Origin: Pyrinomonadaceae bacterium
Lineage (GTDB): Bacteria; Acidobacteriota; Blastocatellia; Pyrinomonadales; Pyrinomonadaceae
DNA length: 64,000 nucleotides
Assembly: GCA_014380365.1 (NCBI GenBank)
Contig: JACMJZ010000025.1
Location: 372,001-436,000 of the forward strand
Direction: 5' to 3'
Shown here: one piece after another, positions 1-64,000 of the stretch
Layout of the letters: the number at the start of each line of letters is the position of its first letter
How positions within the stretch are numbered: the first letter of the stretch is position 1
The notes under the pieces: generated by a model
The model's input: the letters and a program-made list of their open reading frames with translations, nothing else
Database searches by the model: none
What the model was told of the DNA's origin: nothing
Translations under genes and position numbers: made by a program

Positions 1-30
1 AAGCTGGAATGAATTAATGGAGTCGACCGC

Positions 31-80
31 GCATGTTCCGGATGTTCTAACTAACATCTAGCATCCAGCATCTGACATCT
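31..80. repeat. Heptamer repeat array, AGCATCT type
   Basis: Four seven-base units in exact register lie at 53-80 (AACATCT, AGCATCC, AGCATCT, GACATCT). Two partial reverse-complement units (GCATGTT at 31-37, GGATGTT at 40-46) precede them. The array sits just past the stop codon of the minus-strand gene at 84-611. It belongs with the other heptamer arrays at 24.7, 49.7 and 56.1 kb. Confidence 0.6.
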
Positions 81-83
81 GCG

Positions 84-611
84 TCAAAAGCTTCTGGCGC
101 GGGTGTAGACGTTCTGCGAAGTGAGCTCGACGGTTTGTTTGCGTCCGCCGACGCTGATAGGCAGACGCCATTCCAATTCTTCTTCGCCTTCCAGCCGAGC
201 GTGCACCCACCAGTTTCCTGCGCTGACCACAACCAATCCCTGTCCTTGTTTGTCCAACCTCGTGGTAATAGTTCGACGACCTCCCATGCGTTCACTTAGA
301 AAGTCGTCGAAGCGTTTACCTGCGCGGCGCTCAGTAAAATATTCGTGCCGCACTGCCACGACATCGACAGGATAAAGTTCCACCGGGATGTCCAGTGCTC
401 CAGTTCCCATCGCGCCAGACTGGCGAAGTACAATCTGTAATGCTGTGTCGCCGTTTGTGGCTTGCGACGCGTCAGCTGGTTGGTGCGGCAACGCGCTGTA
501 GACCCACCAACCTGCTGCGAAGAGCGCGACGATCAATCCCGCGCGAAGCAGTAGAGTCAGGAGACGATAGAAATTACTGGTAGACTTCACGGCGATAATC
601 AGTACCGACAT
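84..611 (-). CDS. Hypothetical membrane-anchored protein
   Basis: A 175-residue protein of unknown function. A hydrophobic segment at about residues 17-36 looks like a signal anchor, with a short basic cytoplasmic N-terminus before it. The remainder is polar with no motif I recognise, so it is presumably exposed outside the membrane. It is transcribed divergently from purF, with about 140 bases between them. The start ATG has only a weak purine stretch upstream, and no better start is visible. The stop lies next to a heptamer repeat array. Coding status is supported by length, the single coherent membrane segment and lack of a competing frame. Confidence 0.6.
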   Translation of the reverse strand: MSVLIIAVKSTSNFYRLLTLLLRAGLIVALFAAGWWVYSALPHQPADASQATNGDTALQIVLRQSGAMGTGALDIPVELYPVDVVAVRHEYFTERRAGKRFDDFLSERMGGRRTITTRLDKQGQGLVVVSAGNWWVHARLEGEEELEWRLPISVGGRKQTVELTSQNVYTRARSF

Positions 612-751
612 TCCCGTCTGTCTGGCACAGACGAACCGAACAGGTTGGAACTAATGATACCGAAGCCAAGATATTTTTGGTATGCGCGAGCGTTACATTG
701 GCGAATCTGAAGTTTGCTAATGCCTCTCGTCATGAGTTGAAAGCTTAGGGA

Positions 752-2236
752 ATGAGAAGTAAGCTCGGAGACGTAAACTGTAAGCGAACAGCGGACGGTA
801 GTGAGGAACTGGTGGACATAACTCTCGACAAATTCCGTGATGAGTGCGGCGTCTTCGGCATTTACGGCCATGCTGACGCAGCTCGCCTAACTTATCTTGG
901 GCTCTATGCGCTACAGCATCGCGGTCAGGAATCCTGTGGCATTGTTTCGTCGAACGGAGCGGAGCTGCGTCAGGAACGCGCGATGGGCCACGTCGCAGAT
1001 GCGTTCGATCAATCGACGTTGGATCGTTTGACTGGCGCCAACGCGATCGGCCACGTTCGTTATTCGACGGCCGGAGAAGTTTCTATTCGCGAGGCCCAGC
1101 CTTTTCTGGTTACCTGTCAGCACGGTCAAATCGCCGTTTGCCACAACGGCAACCTGCCTTTCGCACGTGAGGAGCGACGCAGACTCGAACAGGAAGGCGC
1201 AATTTTTTCCGCGACTTCAGACACGGAAGTGATTCTCCACGGCGTCGCGAGATCGAAAGCAGCGTCTGTGCGAGAGGCGATACCCGAAGTTTTGCGCGAC
1301 ACGGAAGGCGCGTTTTCCATGCTGTTTCTGACGCCCCGGGAGCTGATAGCCATTCGCGACCCACGCGGCTTTCGACCCCTTGCATTGGGCCGCCTGGGAG
1401 ATGCCTGGGTAGTCGCCTCAGAAACTTGCGCGTTTGATCTAATCGATGCGCAGTACGTGCGCGACGTCGAGCCAGGCGAGATGATCGTGATCGACGGCGA
1501 TGGTTTGCGTTCATCGCATCCACTGGAGAAACAAAAATCCTCGATGTGCTTGTTTGAGCACGTGTATTTCGCCCGGCCGGATTCGCTTATCTACGGCCAT
1601 TCGGTAAATGAATCGCGGCACAAGATGGGCAAACGCCTGGCCATCGAGCAACCTACGGATGCAGACCTGGTCGTGCCCGTGCCTGACTCCGGGACCGTCG
1701 CAGCCATCGGATATTCGGCGCAGAGCGGGATTAGTTTTCGTTTTGGTTTAGTACGCAATCATTACGTGGGCCGCACGTTCATCGAGCCGCGACAGTCGAT
1801 CCGCTCATTCGGCGTCCGCATCAAACTGAATCCCGTTCGTCACCTGATCGAAGGCAAACGAGTAGTGTTAATTGACGACTCGATTGTGCGTGGGACGACT
1901 TCAAAAAAGATTGTGAGGATGGTGCGCGAAGCGGGCGCTAAAGAGATCCACTTGCGCATCAGTTGCCCGCCGACGATCAGTCCCTGCTACTACGGGATCG
2001 ATACTCCCAACAAGGCCGACCTGATTGCAGCCCAGATGTCGGTCGAAGAGATTTGCAAGTTTATCGAGGCCGATTCGCTTGGCTATCTTTCGCTCGAAGG
2101 AATGGTCGAGGCAATTGGCGTCAGCCCTGATTCTTCCTGTGTCGCCTGCTGGACCGACCACTATCCGACTCGGATTACGCGTGACGCGGAAACGATGTGG
2201 GAGCGCGATCACGAAGCTGTGGCATCTGATGCATAG
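752..2236 (+). CDS. purF: Amidophosphoribosyltransferase
   Basis: Catalyses the first committed step of purine synthesis: PRPP plus glutamine gives 5-phosphoribosylamine. The 494-residue frame has an N-terminal class II glutaminase domain whose nucleophile is Cys32 in DECGVFGI, so about 31 residues would be removed as a propeptide. The C-terminal phosphoribosyltransferase domain carries the PRPP loop VVLIDDSIVRGTT. Cys266, Cys412, Cys463 and Cys466 (the last two in CVACW) match the iron-sulfur ligands of the Bacillus-type enzyme, so a [4Fe-4S] cluster is likely. The start is not firmly fixed because no clear Shine-Dalgarno is seen. purM and purN lie 2-3 kb downstream, separated by a toxin-antitoxin pair and a hydrolase. 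Confidence 0.96.
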   Translation: MRSKLGDVNCKRTADGSEELVDITLDKFRDECGVFGIYGHADAARLTYLGLYALQHRGQESCGIVSSNGAELRQERAMGHVADAFDQSTLDRLTGANAIGHVRYSTAGEVSIREAQPFLVTCQHGQIAVCHNGNLPFAREERRRLEQEGAIFSATSDTEVILHGVARSKAASVREAIPEVLRDTEGAFSMLFLTPRELIAIRDPRGFRPLALGRLGDAWVVASETCAFDLIDAQYVRDVEPGEMIVIDGDGLRSSHPLEKQKSSMCLFEHVYFARPDSLIYGHSVNESRHKMGKRLAIEQPTDADLVVPVPDSGTVAAIGYSAQSGISFRFGLVRNHYVGRTFIEPRQSIRSFGVRIKLNPVRHLIEGKRVVLIDDSIVRGTTSKKIVRMVREAGAKEIHLRISCPPTISPCYYGIDTPNKADLIAAQMSVEEICKFIEADSLGYLSLEGMVEAIGVSPDSSCVACWTDHYPTRITRDAETMWERDHEAVASDA

Positions 2237-2264
2237 GCTGGGTAGGCTGTGAGGAGGGATGACT

Positions 2265-2486
2265 ATGGTGATGGTTACAAAAGAGATTATTAAGTCCGAG
2301 ATCGAGAGGGTTCCAGAGGAGCGTCTGGAAGAGTTGTATGAGATTGTGAAAGTCTACAGTCGAACCCAGACGGAGAATAATGGGGGCAGTCTGTTTTCCA
2401 AGTTAAGAAAAATATCAATTGACGGGCCGGAGGACTTCTCTGAGAACCTTGATCTTTACCTGAGCGGAGAGAAAACCATTGGCTGA
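2265..2486 (+). CDS. Putative antitoxin of a PIN-type TA pair
   Basis: About 73 residues, charged and predicted helical at the N-terminus (EIERVPEERLEELYEIVK), a shape common in small antitoxins paired with PIN toxins. The ATG at 2265 is preferred because AGGAGG at 2252-2257 lies seven bases upstream; an ATG at 2259 is too close to it. The stop overlaps the downstream PIN gene by eight bases, the usual antitoxin-first arrangement. I do not recognise a named DNA-binding fold, so the assignment rests on size and context. Confidence 0.65.
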   Translation: MVMVTKEIIKSEIERVPEERLEELYEIVKVYSRTQTENNGGSLFSKLRKISIDGPEDFSENLDLYLSGEKTIG

Positions 2487-2883
2487 TGCCTTTGTCGATA
2501 CGTCGTTCGTCGTAGCTCTGGTTAACAAGAAGGATCAGAACCATAGTTTCGCGTCAGGCCTCGCTGAGAGATTCGCTGGACCAGGGATCGTGACGACAGA
2601 CGCAATCCTTCTGGAAATAGGCAACGCCTTATCTCGGAACTTCAAGCGAGAATCAGTCGAAATAATTGAGCACTTTCTGACCTCAGATGATGTGAAGGTT
2701 ATTCATATTCACCCTCCCCTTTTCAGAAAAGCATTTGATCTCTACAAGTCACACTTCGATAAGCAGTGGGGACTGATTGACTGCGTCTCGTTTGTGGTCA
2801 TGAAAGAACTCGCAATTATTGATGCGCTAACTGCTGATAAGCATTTTGAGCAGGCGGGTTTTAATGTCTTGATAAAAACTTGA
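2479..2883 (+). CDS. PIN-domain ribonuclease toxin, VapC-like
   Basis: A 134-residue PIN protein. The N-terminal FVDTSFVVALVNKKDQNH carries the first conserved Asp, an internal Glu follows in TTDAILLEIGNAL, and Asp residues occur in GLIDCVSF and ALTADKHF, giving the acidic cluster that binds metal in PIN nucleases. By family it would cleave RNA when released from its partner. It starts with TTG; GGAGAG about eight bases upstream supports this start. It overlaps the upstream antitoxin by eight bases, so translation is probably coupled. Confidence 0.85.
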   Translation: MADAFVDTSFVVALVNKKDQNHSFASGLAERFAGPGIVTTDAILLEIGNALSRNFKRESVEIIEHFLTSDDVKVIHIHPPLFRKAFDLYKSHFDKQWGLIDCVSFVVMKELAIIDALTADKHFEQAGFNVLIKT

Positions 2884-2906
2884 TCTCAATCGAGGTACGG
2901 TTTTAA

Positions 2907-4058
2907 GTGGCGCGAACGATAAAAGGGTGCGGATGCGCGATTGCTGTTTTGGTAGTCGTGCTGGTCGCGGCGGGATACGTCGGGTGGAAATATGCTCTGC
3001 CGTGGTGGCAGACGAAGCCGCCTGCCGCTTCGGGTGGTGAACTACGGGTTCATGTGCTGGATGTTGGTCCGGCGAATGGCGATTCCATTTTGATTGTTTC
3101 ACCCTCCGGCAAGACAGTGCTGATCGACGCGGGCGACACTGGCAAGGGCAAAGCAGTTCTCGAAGCGCTGAAGCGTTACAACATTCAACAGCTCGATTAT
3201 TTCATCGGCACGCATCCCCATCCGGATCATCTTGGCGGCGCCGACGAAGTTTTCAAGGCCATCAAGGTTCTGAACGTTATTGATAATGGCCTCGGACCTG
3301 ATGTGCCCGAGTCGTTGGCTCCTCAAAAAAAACCTGCCGAACCATCTGCGGGCAGGAAGCCGGTCAGCAAACCGCCGGCGAGTAAAAAGCTGGACAGGGC
3401 CGGCGTGATCACGCGCTTTTATGACGAGTACAAAGATGCAATAACGCAGTCTGGTGCGCACTACGAAAAAGCCCAGGCAGGCACAAAATATGATCTCGGC
3501 GGCGGCGCACGGCTGACCATCCTTGGGCCCACTGAGCCATTATTCACCCGGGATAAGATGAGCACGGGCGGTAATCTTCCTAACGCTAATTCGATTGTCG
3601 CGCGACTCGACTATGGCGACTTTTCCATGCTGCTGCCGGGCGATGCGGAAGAACAGACAGAGCATCAAATGCTCACGAAGGATCTTAATCTCAAGGCGAA
3701 GATTCTGAAGCTCGCGCATCACGGTTCGAAGTATGCGACGGCGGAGGATTTCCTGGATCGCGTTAAACCCGAGGTGGCGATCGTTTCGTGCGGCGAGTGG
3801 AATCGTTATGGACACCCCTCCCAAGTCGTTCTGGATCGCCTGAAGAGCATGAACGCGAAAATATATCGCACCGATCTGCAGGGTGAGATCACTATTGCGA
3901 CGAGAGGCAGAGAAAACGACCACGTCGTCAAGACCGCGAAAGAAACGAAGAGTGATTTGTGGGTTGGTCGCGTGGCGCAGAAGGACGACTCAACACGCTC
4001 CGGCTTCATAGCCTATGGCGACTTTGGTCCGCCACCTAAGGCCAAGACAGTTAAATAA
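2907..4058 (+). CDS. ComEC/Rec2-like metallo-beta-lactamase-fold hydrolase, membrane anchored
   Basis: A 383-residue protein starting at GTG. One hydrophobic segment near residues 7-27 anchors it, and the rest is a metallo-beta-lactamase domain on the outer face. The zinc motif HPHPDHLGG and the later HHGSKYAT and GHPS blocks match the extracellular hydrolase domain of ComEC and its stand-alone relatives, which act on DNA or phosphodiesters. An insert rich in Lys, Pro and Ala follows the zinc motif. No competence channel gene is adjacent, so a role in uptake is unproven; secreted nuclease or phosphodiesterase is the safer description. Confidence 0.85.
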   Translation: MARTIKGCGCAIAVLVVVLVAAGYVGWKYALPWWQTKPPAASGGELRVHVLDVGPANGDSILIVSPSGKTVLIDAGDTGKGKAVLEALKRYNIQQLDYFIGTHPHPDHLGGADEVFKAIKVLNVIDNGLGPDVPESLAPQKKPAEPSAGRKPVSKPPASKKLDRAGVITRFYDEYKDAITQSGAHYEKAQAGTKYDLGGGARLTILGPTEPLFTRDKMSTGGNLPNANSIVARLDYGDFSMLLPGDAEEQTEHQMLTKDLNLKAKILKLAHHGSKYATAEDFLDRVKPEVAIVSCGEWNRYGHPSQVVLDRLKSMNAKIYRTDLQGEITIATRGRENDHVVKTAKETKSDLWVGRVAQKDDSTRSGFIAYGDFGPPPKAKTVK

Positions 4059-4064
4059 GTGATA

Positions 4065-4164
4065 CAAGTAGTTCAGAGTTCAAACTTTAGTTTGTCTTGG
4101 TATGTAGGAGTTCAGATTGTTTATATCCCAACCGCAAACTAAAGTTTGAACTCTGAACTACTTG
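4065..4164. repeat. Perfect 30-bp inverted repeat (CAAACTAAAGTTTG family)
   Basis: Arms at 4065-4094 and 4135-4164 are exact reverse complements, separated by 40 bases. The core reads AGTTCAGAGTTCAAACTTTA. Related copies occur at 26.8, 30.6, 52.3 and 53.9 kb, always between genes. The right arm contains the TTG at 4162, which would otherwise be an upstream start for purM. Confidence 0.9.
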
Positions 4165-4182
4165 ACCTGCACCCTAAGACCC

Positions 4183-5217
4183 GTGACGAAACCTATAACC
4201 TACAGCGACGCCGGCGTTGATATCGACGCAGCTACGCGCGCCACAGACAAGATCAAAGAGTTAGCCAAGAGGACTTTCAACCATCGCACGCTTTCCGAAA
4301 TCGGAAGCTTTGGTGGCATGTTCGATGGCGCCTTTCCGCAGTTGAAGCAGCCCGTTTTGGTTGCTTCAGCAGACGGCGTCGGCACGAAGCTGAAGATCGC
4401 TTTTCTCGCCGGCATTCATAACACCGTTGGCCGCGATCTCGTGAATCATTGCGTGAATGACATCCTGGTGCAGGGCGCGCGTCCGCTTTTCTTTTTGGAT
4501 TACATCGCAACCGGAAAGCTGATGCCTGACGTGGTGGCGAGCATCGTCGAAGGCGTCGCCAACGGCTGCAGGGAAAATGGCTGTGTGCTGCTTGGCGGTG
4601 AGACGGCAGAGATGCCGGATTTTTACTCCGCAGGCGAGTACGACATTGCCGGCTTTATCGTGGGGATTGCCGACCGCGAAAAAATAATTGACGGCAAAGG
4701 GATAACGCCCGGCGACGTGCTCCTGGCGCTCCCTTCTGTAGGCCTGCACACGAACGGCTATTCGCTGGCGCGCAAGTTGTTTTTCGAAGTGGCGGGTTAC
4801 ACAGCTGATACGCGACTCGATGAATTGGGAACGACAGTTGGCGAAGCGCTTCTGCAAGAGCATGCCAGCTACCTAAGACCGCTCGATGGATTGCTTGATT
4901 CAGGAATGATAAAAGGACTGGCGCATATCACTGGCGGCGGACTAACAGACAATATTCCGCGAATTCTGCCTGCGGGTTGCGCGGTTGAAATCGATAAAGA
5001 TAGCTGGCCGGTGCTGCCGATTTACAAACTGATGCAGCAGATCGGAAACGTTTCTGCAGCCGAGATGTATCGCACGTTCAATATGGGCGTGGGCATGGTG
5101 GTTGTTTGCACTCGCGAGGATCAGAAGAACATTGCTTCACACTTGTCGAGTAAGGGCGTTGAGAGTCTTGAAATCGGACGCGTGGTTCAGGGTGAGCGCG
5201 ACGTGAAATTATTGTAG
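4183..5217 (+). CDS. purM: Phosphoribosylformylglycinamidine cyclo-ligase (AIR synthetase)
   Basis: ATP-dependent ring closure of FGAM to aminoimidazole ribonucleotide, step five of purine synthesis. The protein begins MTKPITYSDAGVDIDAA, typical of the family, and contains ASADGVGTKLK, LLGGETAEMPDFY and HITGGGLTDNIPR. The GTG at 4183 is chosen because it gives the usual family N-terminus (344 residues); an upstream TTG at 4162 falls inside an inverted repeat. The stop codon lies within a second palindromic repeat. purN follows directly. Confidence 0.95.
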   Translation: MTKPITYSDAGVDIDAATRATDKIKELAKRTFNHRTLSEIGSFGGMFDGAFPQLKQPVLVASADGVGTKLKIAFLAGIHNTVGRDLVNHCVNDILVQGARPLFFLDYIATGKLMPDVVASIVEGVANGCRENGCVLLGGETAEMPDFYSAGEYDIAGFIVGIADREKIIDGKGITPGDVLLALPSVGLHTNGYSLARKLFFEVAGYTADTRLDELGTTVGEALLQEHASYLRPLDGLLDSGMIKGLAHITGGGLTDNIPRILPAGCAVEIDKDSWPVLPIYKLMQQIGNVSAAEMYRTFNMGVGMVVVCTREDQKNIASHLSSKGVESLEIGRVVQGERDVKLL

Positions 5218-5283
5218 GGGCGTCCCTCCGTGGACGCCCCAGAATCAGTGGCGGAGGGGCGCCCACTGAGGGACGCCCCTACA
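5213..5283. repeat. Inverted repeat, GGGGCGTCCCTC type
   Basis: TGTAGGGGCGTCCCTC at 5213-5228 is matched by its exact reverse complement at 5268-5283, with further paired G/C blocks between them. It spans the purM stop and the purM-purN spacer. The strong secondary structure could separate the two genes at the RNA level, but no T-tract follows, so it is not a classical terminator. Confidence 0.85.
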
Positions 5284-5331
5284 GACTTAGACACTACTGC
5301 GGTCGCGGTATCACGATCATTCTCAGCTCTC

Positions 5332-5967
5332 GTGCAGCAGCAAACAAAGACGAAAATTGGAATTCTCATTTCCGGTCGCGGCTCAAACATGCTTGCGCTC
5401 GCCGATGCTGTGGACGTGGGCCGCATTAAAAACGCGGAGATCGCGCTGGTAGTCAGTGACAAACCGCAAGCCGCCGGTATCGAACATGCCGCGGCCCGTG
5501 GCCTGAAGACACGAATCATCGAACGTCGCGGCCGTAGCCGGGAAGAGCATGATCGCGAGACAGTCGCGGCGCTTAGAGAAAATGGTGTCGAGCTGGTTTG
5601 TCTGGCCGGCTACATGCGTTTGCTGTCTGACTATTTCATCGAGGCTTATCGCAACCGGATTCTCAATATCCATCCGAGTCTGCTGCCCGCGTTTCCTGGT
5701 CTCGACCCGCACAGGCAGGCGCTCGACGCGGGCGTTAAGTCGAGCGGTTGCACCGTCCATCTGGTTGACGAAACGCTCGACGGTGGGCCAATCATCGTGC
5801 AAAGGAATGTACCTGTTTTGCCTGGAGACACGGAGGAGTCGTTAGCTGCTCGCATACTTGAACACGAGCATCAGCTTTACGCCGAGGCAGTCGAACTGAT
5901 CGTAACGGGAAAGATTGAGGTTGTCGGGCGGCGCGTTTTACGCAAGAATCACGACAATGACGATTGA
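5332..5967 (+). CDS. purN: Phosphoribosylglycinamide formyltransferase
   Basis: Transfers a formyl group from 10-formyl-tetrahydrofolate to GAR, step three of purine synthesis. [13 protein letters not shown] is the N-terminal phosphate-binding stretch; [16 protein letters not shown] carries the catalytic Asn and His, and [16 protein letters not shown] is the conserved C-terminal block. The open frame extends upstream into the palindromic repeat, but the family N-terminus fits the GTG at 5332, giving 211 residues. tyrS overlaps its last 11 bases. A small C-terminal extension ([10 protein letters not shown]) is present. Confidence 0.94.
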
Positions 5968-7210
5968 CGAACAACTCGAATATTTGCGCAAGGGGACCGT
6001 GGACATCATCCCTGAGCGCGAGCTACGCGCGAAACTGGAACGCTCCGCGAAAACCGGCCACCCTTTGCGCGTCAAACTTGGGGTGGATCCCACGGCGCCG
6101 GACATTCACCTCGGCCACACGGTGGTTATTCGCAAGCTGCGCGCATTTCAGGAACTGGGCCACACGGTCATCTTTCTGATTGGAGACTTCACCGGGCTGA
6201 TCGGCGATCCCTCCGGCAATTCCGCCACGCGTCCACAGCTTACTCGCGAGGAGATTAATGCCAACGCCGAGACTTACAAGCAGCAGATCTTCAAGCTGCT
6301 CGATCCAGAGAAGACGGAGTTGCGCTTCAACTCGGAATGGATGGACAAGCTGGGTTCGGATGGCTTCATTCGTCTTGCTTCGCACGTTACCGTGAAGCAA
6401 ATTCTCGAACGCGACGATTTTGCCAAGCGGCTCACGGAAGAAAAGCCGATCGCTCTTCATGAACTGCTTTACCCCTTGACCCAGGCCTACGATTCAGTCG
6501 CGCTGAACGCGGACGTAGAACTCGGCGGCACGGATCAGAAGTTTAATTTGTTGATGGGACGCAACCTGCAACGCGAGTATGAACAGGAGGCGCAAGTCGC
6601 CGTCATCATGCCTCTGCTGGAAGGTACGGATGGCGTGCAGAAGATGTCAAAGTCGCTTGGGAATTACATTGGCATCAACGAGCCTGCCTTTGAGCTAGTT
6701 GATGGCAGAGCGACAGGAATGTTTGGCAAGGTGATGTCTATCTCTGACGAACTAATGTGGCGATATTACGAACTTTGTACTGACTTTACGCAGTCTCAGA
6801 TCGCAGCCCTGCGTAGGTCCGCGGAAATCGGCGAGCGAAATCCACGCGACCTTAAGGTCGAACTCGCAAAGACAATAGTTACGGATTTTCATTCGCCAGC
6901 CGAAGCAAGCAGAGCAGAAGAAGAGTTTGATCGCTTCTTTCGGTTAAGAGAGCCACAGTTCGATCCTTGGGCTGTACAGTATGGTCGCTATAAATTGGTC
7001 GATTTACTCATTGCGACGAATCTCGTCGTGTCAAAGAAGGAAGCGCGTCGACTGATTGAGCAGGGTGGGGTGAGTGTTAATAAGGAACGATGCACACAGC
7101 CCGATTACGAAGTTGACTTAAGCGACGACCAAAGGATCTTCCTTCAGATTGGCAAGAGACTTTTCTTGGAGGTTCGTGGGGCTAATACTTCAGCAACTTC
7201 TGAGTCCTAA
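5957..7210 (+). CDS. tyrS: Tyrosyl-tRNA synthetase
   Basis: Charges tRNA-Tyr with tyrosine in the cytoplasm. A class I catalytic core shows HLGH (HIGH signature) in DIHLGHTVV and KMSKS in [12 protein letters not shown]; a C-terminal S4 RNA-binding domain includes [16 protein letters not shown]. The ATG at 5957 is preferred (417 residues) because it begins the typical [10 protein letters not shown]; the frame itself opens at 5915. The 11-base overlap with purN implies co-transcription, an unusual pairing of purine synthesis with a tRNA synthetase. Confidence 0.96.
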
Positions 7211-7221
7211 GTATTTCATTC

Positions 7222-7351
7222 ACACCTCGCTTCAGCGAGGTGAAGTTCGCGGACCTATCGAATTCTGAGCCGTTTCAACGGCTTAGGAGAAACCGTTGAA
7301 ACGGTTTTCAAGTCATAGTCTTTCTCTAACACCTCGCTGAAGCGAGGTGTT
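7222..7351. repeat. Cluster of nested palindromes (CACCTCGCT type)
   Basis: Three palindromes follow one another: CACCTCGCTTCAGCGAGGTG at 7223-7242, GCCGTTTCAACGGC with a reversed AACCGTTGAAACGGTT partner in the middle, and AACACCTCGCT..AGCGAGGTGTT at 7328-7351. The outer two are copies of each other. The whole fills the tyrS to RDD-gene spacer and no coding potential is seen there. Confidence 0.85.
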
Positions 7352-7366
7352 AATGAGAGTTTCAAC

Positions 7367-8188
7367 ATGTCAGCAGCACTCGCCACTGAAGACACTCTAA
7401 TCATCGAAACGCCGGAGCGCGTTCCGCTTCACTTCGCCCTCGCGTCAATTGGCAACCGCTTCTTGGCGTGCGCCATCGATCATGTTATGCAGATCCTCGC
7501 CATCATCCTGATGGTCATCGCGTTTACCCTACTGGCAAACTACTCAAGCTTCGGCGACCAACTCATCAATGCGCCGAAATGGGTTAAGGCCGTCTTGATC
7601 ATAGTTATCTTTTTGATCATCTCGGGTTACTTCGCTTTCTTCGAGTGGCTCTGGAACGGCCAGACTCCGGGTAAACGCTGGCTGAAGTTGCGGGTGATTC
7701 GTGAGGATGGACGCCCGGTAACATTTTGGGAAGCGGCGGTGCGAAACCTCCTGCGCACCTTCGACATGATGCCGGCGCCGTTTTATTCCATCGGCCTGAT
7801 CTCAGTTTTCATTAGTTCGTCGGACCAGCGCATCGGAGACATGATCGCGGGAACTGTGGTGGTACGCGAACGTGAGGCAGAGGCGCCGGCGTTTGCCCAG
7901 GTCTTTGCCTCGCCGGTTAGTGATCCTGCTCTGCGTCGTTCGTTTCAGCCTGTAGACTTTAGCGCCAACATCAATGCGTTAACTGAACGCGAGATTCAGG
8001 TGGTGGAAACGTTTTTGCGCCGGCGTTGGGATTTGCCGGATCTTCCGCGGCAATGGATGGCGTGGCGAGTGGCGCTGCCGATTATGTACAAGCTTCGCCC
8101 CACCTACGATCTGCCAACCTTCACCTACGAAGGATTTTTGGAGGAACTGCTGCACCGCTATCGCGCAGTGCATCGGTTCATCGATTAG
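7367..8188 (+). CDS. RDD-family integral membrane protein
   Basis: A 273-residue membrane protein. The N-terminal half matches the RDD family: an early Arg/Asp-bearing first helix (GNRFLACAIDHVMQILAII), a second helix (VLIIVIFLIISGYFAFFEW) followed by the family's NGQTPGKRWLKLRV block, and a third segment near SIGLISVFIS ending in DQRIGDMIAGTVVV. The C-terminal about 100 residues are soluble, with TEREIQVVETFLRRR. The substrate of RDD proteins is mostly unknown; some act in ion transport. It stands alone between a palindrome cluster and the thiolase gene. Confidence 0.85.
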   Translation: MSAALATEDTLIIETPERVPLHFALASIGNRFLACAIDHVMQILAIILMVIAFTLLANYSSFGDQLINAPKWVKAVLIIVIFLIISGYFAFFEWLWNGQTPGKRWLKLRVIREDGRPVTFWEAAVRNLLRTFDMMPAPFYSIGLISVFISSSDQRIGDMIAGTVVVREREAEAPAFAQVFASPVSDPALRRSFQPVDFSANINALTEREIQVVETFLRRRWDLPDLPRQWMAWRVALPIMYKLRPTYDLPTFTYEGFLEELLHRYRAVHRFID

Positions 8189-8338
8189 CGTGCGAGTTCT
8201 CATATTCCCTCATGTTCTATCGAGTGGCGCTGCGGCAAAGAATGAGCAATGGCAAATTGACGCGCGGTTTTGGCTTCTGCTACTCTCGCCGGTTTCCCAT
8301 ACACGAAAATAATTAACCGAGGGGCAGGGGTAAATTTG

Positions 8339-9523
8339 ATGTCGAAGGAAGTGTTCATTCTTGGCGGTAAACGGACGCCAATGGGTAAGTATGTCGGGGC
8401 GTTGCGTGATATTTCGGCAATCGATCTGGGCGCTGTGGCAGCCGGTGGTGCGCTGGAGTCAACCGGGGTGGCGCCGGAGGAGATCGATCACACGGTCATT
8501 GGAAATGCGCTTCAGACTTCGGGAGACGCGATCTATGGCGCGCGTCATGTGGCTCTAAAAGCCGGCGTGCCGTTTGAGAAACCCGCGTTGACCGTAAATC
8601 GTTTATGCGGCAGCGGCATCCAGGCAATCGTTTCGGGCGCGCAGATGATCCAGCTCGGCGAAGCGCAAACTGCGCTGGTCGGCGGGATGGAATCGATGTC
8701 GCAAGCGCCGCACGTCATCAGAGGTGCGCGCACTGGATTCGCGTTGGGTGGGGGTCAACTAGAGGACAGCTTGATGGTTGCCCTGCTCGATACCTACTGC
8801 AACACGGCGATGGCGGGAACGGCAGAGAACCTGGCGCGGAGGTTTGAAGTTTCGCGCGAAGCGCAGGATGAGTACGCACTGCGTTCTCAGCAGGAAGCGA
8901 AACGAGCAAACGACGCCGGTTACTTTGCAGAAGAGATGGTGCCGGTGGAGATTAAGTCGCGGAAGGCGAGTACTTTCTTTGCCACCGACGATCACATGCG
9001 TCCAGAAACAACTCTCGAAGGTTTGGCCAAGTTAAGGCCAGCTTTCGCCAAAGACGGTTTTGTCACGGCTGGGAATGCCTCGGGAATCGTTGATGGCGCT
9101 GCTGCCCTCGTTATTGCCGGTGAAGATTTCGTCAAGGCAAAAGGCGCGAAACCCTGGGGCCGAATTGTTAGCTGGGCTTATGCCGGCGTTGAACCGGAGC
9201 TTATGGGGATCGGACCCGTGCCTGCGACTCGACTGGCTTTGGAGAAGGCGGGTCTAACTCTTAACGATATGGATTTGGTCGAGGTGAACGAAGCATTTGC
9301 TGCGCAGTATCTCGCGGTTGAAAAGGAATTGGGTCTGGATCGCTCTCGTACCAATGTAAACGGCGGAGCGATCGCGCTGGGGCACCCATTGGGAGCGACC
9401 GGGACGCGCCTGGTACTTACCCTCCTTCACGAATTGCATCGCCGAGGTGGCCGGTATGGACTGGCGACGGCCTGCATTGGCGGCGGGCAGGGAATCGCTA
9501 TGATTGTGGAACGAGTCGAGTAG
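8339..9523 (+). CDS. atoB: Acetyl-CoA acetyltransferase (thiolase)
   Basis: Condenses two acetyl-CoA or cleaves 3-ketoacyl-CoA. The 394-residue length, nucleophile Cys90 in NRLCGSGIQAI, the His in GGAIALGHPLGATG and the second Cys in ATACIGGGQG are the complete thiolase triad. The start at 8339 follows a purine-rich ribosome-binding stretch (GAGGGGCAGGGG, 8319-8330); the frame runs open further upstream. It is monocistronic here, so whether it is biosynthetic or degradative cannot be told. The symbol is by family resemblance. Confidence 0.93.
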   Translation: MSKEVFILGGKRTPMGKYVGALRDISAIDLGAVAAGGALESTGVAPEEIDHTVIGNALQTSGDAIYGARHVALKAGVPFEKPALTVNRLCGSGIQAIVSGAQMIQLGEAQTALVGGMESMSQAPHVIRGARTGFALGGGQLEDSLMVALLDTYCNTAMAGTAENLARRFEVSREAQDEYALRSQQEAKRANDAGYFAEEMVPVEIKSRKASTFFATDDHMRPETTLEGLAKLRPAFAKDGFVTAGNASGIVDGAAALVIAGEDFVKAKGAKPWGRIVSWAYAGVEPELMGIGPVPATRLALEKAGLTLNDMDLVEVNEAFAAQYLAVEKELGLDRSRTNVNGGAIALGHPLGATGTRLVLTLLHELHRRGGRYGLATACIGGGQGIAMIVERVE

Positions 9524-9944
9524 AGTGCTCGTCCTGCCCGCGCTCCCAGCTAAGCGATCTCCTGATTTTCCGATTTTGATCCAAATTCCTGGCCGGGACT
9601 TGGCCTTGGCGGTCGTGGAAGGCCGAAAGTTCTGGGAAAATCAGGCGACTCACGTCGTTTTCACTCGGGCATACATATTGCGAATGGCCGTTGTGATACG
9701 CCCAACTATGTTGTCTTCCCGGACCCGAACCAGCAACATGGATTTTACCAAGACTTAACATGCATTATGCTTGCGCGAACGCCGTCAGGCGTGATAGAAG
9801 TTTGCCTCTAATCATTGTTGGTATTCGCTTTTCCTTTCTTGATTTGCATAATTTCAATTTGCCCTCGATTTCAAGTCCGCAACTGTGCCCTTCCGGTTGC
9901 GCAGCCACGCTTAACGTTAACTCATTGCTAAGGAGTTCCCCAGT
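9524..9944. other. Intergenic region with a long hairpin
   Basis: No gene is seen in these 421 bases. An 11-bp perfect inverted repeat (CCTGATTTTCC at 9561-9571, reverse complement at 9635-9645) with internal GGCC pairings may end the thiolase transcript. A GCTCCCAGC fragment of the dispersed GCTGGGAGCGC family lies at 9542-9551. The last part must hold the TonB-receptor promoter; AAGGAG lies upstream of its ATG at 9930-9935. Confidence 0.6.
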
Positions 9945-12900
9945 ATGTCGAAATTTGTGAAGCTTGCTCTTGCTCTATCATTCATGCTCGTGATGAGCGC
10001 TCTGACCTTTGGCCAGTCGACTGTGTCGGGCGCCATCGGCGGCACCGTTTCTAACCCGAATAAAGAGGTGGTTCCTAATGCCAGCGTGACGGTGAAGAGC
10101 GCCGACACGAATAAGGAAGACACCGCCACCACCGATGACCAGGGGCGCTTTAAGATTTCCGGTCTGCAACCGGGGACTTATTCCATTACCATCGATGGCG
10201 CCGGCTTTAGCCCTTATACGCAGAACAACATTGTGGTCGAAATCGGTCGCGAGACTTCGATCAATGCGGCGCTTTCGATTGGGCCAGTTTCCGGACAGGT
10301 AGACGTGACCTCGGAAGCTCCCGTAATAAATACTTCGCAGCAGGATTTCTCCAGCAACATCAATCAGACCTCGATTAACGAGCTGCCCATCAACGGCCGC
10401 CGCTGGTCGAACTTTGCTTTGCTGACGCCGGGCGCAGTTCCCGATGGCAATTTTGGCTTGATCAGCTTCCGCGGAATTTCCGGATTGCTGAACAACAACA
10501 CCATTGACGGTGGCGACAACAATCAGGCCTTCTTCGCTGAGGAACGCGGCCGCACGCGCATCAGCTACTCAATCAGCCAGGCTGCTATTCGCGAATTTCA
10601 GGTGAACACTTCGAGCTACTCGGCCGAGTATGGCCGGTCCGCCGGTGGAGTAGTAAACGCGGTGACGAAGAGCGGAACCAACGAGTTTCACGGCGACCTC
10701 TTCTACTACCAGCGCAATAATAAATGGGGCGCGCGCAACCCGCTTGCAACTCGCACCGTCAACGTCGGTGGAGTATTCACTCCCGAAGGTTTCAAACCTG
10801 TCGACGTGCGTCATCAATTTGGCGGCGCAGTTGGCGGCCCAATTGTAAAAGACAAGGCCTTCTTCTTCTTTAGCTACGATGAGCAGAAACGCAATTTCCC
10901 CGGCCTCTCGATATTTTCGAGTCCCACTTTCTTGAACCTGAGCGCAGCGAACCGGACAGCGCTTTTGGCACGTGGCCTGACTACTGCGCAGATTGATGGC
11001 ACCCTCAATTTCCTGAATGGACTTTCGGGTGATCTTCCGCGTCGCGGCGACCAGCGACTAATTCTGCCGAAGCTTGATTGGAATCTGAACGACAAAAATA
11101 CGTTCACCGCAACTTACAACCGTCTACGGTGGGTCTCCCCTGCCGGTATCCAGACTCAGGCAGTTAACACGCGCGCCAAAGACAACTTTGGCGATGATGG
11201 CGTGAAGATCGATTCACTGAATCTGCGGTTGAACTCGACCATTTCCGATTCGCTGATCAACGAGGCGCGATTTCAGTGGGGCCGCGACAATGAGTTTCAG
11301 TTCAGCCAGCCGCCCCTTCCCGGCGAGCCAACCAATGCAATCGGCGGCCGATCTCCGCAGACGTTCATTCAGAATGGATTCACCTTCGGAATGCCCGAGT
11401 TTCTCGAGCGGACCGCGTTTCCCGATGAGCGTCGTGTGCAGATTGCCGACACGCTCACCCTCAGTCACGGTAGCCATAACGTGAAGTTTGGCGGTGACAT
11501 TAACTTCGTGACGGACATCATCAACAACCTGCGCTTTTCGGGTGGTGAGTTTAACTACACCGGCGCAAATGGACTCGCTGACTTTATCGTTGATTACACC
11601 AACTTCACTACGTCAGGCGCGATTCGCGCGCTGGCGGGTGGCACTAATGGCCAGTGTGTCAGCTCGACGAGGCGTGCCGGCCAGTGCTATGCCGGCAACT
11701 TCAATCAGGGACTGGGTGTGCTCGGCTTAACGATGAAGACTGTCGACTACAACTTCTTCTTGCAGGATGACTGGCGCGTCACGCCGCGACTGACACTGAA
11801 CCTTGGTGTGCGGTACGAGTACCAGCGAAATCCGGAGCAGATTAATTTCAACCCGGCTCTGCCGCAGACCGCCAACGTCGTGGACGATCGAAATAACCTC
11901 GGACCGCGGATTGGATTTGCTTTGGATCTCACCGGCGAAGGTAAAAGCAGCTTTCGCGGGGGCTGGGGTCTCTACTACGGTCGAGTGATAAACTCCACCG
12001 TGTACAACACCCTGGTAAATACCGGCGTAGGTATCGACCGTGGCCAACGACAGATAATCATGAGCGCCACGAACTTGCCGACGGGTTGCGCTGCGCCTGG
12101 AACCGCCTGTTTACCCATCTATCCGAATTTGCTCCCCGGTGGGGCCACACCGCCGCCCGCAGTCCAGTTCTTCGATTCAAATTTCCAGCTACCGCAAATT
12201 CATCAGTTTGACATGATTTTCGAGCAGGAGATCGCCCGGAATACTGTCGTCTCCGCTTCGTACCTGGGAAGCTTCGGCAATTCGCTACCCAACTTTGTCG
12301 ATACGAACCTTCCTCCGCCGACAACGACCGTAGCCGTGCCGGTTGTAGGTGGACCTGTAGATGGAGCCATCTATCGGACGCCGATATTCACTGGTGCGCG
12401 ACCGAATACTGCGTTCGCCCAGCTTACCGCAATCCGCAGCAACGTGTTTACCAAGTATCACGCGCTGGTGCTGCAGGCGAACCGCCGGCTAACTAACGGG
12501 CTCCAATTTCAGACGAGTTACACCCTGTCGCGGTCTTACGACAATGGTCAGAGTTCCGTGACCTTCTCGTCCAACAATCTCCCGTTCAATGCCTACGACC
12601 AGCAAGGCGAGAATTCGCTGTCAAACTTTGATCGCAGACAGAAGCTTGTCGCCAGCGTTGTTTACAACACTGATTTCTTCAAAGGCAGCGATAACAGTGC
12701 CGGGAACGCAATACTCGACGGTTGGACGATAGCGCCAATCTTCAACGCATTTTCCGGTGCCCGTTTCACCGGGTCGATCACCGGCAGCATCACTCCTACC
12801 GCCTACGGCTTTGCTTCAAATACAACTCCGGGCGGCGGCGTCAACGGTTCAGGTGGTTCGAATCGCTTCGCGTTACTTCCGCGAAACTACTTCAAACAGC

Positions 12901-13172
12901 CGAACATCTGGTACCTGGACATGCGTATTTCACGCCGGTTCAATCTGGGTGAGAGCATGAAACTGGAGTTGCTTGCTGAAGGCTTTAACCTGTTCAATCG
13001 TACGCAAGTCACCTTTATGAATGCAACGCTCTATGCGTTTTCTACTGCCGGGTGCCCTGCGGGCTCTGCGCAATGTCTGACCTTCAATGCTCCGTTCCGT
13101 ACCGTGACGGGTGCGGACAGCACGTTGTTCCGTGAGCGCCAGGTTCAGTTGGCGGCACGCTTCCAGTTCTAA
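9945..13172 (+). CDS. TonB-dependent receptor with carboxypeptidase-regulatory-like domain
   Basis: A 1075-residue outer-membrane protein. A signal peptide (residues 1-23, ending near TFGQS) is followed by a carboxypeptidase-regulatory-like beta domain at about 25-110 (GGTVSNPNKEVVPNASVTV). A plug domain follows to about 250 (NNNTIDGGDNNQAFF, GGVVNAVTKSGTNEFHG), then a beta-barrel ending in aromatic RFQF, the usual BAM signal. This Oar-like architecture is expanded in Acidobacteriota. The substrate is unknown: no TonB, SusD-like or transporter gene is adjacent. A strong terminator lies just after the stop, so it is a single-gene unit. Confidence 0.93.
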   Translation: MSKFVKLALALSFMLVMSALTFGQSTVSGAIGGTVSNPNKEVVPNASVTVKSADTNKEDTATTDDQGRFKISGLQPGTYSITIDGAGFSPYTQNNIVVEIGRETSINAALSIGPVSGQVDVTSEAPVINTSQQDFSSNINQTSINELPINGRRWSNFALLTPGAVPDGNFGLISFRGISGLLNNNTIDGGDNNQAFFAEERGRTRISYSISQAAIREFQVNTSSYSAEYGRSAGGVVNAVTKSGTNEFHGDLFYYQRNNKWGARNPLATRTVNVGGVFTPEGFKPVDVRHQFGGAVGGPIVKDKAFFFFSYDEQKRNFPGLSIFSSPTFLNLSAANRTALLARGLTTAQIDGTLNFLNGLSGDLPRRGDQRLILPKLDWNLNDKNTFTATYNRLRWVSPAGIQTQAVNTRAKDNFGDDGVKIDSLNLRLNSTISDSLINEARFQWGRDNEFQFSQPPLPGEPTNAIGGRSPQTFIQNGFTFGMPEFLERTAFPDERRVQIADTLTLSHGSHNVKFGGDINFVTDIINNLRFSGGEFNYTGANGLADFIVDYTNFTTSGAIRALAGGTNGQCVSSTRRAGQCYAGNFNQGLGVLGLTMKTVDYNFFLQDDWRVTPRLTLNLGVRYEYQRNPEQINFNPALPQTANVVDDRNNLGPRIGFALDLTGEGKSSFRGGWGLYYGRVINSTVYNTLVNTGVGIDRGQRQIIMSATNLPTGCAAPGTACLPIYPNLLPGGATPPPAVQFFDSNFQLPQIHQFDMIFEQEIARNTVVSASYLGSFGNSLPNFVDTNLPPPTTTVAVPVVGGPVDGAIYRTPIFTGARPNTAFAQLTAIRSNVFTKYHALVLQANRRLTNGLQFQTSYTLSRSYDNGQSSVTFSSNNLPFNAYDQQGENSLSNFDRRQKLVASVVYNTDFFKGSDNSAGNAILDGWTIAPIFNAFSGARFTGSITGSITPTAYGFASNTTPGGGVNGSGGSNRFALLPRNYFKQPNIWYLDMRISRRFNLGESMKLELLAEGFNLFNRTQVTFMNATLYAFSTAGCPAGSAQCLTFNAPFRTVTGADSTLFRERQVQLAARFQF

Positions 13173-13192
13173 ATAAACCGGAACGCAAAATC

Positions 13193-13235
13193 AAGCGGGT
13201 GGGCTTTGAATCCAAAGCCCACCCGCTTTTGTTTT
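13193..13235 (+). terminator. Intrinsic terminator after the TonB receptor
   Basis: A 16-bp perfect stem (13193-13208 with 13213-13228, AAGCGGGTGGGCTTTG on the left), a four-base loop and a following TTGTTTT. It serves the receptor gene; the minus-strand nadB gene ends about 75 bases further on. Confidence 0.95.
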
Positions 13236-13308
13236 GGCAACGTCAGACAGTGCCGATCATGTATGAGCCTGGCTTACACCCAACTTAAGCTCGCGGCAAG
13301 CCGCTTTG

Positions 13309-14913
13309 CTAAATCAGTCGGTCGCCTTCGCTGACCGCCGAGTCCTGCCGGTAGTGACAGCCGCGGCTTTGGCGATTATGTCGAGCCGCCTGAGCCACAA
13401 TTAGCGCAACCTCAACGGCGTTCCTAAGACCAATCAAGCCATCGTCGAGTTTTGTAGTGCGATAGAAAGTCTCAATCTCATTCCAAAGATGTCGCAGCTC
13501 ACGAATGGCGCGCGAAAGTCGTTCAGCGCTCCGCACCAGGCCGACGTAGTGCCACATGATATTTTGGATGGTCTGCATGTCTCCCTGGATCAGCGCAGGG
13601 TCAGCGTCTGCTACCAGCCCGCTTTCGTCCCACGAGGGAACGTTGTCAAACTCAGTGCGTAGCGCGTCTCCCTGATTGAGCGACTCTTCGATGCGAGTGG
13701 CTGCGCGATTTCCCCAGACCAAACCCTCCAGGAGCGACGTCGACGCCAGCCGGTTTGCGCCATGTACACCCGTACAACTGATCTCGCCGATAGCATAAAG
13801 ACTCTCGATGTTCGACCAGCCCCATTCATCGACCAGAACGCCGCCGCAGAAATAATGCGCCGCCGGCACGACCGGTATGGGATCGCGCGTGATGTCGATG
13901 CCCGCCTTGTGACACTGTTCGTAGATATTGGGAAAGCGCTCGCGGATTGCTTCCGCTGACATGCGTGACGCGATATCCAGCAGGACGTAGGAGTAACCGT
14001 TTCTTTCCATCTCGTGGTGAATCGCGCGTGCAGCGACGTCACGCGGCGCGAGGTCTTTCCATTCGGGGGCATAGTCCGCCATGAAGGGCTTTCCTTCCGG
14101 CGTAATCAGAATGCCACCCTCTCCCCGCACGGCTTCGCTGATCAAAAATCCTTCAGCGCCGGGCACGGCCAGCGCGGTCGGATGAAATTGCACGTATTCC
14201 GCGTTAGCGATGCGCGCGCCGGCGCGGTTGGCCATTGCCAGGCCATCCCCACGCGCCCCGGGTGGGTTGGTAGTATTTCGATAGATGCGTCCCAAACCAC
14301 CGGTGGCGAGCACAGTCGCGCCTGCCAGATAACGATGAACAGTCCGCTCCTGGCGATCAAACATGTAGGCGCCGTGACAGGCGATCGCGCGATAGTTGTC
14401 CAAGGGATCGCGGGAATGATGCGGAAAGGTAATCAGGTCGACGGCCGTCATCTCCGACTCGACGGTCACGTTGGGACATTCGTTCAAAGCCGTGATCAGC
14501 CCGTTCATAATCGCATTGCCGGTGGAGTCGCCGACGTGGAGGATGCGGCGGCGTGAATGGGCCGCTTCCGTGGTGAAGAGCGGTTGTCCACTCGCGTCCT
14601 GATCGAAGGCCACGCGCGCAGTTTGTTCAAGAACTTCGTGTAGCAGCGGGGGTCCTTCCTCAGCGAGAATCCGTGCCGCTTCGGGCGACGTGACTCCGGC
14701 GCCCGCCGCGATGATGTCGTTGGCAAGAATCGCAGGCGCATCGTCATTGCCGCGGCCGACGATGCCGCCCTGGGCGTAGCGGGTGTTTGATTCGTGTGGG
14801 TCGCGCGCGCGTGTGACTACCGTGATGTGGCGTTCGGGATTGCGGGCCAGCCGAAGCGCAGCTGTTGCGCCGGCGATGCCGCAACCAATGATCAGCACGT
14901 CAGTTCTGTTCAA
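13309..14913 (-). CDS. nadB: L-aspartate oxidase
   Basis: FAD enzyme that oxidises L-aspartate to iminoaspartate for de novo NAD synthesis. The N-terminal DVLIIGCGIAGATAALRLA is the FAD dinucleotide fold; SNTRYAQGGIVG, ATGGLGRIYRNTTNP, VQFHPTAL and the Arg-rich FMADYAPEWKDLAPRDVAAR are fumarate reductase/aspartate oxidase signatures. 534 residues is normal. It is the third gene of nadC-nadA-nadB; only 13 bases separate it from nadA, so iminoaspartate supply and use are co-expressed. Confidence 0.96.
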   Translation of the reverse strand: MNRTDVLIIGCGIAGATAALRLARNPERHITVVTRARDPHESNTRYAQGGIVGRGNDDAPAILANDIIAAGAGVTSPEAARILAEEGPPLLHEVLEQTARVAFDQDASGQPLFTTEAAHSRRRILHVGDSTGNAIMNGLITALNECPNVTVESEMTAVDLITFPHHSRDPLDNYRAIACHGAYMFDRQERTVHRYLAGATVLATGGLGRIYRNTTNPPGARGDGLAMANRAGARIANAEYVQFHPTALAVPGAEGFLISEAVRGEGGILITPEGKPFMADYAPEWKDLAPRDVAARAIHHEMERNGYSYVLLDIASRMSAEAIRERFPNIYEQCHKAGIDITRDPIPVVPAAHYFCGGVLVDEWGWSNIESLYAIGEISCTGVHGANRLASTSLLEGLVWGNRAATRIEESLNQGDALRTEFDNVPSWDESGLVADADPALIQGDMQTIQNIMWHYVGLVRSAERLSRAIRELRHLWNEIETFYRTTKLDDGLIGLRNAVEVALIVAQAARHNRQSRGCHYRQDSAVSEGDRLI

Positions 14914-14926
14914 AGGCCTTCTTCTT

Positions 14927-15973
14927 TCAGCCGATGGCTATCATTCTTTCGACTGCTCGCGCGGCTCGTTTAAGAATGTCTTCCGGAATTTCGATGACGT
15001 ACTGAATCTTCCTGAGAGACTCGAGCGTGTCCTCAAGCGTGATCTGATTCATGTGTGGACAACGGACGTTACAGAGTCGAAGCATGTCCTTGTCGGGATT
15101 AGCGGCCGCGATGTTATCGCCCATCGCACATTCGGTAAGCAGAAGATAGTGGGGAGCGGCAGTCTTTTCGACGTGCCGAATCATTGCGGTCGTGCTGCCG
15201 GAGAAGTCAGACGCCGCTACCACTTCGGGACTGCATTCAGGATGCGCCAGAATAGTGACGTCGGGAAACTGCTTTCTGACGTTCTCAATGTCCTCGACAG
15301 TAAACTTGTCATGCACCTCGCAACGTCCGAGCCATCCGATCATCTGGTAGTTTAGACCCTCATCCATCGTTTTTCGCGGATCCATGGTGGGGAAGATAAT
15401 GTCTTTGCCGGTTTCCTTTGCGACATTTTTGGCCAGGTACTCATCGGGCAGGAAAATCACAGTGTCGGTGTTAAGCGACTCCACCACGGCGCGCGCATTG
15501 CCCGAGGTGCAGCAGATATCGGATTCAGCCTTCACATCGGCATAGGTATTCACATAGGTAACCACCGGCACGCCGGGAAATCTTTTCTTCAGCTCGCGCA
15601 CGTCCGCGGCGGTGATGCTGGCGGCAAGCGAACAGCCCGCTTTGTCTGACGGGATCAGTACAGTTTTTTGCGGGTTGAGAATCTTGGCAGTCTCCGCCAT
15701 AAACTCCACGCCACAGAAAACGATGATGTCTTTATCCGTCTGCGCCGCGCGGCGCGCAAGCTCGAGCGAGTCTCCGACAAAGTCAGGAACTGAATTGAAG
15801 AGCGCCGGTTCCATGTAGTTATGTCCCAGAATAACTGCGTTCTTCTCGATCTTGAGGCGATTTATCTCGGCCGCGATCTCCGATTTAATTCGCAGCTCAA
15901 AGTCAGGCACGACGCTGCCCAACTTTGCTTGCATCGCCTCATACATCTTTTCGGGGTTCGTTTCGGTAATCAC
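14927..15973 (-). CDS. nadA: Quinolinate synthase
   Basis: Condenses iminoaspartate with dihydroxyacetone phosphate to quinolinate using a [4Fe-4S] cluster. The 348-residue protein has the three cluster Cys in FCGVEFMAETAKIL, DICCTSGNA and LCNVRCPHMNQIT, plus AVILGHNYMEPALFN near the N-terminus. It lies between nadC and nadB on the same strand. The oxygen-sensitive cluster is a family property, not something the sequence shows directly. Confidence 0.97.
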   Translation of the reverse strand: MITETNPEKMYEAMQAKLGSVVPDFELRIKSEIAAEINRLKIEKNAVILGHNYMEPALFNSVPDFVGDSLELARRAAQTDKDIIVFCGVEFMAETAKILNPQKTVLIPSDKAGCSLAASITAADVRELKKRFPGVPVVTYVNTYADVKAESDICCTSGNARAVVESLNTDTVIFLPDEYLAKNVAKETGKDIIFPTMDPRKTMDEGLNYQMIGWLGRCEVHDKFTVEDIENVRKQFPDVTILAHPECSPEVVAASDFSGSTTAMIRHVEKTAAPHYLLLTECAMGDNIAAANPDKDMLRLCNVRCPHMNQITLEDTLESLRKIQYVIEIPEDILKRAARAVERMIAIG

Positions 15974-16007
15974 AGCTCTTTGGTCCTAACGGTCTTGAGT
16001 CTCAAAC

Positions 16008-16877
16008 TCACGTTTCCACGCGCAGGCTCACGTCGAACACTTTTGGCGAATGAGTGAGCGCACCTACCGAGATGAAATCGACTCCGGTCTCGGCAATGGG
16101 CCGCACTGTCTCGAGCGTGACGTTTCCCGAAGCTTCAAGCTTCGCGCGACCAGCAGTTAATCGCACCGCCTCCGTCAACACCTCAAGAGTCATGTTATCG
16201 AGCAGGATGCGTATCACCCCAAGCGCGAGCGCCTCTTCTACGTTTTCGATCGTTCTACATTCCACTTCGATTTCAAGCCCTGCTCCGGCTGTCCTCGCCT
16301 TGTTGACGGCCCGGGCCAGACTGCCCGCGTAATCGATATGGTTGTCTTTGATCAAAATCATGTCGTAGAGACCCTGACGATGATTTTGTCCGCCACCGCG
16401 GCGCACCGCGATCTTGTCAGTCGCGCGCAGACCGGGCGCCGTCTTGCGTGTGTCGAGAATCTTTGCCCCAGTGCCGTTAACCATATCCACAAACTGGCGC
16501 GTAAGAGTGGCGATACCTGACATGCGTCCCAGGAAATTAAGCGCCGTTCGTTCACCGGTAAGCAGCGCCCGTGCTGAGCCGAATAGTTCAGCCACCACGG
16601 TACCACTTTCAACCTCTGATCCTTCAGCGACTCTGGGCGTGAAGCTCAGGTCTTCATCAAGCAGAGTAAACACCTCGGCGGCAACATCGAGCCCGGCGAT
16701 AACGCCACGCTGCTTGGCAACGATCTGCGCGCTCGTTTTACCTTCCTCGGGCACGATCGATTCAGTTGTCACGTCGCCAGTTCCAATGTCTTCTGCCACC
16801 GCATTACGGATATAGCGATTGATTTCCGGGGATAACTCTCCGGCCGTCTGGGCAGGATGTGTGACAGATGAACTCAT
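16008..16877 (-). CDS. nadC: Nicotinate-nucleotide pyrophosphorylase (quinolinate phosphoribosyltransferase)
   Basis: Converts quinolinate and PRPP to nicotinate mononucleotide, the end of the pathway begun by nadB and nadA. Family signatures are AEDIGTGDVTTESIV, ERTALNFLGRMSGIATLT, ILDTRKTAPGLRATDKIAV and RRGGGQNHRQGLYDMILIK; the C-terminus has the LEASGNVTLE and DFISVGALTHS motifs. 289 residues is typical. It is the first gene of the operon, 34 bases upstream of nadA; its promoter should lie in the roughly 400 bases above 16877. Confidence 0.97.
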   Translation of the reverse strand: MSSSVTHPAQTAGELSPEINRYIRNAVAEDIGTGDVTTESIVPEEGKTSAQIVAKQRGVIAGLDVAAEVFTLLDEDLSFTPRVAEGSEVESGTVVAELFGSARALLTGERTALNFLGRMSGIATLTRQFVDMVNGTGAKILDTRKTAPGLRATDKIAVRRGGGQNHRQGLYDMILIKDNHIDYAGSLARAVNKARTAGAGLEIEVECRTIENVEEALALGVIRILLDNMTLEVLTEAVRLTAGRAKLEASGNVTLETVRPIAETGVDFISVGALTHSPKVFDVSLRVET

Positions 16878-17282
16878 ATAGACCCGTGCTGCCTGACTCG
16901 TGACCCGACGCGTACTTCACGCGTAATCGACAGGGCCGAAACGCCGACTACTTCACTTACTGGGCGATCCGTTTCACTTTTTCGACCCTTACGTTGAGCT
17001 GCTGAGATGTGAAACTTTAACATATGATCGGGAATTAATGCCGGGGCCAGCCGCGCCTTAACCTGGCAAGCAGTTCGACTGGCCCAAACGCCGCAGCAAT
17101 TGTCAGGGTTTAGCCACGCGGCGGCCGACTGCCACTTTTCGTTACCGGTGCTTCGAGGGCCCATCCTTCTTTGATGCAACATTTTTCTAGCCTCCGGTAG
17201 TCTGGATTTGCTACGATGCAAGTGCCTGCCCCGGCGCGCTTCAAGGCGTCCTCGACTTCAGTTTTAGGCCAAGCAACCCGCC
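16878..17282. other. Intergenic region between nadC and the PAS kinase
   Basis: About 405 bases between divergent genes. It must carry promoters for both, but I see no convincing -35/-10 pair, riboswitch or known operator. A minus-strand open frame (17110-17376) overlapping the kinase start is discussed among the rejected items. Confidence 0.5.
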
Positions 17283-18803
17283 ATGCTAGAAAGCCAACTC
17301 CAAGACTTACAAGAAAACTCTGCTGCGACGAGTCAACCGGTCCACAATTCGATGCTGTCGGATGCGTTTGACGCATTACCTGACGCAGCTTATTTGTTTG
17401 GATGGAATCGTCAGTTGTGCAGGGCCAATAGTGCTGCTCGCGAATTGCAGAATAGCAACTCGCCGCAGGGAAAAACCTGTTGCGAAATGTTCTGGCATGT
17501 CGACGGGGCTGCCGGCTGCGTAGTCGACCGCGCCCTGGAGAGTGGCGAAAAAGTGGCCGTGGAGATCATGGCGGGGGCCGACGGCAATAGTTCCATTTCG
17601 ATCATCGTGGAGCCCCTTAAACCGTGCGCCGAGCGCGAGGAACCGAGCGCGCTCGTGGTAGTCCGAGATATTTCCGAGCTTCGCCGCGCTGAAGCGGAAG
17701 CGCTGGCGCACAAATCGTTCCTTGCGAGCATTGCCGATCGAACTCCGGACGAGATCTACGCGCTTGATGTCGCCGGACGAATCACCTGGATGAATGAACG
17801 CGCTGAAGCTTACAAACTTCAGATGTTGCCGGCGATTAACTACCTTGACCTTATCTCGGAGGACTCTCGCAAAGTCGCGCAGGAGAATCTGGCACGAACA
17901 CTTGCCGGCGATGACCATGAGTGTGAGGTGGTTCTCAGTTGCCTCGACGGCTCCACCCGCCACGCCGAAGCGCACAGCTCTCCCTTGTGGAAAGACGGTG
18001 AGGTTGATGGCGTGCTGGTATTTCTCCGTGACGTGACCGAGCGAAAGCGCGTGCATGAATTGATGGCGCAGTCAGACAAGTTGCGCGCTGTGGGAGAGTT
18101 GGCCGCGGGCGTGGCCCACAATCTGAACAACTCACTAACCGTGATTCAGGGTCGAGCGCAATTGTTACTGCGAAACGCGACGGATGAAGTGTCCGCCAAA
18201 AGTTTAGCGGTGATAACCAATGCGGTCGAAGACGGCACCAAAACTTTGCGGCGGATTCTGGAGTTTGCCCGGCGCGACTCTGCCAGCGAGTTTGCTCCGG
18301 TGGAGCTGGGCTACCTGGTGAGCTCGAGCATCGATATCGCTCGACCGAAGTGGCAGTCCAAGTCGTCGACCCGCAAAATTGAAGTCAAAGTTGAAGGTAA
18401 TGGACCCGTCTACGTAATGGGTGAACAGGCTGAGCTGCGGGAAGTAATTCTAAATCTCATATTCAATGCTGTAGACGCCATGACCGAGGGCGGCACAATG
18501 GAAATAGGTGTGCGCGCTGAAATCGAGAGCGGTTGTTTCTGGGTGGCAGATACAGGCCGCGGCATGGAGCCGGAAACTGTTTCACGAATTTTTGAACCAT
18601 TCTTCACGACTAAAGGCGCCCTTGGCAGCGGCCTCGGCCTCTCGGCTTCTCACGGCATCATCACGCGGCACAAAGGCGAGATCCTGGTCGTTAGTGAGCC
18701 CGGCGAAGGCACCCGTTTCGAAGTTCGGCTGCCGCTTTGCGACAAGAATGATCGGTATCTGAAGAAGCCCGCAGCCGTTGACTCAGAACCAGTTCCTGTC
18801 TGA
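17283..18803 (+). CDS. PAS-domain sensor histidine kinase, soluble
   Basis: A 506-residue two-component kinase with no membrane segment, so it senses a cytoplasmic cue. An N-terminal PAS-like region (about 25-140, with Cys-rich stretch GKTCCEMFWHVDGAAGC) and a second PAS (about 150-255) precede a HisKA domain with His279 in AAGVAHNLNNSL. A GHKL ATPase domain follows (NLIFNAVDAM, DTGRGM, GSGLGLS). No response regulator is adjacent. The same kinase core recurs in the hybrid kinase at 35.9 kb (ASGVAHDFNNSL). An internal ATG at 17349 is a possible alternative start. Confidence 0.9.
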   Translation: MLESQLQDLQENSAATSQPVHNSMLSDAFDALPDAAYLFGWNRQLCRANSAARELQNSNSPQGKTCCEMFWHVDGAAGCVVDRALESGEKVAVEIMAGADGNSSISIIVEPLKPCAEREEPSALVVVRDISELRRAEAEALAHKSFLASIADRTPDEIYALDVAGRITWMNERAEAYKLQMLPAINYLDLISEDSRKVAQENLARTLAGDDHECEVVLSCLDGSTRHAEAHSSPLWKDGEVDGVLVFLRDVTERKRVHELMAQSDKLRAVGELAAGVAHNLNNSLTVIQGRAQLLLRNATDEVSAKSLAVITNAVEDGTKTLRRILEFARRDSASEFAPVELGYLVSSSIDIARPKWQSKSSTRKIEVKVEGNGPVYVMGEQAELREVILNLIFNAVDAMTEGGTMEIGVRAEIESGCFWVADTGRGMEPETVSRIFEPFFTTKGALGSGLGLSASHGIITRHKGEILVVSEPGEGTRFEVRLPLCDKNDRYLKKPAAVDSEPVPV

Positions 18804-19063
18804 TTTCCGCCGCGCGGCCTCACTGTCCAACCCAACAATCATCCGAAGTATCGTCCGAAGATAACGCACTGGATTCTTCGAAACCGGACACGTCTTCCTG
18901 AGAGCCGGCACCGGTCCGTGCCTGTTTTTCAGCGGAAGACACCCTTTGTTCACCCGAATCTCATTCCCCCAACGGAGGAACGCTCATTGCAATTCGGATT
19001 GGCCGTGGCTATCAATCCAAAGCACTCTCCGCGTTGAGAGTAGAAAGCAAGAGGAGGCTCAAG

Positions 19064-19276
19064 ATGGGTTTACCAAATAATGATGAGATCGAAGGAAAAT
19101 TCGATCAGGCAAAGGGCTCAGTAAAAGAAACTGTAGGCCGTGTGGTTAATGATCGCGACTTGGAAGACGAAGGACAGGCCGATCGCGCGGGAGGGAAAGT
19201 GCAGGAAGGTTTCGGCACAGCTCGACGCAAAGTGGGAGAGGCTATCGAAGATCTGGGCGATGCAATTGGTAAATAG
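19064..19276 (+). CDS. CsbD-family stress protein
   Basis: A 70-residue hydrophilic protein. EGKFDQAKGSVKETVGRV followed by a second, similar amphipathic unit (GKVQEGFGTARRKVGEAI) is the CsbD pattern. Family members rise under general stress; the biochemical role is unknown. GAGGAGG at 19051-19057 fixes the ATG at 19064. A terminator follows within 60 bases. Converges with the 17M-like stress gene. Confidence 0.92.
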   Translation: MGLPNNDEIEGKFDQAKGSVKETVGRVVNDRDLEDEGQADRAGGKVQEGFGTARRKVGEAIEDLGDAIGK

Positions 19277-19335
19277 TCCACTGGTTCGCCAGTGTCCTTC
19301 CTGATCGGGATGACTTTCACCCCAGCCTACGAATA

Positions 19336-19370
19336 GGGCTTACGACGCGCAAGCATCGTAAGCCCTTTTT
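19336..19370 (+). terminator. Intrinsic terminator after the CsbD gene
   Basis: GGGCTTACGA at 19336-19345 pairs with TCGTAAGCCC at 19356-19365 and is followed by five T. It may also act in reverse for the convergent gene at 19397. Confidence 0.9.
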
Positions 19371-19396
19371 GGTGCTGTACCCTTGTTCTCGCTTCG

Positions 19397-19903
19397 CTAT
19401 TCGGACCTAACGTGGTCACCGCCAATTGCCTCAAGAAGTTCTTCAAGTTTGTCGGTTTCGTCGTCAGACTTTCCTTCTACGCCGATTAGGATGCCGCCGC
19501 CCTTCAGGCCGGCTTCGTAGACCTTAGCGCGGTATTCCGGAATGCCGGCCCCGATGAGCGCGCCGATAACGCCGCCTGTCGCTGCGCCAGCACCGGCACC
19601 GGCGAGCGCTGCGGCGATTGGTCCGGCGATCACCAGATTCAGACCCGGTAGCAGAATCGTACTGCCCACGGCAACGATCGCTGCCAGCACAGCACCCACA
19701 ACGCCACCCAGTGCGCCGCCTATGCCAGCCCCGTCAGCCGCATGACTTCTTGCCTGAAGCGCAAACTCTTTATTGTGTGTAGCGTCAGACATCAGCACGC
19801 TAATGTCGTCGCGCGTATATCCTCGCTTCATGATTGCATCCACTGCCGACTCAGCGGCCAGCCGGTTTTTGAATAGTCCCGTTACTAGTTTTGGCTTCGC
19901 CAT
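19397..19903 (-). CDS. General stress protein 17M-like, glycine-zipper membrane protein
   Basis: 168 residues from the ATG at 19903, which has AAGGAGGT nine bases upstream; the open frame extends much further but without a start signal. The N-terminus (KLVTGLFKNRLAAESAVDAI, then YTRDDISVLMSD) is the ferredoxin-like fold of general stress protein 17M/YflT. The middle is a Gly/Ala-rich hydrophobic block with GxxxG repeats (about 65-125) that probably inserts into a membrane. The C-terminus is acidic. Its neighbour on the opposite strand is another general-stress protein (CsbD). Function is unknown. Confidence 0.82.
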   Translation of the reverse strand: MAKPKLVTGLFKNRLAAESAVDAIMKRGYTRDDISVLMSDATHNKEFALQARSHAADGAGIGGALGGVVGAVLAAIVAVGSTILLPGLNLVIAGPIAAALAGAGAGAATGGVIGALIGAGIPEYRAKVYEAGLKGGGILIGVEGKSDDETDKLEELLEAIGGDHVRSE

Positions 19904-20153
19904 TGAAATAACCTCCTTAAATTTCCTGGTCACTGCCTCAATGTTCAATTCTGAACTAAAAGACTTCGGGAGAGACGCGCGTCGGAAAAGAAATAATTGG
20001 CAACACTTGTGCCGCTTCGCTTTCCCGCAACAAAGGGCGTTCTTATGCGATCGCCCGCTGTCCGCCAAGGCGTTATGCAAACAGACACGACAGTTCGTGT
20101 TCCGCTTCGATACGGGCGCCATTGGGTAATGTGAACGAACAAGAAGGTCGAGC

Positions 20154-20223
20154 CACGAAGGAACACGAAATGATACGAAAGCACGGTCGTTCTCTCTTCG
20201 TGGCGCTTCGTGGGTTTCGTGGA
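20154..20223. repeat. Ten-base repeat array with inverted partner
   Basis: CACGAAGGAA, CACGAAATGA and TACGAAAGCA run in exact ten-base register (20154-20183). Twelve bases later the reverse-complement units CTTCGTGGCG, CTTCGTGGGT and TTCGTGGATC follow (20196-20225). The array lies in the 430-base gap between the 17M-like gene and the glycosyltransferase, where I see no gene. Confidence 0.8.
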
Positions 20224-20333
20224 TCATGCTGGGGCTCCTCAGCCCGCTAAGAGCAGAATCAATAATCGTGGGTGTTTTAGTATGGCTGGCGCGTTGATTC
20301 TTGTGTACATTCACTCGGATTCAAAGTATCCGA

Positions 20334-21482
20334 ATGGGACCTGCCTTGAAAATTCTCCAGATAAGTTCAGCTCAATCACTCGGCGGTGGCGAGCGACACC
20401 TTGTTGATCTCGTGGAGGGACTGGTTGAGCGTGGGCATCAAGTGGATCTGGCACTCCGGCCAAACTCTCCCTTAATTGATGAACTTCGGAGTAGCGGAAA
20501 AAAAGGCTTGGCAAAAGTCAAAGTTACAACCTTGCCTCTGCGAAACTCGCTTGATGCGTTTAGCGCACGCGCTCTGGCGAAGTTGGTGCGCCAAAATCAA
20601 ATTCAAATAGTCCATGCGCACATGGCCCGCGACTACCCGCTGGCAGCATATGCCGTCCGTGGAAACAAGGGCGCGCGTTTGATTGTTACGCGCCATGTTC
20701 TTTTCCCTTTAAGCCGGCTGCATCGCGTCACACTCGCGAAGGCCGCGCGAATAATTGCCGTTTCCAAAGCCGTGGCAACTCAGGTGCGCGCCGACGCGGT
20801 CGCGGCGCCCGAGCGGATTAGCGTCATCCTTAATGGTATCGACGCGAGTAAGTTTGAAAATGCAAGCGTTCGTTTTCACCGTGAACGCTTCCTCGCGAGT
20901 TGGGGGCTTCCTGAGAATAGTTTACTCATCGGCACGGTGGGAGAACTGACGGCTCTCAAGGGCCATGAGGAATTTCTGAGAGCTGCGGCCGAGGTGCGAA
21001 AGCAGTTTCCCCGTTCACATTTCGTCATCGCCGGAACGGATAGCTCCCGCGAGAACAAGAACCGCGCATTTTTAGAGAAACTGATCAAAGAACTAGAGCT
21101 AACCGATCATGTCCGACTCGTCGGGTGGGTGGAGGATCTGCCACAACTCTACTGTGCTCTGGACGTTTTCGTTTCGGCGTCCCATACGGAATCTTTTGGA
21201 CTCGCCATCACGGAAGCGATGGCCAGCGGCACTGCGGTGGTGGCAACTGAAACGGAAGGCGCGCGCGAAATAATCCAACCCGGGGAAACTGGCCTGCTGG
21301 TTCCGGTGGGCGATGTCGCTGCCTTGGCGACGGCGACTACAGGATTATTGGAAGACGAGAGCCAAAGAGGTAGATTGGGAACCGCAGCTCAGCAGGCGGT
21401 CGCCGCGCAATTCAGCGTTGAGCGGATGGTTGAAGAGACTGAAGAGATTTACCGGGCTGAAATCAAAAGCCACTTGGCGTGA
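20334..21482 (+). CDS. GT4-type glycosyltransferase
   Basis: A 382-residue GT-B fold glycosyltransferase. The N-terminal acceptor domain has LGGGERHLVDLVEGLVERGH; the C-terminal nucleotide-sugar domain has GTVGELTALKGHEEFLRAA and VSASHTESFGLAITEAMASG, the family 4 EX7E element. It probably adds a sugar to a lipid or surface polymer at the inner membrane, but no other cell-envelope gene is near. The ATG at 20334 begins close to the usual KILQIS strand; an in-frame GTG lies 11 codons upstream. Confidence 0.88.
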   Translation: MGPALKILQISSAQSLGGGERHLVDLVEGLVERGHQVDLALRPNSPLIDELRSSGKKGLAKVKVTTLPLRNSLDAFSARALAKLVRQNQIQIVHAHMARDYPLAAYAVRGNKGARLIVTRHVLFPLSRLHRVTLAKAARIIAVSKAVATQVRADAVAAPERISVILNGIDASKFENASVRFHRERFLASWGLPENSLLIGTVGELTALKGHEEFLRAAAEVRKQFPRSHFVIAGTDSSRENKNRAFLEKLIKELELTDHVRLVGWVEDLPQLYCALDVFVSASHTESFGLAITEAMASGTAVVATETEGAREIIQPGETGLLVPVGDVAALATATTGLLEDESQRGRLGTAAQQAVAAQFSVERMVEETEEIYRAEIKSHLA

Positions 21483-21519
21483 AAGCTGGGAGCGGGATCG
21501 AGAAAAATGAGGAGACAGT

Positions 21520-22044
21520 TCAGCCTTGCGGGCGACTCTCGCCGGGCGTGGGCTGGCCCAGAAGACGCAGCATGTCGGGCTTGTCCTTGACGAGTAAATA
21601 GAGCACGCTGCGGAGACGGCTAACATCAGTTTCGATAAGCCCCATACGCGAGCCCATCCCACGATCAAGCGAGTCGATGCGAATATGCACGCGCTCGAAT
21701 TCTCCGTGCAGCGTTGTTTCTAAACGAGCCAGCCCATCTTTCGTTGCCATCTGGCTTTCCACGCGAGCGAGGTCGGCCTTCATTTGGTTTTCCAGGCGAG
21801 CGAGGTCGTCCTTCGTGGCCATGACGTCCCTAATCGTGGCCATCTCCTCCCTGAGCTCGTCCCTCAGATTAGCGAGGTCAACCTTCGTCGCCATCCCGGC
21901 CATTTGCTCACTGATGGTATCTACCCGGACGCGCAGAGCTTCGACCGTGCTGGCGATGAAGTTGAGGAGGTTTGAGTCGTTTGCCTCAGGCATGGACGAA
22001 TCGTAGCACAGCGCCCATTCGGGATCGGCATCTCTTTCCTTCAC
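21520..22044 (-). CDS. Coiled-coil hypothetical protein
   Basis: 174 residues of unknown function dominated by a long coiled coil (about residues 30-145). The heptads include two near copies of MATKDDLARLENQ and related units, so the coil grew by internal duplication. The GTG at 22044 has AGGAG about nine bases upstream; an ATG at 21993 is an alternative without such a signal. No membrane segment. The repeat style resembles the small DUF1640-like coiled-coil proteins, but I cannot assign it. Confidence 0.65.
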   Translation of the reverse strand: MKERDADPEWALCYDSSMPEANDSNLLNFIASTVEALRVRVDTISEQMAGMATKVDLANLRDELREEMATIRDVMATKDDLARLENQMKADLARVESQMATKDGLARLETTLHGEFERVHIRIDSLDRGMGSRMGLIETDVSRLRSVLYLLVKDKPDMLRLLGQPTPGESRPQG

Positions 22045-22111
22045 CTGGTTAAACTCCTAAATGCAAAAACTCTGGCTGGCGGGGGCGGTACGCCGTCAGC
22101 AGCTCGGGTAG

Positions 22112-22435
22112 TCATAGCTGATCGATTTTTGCCGCGAGGATGAAGTCGCTTTCCGTTAGGCCATCAATCTTGTGCGTCCAGACTGTGACCTCCGCCCGTC
22201 CCCAGCCGAAGCAAATATCCGGATGGTGCCACTGCGCTTCCGCGATGTCGCCGACTCCATTTACAAACGTCTGCGTCTCTTTGAAGTCCTTAAACTTGTA
22301 TTCCTTGCGCAGGTGGTGTTCATTTACCACTTCCCAACCCTGAAGCTGCGCCAGGAGTTTTGTAACCTCCTCGCCTTTCAGCGATGGTACTCCGCCGCGA
22401 CAGGGAACACAGTCTCTACTCGCCAGCTCGTTCAT
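22112..22435 (-). CDS. phhB: Pterin-4-alpha-carbinolamine dehydratase
   Basis: Dehydrates the 4a-hydroxy-tetrahydropterin formed by aromatic amino acid hydroxylases. The 107-residue protein has the family's WHHPDI in the middle with a following WGRAEVTVWTH, and the C-terminal GLTESDFILAAKID. No phenylalanine hydroxylase is in the window. Its ATG overlaps the stop of the upstream DinB gene by four bases (ATGA), so the two are co-translated. Confidence 0.93.
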   Translation of the reverse strand: MNELASRDCVPCRGGVPSLKGEEVTKLLAQLQGWEVVNEHHLRKEYKFKDFKETQTFVNGVGDIAEAQWHHPDICFGWGRAEVTVWTHKIDGLTESDFILAAKIDQL

Positions 22436-22908
22436 GTTTCTCGCCCTTCCCCTGTTGCTTTCTTCAGTATTGCAATCTGCCCTGCGTGATAAAGCGTATG
22501 TTGGATTATCCCATGCAGCGTTACATAGACCGTGGCCAGGCCTTCAACTACCGGCTCGCCCAATCTCGATTCGTCAAGTTTGGAAATGCCGTCTTGAAAT
22601 TTCTTGTGGCCCGCCCTCAGCGTTTCTTTAGTTTGCTCCCACGCCGGCTCACTCGTATCCATAACAGCGGGCCAATCCTCATCATCCGAAAGGTTGGCGT
22701 GGTCACCGGCGAGTCTTCTTACGCCAGCCTGCTCCCAGGCTGCAATATGAAAAACAAGCTCCCAGATGCTGTGCGCATCATCAAAAGGGCGTGCTGCTGC
22801 CTGTGAAGCGGTCACACCTTCCAGGATCGCCATCAACGACGGACCGTGCCAGGCATCGCCTGCAAACGCTCGTTGCGACTGATCCCCGATTCTTTCTACT
22901 TCTGTCAT
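22432..22908 (-). CDS. DinB-family putative metal-dependent hydrolase
   Basis: 158 residues from the ATG at 22908. It has the four-helix DinB pattern with three candidate metal-binding His: one in ELVFHIAAWEQ and two in HGIIQHTLYHAGQI. DinB-like proteins include thiol-dependent transferases and many of unknown role. Translationally coupled to phhB. The frame is open upstream to 22980, but the family N-terminus fits the shorter form. Confidence 0.85.
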   Translation of the reverse strand: MTEVERIGDQSQRAFAGDAWHGPSLMAILEGVTASQAAARPFDDAHSIWELVFHIAAWEQAGVRRLAGDHANLSDDEDWPAVMDTSEPAWEQTKETLRAGHKKFQDGISKLDESRLGEPVVEGLATVYVTLHGIIQHTLYHAGQIAILKKATGEGRET

Positions 22909-22980
22909 AAACGCTCCATGGCTGGGAGCGCAAACATCGCGGTGTCCCTGGGCTCCAGCTTTACTCGGATGACTAATCAC

Positions 22981-23223
22981 TCACGCACAATCAATGTTCT
23001 CAGTTAGCGACTTTAGCTCCTCGCGTAGATTCTCTCGTTCGGTGTATAGCGTTGCGAGCGGCGCCGTGAGCGCGAGATTATCATCCTGATCCGGATCGAA
23101 ACCGCGCGCGCGCATTTCGCTTCGCAGGTGTTGATCCACTTCGCGGAGTCTGTCCTCTAATTGGGTTCGCCGCGATTCGGGCGCGCCGTGGTTTTCTTGA
23201 TCCAGTTCTGTCACGCGAAACAT
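22981..23223 (-). CDS. Small coiled-coil hypothetical protein
   Basis: 80 residues from ATG 23223, highly charged, with two helical blocks (TQLEDRLREVDQHLRSEMR and LYTERENLREELKSL) separated by an acidic link (DPDQDD). Unrecognised. It lies 72 bases upstream of dinB on the same strand and may share its transcript. The ORF opens at 23271 but begins there inside repeat-like sequence. Confidence 0.55.
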   Translation of the reverse strand: MFRVTELDQENHGAPESRRTQLEDRLREVDQHLRSEMRARGFDPDQDDNLALTAPLATLYTERENLREELKSLTENIDCA

Positions 23224-23475
23224 TCTACACCCGAGTTGCTTTTTCCAGAGGGCCGTCAGCGGCACGCGCATCTTGCGCCTGATTCTTCACAGGCGGGACA
23301 CCCGTGCCACTTTTTAAACTGACCCGGCACGCGCAGATTTCCCCACTTGCTAAGACCGCTGCGTAGCGGATAGTCTTTAGCGACAAGCCCTCTGCAATTA
23401 CCATACGTTCAGGAAAGCACGCAGCCCGGAGTCTGCCGTTAGTTTGAAGACAACTGGCTGCGCGGGGAGGATTCA

Positions 23476-24702
23476 GTGGCGGACATTCGTCCTTTTCAAG
23501 CTTTGCGTCCAACGGCCGAGCGGGCGGCCCAGGTGGCCAGCGTTCCTTATGATGTCGTCAACACTGAAGAAGCGCGCGCGCTGGCCGCGGGTAATCCATT
23601 TAGTTTCTTACACGTGTCGCGGCCCGAAATTGACCTGCCGGATGGGACAGATCCCTATAGCGACCCGGTCTATCGCAAAGCGGTCGATAATTTTGAGAAA
23701 CTCATAAAGGATTGTCCGCTTGAAACCGAAGATACGCCGAGCATCTATCTATACCGGCTGATCATGGGCGACCACGAACAAGTCGGCGTGGTGGCGTGTT
23801 GCTCGGTAGACGAGTATGACAATGACCGGATCCGCAAGCATGAACGCACCCGCCGTGATAAGGAGGACGATCGCACCCGTCACCTGATCGCTCTTCGGGC
23901 CCAAACCGGACCTGTGTTTCTGACGTACAGGGCCAGTCGCGAAATCGACACGATGGTCATGGAGAGCATGATGGCAAACGCCATCTTCGATTTCTCCGCC
24001 CCGGACGGAATTCAACACACGGTCTGGCGCGTGCCCGATCCGGTACGCTTTGTTCACGCCTTTCGTGAAGTGCCATTTCTCTATATTGCCGACGGACATC
24101 ATCGCGCCGCCAGCGCTGCACGCGCGCGCGCTGAACTTAAGGAGCAGAGCTTCGGCCACACCGGCGACGAGGAATACAACTTCTTTTTGACGGTGATGTT
24201 TCCTGACGAGCAGTTGCAGATACTGCCTTACAACCGCGCGGTGAAGGACCTGAATGGACTCTCCGCGACTGAGTTTCTCGAAACAGTGAAAAAGAGTTTT
24301 GAGGTGACGGAGGATGGCAGTCCGGAGCCGGCAAGTCGAGGAATGTGGGGCATGTACCTCGACGGCCGTTGGTACCAGCTCAGTCTTTCTGCCGGCGTCG
24401 CGCCGCCGCAGGGAATCGTCGACTCGCTCGACGTAAGTATTCTCCAGGACCGCTTGCTCTATCCAATCCTGGGAATTAAGGACGTGCGCACTGACAAGCG
24501 AATAGATTTCATCGGCGGCATGCGCGGCACAAAAGAACTAGAGCGGGTTGTCGTCGAAGGAAAGGCGGCGGTAGCGTTTTCGTTGTTTCCGACGACGATC
24601 GAAGATTTACTCAGAGTCTCTGACGCGGGCGAGATCATGCCGCCCAAGTCAACCTGGTTTGAGCCGAAACTAAGGGATGGTCTGTTGATTCACACGATTT
24701 AG
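23476..24702 (+). CDS. DUF1015-family protein
   Basis: 408 residues, starting at GTG with the family's MADIRPFQALRP. Conserved blocks are ASVPYDVVNTEEARALAAGN, the Arg-rich RKHERTRRDKEDDRTRHL, YIADGHHRAASAARAR and the C-terminal FSLFPTTIEDLLRVSD and KSTWFEPKLRDGLLIH. The family is soluble and of unproven function, though it is often found beside serine-synthesis genes, as here (serA follows after 128 bases). A role in phosphoserine metabolism is plausible but not shown by the sequence. Confidence 0.9.
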   Translation: MADIRPFQALRPTAERAAQVASVPYDVVNTEEARALAAGNPFSFLHVSRPEIDLPDGTDPYSDPVYRKAVDNFEKLIKDCPLETEDTPSIYLYRLIMGDHEQVGVVACCSVDEYDNDRIRKHERTRRDKEDDRTRHLIALRAQTGPVFLTYRASREIDTMVMESMMANAIFDFSAPDGIQHTVWRVPDPVRFVHAFREVPFLYIADGHHRAASAARARAELKEQSFGHTGDEEYNFFLTVMFPDEQLQILPYNRAVKDLNGLSATEFLETVKKSFEVTEDGSPEPASRGMWGMYLDGRWYQLSLSAGVAPPQGIVDSLDVSILQDRLLYPILGIKDVRTDKRIDFIGGMRGTKELERVVVEGKAAVAFSLFPTTIEDLLRVSDAGEIMPPKSTWFEPKLRDGLLIHTI

Positions 24703-24707
24703 CTGAT

Positions 24708-24823
24708 GTCCAAAGTCCAAAGTCCAAGGTCCAAAGTCCAAAGTCCAAAGTCTGCGATGATTAAGTTGACTTGGTTTTAGACGCTGGTTCTTGACTTTGG
24801 ACCTTGGATCTTGGACTTTGGAC
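24708..24823. repeat. Heptamer repeat array with inverted partner, GTCCAAA type
   Basis: Six GTCCAAA-type units in strict seven-base register (24708-24749) are followed, after a 40-base loop, by reverse-complement units GACTTTG, GACCTTG, GATCTTG and GACTTTG (24793-24820). Together they can form a long hairpin. It fills the DUF1015-serA spacer and ends eight bases before the serA start. Confidence 0.93.
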
Positions 24824-24830
24824 TGAATTG

Positions 24831-26042
24831 ATGCTTGTTCTAATCGCTGATAAATTCGAACAATCCGGCCGGGATGGTCTCCAGGCCATCGGCTGCGACG
24901 TTTCCTTTCAACCGGACTTAAAGGACGATGCGCTTGTAGAGGCAATCCGCAAGGAAAATCCCGACGTCCTGGTGGTGCGCGGCACCAAGGTGACTGAGCC
25001 GATGCTGGCCGCGGGCCAGATCAAGCTCGTCGTCAGGGCCGGCGCTGGTTACAACACGATCGACGTTGCCGCCGCGTCGCGTCGCGGCATTTACGTTTCA
25101 AACTGTCCGGGGAAAAATTCGATCGCGGTGGCGGAACTGGCCTTCGCTCTGATGCTCGCCCTTGATCGACGTGTGGCTGACAACGTGATTGCTTTGCGTC
25201 AAGGCCAATGGAACAAGAAAGAATTCTCTAAAGCGCGTGGGCTATTTGGCCGAACGCTGGGTTTGGTTGGCGTCGGAAAGATTGGCCAGGAAATGATTCC
25301 GCGCGCCCGCGCTTTTGGCATGCACGTCATCGCCTGGAGCCGCAGCCTTACGCCGGATCGCGCGAGCGCGTTGGGCGTCGAATACAAAGCTACGCCGACT
25401 GAGGTGGCGCGTGAAGCCGACATCGTTAGCGTTCACGTGGCCATGAACGCAGACACTGAGGGCTTTCTGGGCACTGAATTCTTCGCGTCCATGCGCGACG
25501 GCGCTTACTTCATCAACACGGCCCGCGGCGAGGTGGTTGACCAGCTGGCTTTGATCGAGGCAATGAAGTCGCGCGGCATTCGCTCCGGGCTGGACGTCTA
25601 CGCCGGAGAGCCAACTTCGGCGACGGCCGAGTTCACCGATGAGATTCGCCACGAAGCAAACCTGTACGGAACACATCACATTGGCGCCTCGACTGATCAA
25701 GCGCAGGAAGCAATTGCTGTCGAGACGGTCAGGATAGTTCGCGAGTTTAAGGAAACAGGGAAAGTCCCCAACGTTGTGAACCTTGCACGTCACACACCGG
25801 CGACACATCGTCTCGTAGTGCGCCATCTGGATCGCCCCGGCGTTTTGGCAGCAGTGCTCGACGCGATCAAGAGCGAACACATCAACGTGCAGGAGATGGA
25901 AAACATAGTGTTTGATGGCGCGGAAGCCGCCGTTGCCAGGATCAACCTGGATAACTCACCGTCGCGAGAGATGCTGGAGAAACTGCAGGCGGGGAATGCT
26001 GACATCATCGAGCTCGATCTGCTTGAGTTAAGCAACAAGTGA
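24831..26042 (+). CDS. serA: D-3-phosphoglycerate dehydrogenase
   Basis: Oxidises 3-phosphoglycerate to 3-phosphohydroxypyruvate, the entry to serine synthesis. 403 residues: substrate-binding lobe, Rossmann NAD domain (FGRTLGLVGVGKIGQEM), the catalytic Arg in FINTARGEVVD, Glu in VYAGEP and His in GTHHIGAS. A C-terminal ACT domain (HLDRPGVLAAVLDAI) would give feedback regulation by serine. The ATG at 24831 is used; upstream codons lie in the heptamer repeat. Its stop overlaps the next gene by four bases. Confidence 0.94.
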   Translation: MLVLIADKFEQSGRDGLQAIGCDVSFQPDLKDDALVEAIRKENPDVLVVRGTKVTEPMLAAGQIKLVVRAGAGYNTIDVAAASRRGIYVSNCPGKNSIAVAELAFALMLALDRRVADNVIALRQGQWNKKEFSKARGLFGRTLGLVGVGKIGQEMIPRARAFGMHVIAWSRSLTPDRASALGVEYKATPTEVAREADIVSVHVAMNADTEGFLGTEFFASMRDGAYFINTARGEVVDQLALIEAMKSRGIRSGLDVYAGEPTSATAEFTDEIRHEANLYGTHHIGASTDQAQEAIAVETVRIVREFKETGKVPNVVNLARHTPATHRLVVRHLDRPGVLAAVLDAIKSEHINVQEMENIVFDGAEAAVARINLDNSPSREMLEKLQAGNADIIELDLLELSNK

Positions 26043-26815
26043 ACACCACCCTAATCACCGGCGCATCTTCGGGCATTGGCGAAGTCTTTGCGCGTAAGCT
26101 AGCCGCGCGCGGGCGAAATGTTTTGCTGGTGGCGCGTTCGGAGGACAAGCTGATTACGCTGTGCAATGAACTGGGACGCTCCAATAGCATTCGCGCGCAG
26201 TATGTCGCGCTGGATCTAAGCGAGCCCGATGCAGCGGAACGTTTGTTTGCGGAAGCGGAGAAACGCAGTTTGACCATCGACCTGCTTATCAACAACGCGG
26301 GCTTCGGATCGATGGGAGACTTCAGTCAGCTCGACCTCGCGCGCGAATTGAATATGATCGACCTGAACATCAAGTCGCTCGTGGAGTTGACCTACAAGTT
26401 TCTCGCGCCGATGCGCGAGCGCAAGCAAGGAGCAATCATCAACGTGGCTTCAACCGCCGCGTTTCAGCCGGTGCCCTTCATGGCGACTTACGCGGCCACC
26501 AAGGCATTTGTGCTTTCCTTTTCGGAGGCGCTTTGGGAAGAGAACCGGCCCTTTGGGATCAAGGTGATGGCGCTTTGCCCGGGGGTCACCGAGACCAATT
26601 TTTTTGAGGCCGCGCGTGGCAAGAAGCCGCCTGCGCGTGTGTCCCAAACTCCCGAGGAGGTCGTGGACACAGCTCTTAAGGGGCTCGCTCGCGGCAAGAG
26701 TCACATCATTTCCGGCTGGACAAATTTCTTCCTGACTCAGAGTGAACGCCTGGCGCCGCGCTCGTTGGTCACTCGCGTCGCGGGACGCATGATGCGTTCG
26801 CAGCATGGAGACTAG
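26039..26815 (+). CDS. Short-chain dehydrogenase/reductase (SDR)
   Basis: 258 residues, classical SDR: TLITGASSGIGEVFARKLA is the NAD(P) loop, LLINNAGFGSMG follows, and the catalytic Ser, Tyr and Lys sit in IINVASTAAFQPVPF and YAATKAF. The GTG start overlaps the serA stop (GTGA), so it is coupled to serine synthesis. The substrate is not deducible; some SDRs of this type oxidise serine or 3-hydroxy acids, which would fit the location, but that is inference. Confidence 0.88.
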   Translation: MNTTLITGASSGIGEVFARKLAARGRNVLLVARSEDKLITLCNELGRSNSIRAQYVALDLSEPDAAERLFAEAEKRSLTIDLLINNAGFGSMGDFSQLDLARELNMIDLNIKSLVELTYKFLAPMRERKQGAIINVASTAAFQPVPFMATYAATKAFVLSFSEALWEENRPFGIKVMALCPGVTETNFFEAARGKKPPARVSQTPEEVVDTALKGLARGKSHIISGWTNFFLTQSERLAPRSLVTRVAGRMMRSQHGD

Positions 26816-26835
26816 AGAACTCAAGGGTCAACGTT

Positions 26836-26911
26836 CAAGCAGTTCAGAGTTCAAGCTTTAGCCTGCTTTTTCCCAAAGCCGCAACCTGAAGGTTGTACTC
26901 TAAACTGCTTG
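26836..26911. repeat. Inverted repeat, CAAACTAAAGTTTG family
   Basis: CAAGCAGTTCAGAGTTCAAG at the left arm (26836-26866) matches, with a few changes, the reverse complement of the right arm (26881-26911). It shares AGTTCAGAGTTCAA with the perfect copy at 4065. Lies between the SDR gene and serC. Confidence 0.85.
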
Positions 26912-26933
26912 AGTCTAATCCACGGAGAATTGA

Positions 26934-28019
26934 ATGACAGAACGAATACATAACTTCAGCGCCGGCCCGGCTGTCCTTCCGCTGCCCGTTTTGGAGGAAG
27001 CGCAACGCGATATGCTGAGTCTTCCTGGCGTGGGCATGTCGCTGATGGAGATCAGCCACCGCTCAAAAACGTTCGACGAGATTTTCGGTCGCGCCGAGTC
27101 TGGCCTCCGGCAACTTCTCGGTGTGCCAGAAAACTATCAGGTGCTTTTCCTGCAGGGCGGTGCAAGTCTCCAGTTCTCGATGATACCGATGAACTTCCTG
27201 CCGCCGGAATCCAGCGCCGACTACATCATCACCGGAAGCTGGGGGAAGAAGGCGCTGAAGGAAGGCAAGCGCGCCGGCAACGCTAACGTCGCCGCCACCA
27301 CCGCCGATGGCGGGTTCACGCGCGTGCCCGGATCCGATGAACTCAAGTTGGATCCAAAAGCGGCTTATGTTCACTTTACCACTAACGAAACGATTGAAGG
27401 TGTGGAATGGAAACAAGAGCCTGCGGTTGGCAACGTTCCGCTGGTGGCTGACGCCTCGTCAGATATTCTTTCGCACCCGATTCCCGTCGACAAGTACGCG
27501 CTGATCTATGCCGGGGCGCAGAAGAACATGGGCCCAAGTGGAGTGACACTGGTGATCGTGCGCGACGATTTGCTGAAGCGAATTCCTGACGGTCTGCATA
27601 CGATGCTCGACTACCGCACGCACGTCGAGAACAAATCGCTCTACAACACGCCAAACACCTGGGGCATTTACATCATAAGTTTGGTTTGCAAATGGCTGCT
27701 CGAAAAAGGTGGACTCGAAGCGATGCATCGTGAGAACGAGGCGAAGGCGCAATTGATTTACGATGCCATCGACTCCACTGCTTTTTATCGCGGACACGCG
27801 GACGCTGACTCGCGTTCAATTATGAACGTGACGTTTCGCCTTCCCTCCGAGGAACTCGAAAAGAAGTTTACCGCGGAAGCAACCGCGGGAGGATTGGATG
27901 GGCTAAAGGGCCACCGATCGGTGGGTGGTATTCGCGCTTCAATCTATAACGCGTTTCCCCTCGAAGGCGTTGAAGCACTGGTGGCCTTCATGAAAGAGTT
28001 TGAACGTAAGAATGCGTGA
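26934..28019 (+). CDS. serC: Phosphoserine aminotransferase
   Basis: PLP enzyme that transfers an amino group from glutamate to 3-phosphohydroxypyruvate. 361 residues with the family N-terminus HNFSAGPAVLPLPVLEEAQ, the PLP lysine in IYAGAQKNMGPSGVTLVI, and the C-terminal GHRSVGGIRASIYNA. CGGAGAA upstream of the ATG is the ribosome-binding site. With serA it gives two of the three serine steps; no SerB phosphatase is seen in the window. Confidence 0.97.
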   Translation: MTERIHNFSAGPAVLPLPVLEEAQRDMLSLPGVGMSLMEISHRSKTFDEIFGRAESGLRQLLGVPENYQVLFLQGGASLQFSMIPMNFLPPESSADYIITGSWGKKALKEGKRAGNANVAATTADGGFTRVPGSDELKLDPKAAYVHFTTNETIEGVEWKQEPAVGNVPLVADASSDILSHPIPVDKYALIYAGAQKNMGPSGVTLVIVRDDLLKRIPDGLHTMLDYRTHVENKSLYNTPNTWGIYIISLVCKWLLEKGGLEAMHRENEAKAQLIYDAIDSTAFYRGHADADSRSIMNVTFRLPSEELEKKFTAEATAGGLDGLKGHRSVGGIRASIYNAFPLEGVEALVAFMKEFERKNA

Positions 28020-28041
28020 CGGTTCCGCAGGTTTCAAACTT

Positions 28042-28785
28042 ATGAGTACTAACGCCCAAGAACCTAACTTAATTGAGAGGCTGCGTAGACTGCTAACGGT
28101 GAGTGAGCAACTGCTGATTGAACTCCCTTTTCGGAAGACGAACATCAGAAGATTTAGCGTTCGAGCCAAAGATTGTTTGACGAAAATATATGGGGCCGAT
28201 TCTGAACTGATTAAGGAATTCAACCGTGTTGCTGATGCGGCGATTTTGGCTCCTGACCCCAAAGTCGGATTTCACCGGATAGTGCTGCTCGTAGAACGAA
28301 TCCTCAGTTCTCTTTCGAATGATGTAATTGCTAGGGCTAGAGACTTTGAAAAAGCTTCCGGGGCGGGTGAGTTGAGGAGGATGTTTGTTGGACATGGGCA
28401 GAGTCCGATATGGAGTCGTGTAGTAACTCACTTGAAGGATGATCTTGGTCTTGACGATGTTCAGGCATTCGAGACCGCCTCACGAACATCAGAGCATATC
28501 GTTGATATCCTGAATGGTTTTCTAGATACGTGCGATGCTGCAGTTGTTGTGATGACCGCTGATGACAGAACAGCTGAAGGGAGCGGAAGGGCTAGGCAGA
28601 ACGTCATACATGAGATTGGTTTGTTTCAAGGACGACGTGGGTTTAATCGAGTAATCCTTCTTCAACAGACAGGCACAGAGGATTTCTCGAATATCGCCGG
28701 CTTGCAAACGGCACGTTTTAATGAACGTGTCGAAGAAGCCTTCTACGATTTGGATCGCGCAGTCCGAAAACTCCAGGGACAGTAA
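28042..28785 (+). CDS. TIR-like nucleotide-binding protein (CAP12/Pycsar TIR type)
   Basis: 247 residues from the ATG at 28042. The N-terminal about 110 residues are helical and unrecognised. Residues 113-230 match the TIR-like domain once called predicted nucleotide-binding protein: MFVGHGQSPIWSRV, SEHIVDILNGFLDTCDAAVV, VMTADD, RARQNVIHEIGLFQG with candidate catalytic Glu191, then a VILLQQ strand. This domain is found in NAD-degrading effectors of cyclic-nucleotide immune systems. No nucleotide cyclase or other sensor is adjacent, so the trigger is unknown. Sequence composition looks more AT-rich than serC. It follows serC within 22 bases. Confidence 0.8.
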   Translation: MSTNAQEPNLIERLRRLLTVSEQLLIELPFRKTNIRRFSVRAKDCLTKIYGADSELIKEFNRVADAAILAPDPKVGFHRIVLLVERILSSLSNDVIARARDFEKASGAGELRRMFVGHGQSPIWSRVVTHLKDDLGLDDVQAFETASRTSEHIVDILNGFLDTCDAAVVVMTADDRTAEGSGRARQNVIHEIGLFQGRRGFNRVILLQQTGTEDFSNIAGLQTARFNERVEEAFYDLDRAVRKLQGQ

Positions 28786-28903
28786 TTAGCACAAAGAACT
28801 CAAGCACATCTCATTGTACTTGCCGCTAAATACTACTTCCCTGTAATTCAGTGCTCGAGTGAACAATCAATAGTAGAATTGGCGCAAGCAAGGAGTGATA
28901 GCT

Positions 28904-29173
28904 ATGGAAGTTCATGAGTTGGTCATCGATATGAAGTTGTTGGAACGCCGTCTAACTCTTTATGAAGAGAAGTATGGCGTTCTGAGCGAGGACTTTTATG
29001 CGGCACTCATGGCCGGCCAGTTAGCGGACTATGATGCCTACGACGAGTCGCGCGCCGATTTCAGCCGTTGGAAGGGGATTTACGAAACCTTAGGTCGACG
29101 CAAGGATGCCTACCGGAAGCAACTTGAAGGACGTGAACTTGCCGACCTCTTACGCGTTCAACCCGCCTACTGA
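28904..29173 (+). CDS. Small partner protein of a DUF6516/TumE-like toxin
   Basis: 89 residues from ATG 28904, with AAGGAG eight bases upstream. Mostly helical and acidic ([20 protein letters not shown]), no DNA-binding motif that I recognise. Its TGA overlaps the ATG of the next gene (TGATG), so the pair is co-translated with this gene first, the usual antitoxin position. The antitoxin role is inferred from that arrangement. Confidence 0.7.
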
Positions 29174-29592
29174 TGACCGCCAACCCGTTGAAGTCACTGA
29201 GCGACTACAGCCGCTTTGTCGCAGAGATACTCGGCCAGCAGAACGTCCGGAGTTCGACGGTCGCTGTTTGGTCGGATAGTCCCTATACAAGCGTGGCGGA
29301 AGGCGAAGTACTTTTTACCAACGGTCTACGCCTGCGGATGCGCGAAGAAGTAGACTTACACGCAGGTCTGATCATCTCGTACGGGTACGAAGTCTATCGG
29401 GGCGAAGAGCGCTTGTATTGGTATGATGACTTTCCCCATCCCAACGATGCGACGTTAGCTTCAACCCATCCTCATCACAAACACGTTCCTCCAGACATCA
29501 AGCACCATCGCATTCCTGCGCCAAACATAAGTTTTGTTCGGCCCAATCTTCCCCTGCTCATTGAAGAGATCGAAGAAATGGGCAAAGAGTAG
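29173..29592 (+). CDS. DUF6516 (TumE-like) toxin candidate
   Basis: 139 residues. The C-terminal half has the distinctive blocks [40 protein letters not shown] and [18 protein letters not shown], which I associate with DUF6516, a family linked to toxin-antitoxin modules. The His-rich centre (HPHHKH) is the likely active region. It overlaps the upstream small gene by one base. The module sits directly after the TIR-like effector gene and directly before rluD. Confidence 0.75.
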
Positions 29593-29593
29593 T

Positions 29594-30553
29594 ATGAATT
29601 CCTCCTCCGCCACTCCCGCCCTAAGCTTCCAAGTTAGTGAATCAGATGTTGATACGCGGCTCGATGCTTACCTTGCGGCTCGGATTGATGGGTGGAGTCG
29701 AGCGCGGTTGCAGCGGCTGATTGAGGCGGGCGACGTTCTCGTTAACAGCAAGCAGGCAAAAGCCTCTTACAAAGTATCTGCGAAGGACGAGATAGAAGTT
29801 GAACTCACGCCGGGGCCCGCGGCCAACTTCACACCCGAAAACATTCCGCTCGATATCGTTTACGAAGACGACCACGTGATCGTAGTCAATAAGCCGGCCG
29901 GCCTGGTCGTCCATCCCGCAGCTGGCGTTCATTCAGGGACGCTGGCGAATGCTCTGGCTTTCCACTTTCAGCAGCTCTCAAACGCCGGCTCAGTTCGACC
30001 GGGCATCGTGCACCGCCTCGATAAAGACACATCGGGACTGTTGGTCGTTGCGAAAACCGAAGCGGGCCACGAGAACCTGGCGGACCAGTTTCGCGCGCGT
30101 GAAGTTTTTAAGAGTTACGTTGCGTTGGTTTACGGTGTGGTGAAGGAGGAAAGCGGGCGCATCGAACAACCAATCGCGCGTGACCCTCGCAACCGGACGC
30201 GGATGGCGGTGGTCGCCGGTGGTCGAGGCGCGCTGTCACTCTTCAAAGTACGCCGGCGTTACGATTCTTTTACGCTGGTCGATGTTGAGTTGAAGACGGG
30301 GCGAACACATCAGATTCGAGTACATCTGTCGTGGCTGAAGCATCCCGTTGTGGCTGATGAACTCTACAGCGGCGGCCGCGAGAACAACCTTGATGTTAGG
30401 TTGCGGGCGTTGATTCGTAAGTTGAATCGCCAGTTTCTGCACGCGGAGCAGCTTGGCTTTCGTCATCCTCAGACGGGTGAACAGATGCGTTTCACAGCGC
30501 CATTGCCAGCGGAGCTAACCCAGATGCTTGATGCGCTTGAAGCGCGAACATAG
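29594..30553 (+). CDS. rluD: RluD-family 23S rRNA pseudouridine synthase
   Basis: 319 residues. An N-terminal S4 domain (RLQRLIEAGDVLVNSKQAKA) is followed by the catalytic domain with GIVHRLDKDTSGLLVVAKT, in which the HRLD Asp is the nucleophile, and KTGRTHQIRVHLSWLKHPVV. It isomerises uridines in 23S rRNA. The ATG at 29594 starts one base after the preceding toxin gene's stop. The frame itself is open about 20 codons further upstream inside that gene. Confidence 0.93.
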   Translation: MNSSSATPALSFQVSESDVDTRLDAYLAARIDGWSRARLQRLIEAGDVLVNSKQAKASYKVSAKDEIEVELTPGPAANFTPENIPLDIVYEDDHVIVVNKPAGLVVHPAAGVHSGTLANALAFHFQQLSNAGSVRPGIVHRLDKDTSGLLVVAKTEAGHENLADQFRAREVFKSYVALVYGVVKEESGRIEQPIARDPRNRTRMAVVAGGRGALSLFKVRRRYDSFTLVDVELKTGRTHQIRVHLSWLKHPVVADELYSGGRENNLDVRLRALIRKLNRQFLHAEQLGFRHPQTGEQMRFTAPLPAELTQMLDALEART

Positions 30554-30557
30554 TGGG

Positions 30558-30610
30558 ACAACTTCAGTTTGTCGTCTAACCAACGGGGAGCGACAAGCTA
30601 AAGCTCGTCT
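30558..30610. repeat. Inverted repeat, AAGCTAAAGCT type
   Basis: ACTTCAGTTTGTCG at 30561-30574 is complementary, with G-T pairs, to CGACAAGCTAAAGCT at 30591-30605. A close relative with the same words lies at 53854. It separates the convergent rluD and Ser/Thr kinase genes and may end both transcripts. Confidence 0.75.
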
Positions 30611-30619
30611 GAGAATTGT

Positions 30620-33202
30620 TTAGGGGATGGGTTCAAAGCGACCGACGAGTTGTTTGAAACGATCGTCGGATCTCAGGCCATCGAAAATGGGGTCGACTCG
30701 AATCAAAACCAGTCCGGGGTGTTTACTCTCAAACGCCTTATTTAAGTATTCGATCGCTCGATCATTTTGCTTGAGGCCGGTGTAAATGATCGCGAAGTAG
30801 AGCCCTGAAACATAACGCTGCCCCGAAAGGGCGAGCAGCCGATTGAGAATCGCTTGCGCATCCTCTCGTTTTCCCGCACTCCCGTAAGCAAACCCGAGAG
30901 ATGCCGCAAGCTCGGGATTGCCTTCGACTGCGCCCTCTTTCAGAGTGCCTTCGCCCGGCGAGCCGATCAAGTCTCGCAGCTCCTCGATAGCCAGTTCGTG
31001 TCTTCCCTGCAATGTATACGCCTGGGCACGATAATGTCGGGCTACCCAAAAATTTGGCACCATCTTTAGCGTCTGATTACAGTGCTCGATGGCATCGTCG
31101 TATCGGCGTTCGTAGTAGGAGTAATGTCCCAGGTTGGCACTGATGATCGGGGTAAATGGATCGAGTTGTTTCGCCTCATGGATCTCCTCCTTCGCACGCT
31201 CGAATTTGCCCATTTGCATGAAATAAGACGCATACCATTGGTGAGCCGTCGGATACTTTGCGTTGAGTTCGATAGCTTTCTTGAAGTCGGCTTCAGCACC
31301 CAGCCAGTCCCAGTCGTAAGCGAGTTTCACAAAACCGCGAGATGTGTAGGCTTCCGACAGCGTCGGATCAATGTCGACTGCCCGTTGCGCGGCGGCTCTT
31401 GCTTTTGGCATCTCATCGTCCGGCTTAACTTTGCCAATATCGGATAGGAGAGAATAGGAATCGGCGAGGCCGGAATAGGCGAGCGCGTAACGTGGATCCC
31501 TATCTTCGGCTTGCCGAAAATACTTGATGCCGTTTCTCAGTCCTTCTTCGTTTCGCTTATTCCAATAGTAGCGACCCTTTAAGTAGAGTTCGTAGGCTTC
31601 AGCATCTTTCGTATAGCGCTTTGCAAGTTTCTCTTCGTCGGCCCCGGTTATCTTAAGCCGCAACGTTTCGGAAATGCTCCGAGATATTTCGTCTTCCACA
31701 GAGAAGATGTCAGCCAGGCTGTTGTTGTATTCAGCGCCCCATAATTGGGAGCCGTCGGCCACATCAATCAACTCTGTCTTGATGATCAATCGGTCGCCTT
31801 GTTTGACCAGTCGGCCCACCAGAACTGCGCCCACCTTAAAGTTTCGACCTACTTCCTGCGGATCAAGGCTCTTATCCTTGAACCGGAAAACCGCGGTTCG
31901 CGACATCACCTTTAGATTCGGTAAATGGGAAAGACGGCGAATAATGCTTTCCGTTATTCCATCGGAGAGGTATTCGGCGTTTGGATCGTTGCTGTCGTTT
32001 ACAAAAGGGAGCACGGCAACAGAATCGATGGTGCGGCGAGAAGTGTAGAAGTAGATGGCCGCGGCCGTTATGAAGAGCAGAATTGCAACGATGGAGATAG
32101 CCGCCGCCTTATGTCGAGCCACTCGTGTGGCGAGGCTACCGTTGCCTTCAGGGTTCGTAGAGACTGCGAGCGGCTCCGTATCAGCACTCGAGCGATTACC
32201 AGCCACCGACGGAACGAAGGCGGTTTGTATCGTTGCTCGCGTCTCCGCAGGCGACTGCGACTGGGCCTTCGTTTCTGAGTTAGAAAGTTGAAGCTCCTCT
32301 CTTAGTTGTTCCAGATCAATTTTGAAGTCGGTGATGGTTTGATATCGTTTCGCCTTATCTTTAGCCAGGGCCTTGGAAACGATGCGCTCCAGATGACGCG
32401 GCACTTCTGCCGACTGAGTCATTAGCGGCGGCGGATCGTGATCAATAATAGACACGCGCACGTGACTGTCGGTTGGGCCAGTGAAGGGCGGGCGGCCCGC
32501 AAGCATCTCATAAAGGACCACTCCGAGGCTGAAAATATCTGTGCGCACATCGATCGGCTCTCCCTGCGCCTGCTCAGGCGACATGTAACCAGTAGTGCCC
32601 AAGACGGCGCCGGGATTGGTCTTGCTCACCGGGATCGTTACTGCCTCAGCATCATTCGCGGATGCTTCGCGCTCGGTTAGCTTGACGAGTCCGAAGTCCA
32701 GTACTTTGACGAAACGGTCGCGGACAAAACGGTCGGGACGCAGCATAATATTCTCTGGCTTCACATCTCGGTGAACGATGCCCGCCGCATGCGCTGCCTC
32801 CAGGGCCATTGCCACTTGAATGGCGATGCCAAGCGCTTCGTCAACCTTAATGGGATCGCGCCATAAGTATTGCCGCAGCGTTTCGCCTTCAATGAATTCA
32901 GTCGCGATGTAGTAGATTGAGTTGGACTGTCCGATCTCAAAGATGGTGAGAATATTCGGATGGTTGAGCATGAGGACTGCGCGAGCTTCCTGTTTGAAAC
33001 GCCGCAGGCGGCTTTCATTTTGGGTGAGTTCAGGAGGAAGCACCTTGAGCGCAACTTTCCGCCCATGCTGTCGCGTGTCTTCGCCCAGGAAGACCTCGCC
33101 CATGCCGCCCTTGCCCAACCTTTTCAGAATGCGGTAATGCGCGATTAGGTCAGGTATCTCGGTGCTGCCATCAGATTTATTTTTGTCATCTGGGCCCGGC
33201 AT
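30620..33202 (-). CDS. Membrane-anchored Ser/Thr protein kinase with TolB-like and TPR domains
   Basis: 860 residues from the ATG at 33202. The kinase domain (about 20-300) has the glycine loop LGKGGMGEVF, ALKVL, IVHRDVKPEN with catalytic Asp146, and LDFGLVK. A transmembrane segment lies at about 365-387, so the kinase is cytoplasmic and the rest lies outside. A TolB-like N-domain (SVAVLPFVNDSNDPNAEY) and at least four TPRs follow (KYFRQAEDRDPRYALAYSGL and others). The input is unknown. A second kinase with the same order but no membrane segment lies at 60 kb. Confidence 0.92.
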   Translation of the reverse strand: MPGPDDKNKSDGSTEIPDLIAHYRILKRLGKGGMGEVFLGEDTRQHGRKVALKVLPPELTQNESRLRRFKQEARAVLMLNHPNILTIFEIGQSNSIYYIATEFIEGETLRQYLWRDPIKVDEALGIAIQVAMALEAAHAAGIVHRDVKPENIMLRPDRFVRDRFVKVLDFGLVKLTEREASANDAEAVTIPVSKTNPGAVLGTTGYMSPEQAQGEPIDVRTDIFSLGVVLYEMLAGRPPFTGPTDSHVRVSIIDHDPPPLMTQSAEVPRHLERIVSKALAKDKAKRYQTITDFKIDLEQLREELQLSNSETKAQSQSPAETRATIQTAFVPSVAGNRSSADTEPLAVSTNPEGNGSLATRVARHKAAAISIVAILLFITAAAIYFYTSRRTIDSVAVLPFVNDSNDPNAEYLSDGITESIIRRLSHLPNLKVMSRTAVFRFKDKSLDPQEVGRNFKVGAVLVGRLVKQGDRLIIKTELIDVADGSQLWGAEYNNSLADIFSVEDEISRSISETLRLKITGADEEKLAKRYTKDAEAYELYLKGRYYWNKRNEEGLRNGIKYFRQAEDRDPRYALAYSGLADSYSLLSDIGKVKPDDEMPKARAAAQRAVDIDPTLSEAYTSRGFVKLAYDWDWLGAEADFKKAIELNAKYPTAHQWYASYFMQMGKFERAKEEIHEAKQLDPFTPIISANLGHYSYYERRYDDAIEHCNQTLKMVPNFWVARHYRAQAYTLQGRHELAIEELRDLIGSPGEGTLKEGAVEGNPELAASLGFAYGSAGKREDAQAILNRLLALSGQRYVSGLYFAIIYTGLKQNDRAIEYLNKAFESKHPGLVLIRVDPIFDGLRSDDRFKQLVGRFEPIP

Positions 33203-33488
33203 TGTCGGAGGTGTTCTCGCGAAAGAGTTATCGTGAAGCTGCTTCAGCTTTGGGAATCTGTCCGCATTGTACCACCGCACGGGGGTTCCAAACACAAGAG
33301 AGGCGGCGAAAAGTAGTCAGCGCGTTCTCGGGCTCGTTTTGTTTGTTCTCCGATGTATGCTTTATAGTCTCTCAATGGATGACTTGCTTGCAGGTTCTAC
33401 AAGGGCAACGAGCGCCGAGCGGCGGGGCATCAAAGCGCCGGTCTCCGCAATTTCACCAGACACTATTACCATCTATTAATCAACTAAA

Positions 33489-34487
33489 ATGAGGCAGTCT
33501 CCTTTCCACCTTCTACCACGGCTATTGCTGCTCATTCTGGCTTGCGCCGGCGTTTGCCAAGCGCAGCAGGCAAAGCCGAGCCCGACACCCCCGACCGACC
33601 AGGAACCGGATACTATCGAAATTCCTATCCGTCGCGTGCGCCTTCCCATCACAGTCATGGATAAAAAGGGGCAGCTTGTGGCCGGGTTGACCCGGAATGA
33701 CTTTTTCGTCTTTGAAGATAAGGTGCCGCAACTCATCGAAACCTTCTCCGACGATCAAGGCGAAGCGCTGCCATTATATGTGGCCGTCTTGATGGATACG
33801 TCTCCATCAACGTTAGGGAAGCTCAAGTTTCAGCAAGAGTCGGCGATGAATTTCATCCAGACTGTGGTTAGACCTCGCAAGGACAGAGTGCTTTTTGCCA
33901 CGTTCGATCACGAGGTCAATCTGCGTCAGGACTTTACTGACAAACTCGACCTCCTCGACCGGGCCGTGCAAGGAGTAAAGAAACTCGGCGAGAAGACTGC
34001 GCTCTATGATGCCATCTGGCAGTTTTGCGATGAAAAACTCAGATCGGCGGCGGGTCGGCGCGTACTCGTTGTGATTACCGATGGGGAGGACACTTATAGT
34101 CGGGCCGACATTCGTGATGCAATCGATATCGCCCAACGGACCGAAACAACGATCTATGCCATTTCCACCAAGGGCGGTTTTACTTCTACTGTTCCGGGAG
34201 TTGAGTCGGGGCAAGTGAAGGACACCAAGGATCGTGCTCTCACTACCCTGGCGGAAGAAACTGGTGGGGTCGCATTTTTTTCCGGCGATATGCTCACCCT
34301 GGAGCGGTCGTTTACCAAAATAGCGAAGGAGCTTCGTGCGCAGTATTTGATTACGTACAAGCCGGTGAACGATAGGTATGACGGCAGCTTTCGCAAAGTT
34401 GAAGTTAAGCTGACTGAAGGCCGGAAGGATTTGAAGGTTAGAACCAAACGTGGCTACAAAGCCATCGCGGATAGTGTGAGACCGTGA
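33489..34487 (+). CDS. VWA-domain protein, acidobacterial VWFA-related type
   Basis: 332 residues, secreted: signal peptide (LLPRLLLLILACAGVCQAQQ) then a von Willebrand A domain. The N-terminal link RLPITVMDKKGQLVAGLTRN with DFFVFEDKVPQ, the MIDAS-like VLMDTSPSTLGKL, and the C-terminal LRAQYLITYKPVNDRYDGSF are hallmarks of the VWFA-related family common in Acidobacteriota. It probably binds metal and a protein ligand outside the inner membrane. It overlaps the next gene by four bases. Confidence 0.88.
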   Translation: MRQSPFHLLPRLLLLILACAGVCQAQQAKPSPTPPTDQEPDTIEIPIRRVRLPITVMDKKGQLVAGLTRNDFFVFEDKVPQLIETFSDDQGEALPLYVAVLMDTSPSTLGKLKFQQESAMNFIQTVVRPRKDRVLFATFDHEVNLRQDFTDKLDLLDRAVQGVKKLGEKTALYDAIWQFCDEKLRSAAGRRVLVVITDGEDTYSRADIRDAIDIAQRTETTIYAISTKGGFTSTVPGVESGQVKDTKDRALTTLAEETGGVAFFSGDMLTLERSFTKIAKELRAQYLITYKPVNDRYDGSFRKVEVKLTEGRKDLKVRTKRGYKAIADSVRP

Positions 34488-35671
34488 AAGTTGATCGAAT
34501 GACTAAGCGAGGGTTACAGAAGTTTGCGTTGATCCTGGGGCTGGCATTTGCGCTGGTCGGCGGTGCTGCGTTTGCGTTTTCGAGGAGCATGTTAGCTCAG
34601 ACGCCGTCTGAGTCCGAGGTACAGGAAAAAACGAGAACGCGAAAAGTCTCCGAGCTGCCCTCACCGTCTCCATCGCCGACGAAGGAAGATGTGCCGATGG
34701 AGTCTGACGAGGTGGTACGCGTTGAGACGAACCTCACGAACATCTTCTTCACTGCGGCAGATCGCAACAAACGCTTCATCAGCGATCTTAAGAAAGAAAA
34801 CATTCGCGTGTTGGAAGATGGTCAACCTCAGGAAATTTTCACCTTTCAACAAAATATCGATCTCCCGCTTTCAGTTGCGATTCTTTTGGACACGAGCATC
34901 TCCGAACAGCGGACGCTGCCCGACGAGAAAGCTGCAGCCCAATCTTTTCTCGAGGCTGTAATGCGTCCGCAAAAGGACGAGGCCGCAGTTCTTTCGTTTA
35001 CCGGCGACGTCACGCTGGAGCAGGGATTTACCGGGAATATGGATCGTCTGCGGCGAGCGATTGATCATGTGGAGTTTGTCGCGCCTTCAGGCTACGTCGG
35101 CGGCAACGTTGTGGTTCAATCGGGCAGCACTCAGCCAACCCCTCCCATCTCTGACGTAAATCGAGATTTGGCCGGCTCAACGGCTATCTGGGATGCCGTT
35201 TGGGTATGTGCTAACGACCTGATGGCCGACTCCGCTGACAATACTCGCCGGGCAATGATCCTTCTAACTGACGGCATGGACACCTCCAGCCGACTAAAGA
35301 TGCACGAGGCAATTGAACGGGCGCAGAAGGCAGAGGTGCTCATTTACGCGATCGGAATCGGCGACAGCTATGAAGGCGGCGTCGAAATGGGTGCGCTCCG
35401 AAAAGTTGCCGAACTCACCGGCGGCAGAGCCTACTTCCCTCAAAGCGAAACGGAACTCCGTAGCGCCTTCGCTCAGATTCAGCGCGATCTGCGTGAACAG
35501 TATCTCCTGGCTTATTCTCCCTCAAACAAGGCGCGCGATGGTTCCTACCGTAAGATTCAAATCGAGGTGGTGGATCCAGAACTGCGAAAGCAAAACCTCA
35601 AACTCACCTACAGGCCAGGTTACTTCGCCCGGACCGCTGATCGAGGAACGCCCCCCAGGAAACGACCCTGA
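34484..35671 (+). CDS. Second VWA-domain protein, acidobacterial VWFA-related type
   Basis: 395 residues, paralogue of the gene before it, with the same order: signal segment (about 10-35), Pro/Ser-rich linker, NLTNIFFTAADRNKRFISDL, MIDAS stretch AILLDTSISEQRTL, and the ending LREQYLLAYSPSNKARDGSY. The GTG start overlaps the previous stop (GTGA); an ATG at 34499 is also possible. The two products are probably made together and may form a complex; function unknown. Confidence 0.87.
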   Translation: MKVDRMTKRGLQKFALILGLAFALVGGAAFAFSRSMLAQTPSESEVQEKTRTRKVSELPSPSPSPTKEDVPMESDEVVRVETNLTNIFFTAADRNKRFISDLKKENIRVLEDGQPQEIFTFQQNIDLPLSVAILLDTSISEQRTLPDEKAAAQSFLEAVMRPQKDEAAVLSFTGDVTLEQGFTGNMDRLRRAIDHVEFVAPSGYVGGNVVVQSGSTQPTPPISDVNRDLAGSTAIWDAVWVCANDLMADSADNTRRAMILLTDGMDTSSRLKMHEAIERAQKAEVLIYAIGIGDSYEGGVEMGALRKVAELTGGRAYFPQSETELRSAFAQIQRDLREQYLLAYSPSNKARDGSYRKIQIEVVDPELRKQNLKLTYRPGYFARTADRGTPPRKRP

Positions 35672-35905
35672 AGCGTCCAACGTCGCTTGAAAACCACGAA
35701 ACCGCTGGTGTTTTTCGCTATTCTTACCGAATGACATCTTTGGCCAACTTTGTTATACTCTTCGGGCGGTAAGGAGTCAGGCCGCCTTCCCTGAACCAGC
35801 TCTCACGGAATATCCGCTCAATTAAGTTCTTTTCTTGCTTTTCCGGCACCGGTCCGTCAACGATGAAGCCTCTGACGGGCAGCCCAAACGCCCCCCGGAT
35901 AATCA

Positions 35906-38900
35906 ATGATTCAATCTCCGTCAGAAAAGTGTCGAGTACTGATCGTTGACGACGACCAGAAGGTATGCGCATTCCTGGTGGAACTTCTCCAGCAGGAAGG
36001 TTATGAAGTCGCGTCCGCGAGCGACGGCGGCAGCGCGCTTGAGATAGTTAATTCGTTTGAGCCGGATCTTGTGATCAGCGATGTGGTTATGCCCGTCCTC
36101 AACGGGATTGAGCTTTGCCGGCAGATCAAGAAAGACCCGCAGACGTCCAGCATACCGGTGCTGCTAATGAGCGGCCATCGCAATGAGTCGGAAGATAGTA
36201 TGGAAGGTCTAACCGCCGGAGCTGACGACTACCTCGGTATTCCGTTTCGTCATGAGGAATTGTTGGTAAAGGTGGCAAGACTCGCGGAACGAAGTCGTGT
36301 GGAAAAGCACTATCGAGAGCTTGTCGAACAAGCGGCCGACATTATTTATACGCGCGACCTCGATGGTTACATGACCAGCATCAATAGTGCCGGCGCGCGT
36401 TTCTTCGGCAAATCGGTGGACGAGATTCTGGGCAGTCACCTCAGCAGTTTGATCGGCGCTGACGCGGCTGCGCGAGACATAGAAGCAACGAAAAAAGCCG
36501 CCACTGACTCACCGTTGCGATCAATCTACTACATCCAGGATACGAACGGCGCCGGACGTTACCTGGACGGCGTAATCACAATCGAGCGAGATCGCCAAAA
36601 TAGAGCCACCGGAATTCGTGGCGTCGCGCGCGACATTACGGAACAGAAGCTAGCCGAGGAAGCCCTCAGGGAAAGTGAGCAGAGGTATCGCCAGCTGGTG
36701 GAAGTTTCGCCGGAAGCGATAGTGGTCCAAAGTGAAGGCAGACTTGTTTATGTTAACCCTGCGGCTATGAAACTCTGGGGCGCGTCGAGTGTTCAGGAAC
36801 TGGTGGGCAAGCCTGTGATTGACCTCGTTCATCCCGACTATCGAGAGCTTGTTAAGAACAGGATTCGGGGGATTGAAGAGCAGGGAATTCCGGCCTCACT
36901 AAGCTTACAGAGGCATATCAGACTCGACGGTGAGATTATCGATGTTGAAGTCACCGGGATGCCATTTAGTTTTCGAGGCGAGCCTGCTGTTCAGGCGGTA
37001 ATCCGTGACGTTACTGAACGCATACGCGCCCGCGAAGTTCTCAAACAGACAGAAGCCCGATTGCGGACCGTAGTAGGTAGCGCCTCGCTGGTGCTGTTTG
37101 CTCTCGATCAGGATGGCGTCTTCACATTGTTGGAGGGCGAAGGGTTAGCGACACTGGGTTTGAAACCGGATGAAGTTATCGGTCGACCAGTTTCCGAGGT
37201 CTATCACGACAACCCTGTCATTGTTGAGAATATAAGTCGGGCACTTGCCGGCGAAACGTTCTCGCGAGCAGTCGACATCGGAGACTTAACATTTCAAACT
37301 CGCTACACGCCGCTTATCGATGAGGAAGACAGTATAGTTGGCGTGATCGGCGTGGCAGTAGACATAACTGATGGACGGAAAGCGCAGCAAGCGTTACAGA
37401 ATAACGAACAGCGCTATCGTGAACTTTTCGAGAACGCTAACGACATTATTTACACGCACGACCTCGCCGGAAACATCACCTCGCTTAATCGAAGCGGCGA
37501 GACCCTGACAGGCTATAGCCGCGAGGAAGCGGCGCGTATGAATATTGCGGACGTGCTCGCGCCCGAGTACCTACCTGTCGCTCGGCAGATGATGGCTCGA
37601 AAGGCCGATGAACAAACGCCGACGGTCTACGAACTTGAAATCGTGACCAAGACTGATCGGCGAGTTCGGCTCGAAGTAAGCACGCGCCTTATTCTTCAGG
37701 ACGGAAGAGCGGTTGGGGTTCAGGGCGTGGGTCGCGATCTAACCGAGCGCAAGCATTCGGAGGAAGCACTTGCGTACCAGTCTCAACGCGAGGCAATGAC
37801 GCATCGCATCTCACAGGCGATTCGATGCTCGCTGGATAGTTCGGAAGTTTTCACGACCGCCGTGCGTGAGTTGGGCTCCTACTTAAACGCCGATCGTTGT
37901 TCTCTATTCGTAAAGGATGAAAAGGGAAACCGTGCGAGAAACGTGGCTGAGTATCATGCCGAAGGGATTCTCCCCGCCGCCACAGATTTTGCGCTTGCTG
38001 ATCTAAGGGCGCTAATCGACTCACTCGACGCTAATGGCGTTCTCTGTTTCGACGACGCTGCTCACGACGTGAGAATCGCGGAAGTCTATCAGCGCATCCT
38101 GGCAAAGGCAGATGTGCAATCGATCATGTATGTGGCAATCAGGGTAGGTGATGAAGTGACCGCAGCCTTCGCGCTTTCCACCACTCAGGAGCTACGCCAT
38201 TGGAGCGATTCGGATATCGCGCTCGCAAAAGGAGTCGCCGATCAGACAGGCATTGCCATTCGCCAGGCGGAGCTCTACCAGAAGGCCGAAGCCACCTCGA
38301 AACGCGAGGTGTTGGTTAACAGCGTGACGACGGCGATTCGTGCTTCGCTTAGTCTGCCAGAGGTTTTGAGCACAGCTACACGCCAACTCGGCCTGGCGCT
38401 CGAGGCTTCCCGAGTCCACGTACATCTCTATGACGCTGAAAACCCCATTTCAAAGGTGGCGCATGACTATGTTGCGTCCGGCTGCACCAGCATCGAATCG
38501 CTTCACGTTAGCTACGAAGACCCAATTGGTCGCCATCTGCTGCGGATGGCCAAGCCGCTCGTCATCGACGACTCGCTGAATTTCGCCGAGGAGCCCGCTG
38601 ACTTTAGTGCTGCAGTGCGAGAGTTCGCGGACAAGGTCAATCTTCGTTCTCAGATTGATTACCCGCTGATCGTCAAGGGCCTTTTCCGCGGGGTTCTGTG
38701 CATTCACCAAACAGACCGTCAGCGTAGTTGGACTGAAGGTGAATTGGCTTTAGTGCATAGCGTCGCCGAGTGTCTGGCAATCGGCATGGCGCAAGCCGAA
38801 CTTTTTCAAATGGTAGCCAAGGGTAAATCGGAATGGGAAACGACTTTCGATTCAATGTCTGACGGGATATTTATTTTCGATCGCGCGGGACTCCTCAAAC

Positions 38901-40672
38901 GCGTGAATACGGCCGGCGCCGCCATGGAAGCTTCAAACCCACGTGCCCTGCTGGGTAAGAAATGTTGCGATGTGCTGCTGACGAGTTCGCAAGCCTCCAC
39001 TTGCGTCGTGGAAAAGGCGATTGAAGAAGGCCGAAGCGTCACCATCGAAGTAATACCTGATCAACTTAACCGTCCTATTCTGGTTTCGATTGAGCCGGTT
39101 ATGGATAAGGGCGGAGCAGTTACCGCCGCAGTTTGCACCGCCCGGGATCTTTCGGAACTTCGCAATGTCCAGGCGGTCGCCCGAGAGCATCAGTCTCTGC
39201 TCACCAATATTCTTGAGAGCGCTCGTGAGTCGATCTATGCCGTAGACATGGATGGTTGCTTCAAGTGGTGCAACAACGCCACGCTGATGGCCCTTGGCCT
39301 CAAGCGGGAAGAGTTTATTGGCCGTTATCTTCCCGACTTCGTGCACGAGTCGGATCGCGAGACAGTGGCAGGCAAACTCGGACTAGCACTATTAGGGGAA
39401 GCGCAAACTTATGAAATGCGGTTTCTCGCCGACAATGGCAGTCTCCGCTACGCGCGCGTGGATAATTCACCTCTGGTAGTTGAAGGACGAATTACCGGTG
39501 TGCTGGGGATAGCGCGCGATATCACCGAGCAGAAAGAGGAACGCGAACGTGCTGCCCGAGCCGATAAACTTCGGGCCCTGGGCCAGCTGGCTTCGGGTGT
39601 TGCTCACGACTTTAATAACTCACTGGCGGCCATTCTGGGACGCTCACAACTAATTCGCCGGCAAACGCAGGACGAAGCAGTCGTGCGCAACCTGGAGATC
39701 ATTCAAACAGCCGCTGAAGATGCCGCCGCCACGGTGCGCCGGATTCAGACGTTTGCTCGCAAGTCGCCAGCGAAAGAATTCGATATCCTCGACGTCGCGG
39801 GGTTGTTGAACGACGCCGTTGAGATCACCCGTACTCGTTGGCAAAACGAAGCCCGGCTGCGAGGTCTCGATTACGATGTTGCGTTGGAGGCGGAAGGCGG
39901 ACTGCAAACCATGGGCAGCGCCTCTGAATTGCGCGAAGTGTTCGTCAATCTGATCGTAAACGCGGTAGACGCTATGCCGAAAGGCGGTCGACTCCAGATC
40001 TCCTGCGCACGCGCTGGCGCTCGGTTGCGTTTGCAATTTTCTGATAACGGCACGGGCATGCCGGAAGACGTCAGACAAAAGATTTTCGATCCCTTCTTTT
40101 CTACGAAAGGGACACAGGGCACAGGCCTCGGTCTTTCAGTCAGCCACAGCATCATTGAGCGTCATGAAGGGTCAATCCGGGTGGCTTCAGAAGTCGGTGG
40201 GGGGACTGTCTTCACCATTGATCTGCCGGCTGCCGAGGCCGCGCCAGAAATTGTTGCCGTGCCGGTTGACGACGTGGAGGTGCCCTCGCTCTCGATCCTG
40301 GTCGTTGATGACGAGCCGGCGGTGAGAGAGACGCTGGCCGAGATGCTTGAAATGATGGGCCACCGCGTGATGCTTGCCGACGGCGGGCAGAATGCTCTGC
40401 AAGCCCTGGCGACAAATGAGTGTGACCTGGTGTTTACGGACCTGGCGATGCCGGAGATGGATGGTTGGGAAACCAGCCGTGAGATCCGCAAGCGTTGGCC
40501 TGCCATGAGTGTTGTGCTGGTTACCGGTTATGGAACAGGAACGCGGCCACCGTCTGGAGAAGACGGACTCGTTAACGGCGTCATTGGGAAGCCGTTTGAC
40601 TTTAATCAGATAAGCCAAACAATCACCAGTGTCATAGCCAACGAGCCCGCATTGGAAAACGCTGCGGCATAG
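35906..40672 (+). CDS. Hybrid sensor kinase with two receiver, six PAS and two GAF domains
   Basis: 1588 residues, no membrane segment. Order: receiver 1 (about 10-125, phospho-acceptor Asp59), PAS x4 (about 130-625), GAF x2 (about 628-970), PAS x2 (about 975-1215), HisKA with His1234 in ASGVAHDFNNSL, GHKL ATPase (FVNLIVNAVDAM, DNGTGMP, GTGLGLS), receiver 2 (about 1460-1580, Asp1512, Lys1562). Receiver 1 has Ile112 where receivers carry the conserved Lys (LGIPF for xxKPF), so its switch is probably altered. It is probably a phosphorelay node; no partner regulator is adjacent. Confidence 0.9.
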   Translation: MIQSPSEKCRVLIVDDDQKVCAFLVELLQQEGYEVASASDGGSALEIVNSFEPDLVISDVVMPVLNGIELCRQIKKDPQTSSIPVLLMSGHRNESEDSMEGLTAGADDYLGIPFRHEELLVKVARLAERSRVEKHYRELVEQAADIIYTRDLDGYMTSINSAGARFFGKSVDEILGSHLSSLIGADAAARDIEATKKAATDSPLRSIYYIQDTNGAGRYLDGVITIERDRQNRATGIRGVARDITEQKLAEEALRESEQRYRQLVEVSPEAIVVQSEGRLVYVNPAAMKLWGASSVQELVGKPVIDLVHPDYRELVKNRIRGIEEQGIPASLSLQRHIRLDGEIIDVEVTGMPFSFRGEPAVQAVIRDVTERIRAREVLKQTEARLRTVVGSASLVLFALDQDGVFTLLEGEGLATLGLKPDEVIGRPVSEVYHDNPVIVENISRALAGETFSRAVDIGDLTFQTRYTPLIDEEDSIVGVIGVAVDITDGRKAQQALQNNEQRYRELFENANDIIYTHDLAGNITSLNRSGETLTGYSREEAARMNIADVLAPEYLPVARQMMARKADEQTPTVYELEIVTKTDRRVRLEVSTRLILQDGRAVGVQGVGRDLTERKHSEEALAYQSQREAMTHRISQAIRCSLDSSEVFTTAVRELGSYLNADRCSLFVKDEKGNRARNVAEYHAEGILPAATDFALADLRALIDSLDANGVLCFDDAAHDVRIAEVYQRILAKADVQSIMYVAIRVGDEVTAAFALSTTQELRHWSDSDIALAKGVADQTGIAIRQAELYQKAEATSKREVLVNSVTTAIRASLSLPEVLSTATRQLGLALEASRVHVHLYDAENPISKVAHDYVASGCTSIESLHVSYEDPIGRHLLRMAKPLVIDDSLNFAEEPADFSAAVREFADKVNLRSQIDYPLIVKGLFRGVLCIHQTDRQRSWTEGELALVHSVAECLAIGMAQAELFQMVAKGKSEWETTFDSMSDGIFIFDRAGLLKRVNTAGAAMEASNPRALLGKKCCDVLLTSSQASTCVVEKAIEEGRSVTIEVIPDQLNRPILVSIEPVMDKGGAVTAAVCTARDLSELRNVQAVAREHQSLLTNILESARESIYAVDMDGCFKWCNNATLMALGLKREEFIGRYLPDFVHESDRETVAGKLGLALLGEAQTYEMRFLADNGSLRYARVDNSPLVVEGRITGVLGIARDITEQKEERERAARADKLRALGQLASGVAHDFNNSLAAILGRSQLIRRQTQDEAVVRNLEIIQTAAEDAAATVRRIQTFARKSPAKEFDILDVAGLLNDAVEITRTRWQNEARLRGLDYDVALEAEGGLQTMGSASELREVFVNLIVNAVDAMPKGGRLQISCARAGARLRLQFSDNGTGMPEDVRQKIFDPFFSTKGTQGTGLGLSVSHSIIERHEGSIRVASEVGGGTVFTIDLPAAEAAPEIVAVPVDDVEVPSLSILVVDDEPAVRETLAEMLEMMGHRVMLADGGQNALQALATNECDLVFTDLAMPEMDGWETSREIRKRWPAMSVVLVTGYGTGTRPPSGEDGLVNGVIGKPFDFNQISQTITSVIANEPALENAAA

Positions 40673-40703
40673 ATCTTTATAAGTGAGGCGCGCGCCTTCC
40701 GGT

Positions 40704-41837
40704 TTAGTTGTAATTCATGATTCCCGCGCTTGCAGTGAACCCCACGCCGAAGCCAACGACCATTGCGGGACCTTTCCACTCATTCTTCTCAGCCAGCATG
40801 AAGCCGGTGGAAGCGCTGGAGAGGTTGCCGTAGTTTTTTAGCACCTCGTAAGAGCCATGCACCTTCGCTGAATCCTTTTCGAGATCCAACTGGGAACAAA
40901 CACCGTCGAGAATTTTCTTGCTACCTGTGTGAATCAGGCAGTTGTCTACCTGGCTCAGGGTGTGAACCGGCGAGTCGGGATGCTCCAACACGCTCTTCAC
41001 AGTTGAAACTGCATAGTGTGCGCCGCGGGCCGGCACAGCCGGACGCATGAAATACTGTGGCCTTCCTTTCAGGAAAGGATGGGAACTCTTGCTGTTCATT
41101 GTGAGAAGATTGACGTCTTCCGTCTCTTCGTTAGTCAAGTGGGAGATTGGTCCGAAGCTGGGTTTTCCTTCTTCAGTACCAACAAGCAAGGCTACCGCTC
41201 CGTCACCAAAAAGCATGGATTGAATGACGAAGGTGGTATCCAACCTTTTTTGTTCAAACTGGGCATCATCTACTTTCTGCTCCTTTCGCATCCGTAAGAT
41301 TTCTCGATAGCCGTTGTATTCGTCTCTTAGCAGTGGGGCGACGTAGGGAGTGTGTGCTTCGGCCATCAGCACCATCGCCATCTTTCCAGGATTCGCGGCC
41401 AGATACCACTGCGCAACTTCAATTGATTTTAATAATACTGAGCAACCCTGAGATTGCATGCTGACGGTTCGAATTGATCTGGAAAGAAGTCCGTGAGTCT
41501 TTCCGATAACTTCCGAAGCCAGGCAGGGAAGCATCTGGTCAGGTGTGTTGGTGGCGGCAATCAGGAGTCCTATTTGGGTAGGATCTCCCTGCCACTGCTC
41601 GATGCATCGCTTGGTAGCGCCAACGCCCAGCTCGGTTGTAGAGCTGGTTGCATGCATGGGCTTGCCGGCCAGAAAGTCGGGGTAGTTGTCCATCACTGAG
41701 TATCGCTGTTCGACGCCCAAAGAGTTAATTGTGTTGATAAGCTCGGGAGTGAGCTTATGCATGAGGGCGGCGGCGAGGTCGGTAGTTTGAAAAGCGTGTT
41801 TTGGAGTTGAGGTGGCTGCAGAAAGTAGGTTCATCAT
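40704..41837 (-). CDS. Type III polyketide synthase / KAS III-like thiolase-fold enzyme
   Basis: 377 residues. The thiolase-fold condensing triad is visible: Cys132 in SMQSQGCSVLLKS, His in CLIHTGSKKILDGV, and Asn in NYGNLSSASTGFML. The TGSKKIL and GNLSSAS forms are closer to chalcone/stilbene synthases and their alkylpyrone-forming relatives than to FabH. It would extend an acyl-CoA with malonyl units. No acyl carrier, cyclase or methyltransferase gene is near, so the product cannot be predicted. It ends next to the hybrid kinase and faces it convergently. Confidence 0.82.
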   Translation of the reverse strand: MMNLLSAATSTPKHAFQTTDLAAALMHKLTPELINTINSLGVEQRYSVMDNYPDFLAGKPMHATSSTTELGVGATKRCIEQWQGDPTQIGLLIAATNTPDQMLPCLASEVIGKTHGLLSRSIRTVSMQSQGCSVLLKSIEVAQWYLAANPGKMAMVLMAEAHTPYVAPLLRDEYNGYREILRMRKEQKVDDAQFEQKRLDTTFVIQSMLFGDGAVALLVGTEEGKPSFGPISHLTNEETEDVNLLTMNSKSSHPFLKGRPQYFMRPAVPARGAHYAVSTVKSVLEHPDSPVHTLSQVDNCLIHTGSKKILDGVCSQLDLEKDSAKVHGSYEVLKNYGNLSSASTGFMLAEKNEWKGPAMVVGFGVGFTASAGIMNYN

Positions 41838-42135
41838 GATCTTTGATCTTTCCCCTCTTGGGCGTTGGTTATGTCCGCTTTGATGGTCTGCGGTAGAAAA
41901 GCTGGATTATTCACCTTAGTCCTTATCAATGCACGTGCCACGCGGGCGAAATGCCCCAACTTGGCTCTAAACGGAGAAATAATAAGACTTAGCAGGATAC
42001 TGACGCGTGGGAGGAAAAGCGCGGGAATGGATACCGCGTATGCAGGAATTTTTGCAAAATTCTCGGTAACAGTTTTTGCTGGCTAATCCTTCGATAGTGT
42101 CTTGGTAATCAGGTATACAACTGTGTAGCAGGTAG

Positions 42136-42201
42136 CCAGAGGTCAAGCTTTGCCTAATAAGTCTCGTTTGCCCAAGAAGTCGTGAGGCTGCCCAAGAAGT
42201 G
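42136..42201. repeat. Left end: terminal inverted repeat and three motif copies
   Basis: The 28-base end sequence (42136-42163) ends in the first motif copy TTGCCTAATAAGTC (42150-42163). TTGCCCAAGAAGTC (42168-42181) and CTGCCCAAGAAGTG (42188-42201) follow in the same orientation, spaced 18 and 20 bases start to start. The spacing and repetition resemble recombinase-binding arrays at transposon ends. Confidence 0.8.
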
Positions 42202-42252
42202 GATCAGGCTAGTTCACAAGGGGAGTGGGGTAAAGGTGTGGTGTTAGGTCAA

Positions 42253-42288
42253 TAAGACAAAAGCGGCGACGTGAATCACGTTGCCGCT
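42253..42288 (-). terminator. Intrinsic terminator, minus strand
   Basis: A 12-bp stem (42277-42288 with 42262-42273, one G-T pair) and three-base loop, followed on the minus strand by TTTTGTCTTATT. It would end a transcript running toward the left edge of the island. Confidence 0.75.
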
Positions 42289-42362
42289 CCCTAAGGTTAC
42301 CAACTTGGATGCAAAAGCGAGGGCGGCGGTCATTGTCCTCACCCCAGCAACCGCCACCCTCT
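42255..42362 (-). ncRNA. Candidate small RNA with exposed 19-nt loop
   Basis: Read on the minus strand, GGGTGGCGGT pairs over ten bases with ACCGCCGCCC around a 19-base loop (TGCTGGGGTGAGGACAATG), and an intrinsic terminator follows about 40 bases later. The loop plus two flanking bases on each side is the 23-base sequence repeated at 46689-46711. No promoter is obvious upstream. An open frame runs through here on the minus strand, but it crosses the terminator stem and has no start signal, so an RNA is favoured. Confidence 0.4.
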
Positions 42363-42484
42363 AAGGGAGCGCAGGCGTTTGGCAACGCTACCCTGCCGTT
42401 GCCATCGGGAGCCGCGCTCACCTATGTTAAGATCGAAACGAACTATGAATTATCTGCGAGGTAAAACTGGTTAATGCCGCCCGT

Positions 42485-42596
42485 CCTGATGCGAGGCATC
42501 AGGGTGACTCGAACGGCAACGCGCATTCTAAGGGCAATTGCCCACAGGCACAAGGGAGCAGCCTCCATCCCATCAGGAGGCATAGACTGATGGGAT
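42485..42596 (+). promoter_or_regulatory. Hairpin-rich leader and start-codon hairpin of the Xre gene
   Basis: Three perfect palindromes precede the gene: CCTGATGC/GCATCAGG (42485-42503), GGGCAATTGCCC (42532-42543), and ATCCCATCA/TGATGGGAT (42567-42575 with 42588-42596). In the last one the ATG at 42590 lies in the stem and AGGAGG (42575-42580) opens the 12-base loop. Folding would hide the start codon, a plausible translational control. Confidence 0.55.
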
Positions 42597-42838
42597 CGTC
42601 GCCGCGTCCGAAGCCCAAATACTTGGGCAAGAAGTTGCGCGTAATTCGTCTGGACAGGTTAGGTCTGTCTCAGACGGAGATGAGCAAGGCGTTGGGGTTG
42701 AAAGTTGATTACTCGGCAGTCTCGCAATACGAGCTGGGCACACGCGAACCACCTTTGCTTGTCCTGCTCAAATATGCGCGGTTGTCTGGCGTGTCGATGG
42801 AGACGTTGGTTGACGATAAGATGAGGCTGTCGGATTAA
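42590..42838 (+). CDS. Small Xre-family HTH regulator
   Basis: 82 residues with a helix-turn-helix of the Xre/Cro type: LGLSQTEMSKALGLKVDYSA followed by VSQYELGTREPPLLVLLKYA and the closing GVSMETLVDDK. It probably controls genes of the island. Ribosome-binding site AGGAGG nine bases upstream. The next gene begins one base after its stop, so they form a two-gene unit. Confidence 0.88.
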   Translation: MGSSPRPKPKYLGKKLRVIRLDRLGLSQTEMSKALGLKVDYSAVSQYELGTREPPLLVLLKYARLSGVSMETLVDDKMRLSD

Positions 42839-42839
42839 G

Positions 42840-43154
42840 ATGTGTGTTCACACAATCAGTGTGCCTTACAACGATCTCGATGACGGTATCCGAGACGCCG
42901 TTCGCGTCTTGGCTGAGGGTGGTATCGAAACCTTTGAGTCCTGTCAGGGTGGGGAAGGCCACGCATACCCTGAGCCTACGATCCGCTTCCACGGGGAACG
43001 CGAGGCGGGCTGGCGCGCCTTAGCAGTGGCACAGGCTGTCAGACTTCGAGTTTTGGAATTGCGACGGGTATGGCCGATATTAGATGGTGAGCCTACTGGC
43101 CCGTGGTGGGAACTAACTCTCCGCAAGCCCCCGGGCCAACAGGTTAATGGTTAG
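42840..43154 (+). CDS. Phage-type conserved hypothetical protein
   Basis: 104 residues. The blocks GGIETFESCQGGEGHAYPEP, TIRFHGEREAGWRAL and LRRVWPILDGEPTGPWWELT recur in short proteins of phages and islands that I have seen, but no function is known to me. Compact, no membrane segment. It starts directly after the Xre gene and overlaps the oppositely oriented 52-residue gene by four bases at its end. Confidence 0.75.
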   Translation: MCVHTISVPYNDLDDGIRDAVRVLAEGGIETFESCQGGEGHAYPEPTIRFHGEREAGWRALAVAQAVRLRVLELRRVWPILDGEPTGPWWELTLRKPPGQQVNG

Positions 43155-43309
43155 CCTAGTTTAGCGCACTCCGCACAAAGCGGCCTACCGCCTGTGCCTT
43201 CAACACGGTTTTCAGTCTCGATGTTGTTTCCGGTGTTGCAATCCGTGTCGTTGTGGTAGACACGAGGGTCATTCGGAAGCTTGGAATGCCAAGCACTTAC
43301 CTTAGACAT
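43151..43309 (-). CDS. 52-residue Cys/His protein, putative zinc-binding
   Basis: A short gene too small for usual length cut-offs. Translation from ATG 43309 gives MSKVSAWHSKLPNDPRVYHN, then DTDCNTGNNIETENR, then GTGGRPLCAECAKLG. His19, Cys24, Cys45 and Cys48 could bind one zinc ion. The YHND..C..G..I..ENR..GTGGRPLC..C pattern recurs in small proteins elsewhere, to my memory, without known function. An AAGGTAAGG ribosome-binding stretch precedes the ATG. Its stop overlaps the convergent gene by four bases. Confidence 0.75.
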   Translation of the reverse strand: MSKVSAWHSKLPNDPRVYHNDTDCNTGNNIETENRVEGTGGRPLCAECAKLG

Positions 43310-43359
43310 TTTTTTACCTTACCTTCTGGAAAACAGGTGTTTACGGTGAAGCGAGAGGC

Positions 43360-43448
43360 GTGTTATCTTGCCTTAGCCGTAAGGCAACACGTTGGCTGCC
43401 AATCCAATCTCGCCGGTTCTCCAAAATCAACGAGACAGGTTGGCAGCC
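43360..43448. repeat. Two consecutive hairpins
   Basis: GTGTT..TTGCCTTA/TAAGGCAA..AACAC (43360-43390, loop GCCG) and GGCTGCCAA/TTGGCAGCC (43394-43402 with 43440-43448) fill the gap between the 52-residue gene and the toxin gene; CTTTT follows the second hairpin on the plus strand. The second may end transcripts from either side. Confidence 0.6.
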
Positions 43449-43455
43449 GTCGCTT

Positions 43456-43872
43456 TTAGAATATCCAATCATCACTAACCTCGATCTTAATCAAGGGCTT
43501 TTCAATTCCCAGTTCAGTCAATAACTGATCAAAACTGCCATCGTCTATTGCGGTGTTAAGTTGCCTTCGCATTCCCGGTCGTCTACGCGAAATGTTTAGC
43601 ACGATCACCGCTGGCTCACTCGGATTGATGCAGTAAGAAATGGATACTGAACGGAGCGGAAGCTTGTAGATAACATTAAAGAGGCCGACCAAAGCCCACC
43701 TCGGATCACACGGACACTGTGAGAGTGTTGTGTCGAGGGCTTGATCGACCTCTCTTAAGGTCATCACCGCAGGGTGTTGATTTTGGCCAGCGGCGAGACA
43801 CGCTCGCGCTCTTTCGCGTATTTCTCGATACGATCTCTCCGCTGGTTGAGTCCACTCAAGGATATAAGCCAT
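43456..43872 (-). CDS. RelE/ParE-like toxin candidate
   Basis: 138 residues, longer than the usual 90-110. The middle stretch RWALVGLFNVIYKLPLRSVS and the following YCINPSEPAVIVLNISRRR fit the strand-rich core of the RelE/ParE fold, though identity is weak. It lies 27 bases downstream of a Phd-like gene in antitoxin-first order, which is the stronger argument. A C-terminal extension with SDDWIF is of unknown use. Confidence 0.55.
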   Translation of the reverse strand: MAYILEWTQPAERSYREIRERARACLAAGQNQHPAVMTLREVDQALDTTLSQCPCDPRWALVGLFNVIYKLPLRSVSISYCINPSEPAVIVLNISRRRPGMRRQLNTAIDDGSFDQLLTELGIEKPLIKIEVSDDWIF

Positions 43873-43899
43873 TGTACGAGGTTTAGCGACCCCGAATCG

Positions 43900-44244
43900 T
43901 TATTTGGGGCGCTTGTTACCCCCTTTCTTTGGTGTTCCACGAACTTCTGTGTCGGGTTTGGTGTTGCCGCTCTGTGAGCCACGCAGGGCCGCCACTAAAG
44001 CCACTCTGTCTTCTTCCGTGAAGATTGATTCTAGGGTAGCCAAGAGCGCGTTCCTTTCTTTCTGCATTTCCAAAAACTGGTCAATACTCAGAATTACCGC
44101 AAGGGGCCTGTCATCGTCCTGGATAACCCAAGTCTTATCCAAGCTCTGAAGTTTCCCCGCGTTTAGAGTGCGGAGCTTGCTGACTCCGACGTATTGGACA
44201 TTGGGGTCAATGACGGGGATTCCCTTTGTCTCGTTATTTAGCAT
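43900..44244 (-). CDS. Phd/YefM-like antitoxin candidate
   Basis: 114 residues. YVGVSKLRTLNAGKLQSLDK followed by TWVIQDDDRPLAVILSIDQF is the Phd/YefM pattern: a strand-helix DNA-binding N-domain and the conserved xPLAVxLS strand. The C-terminus is basic and disordered (KKGGNKRPK), where the toxin would bind. An AAAGGA ribosome-binding site precedes the ATG, and a good promoter lies about 75 bases upstream. Confidence 0.75.
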   Translation of the reverse strand: MLNNETKGIPVIDPNVQYVGVSKLRTLNAGKLQSLDKTWVIQDDDRPLAVILSIDQFLEMQKERNALLATLESIFTEEDRVALVAALRGSQSGNTKPDTEVRGTPKKGGNKRPK

Positions 44245-44319
44245 AGGCGTCCTTTTCCTTTCATGTGTTGGAGGGGTTGTCTGTCAGTCGAATCTCGTAA
44301 TTCCCCGTTTCGGTTGCCA

Positions 44320-44349
44320 AGAATACTCTTTCGACCTCTCTCTTGTCAA
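44320..44349 (-). promoter_or_regulatory. Sigma-70 type promoter of the TA pair
   Basis: On the minus strand TTGACA (44349-44344) and TATTCT (44325-44320) are spaced by 18 bases and point at the Phd-like gene. The bases around the -35 (TGTCAAGCGAAAT on the plus strand) recur at 46583-46595. Confidence 0.65.
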
Positions 44350-44362
44350 GCGAAATCTGTCA

Positions 44363-44410
44363 TTGACTTTCGATTATGCTGTCTATATACTGTCAGTATG
44401 TTGTACATAC
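44363..44410 (+). promoter_or_regulatory. Strong promoter with overlapping palindromic operator
   Basis: TTGACT (44363-44368) and TATACT (44386-44391) with a 17-base spacer form a near-consensus promoter reading toward the transposase. The perfect palindrome GTATGTTGTACATAC (44396-44410) covers the expected start of transcription and looks like a repressor site, perhaps for the Phd-like protein or the island's Xre regulator. Confidence 0.75.
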
Positions 44411-44451
44411 CTTGTCACGTGCTACACAGTAACAGAACGGCTAAAAATAAT

Positions 44452-44489
44452 AAAGCCCTGCGGCTGCGCTAACAGCTACAGGGCTTTTT
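44452..44489 (+). terminator. Intrinsic terminator in the transposase leader
   Basis: AAAGCCCTG (44452-44460) pairs with CAGGGCTTT (44479-44487), with an inner GCTG/CAGC stem, and is followed by further T. It lies between the strong promoter and the transposase ATG, so it could attenuate transposase expression. Confidence 0.8.
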
Positions 44490-44568
44490 GAAAATCAAAC
44501 GCGATTGCTCACGTCCGATCTCGCAAATCCATTGTGAGCAATCCCCGAACAAAAAGCAAGGAGTCACA

Positions 44569-45834
44569 ATGGACGCCAGAGAACAAAAAGCACTTGAGAT
44601 AGCGGCAACAACGAAACTGGTTCGCGGTGGAGATGTTTGGATGGTTCCATCTCAATCAGGACGCGGGAAGTACACGGTAAATCCCGACCCGGAATCGCCG
44701 CGATGCACTTGTCCCGACTTTGAGTGTAGGCAATTGCGTTGCAAGCACATCTTCGCGGTAGAGTACACCATCCGTCGGGAATACAAAGATGATGGTCAGA
44801 CTCAGACCGTAACCGAAACTGTCACTGTTAAGAAAACTTACCGCCAGGACTGGCCCGCTTACAACGCCGCACAAGTAAACGAAAAGGATCAGTTTCAAAA
44901 GCTACTACATGATCTGTGCAAAGGTATCGGTGAGCCTTCACAGAAAATGGGACGCCCGCGCTTACCGTTTGAGGATATGATTTTCAGCGCGTGTTTCAGA
45001 GTTTACTCGACCGTCTCAGGACGCCGATTCATGAGCGACCTTCGGGACGCCAAAGCTAAAGGTCATATCTCACAACTCCCCTGCTACAACTCACTTTTTA
45101 ATTACTTCGAGAATGAAGCGTTGACGCCTTATCTCGAAATGTTGATCGAAGAAAGCAGCTTGCCTCTTACTGCTATCGAGTCTGACTTCGCGGTTGATTC
45201 GTCCGGATTTTCAACGTGTCGCTTTGTTCAATGGGTGGACGCGAAATATACCAACCCCAAGTTGATGACGAAGCGCGAATGGGTCAAGGTTCATCTAATG
45301 TGCGGTGTCAAAACTAACGTGGTTACTGCTGTGAAGATCACTGATCGCTACTCAGGCGATAGCCCGCAGTTCAAGGAGCTAGTAGACGCTACCGCCAAGA
45401 ATTTTGTTATGCAGGAAGTGTCAGCGGATAAAGCCTACTTGTCGGCTCAGAATCTTCAAACCGTAGTAGACCATGCGGCCATGCCTTATATCCCGTTCAA
45501 GTCGAACAGCGCATCCGAGTGGGGCGGTCTGTCAGGAAAGCGAGGACAGGACACAAACGCGAAGTGGCGACGTAAGAGCAAGCTTTGGCGTCAGATGTAC
45601 CACTACTACGAATTTAACCAGCAATGGTTCTTCCAGCAGTATCACAAGCGAAGTAATGTTGAATCTACATTCAGCATGATCAAAGCGAAGTTTGGCCATA
45701 GCCTCAGAAGCAAAACCAAGACAGCGCAGATCAACGAAGCATTGTGCAAGGTCTTGGCCCACAACATTTGCTGCTTAATTCAGTCGATGTTTGAGTTGAA
45801 TGTAAAACCGGAATTTTGGAGTGAAACAGCATAA
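44569..45834 (+). CDS. SWIM zinc-finger DDE transposase
   Basis: 421 residues from ATG 44569 with AAGGAG upstream. The N-terminal SWIM finger shows CxCxnCxH: Cys46, Cys48, Cys58 and His60. A DDE catalytic domain of the IS4/DDE_Tnp_1 type follows: Asp210 in FAVDSSGF, Asp287 in VSADKAY and Glu365 in RSNVESTFSMIK. All three acidic residues are present, so it may be active. I find no convincing inverted repeats immediately flanking this gene, so it may either act on the island ends or be a degenerate IS. Confidence 0.88.
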   Translation: MDAREQKALEIAATTKLVRGGDVWMVPSQSGRGKYTVNPDPESPRCTCPDFECRQLRCKHIFAVEYTIRREYKDDGQTQTVTETVTVKKTYRQDWPAYNAAQVNEKDQFQKLLHDLCKGIGEPSQKMGRPRLPFEDMIFSACFRVYSTVSGRRFMSDLRDAKAKGHISQLPCYNSLFNYFENEALTPYLEMLIEESSLPLTAIESDFAVDSSGFSTCRFVQWVDAKYTNPKLMTKREWVKVHLMCGVKTNVVTAVKITDRYSGDSPQFKELVDATAKNFVMQEVSADKAYLSAQNLQTVVDHAAMPYIPFKSNSASEWGGLSGKRGQDTNAKWRRKSKLWRQMYHYYEFNQQWFFQQYHKRSNVESTFSMIKAKFGHSLRSKTKTAQINEALCKVLAHNICCLIQSMFELNVKPEFWSETA

Positions 45835-46205
45835 AACGACAATGATCTTGACTGAGAGAAGAAAAGGCCTACAATGAGCCCGAGAAAGTTTTCCACAACC
45901 AAGTTCCGCTATATTGTGGAGCCTGAGTTAGTAAGCACTATTTATTGAAACGTCTTGTGGTTTTGGAGGATTCTGAATGAAGTAGTTACTTGGGGGCTTG
46001 AGGTCCCAAAACGACGAAAGCGTCGGCTCCACCCGACGCAATCGCTCGAAACCTAAAAGATTATGTCCGTATCCTGTATATCGCCACCGAAAGGTGACGC
46101 TGGTTTCTTCTGCATTCTACCAGCCTCGCCTGAAGTGTCAAGCTCTAATTTTAGGAGGACTACTACTAATAGTAGAGGGGACGTGTGTACGTCCCCTCCC
46201 CTTGG
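45835..46205 (+). ncRNA. Structured, apparently noncoding segment with alternative hairpins
   Basis: No gene is evident. Perfect hairpins crowd this stretch: CGACG/CGTCG (46012-46025) and GCGTCGG/CCGACGC (46020-46039) overlap and exclude each other; then CACC-GAAA-GGTG (46085-46096), GCTGGT/ACCAGC (46099-46124), CTACTA/TAGTAG (46160-46175) and AGGGGACGT/ACGTCCCCT (46176-46197). The density, a GNRA tetraloop and the alternative pairing suggest a structured RNA just before two tRNA-like elements. It matches no RNA family I can name. Confidence 0.4.
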
Positions 46206-46278
46206 GGTAGGGATGGCAAACGGTGAGCCGCTGCGATCGGCAATCGTAGTTTAGCGGGTTCAACTCCCGTCCCTACCT
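46206..46278 (+). tRNA. tRNA-like element with a 9-nt anticodon loop
   Basis: A cloverleaf can be drawn: acceptor GGTAGGG/CCCTACC (46206-46212, 46271-46277), a three-pair D-stem GGC/GCC with GG in its loop, anticodon stem CTGCG/CGTAG, a four-base variable region, and a T-arm GCGGG/CCCGT with loop TTCAACT. Deviations: A instead of U at position 8, and the anticodon loop is nine bases (ATCGGCAAT) unless two extra pairs form. No CCA is encoded. If T at 46237 is U33, the anticodon is CGG (Pro). It may be a degenerate or recoding tRNA. Confidence 0.5.
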
Positions 46279-46287
46279 TTCAAATGC

Positions 46288-46361
46288 GGGGTTTTAGTTT
46301 GGTGGCTAAAGCACTCGGCCCTTGGGCTGAGCGTTACGGGCTTTTAACCCCGTAAACCCCA
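46288..46361 (+). tRNA. tRNA-like element with an 8-nt anticodon loop
   Basis: Nine bases after the first one: acceptor GGGGTTT/AAACCCC (46288-46294, 46354-46360), U8 present, D-stem GTTT/AAGC with loop GGTGGCTA, anticodon stem CTCGG/CTGAG, variable region of four bases, T-stem ACGGG/CCCGT. The anticodon loop is eight bases (CCCTTGGG) and would give UGG (Pro) with G37 if U33 is 46322. The T-loop is eight bases and lacks TTC, so function is doubtful. Confidence 0.45.
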
Positions 46362-46834
46362 CTTTTTGATGCCCAGCCCGCAAAGACAGGGCACCAAAAC
46401 TGATTAAACATGTAATAGCCGGGAAGTTCCACAGTATGTACCGAGTGACCTGTTTTATGCAAATAAGTGAAACATATATTTGCTGGTCCCTTACGCGAAA
46501 AAAGCCGCCCCGCGCGACGTGGCGCGAGCGACTTGCAGCCAAGCAGAGTAACCGAATCGAATAATCACACTCGGCGAACACCGTGTCAAGCGAAATGTTG
46601 AAGTATCGCTTTAATAGTTATTACATTTTCCGCAGACCTGTGGAAAACTCTCGGGGCTTAGTAGTTGTCCTGCCAAAAAAACTCCTGTGTTGCTGGGGTG
46701 AGGACAATGACGCCCTTATTTACTTCTTTATTGGCTTTTTTAAGGTTTTCCCCTATACTCCGCGTGCCTTATCCCAACACCTTTTCGTTCAGGCAAGATA
46801 CAGACTCTCGCGGGTCCCTCGTGTTTCTTAATCT
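46362..46834. other. Noncoding stretch before the HExxH gene, with second 23-nt copy
   Basis: No supported gene in 473 bases. The 23-base sequence beginning GTTGCTGGGGTGAGG lies at 46689-46711 on the plus strand and is identical to the minus-strand sequence at 42351-42329. Unlike that copy it has no flanking stem. A promoter-like TTGACA (minus strand, within 46583-46595) is also present. Confidence 0.6.
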
Positions 46835-47692
46835 ATGTCCGAAATGTTCAAAGAGTTCGAGCCGAGGTTTAAGAAATTCACGAGCTGTCTTTGGATGGGC
46901 CTGACGTGTCTCTCTGTTGGAATAGGAGTACTACAAACCGAGTGGTTTTTTACTCGATGGGACCGCCCATCACACGAGGAAGTCTTAAAAGTGATGGACG
47001 AAGATGAAGCTGAGGAAAGGAAAATTGCCGATCAGTACATTAAGGCTAGGGGTAAGTTGCCAACGACGGGAATTCTCATCAGTGAAAACTTTAGTGCAAC
47101 CTCGGAGGGCATGCTAGTTAAAGCCCTAAAAGATTTATTGGATGACGAGGCACTGCAAGCGGCGATTCGACAAGATTTTGGCCGGTCCTTCCATGACGTA
47201 AACGCTATTGTCTTTCCGGCTTGGGAAGCAATTCATGATAAAGCCGTTTTCGGGTTCACTGATGTTGGTCGAGATGCCGCCCTCATCGCTTCGCGACAGG
47301 TTTTCGCAGCCGGTTTCACTGTCCACGACCGACACAATCAGCCCCAGGCAACTATAGACGGAGTTCCGCGGATTGGCATTGATCGGGAGGCTTTATACGA
47401 TCAGGATACCGTGAAGCTTACTCTGTTTCATGAACTGTTTCACGCGATGAATGTACCAAAGCATGAACCTCCCTGGTACACCGTTATGCAAAACGATCTG
47501 GTGTATTGTGACGAGTATCGAGATTACGTAAAGAGATTCGGATTCAAGTACGACAGAGAGCGGAATATATGGATAGTGACTGCTATTCCGATGTTGTTCT
47601 TTTTGTACTTGCTGATTCGGCACCTCTGGTGGGTATGGCTGAGAAATTTATGGTTTACGCGGTTGCGGCGCCGGGTTGGCGCCGCAAGTTAG
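46835..47692 (+). CDS. Membrane protein with HExxH metallopeptidase motif
   Basis: 285 residues, two membrane segments (about 16-36 and 247-265) enclosing a soluble domain that holds His199-Glu200-x-x-His203 (LTLFHELFHAM). Glu227 in YCDEYRDY, 24 residues further on, is a candidate third zinc ligand. This is a gluzincin-like arrangement, but I recognise no named family. The C-terminus is basic (RLRRRVG). It ends three bases before a convergent membrane-protein gene. Function unknown; a membrane protease or toxin-like peptidase is possible. Confidence 0.72.
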   Translation: MSEMFKEFEPRFKKFTSCLWMGLTCLSVGIGVLQTEWFFTRWDRPSHEEVLKVMDEDEAEERKIADQYIKARGKLPTTGILISENFSATSEGMLVKALKDLLDDEALQAAIRQDFGRSFHDVNAIVFPAWEAIHDKAVFGFTDVGRDAALIASRQVFAAGFTVHDRHNQPQATIDGVPRIGIDREALYDQDTVKLTLFHELFHAMNVPKHEPPWYTVMQNDLVYCDEYRDYVKRFGFKYDRERNIWIVTAIPMLFFLYLLIRHLWWVWLRNLWFTRLRRRVGAAS

Positions 47693-47694
47693 AT

Positions 47695-48258
47695 TTAAGA
47701 ATGAGTCGAGGTTTTTAACCGATACTGATGTTGGTGCGATCTGGCACTTCCTAACGAAGAGATAGCAAATCCCAGCAAGCTGAAAATTGCCACCAGAGCT
47801 AAGGCGTCAAACCAACTGGCACCGATGAACGTATTCGACAACCAAGTGAGTCCGGCAAGACCCGTGTTCGTTCGTATCTGACTCGTAAATTTCCACCAGT
47901 GGTAAACGGCGTATGCAATCCCCGCGAAAAACAGAACTGCCGAGAAACCTTGATGCTTTTCTCGTAAAATCCAGAGGGCGGCGGTTGCCGTTACGAGCAA
48001 GATTGATATGACGAACTGAGGGCTTTCCGCAACGTTCCAATCGACGCTGACGATGCTTGATGTTCCAATTCGCGCCCAAATCAAATCCCACAAGAACCAG
48101 CCCGCATACACTGCCGAAGCGACTGTTGTGATTACTTTGAGGATTAGGCTGCCGTTAGTGCCGTTGCGGCTCGCTTTGAGTTGGTCCAAGCGTCTTTGGA
48201 TCACACCCGCGATCTCAACGTACCGACGACCATTTGCTGTGGTCTTGATCTTGGCCAT
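47695..48258 (-). CDS. Hypothetical four-helix membrane protein
   Basis: 187 residues. A short soluble N-terminus (AGVIQRRLDQLKASRNG) precedes four hydrophobic segments at about 43-62, 80-98, 103-120 and 146-166. No family recognised. Its gene converges with the HExxH membrane protein, the stops being two bases apart, and both are confined to the island. The ATG at 48258 has AGGTAATTT upstream, a weak ribosome-binding site. Confidence 0.65.
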   Translation of the reverse strand: MAKIKTTANGRRYVEIAGVIQRRLDQLKASRNGTNGSLILKVITTVASAVYAGWFLWDLIWARIGTSSIVSVDWNVAESPQFVISILLVTATAALWILREKHQGFSAVLFFAGIAYAVYHWWKFTSQIRTNTGLAGLTWLSNTFIGASWFDALALVAIFSLLGFAISSLGSARSHQHQYRLKTSTHS

Positions 48259-49000
48259 GGGGAAATTACCTCCGAAAAAAGAATTACGAGGACAACTGCC
48301 TCTCAGTTCGCTTAAAAAGCAAGCGGAGTGCCGTTAAGAGACAAAGCCTCGCTGTTGGGCCAAATACAGTGAAATGGCCCCAATTTGCCATAAAATGTTC
48401 GGTCGGGGAGTTATGGGTTAGTGCTTTCAGTACGTTATTGGATGCCCGACGATCTGAAAAACTTCACGACCGGAAAGTCCGGTCAGAAATCCCGTGGAAG
48501 ACCGGTCTGACTAACCAATTTCTGCCAATGTGAATTGTGAAGCTTGCGTAGGGACCAGCAAGGATAACCCCTACAAAAGCTACATGATTCACGGTGGAAA
48601 CACAACGGTAAAAAGTTACGAGCGTCCAGCAAAACTGCTAGTTTATAGTCCGGTCAACCGCGCCTGTCAATAGCCTTGTGATGAAAATCCTTAAGAAAAC
48701 CTTAAAAAGACACCATAACAGAACATTATGACGTGAATTACGGCGATTTGTGGCAAAAAGCCGCAACTTCTCCCGTGAAGTCCAAGTCCAGCCCGCCCCG
48801 GCACCGCCCTCCGGGCCGGCGCGACACCCTCTCTCAACGAAGTGCCTCAGATGAAATCCGGTAGATGTGAGATCGAAAACTTTGACGCGCTCACCTCCGC
48901 CGGAAATCCCGACAACATTGAGGGTCTGGACGGGGCCGCGCCACCATTTTTTGTCTGATGAAGTGACGGGCAGCTTGCCTGAGAAGACCAGAGAGCGCGC
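48259..49000. other. Noncoding right portion of the island with long hairpins
   Basis: I see no credible gene in these 742 bases. GACCGG/CCGGTC (48468-48484) forms a tight hairpin, and a second GACCGG copy (48499-48504) could pair with CCGGTC instead. A long broken stem runs from 48530 to 48592: GTGAAT/ATTCAC, AGCTT/AAGCT and GTAGGG/CCCTAC. A degenerate copy of the end motif (TTGCCTGAGAAGAC) lies at 48975-48988. Confidence 0.55.
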
Positions 49001-49146
49001 CTGCCCAAAAAGTCCGGCTGGAAAATCAGTCTGCCCAAAAAGTCAGCTCGGAAACCGACTTATTAGGCAAAGCCTGACCTCTGGGCTTTGCCTAATAAGT
49101 CGATTTCGGAAGCGACTTTTGGGCAGACTGATTACTTTTTGGGCAG
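49001..49146. repeat. Right end: six motif copies in a near-perfect long palindrome
   Basis: CTGCCCAAAAAGTC at 49001 and 49031 (plus), TTGCCTAATAAGTC at 49057-49070 (minus) and 49088-49101 (plus), CTGCCCAAAAGTC at 49114-49126 (minus) and CTGCCCAAAAAGTA at 49133-49146 (minus). Bases 49027-49074 and 49083-49130 are imperfect reverse complements, so about 48 bp can pair around TGACCTCT. The outermost copy encodes the last residues of the gene ending at 49132. Confidence 0.85.
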
Positions 49147-49575
49147 CATGTTTAGGAGCGCAGTAAAAAGCGAGGTTACTTCCGACATCGCATCGTGAAA
49201 GAAGCTGGGTGCCAGCCCATAGCGATCAAGGCCAAAAAGAAAAGTTAACCAGAACAGGATCGCCCATAGTGATTCGGCAATGAATCGACCTAACCCATGA
49301 ATCGGAGGTTCGGCGTTGTCTCGATCGGTATCCGTTCTTCTTTCAGCGAGTATCGAGTCGAGTATGAACCGGAAGCCATCCGCATAAAACGACATTGCAA
49401 GTCGTAGCTGTCGGGCATAGACCTGAGGGGTCGTTTGAGACAAAACACTCAAAACTATGCCACTAGAAAATACGGCAATTGATCTGGCAAGTAGCGGAAT
49501 CCACAATAAAAACGCGACTACAGCCCAAATTACCAGGGTCAAAACCAATACAACTCGTTCGATTAGCCAAACCAT
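49132..49575 (-). CDS. Hypothetical membrane protein whose 3' end lies in the island end repeat
   Basis: 147 residues with hydrophobic segments at about 5-28, 33-48 and 100-118. No family recognised. The last codons (MLPKK and stop) are supplied by the outermost island repeat (CTGCCCAAAAAGTAA), so the original C-terminus may have been replaced by the insertion. The start at 49575 is the only ATG near the N-terminus. It may be a host gene or the first gene of a second element. Confidence 0.6.
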   Translation of the reverse strand: MVWLIERVVLVLTLVIWAVVAFLLWIPLLARSIAVFSSGIVLSVLSQTTPQVYARQLRLAMSFYADGFRFILDSILAERRTDTDRDNAEPPIHGLGRFIAESLWAILFWLTFLFGLDRYGLAPSFFHDAMSEVTSLFTALLNMLPKK

Positions 49576-49686
49576 AATCGTGGACTATGAGACGCGACAC
49601 GCGAGGGCCGTCAAGCTGCTAAAGTGGAAAGAGGTAGAACCCTGGCCTTATATCACTTAAGCAACCATAAATAAAGGGCGTCACTT

Positions 49687-49738
49687 GACCTCTGACCTCC
49701 TGACCTCTGAGAGGTCAGAGGTCGGGGGTCAAGAGGTC
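49687..49738. repeat. Heptamer repeat array with inverted partner, GACCTCT type
   Basis: GACCTCT, GACCTCC and GACCTCT (49687-49708, one base of slip) are followed directly by AGAGGTC, AGAGGTC, GGGGGTC and an AAGAGGTC unit (49710-49738). The whole is nearly palindromic. AGAGGTCA is also present in the island's end sequence. Confidence 0.88.
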
Positions 49739-49799
49739 CCTGACGCAGACGTCAGGGGCCCCAGGATGCGATGTCTAGGAAGCGGTGCTCACCTTGCGG

Positions 49800-50888
49800 C
49801 TAAGGCTGGGGGAGGCGGTAGCGGCCGACGGTGCTTTCGCCGATGCTGCCGAAGTAGAGTGCCCCGTCGCGTTCTACGGCGTTCGCGATTTGGGCGTAGC
49901 AATCGGGTGAGCCGTTCTGAAGATTGTCTGTAACCTGGCCGTTTAGATCCAAGCCCACTACGAAGCTATAACGCTTTGGAGCGGGCTGAAGAAACTTCGG
50001 CAAACGCATCACCACTTTTCTGAGGAATGGACGCGGGAGGAGTCTGTCGAGAGTCTTGTCGCGTGGGGTGACGAGGGCCAGCCAAAACTTTCCTTTGCCG
50101 TTGGAAGTGATGCCGTCGGGAAATCCGGGAAGGTTGTCGATAAAGATTTCCGACTGGCCCGCTTTGGGACCACTCAACCAAACCCGGTGCACGCGGTATG
50201 CCGCCGTCTCAACCACGAGCGCGAACGATTGATCCGGACTAACGGCCACACCGTTTGCAAAACTGAGTTCTCCTAACAACGTGCGCGTAGTTTTTGTTTT
50301 TGGATCGTAGGCGAGGAAGCGTCCGTTGCCGCGGTGCTCCATCAGGTCTGCTTTGTAATTCGTGAGCGGGAATTTGTAAGACGCATCGGTGAAGTAGATC
50401 GTCCCGTCGGCTGCGATGTCGAGGTCATTGGTGCAGCCAAACGCCACGCCATCCGCCGACGTGGTTAAGACAGAGACGGAGCCATCGCGAGCAATGGATA
50501 GCAATCCTTTGATGGCGTCAGCGACGATCAAATTGCCAGTCGAGTCGAAGACCAGACCCAGCGGGCGGCCGTGAGTGTCGGAAAAGTTGGCCCAGTGTCC
50601 GTCGGTCCCTTCCAGACGCATGATGCGACCATCGTCCAGGCCTGTGTAGACGCGATTCTCGGCATCGAGCGCTACGTCTTCCGGAGCAAATCCTTTCGCC
50701 GCTGGAACTATCCCAAGTCGCTCGACGCTAGCCAGCTTTGAGTTTTGTTCATATGGTCCGCTCAGAGGCGGCGCGGGCGGTGGTGTCCATGCCTGCGGTG
50801 AAATCGGCACGGGCCAAAGGAGAAGATAGAGAACAGTCAGCAAGATTACGGCTGCCAGGAAAAGAAAGAAGCGTTTGGCTCTGATCAT
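49800..50888 (-). CDS. SMP-30/strictosidine-synthase-like beta-propeller protein, membrane anchored
   Basis: 362 residues from ATG 50888. A signal anchor (about 5-22, FFLFLAAVILLTVLYLLLW) and a Pro-rich spacer precede a six-bladed propeller: GFAPEDVALDAENRVYTGLD, GRPLGLVFDSTGNLIVADA, CTNDLDIAADGTIYFTDASY, FANGVAVSPDQSFALVVET and NLPGFPDGITSNGKGKFWLA. These blocks match the SMP-30/gluconolactonase and strictosidine synthase-like group, which hydrolyse lactones or related esters with a bound divalent metal. The substrate is unknown. Its N-terminus would overlap the next gene if the longer frame were used. Confidence 0.85.
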   Translation of the reverse strand: MIRAKRFFLFLAAVILLTVLYLLLWPVPISPQAWTPPPAPPLSGPYEQNSKLASVERLGIVPAAKGFAPEDVALDAENRVYTGLDDGRIMRLEGTDGHWANFSDTHGRPLGLVFDSTGNLIVADAIKGLLSIARDGSVSVLTTSADGVAFGCTNDLDIAADGTIYFTDASYKFPLTNYKADLMEHRGNGRFLAYDPKTKTTRTLLGELSFANGVAVSPDQSFALVVETAAYRVHRVWLSGPKAGQSEIFIDNLPGFPDGITSNGKGKFWLALVTPRDKTLDRLLPRPFLRKVVMRLPKFLQPAPKRYSFVVGLDLNGQVTDNLQNGSPDCYAQIANAVERDGALYFGSIGESTVGRYRLPQP

Positions 50889-50940
50889 TCGCCTGCCGTT
50901 TCGCGGAAAGGGTTTATACGCCCGACGGTTTCGAAGGTTT

Positions 50941-51756
50941 CTATCTCTCCCCACGGGCTTTCTCCACCTGACTCTCAAGTGCGACCGTCAACTTGCGGAT
51001 GCCTGGCTGATCCATGGGTTCGATCAACCGCAGCGACTCGTCGAGCACGCGCCTTTGATGCTCCGGCCAGTTTGGAAGTCCGGCAACGCTGCCCAACTCA
51101 CCGGCGTAAAGCGCAGCGCGAGGCGGCCGCACGCTCTCGACAACCTCCTTGTCCACGACCAGAGTCATCGAGGTAATACCCGCCGACTCCAACGATCGCG
51201 CTAAGAGCGAAACCGACTGATGGCAAAGCCTTGACGCGGGAATCAGCAGAGCCGCCTGCACTTCATAAGTTTGGACCCTCTCAACGATGCGTGGCGCAGT
51301 CTCTTCGGTGAAACGTGCGGCGTCAGGAATAAAGCCGGAGAAACTCCAAAACACCGAGTTAAGCTGGCCTATGATTCCATTGCTTTCAAACTCAAAAAGA
51401 CGCCACAGCGGCAAAAGTGAATTGATGTCGGCATGAACGGCTGCCGGGTCGTAACCTCGCGCCGCAAAACGCAAATCCTCGGGATCGATCCGAGAAGGTA
51501 TCTCGCGATAACTCAGGTCGCCGCCAGGTGCCGTCGTGTCGAAGGGGTCGGTGCCGTCAAGGTAGCCGCCAGCAGAAGAGATAACCGCGAGATTCATCAT
51601 CGGCAAAGCGCAACGAGCCGGGGAAAAAGGCGCGCGCTTGTTTTTGACAAAAGGATAGGAGTCGCCGACATCGTTGTTTCCAATGGTGGCGCCGTGGGCG
51701 TTGTGCCAATCTGCGTAACGCTTACGCCACTCCTCGATGTTCTCAAAAATTTCCAC
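50941..51756 (-). CDS. Glycine/sarcosine/betaine reductase selenoprotein B-like protein
   Basis: 271 residues from the GTG at 51756, which has AGGAAGG upstream. It resembles the GrdB/D-proline reductase family: a YPFVKNKRAPFSPARCALP start, then a Rossmann-like half with AALLIPASRLCHQSVSLLAR and LESAGITSMTLV. Where selenoproteins of the family have selenocysteine, this one would use Cys in the RLCHQS stretch or none. No other glycine reductase subunit is present, so it is probably a stand-alone paralogue of unknown activity. Confidence 0.72.
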   Translation of the reverse strand: MEIFENIEEWRKRYADWHNAHGATIGNNDVGDSYPFVKNKRAPFSPARCALPMMNLAVISSAGGYLDGTDPFDTTAPGGDLSYREIPSRIDPEDLRFAARGYDPAAVHADINSLLPLWRLFEFESNGIIGQLNSVFWSFSGFIPDAARFTEETAPRIVERVQTYEVQAALLIPASRLCHQSVSLLARSLESAGITSMTLVVDKEVVESVRPPRAALYAGELGSVAGLPNWPEHQRRVLDESLRLIEPMDQPGIRKLTVALESQVEKARGER

Positions 51757-51767
51757 TTCGAACCTTC

Positions 51768-52265
51768 CTATGCACGTCCTGGTAGAGCGCGCTTCGACAT
51801 TACAATAAAAGCTATTAAGGCGGCGATCATCGCAACGGAAAGCGCGGTGACAGAATAACCGTGCAACGCGGCGAACGCTATCCGGCCTGCATCTTCGGGT
51901 GGAACTTGATCGATCGGCACATGGAACGCTGCTCGCAGTCCGCGCATCCGTGCAGCGATCACCCATTCTCCAACCGCAGTTGCAACAGCCATGATCGCCA
52001 GCAGAATGATTTGTAAACTGAATGTGCGTCGCGGCAGCGTATCCTTCAGTGCAAACGTGGTGACGAGCACCAGCATGCTGACGATAACCCCGGTGAGATT
52101 AATGACTGAAAGCGTGTGGCTTACTAAAGCGCCGGCAATCTCGCTTTGATTAGGCAGGTCAAACGTCCGTAAGACGCGAAAGGCCCCAGGCGCGACGGTC
52201 GCACTGAAGAAAACTGCGGCGCCTAGCCAGGAAGCCAACAGCAACAGTCGAATATTATTGAGCAT
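51768..52265 (-). CDS. DUF4149-type membrane protein
   Basis: 165 residues with four hydrophobic segments (about 5-25, 50-70, 83-101 and 133-157). ASWLGAAVFFSATVAPGAFR near the N-terminus and the closing AALHGYSVTALSVAM fit DUF4149, a TMEM205-related family of unknown role. It lies 11 bases upstream of the GrdB-like gene on the same strand and probably shares its transcript. Confidence 0.8.
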   Translation of the reverse strand: MLNNIRLLLLASWLGAAVFFSATVAPGAFRVLRTFDLPNQSEIAGALVSHTLSVINLTGVIVSMLVLVTTFALKDTLPRRTFSLQIILLAIMAVATAVGEWVIAARMRGLRAAFHVPIDQVPPEDAGRIAFAALHGYSVTALSVAMIAALIAFIVMSKRALPGRA

Positions 52266-52289
52266 GGCAGTTAAGACGCTCAGTCAGGA

Positions 52290-52413
52290 AGGGGGCTTGC
52301 CCCCGCAGCAGGTGGCGGGGCACCACCCCCATTCCCAAGCCGGAAGTTCAGAGTAAAACGTTTACGGCGCTCGTGCGGAGGATGCAAGCTAAAGCTTATA
52401 CTGTGAACTCCTA
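52290..52413. repeat. Palindrome cluster between DUF4149 and DUF309 genes
   Basis: GGGGGCTTGCCCCC with an adjacent GGTGGCGGGGCACCACC hairpin, then a diverged CAAACTAAAGTTTG-family copy: AAGTTCAGAGTA near 52345 and GCAAGCTAAAGCTTATACTG further right. No gene in this 187-base spacer. Confidence 0.7.
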
Positions 52414-52452
52414 TACTTCCTGTTCCGTGTACCTCCTAGAGACTCCCCGAGG

Positions 52453-52911
52453 CTAATCGTACTCGTCAATCTCAGGCAGTAGTCTAATTCTGGGAACCTG
52501 AAAACTCGGCGGCGTTAACTCTCGCGGGTCAGCGACACTCCATAACCACGACAGCGCTCGGTCGAGTTGCGCCTGGTAGTCGACTAGGTCGAGCGACATA
52601 AAAACGTTGGTGCCCAACCGGGCAAACTTTTCCTTGGCTCTTGAGTACATCTGGCGCGCGGCGCCCGGCCGTCCGATTTCCAAATGATGAAAAGCCACGG
52701 CCGATTGAATCATCGCTTGCAGGAACAGTTTTTCCTGCTGGCCCACCTCGCCCATCCAACGATCTTCCCAGGCGTCGTGCGCCGCGTGAAACTCGCCGGC
52801 ATTGTACAGGTCAATGCCCGCCATGTATTCGACCGGATACGCTGCGATGTGGGCATCGGTGTAGGGCGGCTGCCGATTCTCGACTAATTCATTATCTTGC
52901 GTATACATCAA
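52453..52911 (-). CDS. DUF309-domain protein
   Basis: 152 residues, soluble and helical. GIDLYNAGEFHAAHDAWEDR with WMGEVGQQEKLFLQAMIQSA and VAFHHLEIGRPGAARQMYSR is the DUF309 signature with its conserved HxxxExxW-like positions. The family is of unknown function, possibly metal-binding. Ten bases separate its ATG from the end of the flavoprotein gene upstream, so the two are probably co-transcribed. Confidence 0.88.
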   Translation of the reverse strand: MMYTQDNELVENRQPPYTDAHIAAYPVEYMAGIDLYNAGEFHAAHDAWEDRWMGEVGQQEKLFLQAMIQSAVAFHHLEIGRPGAARQMYSRAKEKFARLGTNVFMSLDLVDYQAQLDRALSWLWSVADPRELTPPSFQVPRIRLLPEIDEYD

Positions 52912-52921
52912 ACACTTTTCA

Positions 52922-53833
52922 TCAAGAATTCAAGCGCTTCGCGATCACCTTGGCTGACGTGGCGCCTGAACCGGTTGCGCCGCTGATTGTGGGCGCAAGC
53001 CGATTCGACACGTCGCCGATGGCAAACACATTTGCCAGATTAGTTTCATGCAGGCTGGTCACTGTAATGTAACCTTCGCTGTCCAAACTCAGCTGGTCAC
53101 GGAAGAGTTCGGTGTTTGGTTCAACTCCGATTCGAATCGCGACACCCTGGACCGCCATTTGAAAAGGCTTGAGCGCGTCTTTGCGAAGTATTTCAACCGC
53201 TTCGACTGCATCCTGGCCGAGGATCCTGGTGACTACGGATTCGGGGAAGACAGTGATGCAATGCACCGCTTGCAGCTGCGCGACAAAGGTCGGTCGCGCC
53301 TTCAAAGCCCTTCGCCTGTGGACGAGAGTCACGGTCGGACAAACGTCTGCCAGCAAAAGTGCGTTTTCAGCCGCGGCATCCCCGCCGCCGATGACGCAGA
53401 CATCCTTGCCGGCAAACTGTTCGCGATCTCTGCTCGGCGATTCAATGATACCGCGACCAGCAAACTCTTTTTCACCGGGAATGCCGAGCTGGCGCCGGCG
53501 CACCCCGGTGGCGATAATCATCGAGATTGACTGCAACTCCTCCCCGCTTGCCAGGCGAATTCGCTTTGCTTTCAAGTCAACGCTCACGATTTCGACGCCG
53601 GTCCACAGATCGAAGTCGGCTTCACTGACGCGTTCCGCAAAGCCCTCAAAAAACTCGCGGCCGTTATTTGCCGAGACGCCGGGATAGTTCGCTACCGGTC
53701 CGTGGATGGAATGGAGTTGTCCGCCAGGAGACTCCGCTTGTTCGAGCACAAGAGCGTCAAGGCCAAGCTCATCGCACCAAAGGGCTGCTGACAGTCCTGC
53801 CGGCCCCGCGCCAATGATTACGACGTCATGCAT
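52922..53833 (-). CDS. Thioredoxin-reductase-like flavoprotein lacking the redox CxxC
   Basis: 303 residues from ATG 53833. FAD motif GAGPAG (8-13), ATG near 108-110, NADPH motif GGGDAAAE (149-156) with HRRR (172-175), and a C-terminal FAIGDVSNR FAD block. In thioredoxin reductases a CxxC precedes the NADPH strand; here the matching residues 131-134 are Glu-Ser-Pro-Ser. It therefore cannot reduce thioredoxin in the usual way and may pass electrons to a ferredoxin, flavodoxin or another partner. A 2Fe-2S protein is encoded 2 kb away, which is only suggestive. Confidence 0.87.
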   Translation of the reverse strand: MHDVVIIGAGPAGLSAALWCDELGLDALVLEQAESPGGQLHSIHGPVANYPGVSANNGREFFEGFAERVSEADFDLWTGVEIVSVDLKAKRIRLASGEELQSISMIIATGVRRRQLGIPGEKEFAGRGIIESPSRDREQFAGKDVCVIGGGDAAAENALLLADVCPTVTLVHRRRALKARPTFVAQLQAVHCITVFPESVVTRILGQDAVEAVEILRKDALKPFQMAVQGVAIRIGVEPNTELFRDQLSLDSEGYITVTSLHETNLANVFAIGDVSNRLAPTISGATGSGATSAKVIAKRLNS

Positions 53834-53853
53834 TGAAGATTTGTAGTTTAGGC

Positions 53854-53909
53854 TGTCCGACAAACTTCAGTTTGTCGCAGCACAACGAGAAGCTAAAGCT
53901 CGTCGGACA
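53854..53909. repeat. Inverted repeat, AAGCTAAAGCT type
   Basis: TGTCCGAC (53854-53861) and GTCGGACA (53902-53909) form the outer stem; ACTTCAGTTTGTCG and AAGCTAAAGCTCG lie inside as in the copy at 30558. It separates the flavoprotein gene from the gene ending at 53922. Confidence 0.8.
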
Positions 53910-53921
53910 TCAAACTGATCC

Positions 53922-54911
53922 TTATCCAGCGCTGAAAAGCCTGGCGACTTCGTCCGGCCTTAACCTCGAAGCAGCAAGTGTTCCATCGACGCTGAGAAAC
54001 TTAATCGCCGAAGTCATTTCACTATTGTCTAACTTCCACAGTCCTTCGCGTCCACTTTCCAGTTGATTAATCTCAGTCAGGAGCTGTGAAAAATCACGGC
54101 GACGGATGCGTGGACGTACCACCGTCTCCGCCCAGGAATAGTAGGGATAATCAATTCGATAAGCCCAACCGTGTTGCATTGGAGTCGTGATTAGGAAGAG
54201 CTGGCCTTTGGCATAACGCGAGATTGCAGTGTACGGCGCCGCATGGCGCGTTGGGTTGAATCCACTCGAACTAAACACCTCCGGCGCCAGCGTCACTAGC
54301 GACAGGCCAGCGTCGGGAAACTCTGTGACTTTGGAAGCGCCGCGCTCGAAACTCTCGATGGCGAGAGCAATTCGCTCCCACGCGCCCCGCCACAGCGACT
54401 CATACTCGTCCGTCCTGGTCAGCAGCCGTTCCACTTCGGGCAACACTAACTCGTATGCTCGGGCGTCGTCCGGGACATCTTCACCGGCCAGGCGACAGGC
54501 CAAAGGTGAGGCGGATTCTTCTCCTGGAGTTGGTTGATCCGAGCCTTGAATCGCGATGCTCGCCCGCACCGCGTTCTCGTTTGTGAACTCGGAAAAGTCG
54601 CCAGCTTCCGCCGCCGGAATCAGCTTATCGCGCAATTCAAGTGCGCGATCTCCGGCGAGGACGGTCCAAACAGAAAGCACCCCATCGGTATCGAAATGGT
54701 TGTTGGTAACGAGTTCAATACCCTGTGTGAGTTCATTCCTGTTTGGAGCAGCGACAAGATTCAGAGCAATCTCGGTGGACGTATCGGCCTTCAACTCGGC
54801 AGGGGTCTGGTTTCCTTCCCAGTGTGAAAAGTGGACCGCGTTGTCGACAGTCCCATCAACAGAAAGCTTGGGAACGTCGTCTAGCCCGGAATGATAAAAC
54901 TCAAACCGCAT
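53922..54911 (-). CDS. Conserved hypothetical protein (possibly DUF6687)
   Basis: 329 residues. The N-terminus MRFEFYHSGLDDVPKLSVDG, then VHFSHWEGNQTPAELKADTS and VTNNHFDTDGVLSVWTVL. The last one has an Asp-rich HFDTDG stretch that recalls the metal-binding loops of DHH phosphoesterases, but I cannot prove kinship. Several Trp/Tyr-rich blocks follow (HGWAYRIDYPYYSWAE). I think this corresponds to DUF6687 but am unsure. Soluble, no signal peptide. Confidence 0.68.
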   Translation of the reverse strand: MRFEFYHSGLDDVPKLSVDGTVDNAVHFSHWEGNQTPAELKADTSTEIALNLVAAPNRNELTQGIELVTNNHFDTDGVLSVWTVLAGDRALELRDKLIPAAEAGDFSEFTNENAVRASIAIQGSDQPTPGEESASPLACRLAGEDVPDDARAYELVLPEVERLLTRTDEYESLWRGAWERIALAIESFERGASKVTEFPDAGLSLVTLAPEVFSSSGFNPTRHAAPYTAISRYAKGQLFLITTPMQHGWAYRIDYPYYSWAETVVRPRIRRRDFSQLLTEINQLESGREGLWKLDNSEMTSAIKFLSVDGTLAASRLRPDEVARLFSAG

Positions 54912-55314
54912 GAAAGGCCCTCGTTAAATAGAAAGCGTCGGGATACGAGCGTGAGTTTACTGGAGCTCGCATAAAATGAGAAACAGTTAACCGATTGGAG
55001 TATGGCTTGGAGTACCGTCTTCCAGTTAGCTGGAAGCGCAGCCGCTGGGAGCGCAGGCATCCTGCCCGCAATGAGCGCGTCAGCGCGAACCGGCTGAACT
55101 TTTCCCTCGACTGGGGAAAACGTTTCGCGAGCTGCGCTCGCGTTTGCAGGCTGGACCTGCGCTCCCAGCCGCGGGTTTTTGTTCCTGTAAGGCCCGCCTG
55201 AAAACGGCACTCAGAACATGGCAATTCAGTTCAACGAAGACACTTGTCGGTCTGGGGGCACGCGGATAGAATGCGTGAACCCCCAATTAGAAGCTGTTCG
55301 CCAACGGAGGATTA
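54912..55314. other. Intergenic region with GCTGGGAGCGCAGG inverted repeat
   Basis: No gene is supported here; short frames on both strands lie in repeats. GCTGGGAGCGCAGG (55044-55057) is matched by its exact reverse complement at 55156-55169. Between them are further short palindromes (GAGCGCGTCAGCGC, CTCGACTGGGGAAAACG). CGGAGGA precedes the rhodanese ATG. Confidence 0.7.
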
Positions 55315-55659
55315 ATGGATCAAGCAACCAGTCAGGCTATGCCGGAAATTACTGCCACTGAACTCAAACAGCGTCTGGATAACGGCGAGGACATTCAGCT
55401 CATCGACGTGCGGGAAGCTGACGAAGTCGCGATTGCGACGATTCCAAACGCGGTTCATATCCCGCTTGGCCAGGTTATGTCACGCGCTTCGGAGATCGAT
55501 CCTACCCGCGAGACCGTCATCCACTGCAAGATGGGTGGCCGCAGCGCCAAAGCAATCGAAGCGCTTAAGCGTTCCGGCTTCGCTGGCAACCTTATCAATC
55601 TCAAAGGCGGCATCACCGCGTGGTCGAACGAAGTGGATCCTTCTGTGCCGAAGTATTAG
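55315..55659 (+). CDS. Single-domain rhodanese-like protein
   Basis: 114 residues with one rhodanese domain: DIQLIDVREADEVAIATIPN, the active-site loop HCKMGGRS with Cys71, and GGITAWSNEVDPSVPKY at the end. This form is close to the rhodanese tail of MoeB/ThiF-type enzymes and would carry sulfur as a persulfide. No cysteine desulfurase or molybdopterin gene is adjacent. Ribosome-binding site CGGAGGA upstream of the ATG. Confidence 0.92.
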   Translation: MDQATSQAMPEITATELKQRLDNGEDIQLIDVREADEVAIATIPNAVHIPLGQVMSRASEIDPTRETVIHCKMGGRSAKAIEALKRSGFAGNLINLKGGITAWSNEVDPSVPKY

Positions 55660-55663
55660 GTAT

Positions 55664-55729
55664 GACAGGCATTCCTGCCTGTCCTTCCTGGCTGCTTTGA
55701 CAATTCAGACAGACAGGAATGTCTGTCCT
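55664..55729. repeat. Paired palindromes, GACAGGCATTCCTG type
   Basis: GACAGGCATTCCTGCCTGTC (55664-55683) is itself a palindrome, and a diverged partner AGACAGACAGGAATGTCTGT lies at 55708-55727. It fills the gap between the convergent rhodanese and 2Fe-2S genes; the stop codon of the latter overlaps it. Confidence 0.85.
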
Positions 55730-56087
55730 ACTTTGTTATCCGGTCGAGTTTGATGAATGGGCTCATCGAAGTGATCACCATTCCTTCGATCACGTCCATG
55801 CGGCATGACAGTCCCGTGCGATCGTCGTCTTTGCTTTGTCCTTCAGTGTGATACCAAACCTGGCAGTTCGTGCAGTCTCCATTCCAGCAAAAGTCGCCGT
55901 AGGAAATTGTGTTGAGTGAGAGGTACTGAAAACAGCGGAGTAATCGATTCTTCTCCGGCACCTCGACCGGTTTGCCGACGATTTCAATAGGGACAAGACG
56001 TTCGTAGGGATCGAGTAGGTCCCTTAGATCACTCTGCGAGGGCGAAGTTTCGGAGACCGGCGGCGGTGGGCAAGTCTGCTCGCTCAT
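55728..56087 (-). CDS. 2Fe-2S ferredoxin-like protein
   Basis: 119 residues. Cys67, Cys72, Cys75 and Cys95 give C-x4-C-x2-C-x19-C within YGDFCWNGDCTNCQVWY and GLSCRMDVIEGM, the pattern of a plant-type [2Fe-2S] ferredoxin domain with a shortened last spacing. The Pro/Ser-rich N-terminus has no signal peptide. It could serve as electron partner of a nearby flavoprotein, but this is only proximity. The stop lies in a palindromic repeat. Confidence 0.82.
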   Translation of the reverse strand: MSEQTCPPPPVSETSPSQSDLRDLLDPYERLVPIEIVGKPVEVPEKNRLLRCFQYLSLNTISYGDFCWNGDCTNCQVWYHTEGQSKDDDRTGLSCRMDVIEGMVITSMSPFIKLDRITK

Positions 56088-56133
56088 AGGCGGAAGTATA
56101 GCGGTTCCTTTTTGAAATTGACATCGAGGGGGA

Positions 56134-56223
56134 AGGCACCAGGCAGTGGGCAGTAAGCAGTTAGGCGGTATGCTTTGGTGTATTCCGCATTCTGCCTAGT
56201 GCCTTCTGCGTTCTGCTTTCTGA
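56134..56223. repeat. Heptamer repeat array with inverted partner, AGGCAGT type
   Basis: AGGCACC, AGGCAGT, GGGCAGT, AAGCAGT and TAGGCGG run in strict seven-base register (56134-56168). After an 18-base loop the opposite-strand words GCATTCT, GCCTAGT, GCCTTCT, GCGTTCT and GCTTTCT follow in the same register (56187-56221). It lies upstream of the small glutaredoxin gene. Confidence 0.92.
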
Positions 56224-56314
56224 CCACAGGGATTCTCAACCATCATCATTCCCCCGCTCGCTTCGCATCTTTGCTCATACGTTGCTAAAATGACGGCACA
56301 CGGAGGTCGAGAAG

Positions 56315-56536
56315 TTGTCGCTAGTCATCTACACCAAGCCAGACTGTCCTTACTGCGAGCAGGCTCGCGTTTATTACAACTCGGAGGGTATTCCATTCGT
56401 CGACTATGACGCGCAAAACAACCCCGCACGCCGCGCCGAGATGTTTTCCTTCTCGGGTGGTGACCCTACCGTTCCCTGCATTGTCGAAGACGGCAAATAC
56501 AAAGGATCGGGTTGGGGTGATCCGCCGCGAGGTTGA
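56315..56536 (+). CDS. Small glutaredoxin-like protein
   Basis: 73 residues, starting at TTG with GAGGTCGAGAAG upstream. VIYTKPDCPYCEQARVYY holds the redox CPYC (Cys11, Cys14), and DPTVPCIVEDGKYKGSGWGD matches the TVPxIxxxG substrate loop. The short form with a Gly-rich tail resembles the UXX-star group, some of which are selenoproteins; here both positions are Cys. It would reduce disulfides or carry sulfur/iron in the cytoplasm. Confidence 0.85.
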   Translation: MSLVIYTKPDCPYCEQARVYYNSEGIPFVDYDAQNNPARRAEMFSFSGGDPTVPCIVEDGKYKGSGWGDPPRG

Positions 56537-56613
56537 ACAGTTCACGACTAGCCGGCCGTGCGCCGGCAAACACAAGAAAACCTAAGATTTGAGAAATAGA
56601 ATTTGAGCGTTAT

Positions 56614-56637
56614 GCGGGCAGGATGCCCGCGCTCCCG
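56614..56637. repeat. GCTGGGAGCGC-family repeat fragment
   Basis: GCGGGCAGGATGCCCGC (56614-56630) followed by GCTCCCG. The same words in the opposite order occur at 55044 and 62517. Confidence 0.7.
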
Positions 56638-56662
56638 TAAAAACATCTAAGAAAGGCCCCCC

Positions 56663-58801
56663 ATGAAAAAACAGTCGATAACCCTGACAGCGTTTGTGCT
56701 GTCTGCTTTGATTTTGACCGCTAGTTCCGCGGCGACGGCTCAAACTAATGGAGGAGGAGCGACCGCACCAAAACCACCAATGGCAGAAAAGAAAACCCGA
56801 ACCATAAAAATCCACGGCGAAACACTTGTCGATGATTTCTTCTGGCTGCGCGAGAAGTCGAACCCGCAAGTTATTTCCTATCTCGAATCCGAGAATGCGC
56901 ACACCGATGCCGCGATGAAGGCTACCGCGGCGTTGCAGGAAAAGCTCTACAAAGAAATGGTCGGCCACATCAAGGAGACGGACGAGAACGTCCCCTATCG
57001 CGACGGCGATTATTTCTACTACTCGCGCACCGTGCAGGGATTGCAGTATCCGATTTACGCGCGTAAGCGCGGCAGCCTCGACGCCAAGGAAGAGATCACG
57101 CTCGACCTGAACGAGATGGCCAAGGGTTTGAAGTATCTCGGACTGGGCGCTTATGCCGTGAGCGATGACGGCAATTATCTTGCCTACTCAACTGACACCA
57201 CCGGATATCGCCAGTACAAACTCCAAATCAAGGACCTGCGCACCGGCGAGTTGCTTCCCGAAAGTATCGATCGTGTTGGTTCCGTGATGTGGGCCACGGA
57301 CAACAAGACCATTTTCTATTCGACAGAAGATGCCACGACGAAGCGTTCTGACAAGTTTTTCCGCCACGTAATCAAGACCGACAAGAGCGACCTTGTTTTC
57401 GAAGACAAGGACGAGCTGTTTGACGTCTATGGGGGACGAACCCGCGACAAGGCGATGATTCTAATCGTCTCGGGCAGCAAGACCTCGACGGAGTATCAAT
57501 ACATCCCCACGGACAAACCGGAGAGTGCGCCAAAAGTGATTCTGCCGCGCGCGCCTGACCACGAGTATGGAGTTGATCACCGCGCCGGCCTCTTTTACAT
57601 CCGCACGAATCAGGGCGCCAAGAATTTTCGACTCGTCACTGCGCCTGTCTCCGATCCGGGCAAGGCGAACTGGAAAGAGATCATCGCCCATCGACCGGCG
57701 GTGAAACTCGATGATATTGAACTCTTCGCCGATCATCTGGTCGTTTCTGAACTCGAAGGCGGACTGCAACACCTTCGGATCACAAGCCTCAAAAACAATG
57801 AGACCCATCGGATAACTTTTCCGGAACCCGTCTACACTGCGTTCGTCAGCACGAACCGCGAATTCAAGACGCGAACGCTGCGCTTTGGTTACCAGTCGAT
57901 GGTGACGCCCAATTCGGTTTTTGACTACGACATGGACAGCAAGGCGCGCGTGCTCAAGAAGCAGACTGAAGTGCCCGGTGGTTTTGACAAAGCGAACTAT
58001 CAGTCGGAGCGCGTCTTCGCCACTGCTGCCGACGGCACGAAGATTCCGCTTTCGGTGGTTTACCGGCGAGGCACGAAGATGGATGGCAAAGCGCCGTTGC
58101 TGCTCTACGGCTACGGTTCTTATGGAGCATCGATGACTCCGAGTTTTTCGTCCAACCGGCTGAGCTTGCTGGATCGCGGCGCCATCTACGTGATCGCGCA
58201 CATTCGCGGCGGTGGCGAGATGGGCGAAGAATGGCGCGAGGCCGGCAGGATGATGAAGAAGATGAACACCTTCACCGACTTCATCGCCAGCGCCGAGCAC
58301 CTGATCAAGAACAAGTACACGTCCGCTGATCGCCTGGTTATCCTGGGTGGCAGCGCCGGCGGATTGCTGATGGGCGCAGTGAGCAACCTGCGTCCGGATC
58401 TGTTCAAGGCAGTCGTCTCGCAGGTTCCATTTGTAGATGTGCTCAACACGATGCTCGACGCCAGTTTGCCTTTGACTACGAGCGAGTACATTGAGTGGGG
58501 AAATCCCAATGACAAGGCCGCCTACGAATACATGAAAACGTATTCGCCGTACGACAACATCGCGAAGAAGGACTATCCGGCGATGCTGGTGAAGGTTTCG
58601 CTCAACGACAGCCAGGTGCCTTATTGGGAAGGCGCGAAGCTGGTAGCCCGTTTGCGGGCAATGAAGACTGACCAAAACCCGCTCTTGCTCAAGACCAACA
58701 TGGGCGCCGGACATGGCGGATCTTCGGGGCGCTACGATTACTTGAAGGAAGTCGCCTTCGACTACGCCTTCATGCTCTGGCAGATGGGACTGGCGGAGTA
58801 G
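56663..58801 (+). CDS. ptrB: Oligopeptidase B-like prolyl oligopeptidase (S9A)
   Basis: 712 residues with a signal peptide (about 1-28, ending ATAQT), so it acts in the periplasm or outside. An N-terminal seven-bladed propeller (DDFFWLREKSNPQVISYLES, GAYAVSDDGNYLAYSTDT) is followed by the alpha/beta hydrolase domain: Ser564 in GGSAGGLLMG and His684 in GAGHGGSSGRYD, with an Asp between them. HEYGVDHRAGLFYIRTNQ and NFRL blocks favour oligopeptidase B (cuts after basic residues) over prolyl endopeptidase. Monocistronic. Symbol is by resemblance. Confidence 0.92.
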   Translation: MKKQSITLTAFVLSALILTASSAATAQTNGGGATAPKPPMAEKKTRTIKIHGETLVDDFFWLREKSNPQVISYLESENAHTDAAMKATAALQEKLYKEMVGHIKETDENVPYRDGDYFYYSRTVQGLQYPIYARKRGSLDAKEEITLDLNEMAKGLKYLGLGAYAVSDDGNYLAYSTDTTGYRQYKLQIKDLRTGELLPESIDRVGSVMWATDNKTIFYSTEDATTKRSDKFFRHVIKTDKSDLVFEDKDELFDVYGGRTRDKAMILIVSGSKTSTEYQYIPTDKPESAPKVILPRAPDHEYGVDHRAGLFYIRTNQGAKNFRLVTAPVSDPGKANWKEIIAHRPAVKLDDIELFADHLVVSELEGGLQHLRITSLKNNETHRITFPEPVYTAFVSTNREFKTRTLRFGYQSMVTPNSVFDYDMDSKARVLKKQTEVPGGFDKANYQSERVFATAADGTKIPLSVVYRRGTKMDGKAPLLLYGYGSYGASMTPSFSSNRLSLLDRGAIYVIAHIRGGGEMGEEWREAGRMMKKMNTFTDFIASAEHLIKNKYTSADRLVILGGSAGGLLMGAVSNLRPDLFKAVVSQVPFVDVLNTMLDASLPLTTSEYIEWGNPNDKAAYEYMKTYSPYDNIAKKDYPAMLVKVSLNDSQVPYWEGAKLVARLRAMKTDQNPLLLKTNMGAGHGGSSGRYDYLKEVAFDYAFMLWQMGLAE

Positions 58802-58913
58802 TTCTACGACCAGGCAGAAGCCCAATGTATAACGAGGGCTGGGATGTGCGGTCGCTTCTAAATCTGTGCGGAAGCCGCCTACTCTCGCTTTCGGGACAAC
58901 GGGAGACTAAGGC

Positions 58914-58941
58914 ACGGGCTGTTTATTTTACGACAGCCCGT
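58914..58941. terminator. Hairpin at the end of the gene at 58923
   Basis: ACGGGCTGT (58914-58922) and ACAGCCCGT (58933-58941) form a nine-base stem that overlaps the stop codon of the minus-strand gene. The T-tract is poor on both strands, so it may be a weak terminator between convergent genes. Confidence 0.55.
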
Positions 58942-59582
58942 TTCCTGCGTTTAGGAAACCTCTTTTCGTAATATAGATCGCGCTTATCCGGATCTGACAT
59001 GCCTTCCTCAGGCACCTTCAATCCCAGAAGTCTCGCTTTAACTCTCACGTGTTCGTCCATCACCAATTGATAATGGTCTTGTATTTCATTGAGAAGACCA
59101 TTCGTAACCTTAATCGCCTGGCTTCTCTTATCGTCTTCTGGAATCGAACTCTTGAAAATCTGTTCCAGCCCAGTGTAAAGGGAATCTCTACTCGCATTGG
59201 GAGGGTGATAGCCCTTTACCAGTACTTCTGCCGCCATCGCTTGTCCGACAATGTAACCGCACATGCGGCGGACAAATCTTCCGAAAATGGGATTGTCTTC
59301 AAAGGAACGCAGTGCAACAATTTTTGACCTCATGTCGCCGGTCAAAGAACTATCATCCGCTATCGTATTGAATATCGAGTGGTGCTCATCCATCAATTCG
59401 CGACTCGACTCGAGAGTCCTTCGATATGAGACAAAGGTGTCGATGTAGTTCCGATGGACTTTTTCAAAGACCTCAAGTGCCGGAGCCAGAAAATCAGAGT
59501 AAAGCTCCCGTTGAATTTTTTCGCCCCTTTCGACAAATTGAATACAACGGTCCAAAAGCTTGTCGATTAGATCAACTATCAT
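58923..59582 (-). CDS. Hypothetical helical protein
   Basis: 219 residues from ATG 59582; the open frame begins 26 codons earlier without a start signal. Long amphipathic helices (KLLDRCIQFVERGEKIQREL, EVFEKVHRNYIDTFVSYR, NEIQDHYQLVMDEHVRVK) and a basic tail (FPKRRKRAVVK). No membrane segment and no family recognised. Composition is more AT-rich than its neighbours, which may mean recent arrival. Confidence 0.6.
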   Translation of the reverse strand: MIVDLIDKLLDRCIQFVERGEKIQRELYSDFLAPALEVFEKVHRNYIDTFVSYRRTLESSRELMDEHHSIFNTIADDSSLTGDMRSKIVALRSFEDNPIFGRFVRRMCGYIVGQAMAAEVLVKGYHPPNASRDSLYTGLEQIFKSSIPEDDKRSQAIKVTNGLLNEIQDHYQLVMDEHVRVKARLLGLKVPEEGMSDPDKRDLYYEKRFPKRRKRAVVK

Positions 59583-59743
59583 AGAATTGGTTCGTTTACG
59601 AGCGTTTGCTGGAACTAGAGAAATCGAGAATTGAGATCGGACTAAGGTCCTGAGTTCCATCCCCTTGGCTCAGTGTGGCGTGCACGATATTACAAACGCT
59701 CGCTAAACGTCAATAGATCTCCTCCTCCGGTAGTGCGGTAAAA

Positions 59744-59867
59744 GTGTGTTGCTAGTCTCCGGGGCATTTAGCCCGACCGTTAGGGAGGGCTCCGAGGTGC
59801 ATGAATGAAGCCCTCCCTGACGGTTGGGCTAGTGCCCCGCTTCGCGACTCGACGAGTTGCAACACAC
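59744..59867. repeat. Long inverted repeat, 124 bases
   Basis: The outer arms GTGTGTTGC (59744-59752) and GCAACACAC (59859-59867) enclose CGGGGCA/TGCCCCG, TAGCCCGACCGTTAGGGAGG and its near-complement CCTCCCTGACGGTTGGGCTA, so most of the length can pair. It lies in the 465-base gap before the second Ser/Thr kinase gene; nothing else is recognised there. Confidence 0.85.
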
Positions 59868-60047
59868 AATTACCCCAGTACTCCTCCTCCACTCCCCCGG
59901 GCTTCCGCTAGTTGTTAGACTCGCCAGTCAGCACTCGCTCGATTGTCAGTTCCCTAAGTGCGGCGGGTTCCTAACCCCGAAGGTCGGGCTTCGCGCGGTT
60001 GCCGAGCGACCATCATTGGGAGTTAAATAAGGCGAAAGCGCAAAGCA

Positions 60048-62516
60048 ATGGTTGGAACTGTATTAGGGAATTACAAGATTCTCGAAAAGATCGGTGCGGG
60101 CGGGCAGGGGACTGTCTATAAAGCTGTCGACTCAAAACTCGGCCGCACGGTCGTGATCAAAGTTCTGCCTGAAGAACTAGTCGCCAAGGAAGCCAATCGC
60201 AAACGCTTCGAGCGCGAGGCGCGGCTGGCCTCGTCGCTGGACCACCCAAACATCTGCACGATTTTCGATCTGAACGAAATCAACGGCGTGCATTTCATCG
60301 CCATGCAGTACATCCAGGGACGGAATGTGCGCCAGTTGGTAAACGGCAAACCGTTGCAGCTTGAGAGCGCACTGTCCATTGCCATTCAGGTGGCGGACGC
60401 GCTCGCCGTGGCCCACGCGCAGGGCATCATTCATCGAGACGTCAAGGCCGGCAACGTCATGGTAAACAACAAGGGCCAGGTCAAGGTGCTCGACTTTGGT
60501 CTCGCCAAGCTGCTTGACGACGAAGCAGCGCGAACCTCCGGAATTCATCACACAGAGTTAACCGAAGTCGGCGTGCCTTACGGCACGGCCACCTACGCGG
60601 CGCCGGAACAGGCGCGCGGCGATCGCGTCGATTCACGCGCGGACATTTTCTCCACCGGTGTCCTGCTCTACGAAATGCTTACCGGCACGTGGCCGTTTCG
60701 CGGGCAAACCGCGGTAGACGTTCGCCACTCGGTGTTGCACTCGGAACCTATGCCGATAAATGAAGCCCGGCCTGATCCGGTGCCCGATCGCCTTCAGCAA
60801 ATACTCGATCGGGCGCTGAAAAAGGATCCGCGCGATCGTTACCAACAGATGGCGCAGTTTCGTGACGACCTGCGCGCCGTAGTGCGCGAGAACGCGATGG
60901 CCGCGGGCGGAATCATTGATGAGAGCGGCCTGCCCGTTGCCCCGCGTCACCTAAATGCGGACGGACCGATATCGCGTGCTCTGCGTTGGTTGGGCATGAA
61001 GGGAAGTGACAGTTCCGCCTCCTCCGGCAGAATGTCGAGCGGTTCATCACAGCCGCGCGACTCTCACGAAACACCGACAACCTTTGGCGACCGCGATCGC
61101 AAGAGTGTGGCGATCCTGCCTTTTAAGAACCTGGGCAACGACCCGGAAACGGTTTTCTATGAATTCTCGCTCGCTGATGCTGTGATTACCGAACTGGCGC
61201 GCGTGCGGTCGCTCGTGGTGCGTCCGTCGTCCGTAATCGTTAAGTATCAGGGGAAACAGTTTGACCCGGGCGATGTCGGACGCGAGTTAGACGTCGACGC
61301 GATTCTGACCGCCAGCTTCCTGCGTGCCGGCGCGCATCTGCGAGTGACGGTGCAACTGCTCGACGTAAGAACGAGCGAAATCATCTGGAGCGACCGCATT
61401 GATGCGGATGCCAGCGACATCATGGCGGTGCAGGACACAATTGTTCAGCACATCGTTGACGGCTTGCGTCTGGAGTTGAGCCCGGACGAAAGAGTTGAGT
61501 TGGCGCGAGGGACGACCACGGACGCCGCGGCGTCGGAAGAGTACTTGCGTGGACGTAACTGCCTGGGACAGTTTATTTATCACACTACGTCTCGCGTCGA
61601 TCTGGATTCGGCGATCGACCACTTCGAGCGGGCCATCGAAGTGGACTCTAATTTTGCGCTTGCGTATTCAGCGCTGGGCAGTTGTTATGTGCATCGGGTG
61701 CTCAAGGCGCTCGGCGACACGCAGGATCACGACAAGGCGCAAAAAGCTTTTAGCAAGGCGCTCGCGCTCGACCCTAAGCTACTGGAGGCGCGCCTCCAAA
61801 GTGTCTTCATCTACATCACTCGCGGACAAAAGCCGAAGGCGCGCGAGGAAATTGAATCGTTGCGTGAGGAGTATCCCAACGACGTCGGAGTCCACTTTGT
61901 GCGCGGTTACCTGGCGCGGCTTGATTCTGAGTATGAAAAGGCCCTGCGTAGTTTTGATCGGATGGTGCGGCTCAATCCCGCGGAAAAAGTGGTGGCGAGT
62001 TACCATCGCGCGCGCATCTTCATGTACCAGCAACGGTACGACGAAGCTTTGGCTGAACTCGATGAGGGCGCAGCGCTGGAACCGGATCACCCAATGATCC
62101 AAACGTGGCGAGCTCGGGTGCTCGACTACAGTGGGGAGATTGATGAGGCCCGGAGAATTCTGGAGCAACTGCTGGATCGACAGCCGCACATGGACGGGAT
62201 TCGCCCTATCCTGGCCATCTGCCTGAGTGCCCAGGGCCGGCACGAAGAAGCCAACAAGCAGTTGACCGACCGCGTTAAAATCGCCGCGGCCGCCGATCAC
62301 GATATAGCCTACTGGCTCGGGACCGCATATCTTTTACAGGGCCGCCAGGTGAAAGCGCTCGAGTGGCTGCAAACGGCAATTGAACTGGGTAACGAAAACT
62401 ATTTGTGGTTTGAGTCGGATCCAAATTGGACTGACCTGCATGCTGACCCGCGTTTCAAGGATCTAATGCAAAAAGTAAAGACTTCACTGGGAAAACGCGA
62501 AGACAACGCCGCCTAA
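60048..62516 (+). CDS. Soluble Ser/Thr protein kinase with TolB-like and TPR domains
   Basis: 822 residues. Kinase domain (about 8-275): IGAGGQGTVYKA, VIKVL, IIHRDVKAGN with Asp131, and LDFGLAK with Asp149. A Ser/Thr-rich linker (about 320-345) leads to the TolB-like domain (SVAILPFKNLGNDPETVFYE) and at least five TPRs (DHFERAIEVDSNFALAYSAL, KAFSKALALDPKLLEARLQS and others). In contrast to the paralogue at 30.6 kb there is no membrane segment, so it should be cytoplasmic. A PP2A-like phosphatase gene follows after 49 bases and could oppose it. Confidence 0.92.
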   Translation: MVGTVLGNYKILEKIGAGGQGTVYKAVDSKLGRTVVIKVLPEELVAKEANRKRFEREARLASSLDHPNICTIFDLNEINGVHFIAMQYIQGRNVRQLVNGKPLQLESALSIAIQVADALAVAHAQGIIHRDVKAGNVMVNNKGQVKVLDFGLAKLLDDEAARTSGIHHTELTEVGVPYGTATYAAPEQARGDRVDSRADIFSTGVLLYEMLTGTWPFRGQTAVDVRHSVLHSEPMPINEARPDPVPDRLQQILDRALKKDPRDRYQQMAQFRDDLRAVVRENAMAAGGIIDESGLPVAPRHLNADGPISRALRWLGMKGSDSSASSGRMSSGSSQPRDSHETPTTFGDRDRKSVAILPFKNLGNDPETVFYEFSLADAVITELARVRSLVVRPSSVIVKYQGKQFDPGDVGRELDVDAILTASFLRAGAHLRVTVQLLDVRTSEIIWSDRIDADASDIMAVQDTIVQHIVDGLRLELSPDERVELARGTTTDAAASEEYLRGRNCLGQFIYHTTSRVDLDSAIDHFERAIEVDSNFALAYSALGSCYVHRVLKALGDTQDHDKAQKAFSKALALDPKLLEARLQSVFIYITRGQKPKAREEIESLREEYPNDVGVHFVRGYLARLDSEYEKALRSFDRMVRLNPAEKVVASYHRARIFMYQQRYDEALAELDEGAALEPDHPMIQTWRARVLDYSGEIDEARRILEQLLDRQPHMDGIRPILAICLSAQGRHEEANKQLTDRVKIAAAADHDIAYWLGTAYLLQGRQVKALEWLQTAIELGNENYLWFESDPNWTDLHADPRFKDLMQKVKTSLGKREDNAA

Positions 62517-62542
62517 GCTGGGAGCGCAGGCATCCTGCCTGC
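62517..62542. repeat. GCTGGGAGCGC-family repeat
   Basis: GCTGGGAGCGCAGGCATCCT followed by GCCTGC, starting right after the kinase stop. The same word opens the inverted repeat at 55044, and fragments occur at 9542, 21485, 22921 and 56614. Confidence 0.8.
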
Positions 62543-62565
62543 AATTCGACAGGCGCAAGAACCTT

Positions 62566-63381
62566 ATGAAAACTTTCGTCGTTGGCGACATTCACGGGCG
62601 CAACGCCCAACTGCAACGCCTGATTGAGTTGATTCCGCGTGACGAGTCTGTTGACACGCTCGTGTTTTTGGGTGACCTGATTGACAGAGGCGCGGATGCG
62701 CCTGGTTGCGTTGATTACGTCATGAAACTTCAGCGCGAGAATCCGGAACGAGTGTTGTGCCTGCGCGGCAACCACGAACAGATGCTGCTGGACTTCATTG
62801 AAGGCAGCGCCAATCTCTGGATTACTCCGGTTACCGGCGGCGAGCGAACGTTTGAGCAGTATGCAGGCGAAGCTTTGAGGATAGAGAAAGAGCAGGATCT
62901 CGACGACGCGCGCCGGACAATCGAGAATAGCGTTCCTTCAGAGCACCTCGATTTTTTCCACCAGTTGCCATTCTTCCACGAGGACGACTACGCGATCTAC
63001 GTGCATGCCGGCCTCGATCGAACCAAGCATCCGAAAGACACTGCACCGCAGTCTTTGCTGTGGATGCGCGATATGGAGTTTTACAAAAACTATCGAGGCA
63101 AGCCCTGCATCTTCGGTCACACCCCAACGCCGCTGCTTCCTTTGCGCGGACGAGTGGGCCGGCATGGCATCTACATTTCTCATAGCGCTATCGGCATCGA
63201 TACCGGCTACAACCTGCAATCACCGCTGAGCTGTCTTTCCCTGCCCGACTTCTCGCTCTATCAAACGTTTTCCGATGGCCACGAGGAAACACACCACATC
63301 ACGGCGTTTATCCCCGACACATTGAAGGCAATGCAGAAGAAAGCTAACTTGGCAGACAAGTCCCCGACGGCAATACACTGA
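62566..63381 (+). CDS. PP2A-like Ser/Thr protein phosphatase / metallophosphoesterase
   Basis: 271 residues. The metal-binding signature is complete: VVGDIHGRNAQL, LVFLGDLIDRGADAP, LCLRGNHEQMLLDF, YVHAGLDRT and IFGHTPTP, as in bacterial PrpA/PrpB-type phosphatases. It probably removes phosphate from Ser/Thr residues and, by location just after the kinase gene, may reverse that kinase. No membrane segment. Confidence 0.93.
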   Translation: MKTFVVGDIHGRNAQLQRLIELIPRDESVDTLVFLGDLIDRGADAPGCVDYVMKLQRENPERVLCLRGNHEQMLLDFIEGSANLWITPVTGGERTFEQYAGEALRIEKEQDLDDARRTIENSVPSEHLDFFHQLPFFHEDDYAIYVHAGLDRTKHPKDTAPQSLLWMRDMEFYKNYRGKPCIFGHTPTPLLPLRGRVGRHGIYISHSAIGIDTGYNLQSPLSCLSLPDFSLYQTFSDGHEETHHITAFIPDTLKAMQKKANLADKSPTAIH

Positions 63382-63390
63382 TATCGGTTC

Positions 63391-63518
63391 GGTCCTATGA
63401 GGTCAGTACCACCCTGCGGTAGCGGGTGGGTTGAAACCCGCAGTTTGCTCATGCTTCAGTCCTTGGTGCGCAGCGATACCCACCCGCTACCGCAGGGTGG
63501 TACTGACCTCATGGGACC
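63391..63518. repeat. Long inverted repeat with 41-bp arms
   Basis: The arms 63391-63431 and 63478-63518 are reverse complements with one mismatch; they begin GGTCCTATGAGGTCAGTACC. The 46-base centre is unpaired. It lies between the phosphatase gene and the LuxR gene. Confidence 0.93.
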
Positions 63519-63565
63519 TCGGCATGGGTGAATGCGACTCTCGCTCGCATCAGACAGCACCATAT

Positions 63566-64000
63566 GAAGAAACAGATCCTTCTCCACGGACTTATCTATG
63601 GTCTCTGCGGCGGCGTGCTGATCGTGGCGCTCAAGCTGATCGAGTATCGCTTCCTGGTGCTTGAGCATTCAGTGGAGATTTACGGAGGCTTGATCGCGCT
63701 CCTGTTTGCGCTCCTGGGCGGATGGCTGGGATTGAAACTCACCCGGAACAAGGAAGTGGTAGTCCTGAAGGAGGTGATGGTTTCAGCCGATGCGCCGTTT
63801 GCCTTGAACGAACAGAGACTGCGTGAGCTGTCTATCACCCGCCGCGAACTTGAAATCCTTGAGCTGATTGCCAACGGCCTTAGTAATCGCGAGATTGCCG
63901 AAAAACTCTTCGTCAGCGAGAGCACCGTCAAGACCCACTCCAGCCGGCTCTTCGATAAACTCAGCGCCAAACGAAGGACTCAGGCCGTGCAGATTGGTAA
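63566..64000 (+). CDS. Membrane-anchored LuxR-type regulator (partial)
   Basis: 145 codons from ATG 63566, still open at the window end. Two hydrophobic segments (about 6-23 and 40-60) precede a LuxR-type helix-turn-helix: LSITRRELEILELIANGLSN, REIAEKLFVSESTVKTHSSR and LFDKLSAKRRTQA. There is no receiver domain in front. A membrane-bound DNA-binding regulator of this layout could bind its target while tethered or after release; the signal is unknown. Confidence 0.85.

What the first reader, a model, noticed from the sequence alone, without database searches (positions are those of the whole stretch)
46206..46361. Two tandem tRNA-like cloverleafs with enlarged anticodon loops
Both fold with 7-bp acceptors and all arms, but have nine- and eight-base anticodon loops; both could present proline anticodons (CGG, UGG). 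Eight-base loops are known from frameshift-suppressor tRNAs. They may be decaying tRNAs, an integration target mimic, or recoding tRNAs serving the island.
Basis: partly seen in the sequence, partly recalled or inferred. Interest (0 to 1): 0.62.

Follow-up and report, generated by a model that had tools for sequence, protein, structure and literature searches.

The report
Transposon-linked pair of irregular tRNA genes
Two odd tRNA-like RNA genes sit side by side in a genomic island of a soil acidobacterium; the first is kept in cloverleaf shape by compensating mutations, and genes of this kind turn up again and again just upstream of one unusual family of transposases, so they look like parts of a mobile element rather than dying tRNAs.

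Summary
Two tandem cloverleafs at exactly 46206-46278 and 46288-46361 are real: both pass Rfam's tRNA gathering score (32.9 and 30.5 bits). They are not proline tRNAs: the genome already has Pro-UGG, -CGG and -GGG genes. RNA 1 has close relatives in only one other genome found; its three copies align without gaps, 96.8% of cells pair, and 10 of 21 pairs change on both sides, so it is not simply decaying. Its loop reads as nine bases or as seven on a six-pair stem. RNA 2 has no clear relative; its odd T-loop may mean decay.

Both relatives of RNA 1 lie just upstream of a SWIM zinc-finger DDE transposase, the family encoded 372 nt upstream of this pair. Among 79 loci of that family, 18 of 21 tRNA-model hits lie on the transposase strand, ending 99-438 nt upstream (p about 2e-23). 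Viral contigs repeat this (five of six hits). A control transposase family gave one distant hit in 30 loci. Acidobacterial allo-tRNAs and irregular tRNA polycistrons were known and loosely tied to transposons; I found no report of this systematic link. The window is atypical: its pair lies downstream. Function is inferred.

The parts
46206..46278 (+). tRNA-like RNA 1 (73 nt, no CCA, U73, A8 instead of U8; 6-bp anticodon stem with 7-nt loop UCGGCAA, or 5-bp stem with 9-nt loop AUCGGCAAU)
   Evidence: RF00005 32.9 bits; ARAGORN; homologues L160:2922-2994 (69.2 bits) and L161:8245-8317 (48.4 bits); covariation in 10/21 pairs
46288..46361 (+). tRNA-like RNA 2 (74 nt, no CCA, A73, 8-nt anticodon loop CCCUUGGG, non-canonical 8-nt T-loop CUUUUAAC), followed by a T-run
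   Evidence: RF00005 30.5 bits; model R2 finds only ordinary tRNAs elsewhere and one weak transposon-linked hit, L201, 31.7 bits
46175..46198 (+). 10-bp hairpin GAGGGGACGTGTGTACGTCCCCTC ending 7 nt before tRNA-like 1; a strong hairpin 5' of the tRNA-like is common in related cassettes
   Evidence: 16 of 22 cassettes have a stem of 9 or more pairs versus 31% upstream of this genome's other tRNAs (p=0.002); coordinates
44569..45834 (+). SWIM zinc-finger + DDE transposase, apparently intact; a fraction of its relatives have tRNA-like genes just upstream
   Evidence: Pfam SWIM and DDE_Tnp_1; alignment A3; below every NCBIfam IS cut-off; start ATG
44452..44543 (+). structured leader of the transposase gene: stem-loop 1 (44452-44487) and stem-loop 2 (44501-44543)
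   Evidence: inverted repeat; a similar two-hairpin leader precedes many relatives; coordinates
43900..44244 (-). Phd/YefM-like antitoxin candidate, divergent from the transposase
   Evidence: weak Pfam match E=0.05; position
43456..43872 (-). partner toxin candidate (RelE/ParE-like by eye only)
   Evidence: position next to the antitoxin candidate; no Pfam or NCBIfam match
42200..49130 (.). strain-specific low-GC island between a KAS III-like gene and a strictosidine-synthase-like gene; borders approximate
   Evidence: the two flanking genes are only a few hundred bases apart in most relatives that hold both on one contig; composition

Best explanation
The pair is a tandem of irregular, allo-tRNA-like tRNA genes that belong to the mobile-element gene pool of soil Acidobacteriota, specifically to cassettes that ride with a SWIM zinc-finger DDE transposase family. 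Shown: the two cloverleafs; selection on the structure of the first; its homology to RNAs located just upstream of such transposases; the strong positional link of tRNA-like genes to this transposase family. Inferred: the two are transcribed together, cut out by RNase P and RNase Z, receive CCA from the nucleotidyltransferase, and act as element-borne accessory tRNAs. Because acceptor and T stems are kept at 98-99% pairing while the anticodon stem is the loosest helix, they more likely engage tRNA-handling enzymes (processing, charging, tRNA-cutting toxins or defences) than read ordinary codons. A decoy or replacement tRNA that helps the element against tRNA-targeting toxins is in my view the likeliest role (about 0.3), ahead of missense decoding (0.2) and a direct role in transposition or transposase control (0.2).
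For: Rfam and ARAGORN detection. Close homologues of RNA 1 only in G070, both 100-150 nt upstream of a SWIM-DDE transposase. Covariation: 96.8% paired, 10/21 pairs changed on both sides, slid controls 40-58%, 0/500 shuffles. Of 21 tRNA-model hits in 79 transposase loci, 18 lie on the same strand ending 99-438 nt upstream; ARAGORN 16 of 17. Replication in viral contigs, 5 of 6 hits, two of them the same element. Control IS1595 transposases: 1 convincing hit in 30 loci, more than 1 kb from the transposase domain. Tandem arrangement recurs in L211 and L177. Pairing by helix: acceptor 98.8%, T 98.3%, D 90.2%, anticodon 82.2%. Precedent: allo-tRNAs and irregular tRNA polycistrons in Acidobacteria, suggested to be linked to transposons or toxin-antitoxin systems (PMC7609411).
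Against: In the window the pair lies 372 nt downstream, not upstream, of the transposase, and no second transposase remnant follows it. Most loci of the transposase family (61 of 79) have no detected tRNA-like RNA, so it is not essential. RNA 2 has no clear homologue and an abnormal T-loop. Only three sequences support the covariation of RNA 1, two of them from one genome. No transcript, processing or charging data exist. The functional part is inference.
Confidence: 0.6

Rival explanations
1. Decaying relics of a tRNA array: two former tRNAs from a phage- or plasmid-type array that lost function and drift.
For: Low scores (33 and 30 bits against mostly 50-75 for ordinary tRNAs), no CCA, C33 in RNA 1 under one reading, abnormal T-loop in RNA 2; the same genome carries a 28-tRNA array elsewhere.
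Against: RNA 1 shows compensatory changes in every helix but the invariant D stem; RNA 2 still pairs along all four stems; array tRNAs of this genome are regular with CCA and do not resemble the pair.
Confidence: 0.2
2. Insertion preference: the SWIM-DDE element inserts at a rough fixed distance downstream of tRNA genes, so the tRNA-likes are target sites and not parts of the element.
For: Many different anticodons; some upstream tRNAs score like ordinary ones (up to 76 bits) and a few encode CCA.
Against: Many are irregular and most lack CCA; distance varies with what lies between; hairpin plus tRNA-like is shared between different genomes and repeated within one locus, L235; a solitary related cassette exists without this transposase (own contig 9).
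Confidence: 0.12
3. Recoding or frameshift-suppressor tRNAs that serve genes of the island.
For: 8-9 nt anticodon loops are possible; the Cys-like relative L316 has an 8-nt loop CTCGCAAA.
Against: No interrupted or frameshifted gene that needs them was noticed in the island; the alignment also allows a normal 7-nt loop on a longer stem.
Confidence: 0.08

Closest known systems
Allo-tRNAs (8/4 and 9/3 tRNAs of Acidobacteria, Clostridia and Proteobacteria; Mukai et al. 2017, as reviewed in PMC7609411)
   Same: Acidobacterial, irregular, possibly lengthened anticodon stem, 8/4 acceptor/T folding drawn for RNA 1, suggested link to transposons or toxin-antitoxin genes
   Different: RNA 1 and 2 have short variable loops and so lack the serine-type long arm; the 8/4 fold is not kept in the L161 relative
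Irregular tRNA polycistrons of forest and peat soil metatranscriptomes (same review)
   Same: Tandem irregular tRNA-like sequences
   Different: The review assigns them to no particular element; here a transposase family is identified
tRNA array units of phages, plasmids and mycobacteria (PMC12803027) and anti-defence phage tRNAs (PMC10264068)
   Same: Mobile-element tRNAs with changed anticodon domains, proposed anti-defence role
   Different: Those are large, near-complete sets; here one or two irregular tRNAs beside a transposase

Membership tests
tRNA (Rfam RF00005) | score above gathering threshold | tested here: met
   32.9 and 30.5 bits, threshold 29
tRNA (Rfam RF00005) | 7-nt anticodon loop with U33 and a readable anticodon | tested here: inconclusive
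   RNA 1: 9 nt, or 7 nt with C33; RNA 2: 8 nt
Proline tRNA | NGG anticodon in register and Pro-type acceptor (C1-G72, A73 in this genome's own Pro tRNAs) | tested here: not met
   G1-C72 in both and U73 in RNA 1; homologues show GGC/CGC or GCA registers
Allo-tRNA | 8/4 or 9/3 acceptor/T branch | tested here: inconclusive
   8/4 possible for RNA 1 but A8-G65 in L161 breaks it; RNA 2 is 7/5
Allo-tRNA | long variable arm with serine identity | tested here: not met
   about 4-nt variable loops in both
tRNA array unit | many tRNAs covering most amino acids | tested here: not met
   only two in 45900-46700
Known IS families (IS5, IS1182, IS4, ISNCY) for the linked transposase | NCBIfam curated score | tested here: not met
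   best is IS5 at 107.5 bits, cut-off 140
Functional charged tRNA | transcription, processing, aminoacylation | not testable with these tools
   no RNA data

The most novel reading that the evidence does not exclude
A widespread transposon family not described in what I could search (SWIM zinc-finger DDE, found in several bacterial phyla and in archaea) carries tRNA-like RNAs at its 5' side as working components, either as RNA partners of the element or as decoys against tRNA-cutting toxins, with the window pair as one rearranged member.
Probability: 0.35. Interest if true: 0.85.

Novelty: new variant of a known kind. Interest (0 to 1): 0.62.

Why it matters
Irregular tRNAs of soil Acidobacteria have had no clear genetic home. 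A repeatable position just upstream of one transposase family gives them one, predicts where to find more, and makes their role testable. If they are functional parts, this is a new meeting of tRNA biology with transposition or with toxin-antitoxin conflict.

Tried and rejected
Direct DNA search of the pair in phages, plasmids and 58 relatives: nothing beyond short chance matches. Exact motif scan of viral contigs: nothing. RNA 1 model over 396 genomes of the phylum at E<=1e-8: own genome only (G070 was found in the class search). Transposase in plasmid and phage records: none. Second decayed transposase after the pair: none. The downstream 285-aa gene as a marker of the island: unique in 119 family genomes, so no help. 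Further tRNA-likes next to the pair: none. Literature for transposase-linked tRNA genes: no relevant paper in the held library; the original Mukai 2017 paper is not held, so only a review was read. ARAGORN at lowered thresholds: mostly noise. The tRNA-His call at 19641 is probably false, as it did not reach Rfam's gathering score.

Full report
Observation. The window lies in a 4.98 Mb genome in 34 contigs (contig 34, 372001-436000). Relatives carry the Acido-Lenti-1 RNA, and the closest transposase homologues in the named collection come from Blastocatellia and other Acidobacteria. Both cloverleafs are at the stated place on the + strand. On a short stretch Rfam's tRNA model gives 32.9 and 30.5 bits, above its gathering score; the whole-window and whole-genome scans with faster filters missed them. 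ARAGORN reports only the first, as tRNA-Ala(GGC) with a six-pair anticodon stem and an 8/4 acceptor/T branch. The genome has a broad set of ordinary tRNAs, including Pro-UGG, Pro-CGG and Pro-GGG, and 70 of 74 distinct ARAGORN calls encode CCA; the pair does not.

Surroundings. The pair lies in a low-GC island of about 7 kb (roughly 42.2-49.1 kb). In most relatives that hold both flanking genes on one contig, these genes (KAS III-like and strictosidine-synthase-like) are only a few hundred bases apart. The island holds an XRE regulator, a weakly supported Phd-like antitoxin with a possible toxin, a SWIM zinc-finger DDE transposase preceded by two hairpins, then the pair, then a 285-aa protein unique among 119 family genomes.

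Relatives. A covariance model of RNA 1 finds two relatives in one genome of another genus of the family: 69.2 and 48.4 bits, against 46.5 for the best ordinary tRNA, which is of Cys type. The three align without gaps. Of 63 cells 96.8% pair and 10 of 21 pairs change on both sides; sliding the partner drops pairing to 40-58% and no shuffle reaches the observed values. Five of six anticodon-stem pairs show changes on both sides, so that stem is under selection. The loop region can be read as GCA with two extra bases after position 33 (Cys-like, U73) or as GGC/CGC/CGC on a six-pair stem. A Cys-like tRNA in a viral contig, L316, has an 8-nt loop with one extra base, which favours the enlarged-loop reading. 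Neither reading gives proline. RNA 2 has no clear relative.

Link to a transposase. Both relatives of RNA 1 stand 100-150 nt upstream of a SWIM-DDE transposase on the same strand. I therefore collected that transposase: 30 loci from the class and 79 loci from named genomes in Acidobacteriota, Chloroflexota, Actinomycetota, Eremiobacterota, Planctomycetota, others and archaea. Default ARAGORN finds 17 tRNA genes in the 79 loci; 16 are on the transposase strand and end 97-436 nt upstream. The generic tRNA model R3 finds 18 of 21 there (binomial p about 2e-23 under uniform placement). R3 was built from 18 tRNAs of this genome plus six sequences from these loci, so it is partly trained on them; ARAGORN is not. 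In viral contigs five of six hits are upstream on the same strand, the sixth being weak, and two of the five are copies of one element. Thirty loci of a control transposase family give one convincing hit, more than 1 kb from the transposase domain; it stands beside a HicA/HicB-like gene pair (named by eye). The tRNA-likes differ in anticodon, are sometimes tandem, and often follow a strong hairpin. Acceptor and T stems pair at 98-99%, the anticodon stem at 82% (that alignment is fitted to the structure, so the contrast between helices matters more than the absolute values).

What it most likely is. The pair is a rearranged, downstream-lying example of transposon-linked irregular tRNA genes. 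Processing and function are inferred. I favour an accessory or decoy tRNA against tRNA-cutting toxins, in line with what is proposed for phage tRNAs (PMC10264068), because structure is best kept where tRNA enzymes bind and the neighbourhood holds toxin-antitoxin-like genes. Missense decoding or a part in transposition remain open.

Known or new. Allo-tRNAs and irregular tRNA polycistrons in Acidobacteria, and a suggestion that some go with transposons or toxin-antitoxin systems, are published (PMC7609411). I found no paper on a systematic link to this transposase family, and the transposase passes no curated IS family cut-off. I file it as a new variant of a known kind.

Limits. The window's own geometry is the exception; three sequences carry the covariation, two of them from one genome; 61 of 79 loci lack a detected tRNA-like gene; several loci of the class set and the named set are the same genomes, so only the named set was used for the statistic; no expression data exist.

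Noticed in passing
L061:5556-12316 (G000 contig 5, about 275555-282312): A 28-tRNA array with CCA-bearing, regular tRNAs for most amino acids, of the kind known as a tRNA array unit.
   Followed up: partly
L062 around 10492-10564 (G000 contig 5, 310491-310563): A tRNA-Lys(UUU)-like fragment at 33 bits, about 28 kb from the tRNA array: possibly an attachment-site remnant.
   Followed up: no
L271:6251-6334 (G000 contig 9, 130250-130333): A solitary class-II irregular tRNA-like gene similar to those before SWIM-DDE transposases in L196 and L269, next to an XRE regulator and an IS1595 transposase.
   Followed up: partly
L308:3632-3717: A similar irregular tRNA-like gene stands about 70 nt upstream of a HicA/HicB-like gene pair on the same strand (genes named by eye).
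   Followed up: partly
window 44452-44543 and leaders of many loci among L193-L269: A two-hairpin structured leader before the SWIM-DDE transposase, often with a loop like GCGCTAAC; no Rfam family matched.
   Followed up: partly
window 42328-42347 (-) and 46693-46712 (+); L271:6840-6862: A repeated stem-loop with conserved loop TGCTGGGGTGAGGACAATGAC, in two of three places near XRE regulator genes; chance expectation 0.01 in the window.
   Followed up: partly
L197, L211, L232, L242 and others, upstream of the transposase: A divergent small zinc-ribbon gene (..CPLCKSPYWNKPR..) with palindromic operator-like promoter sequences between it and the transposase.
   Followed up: no
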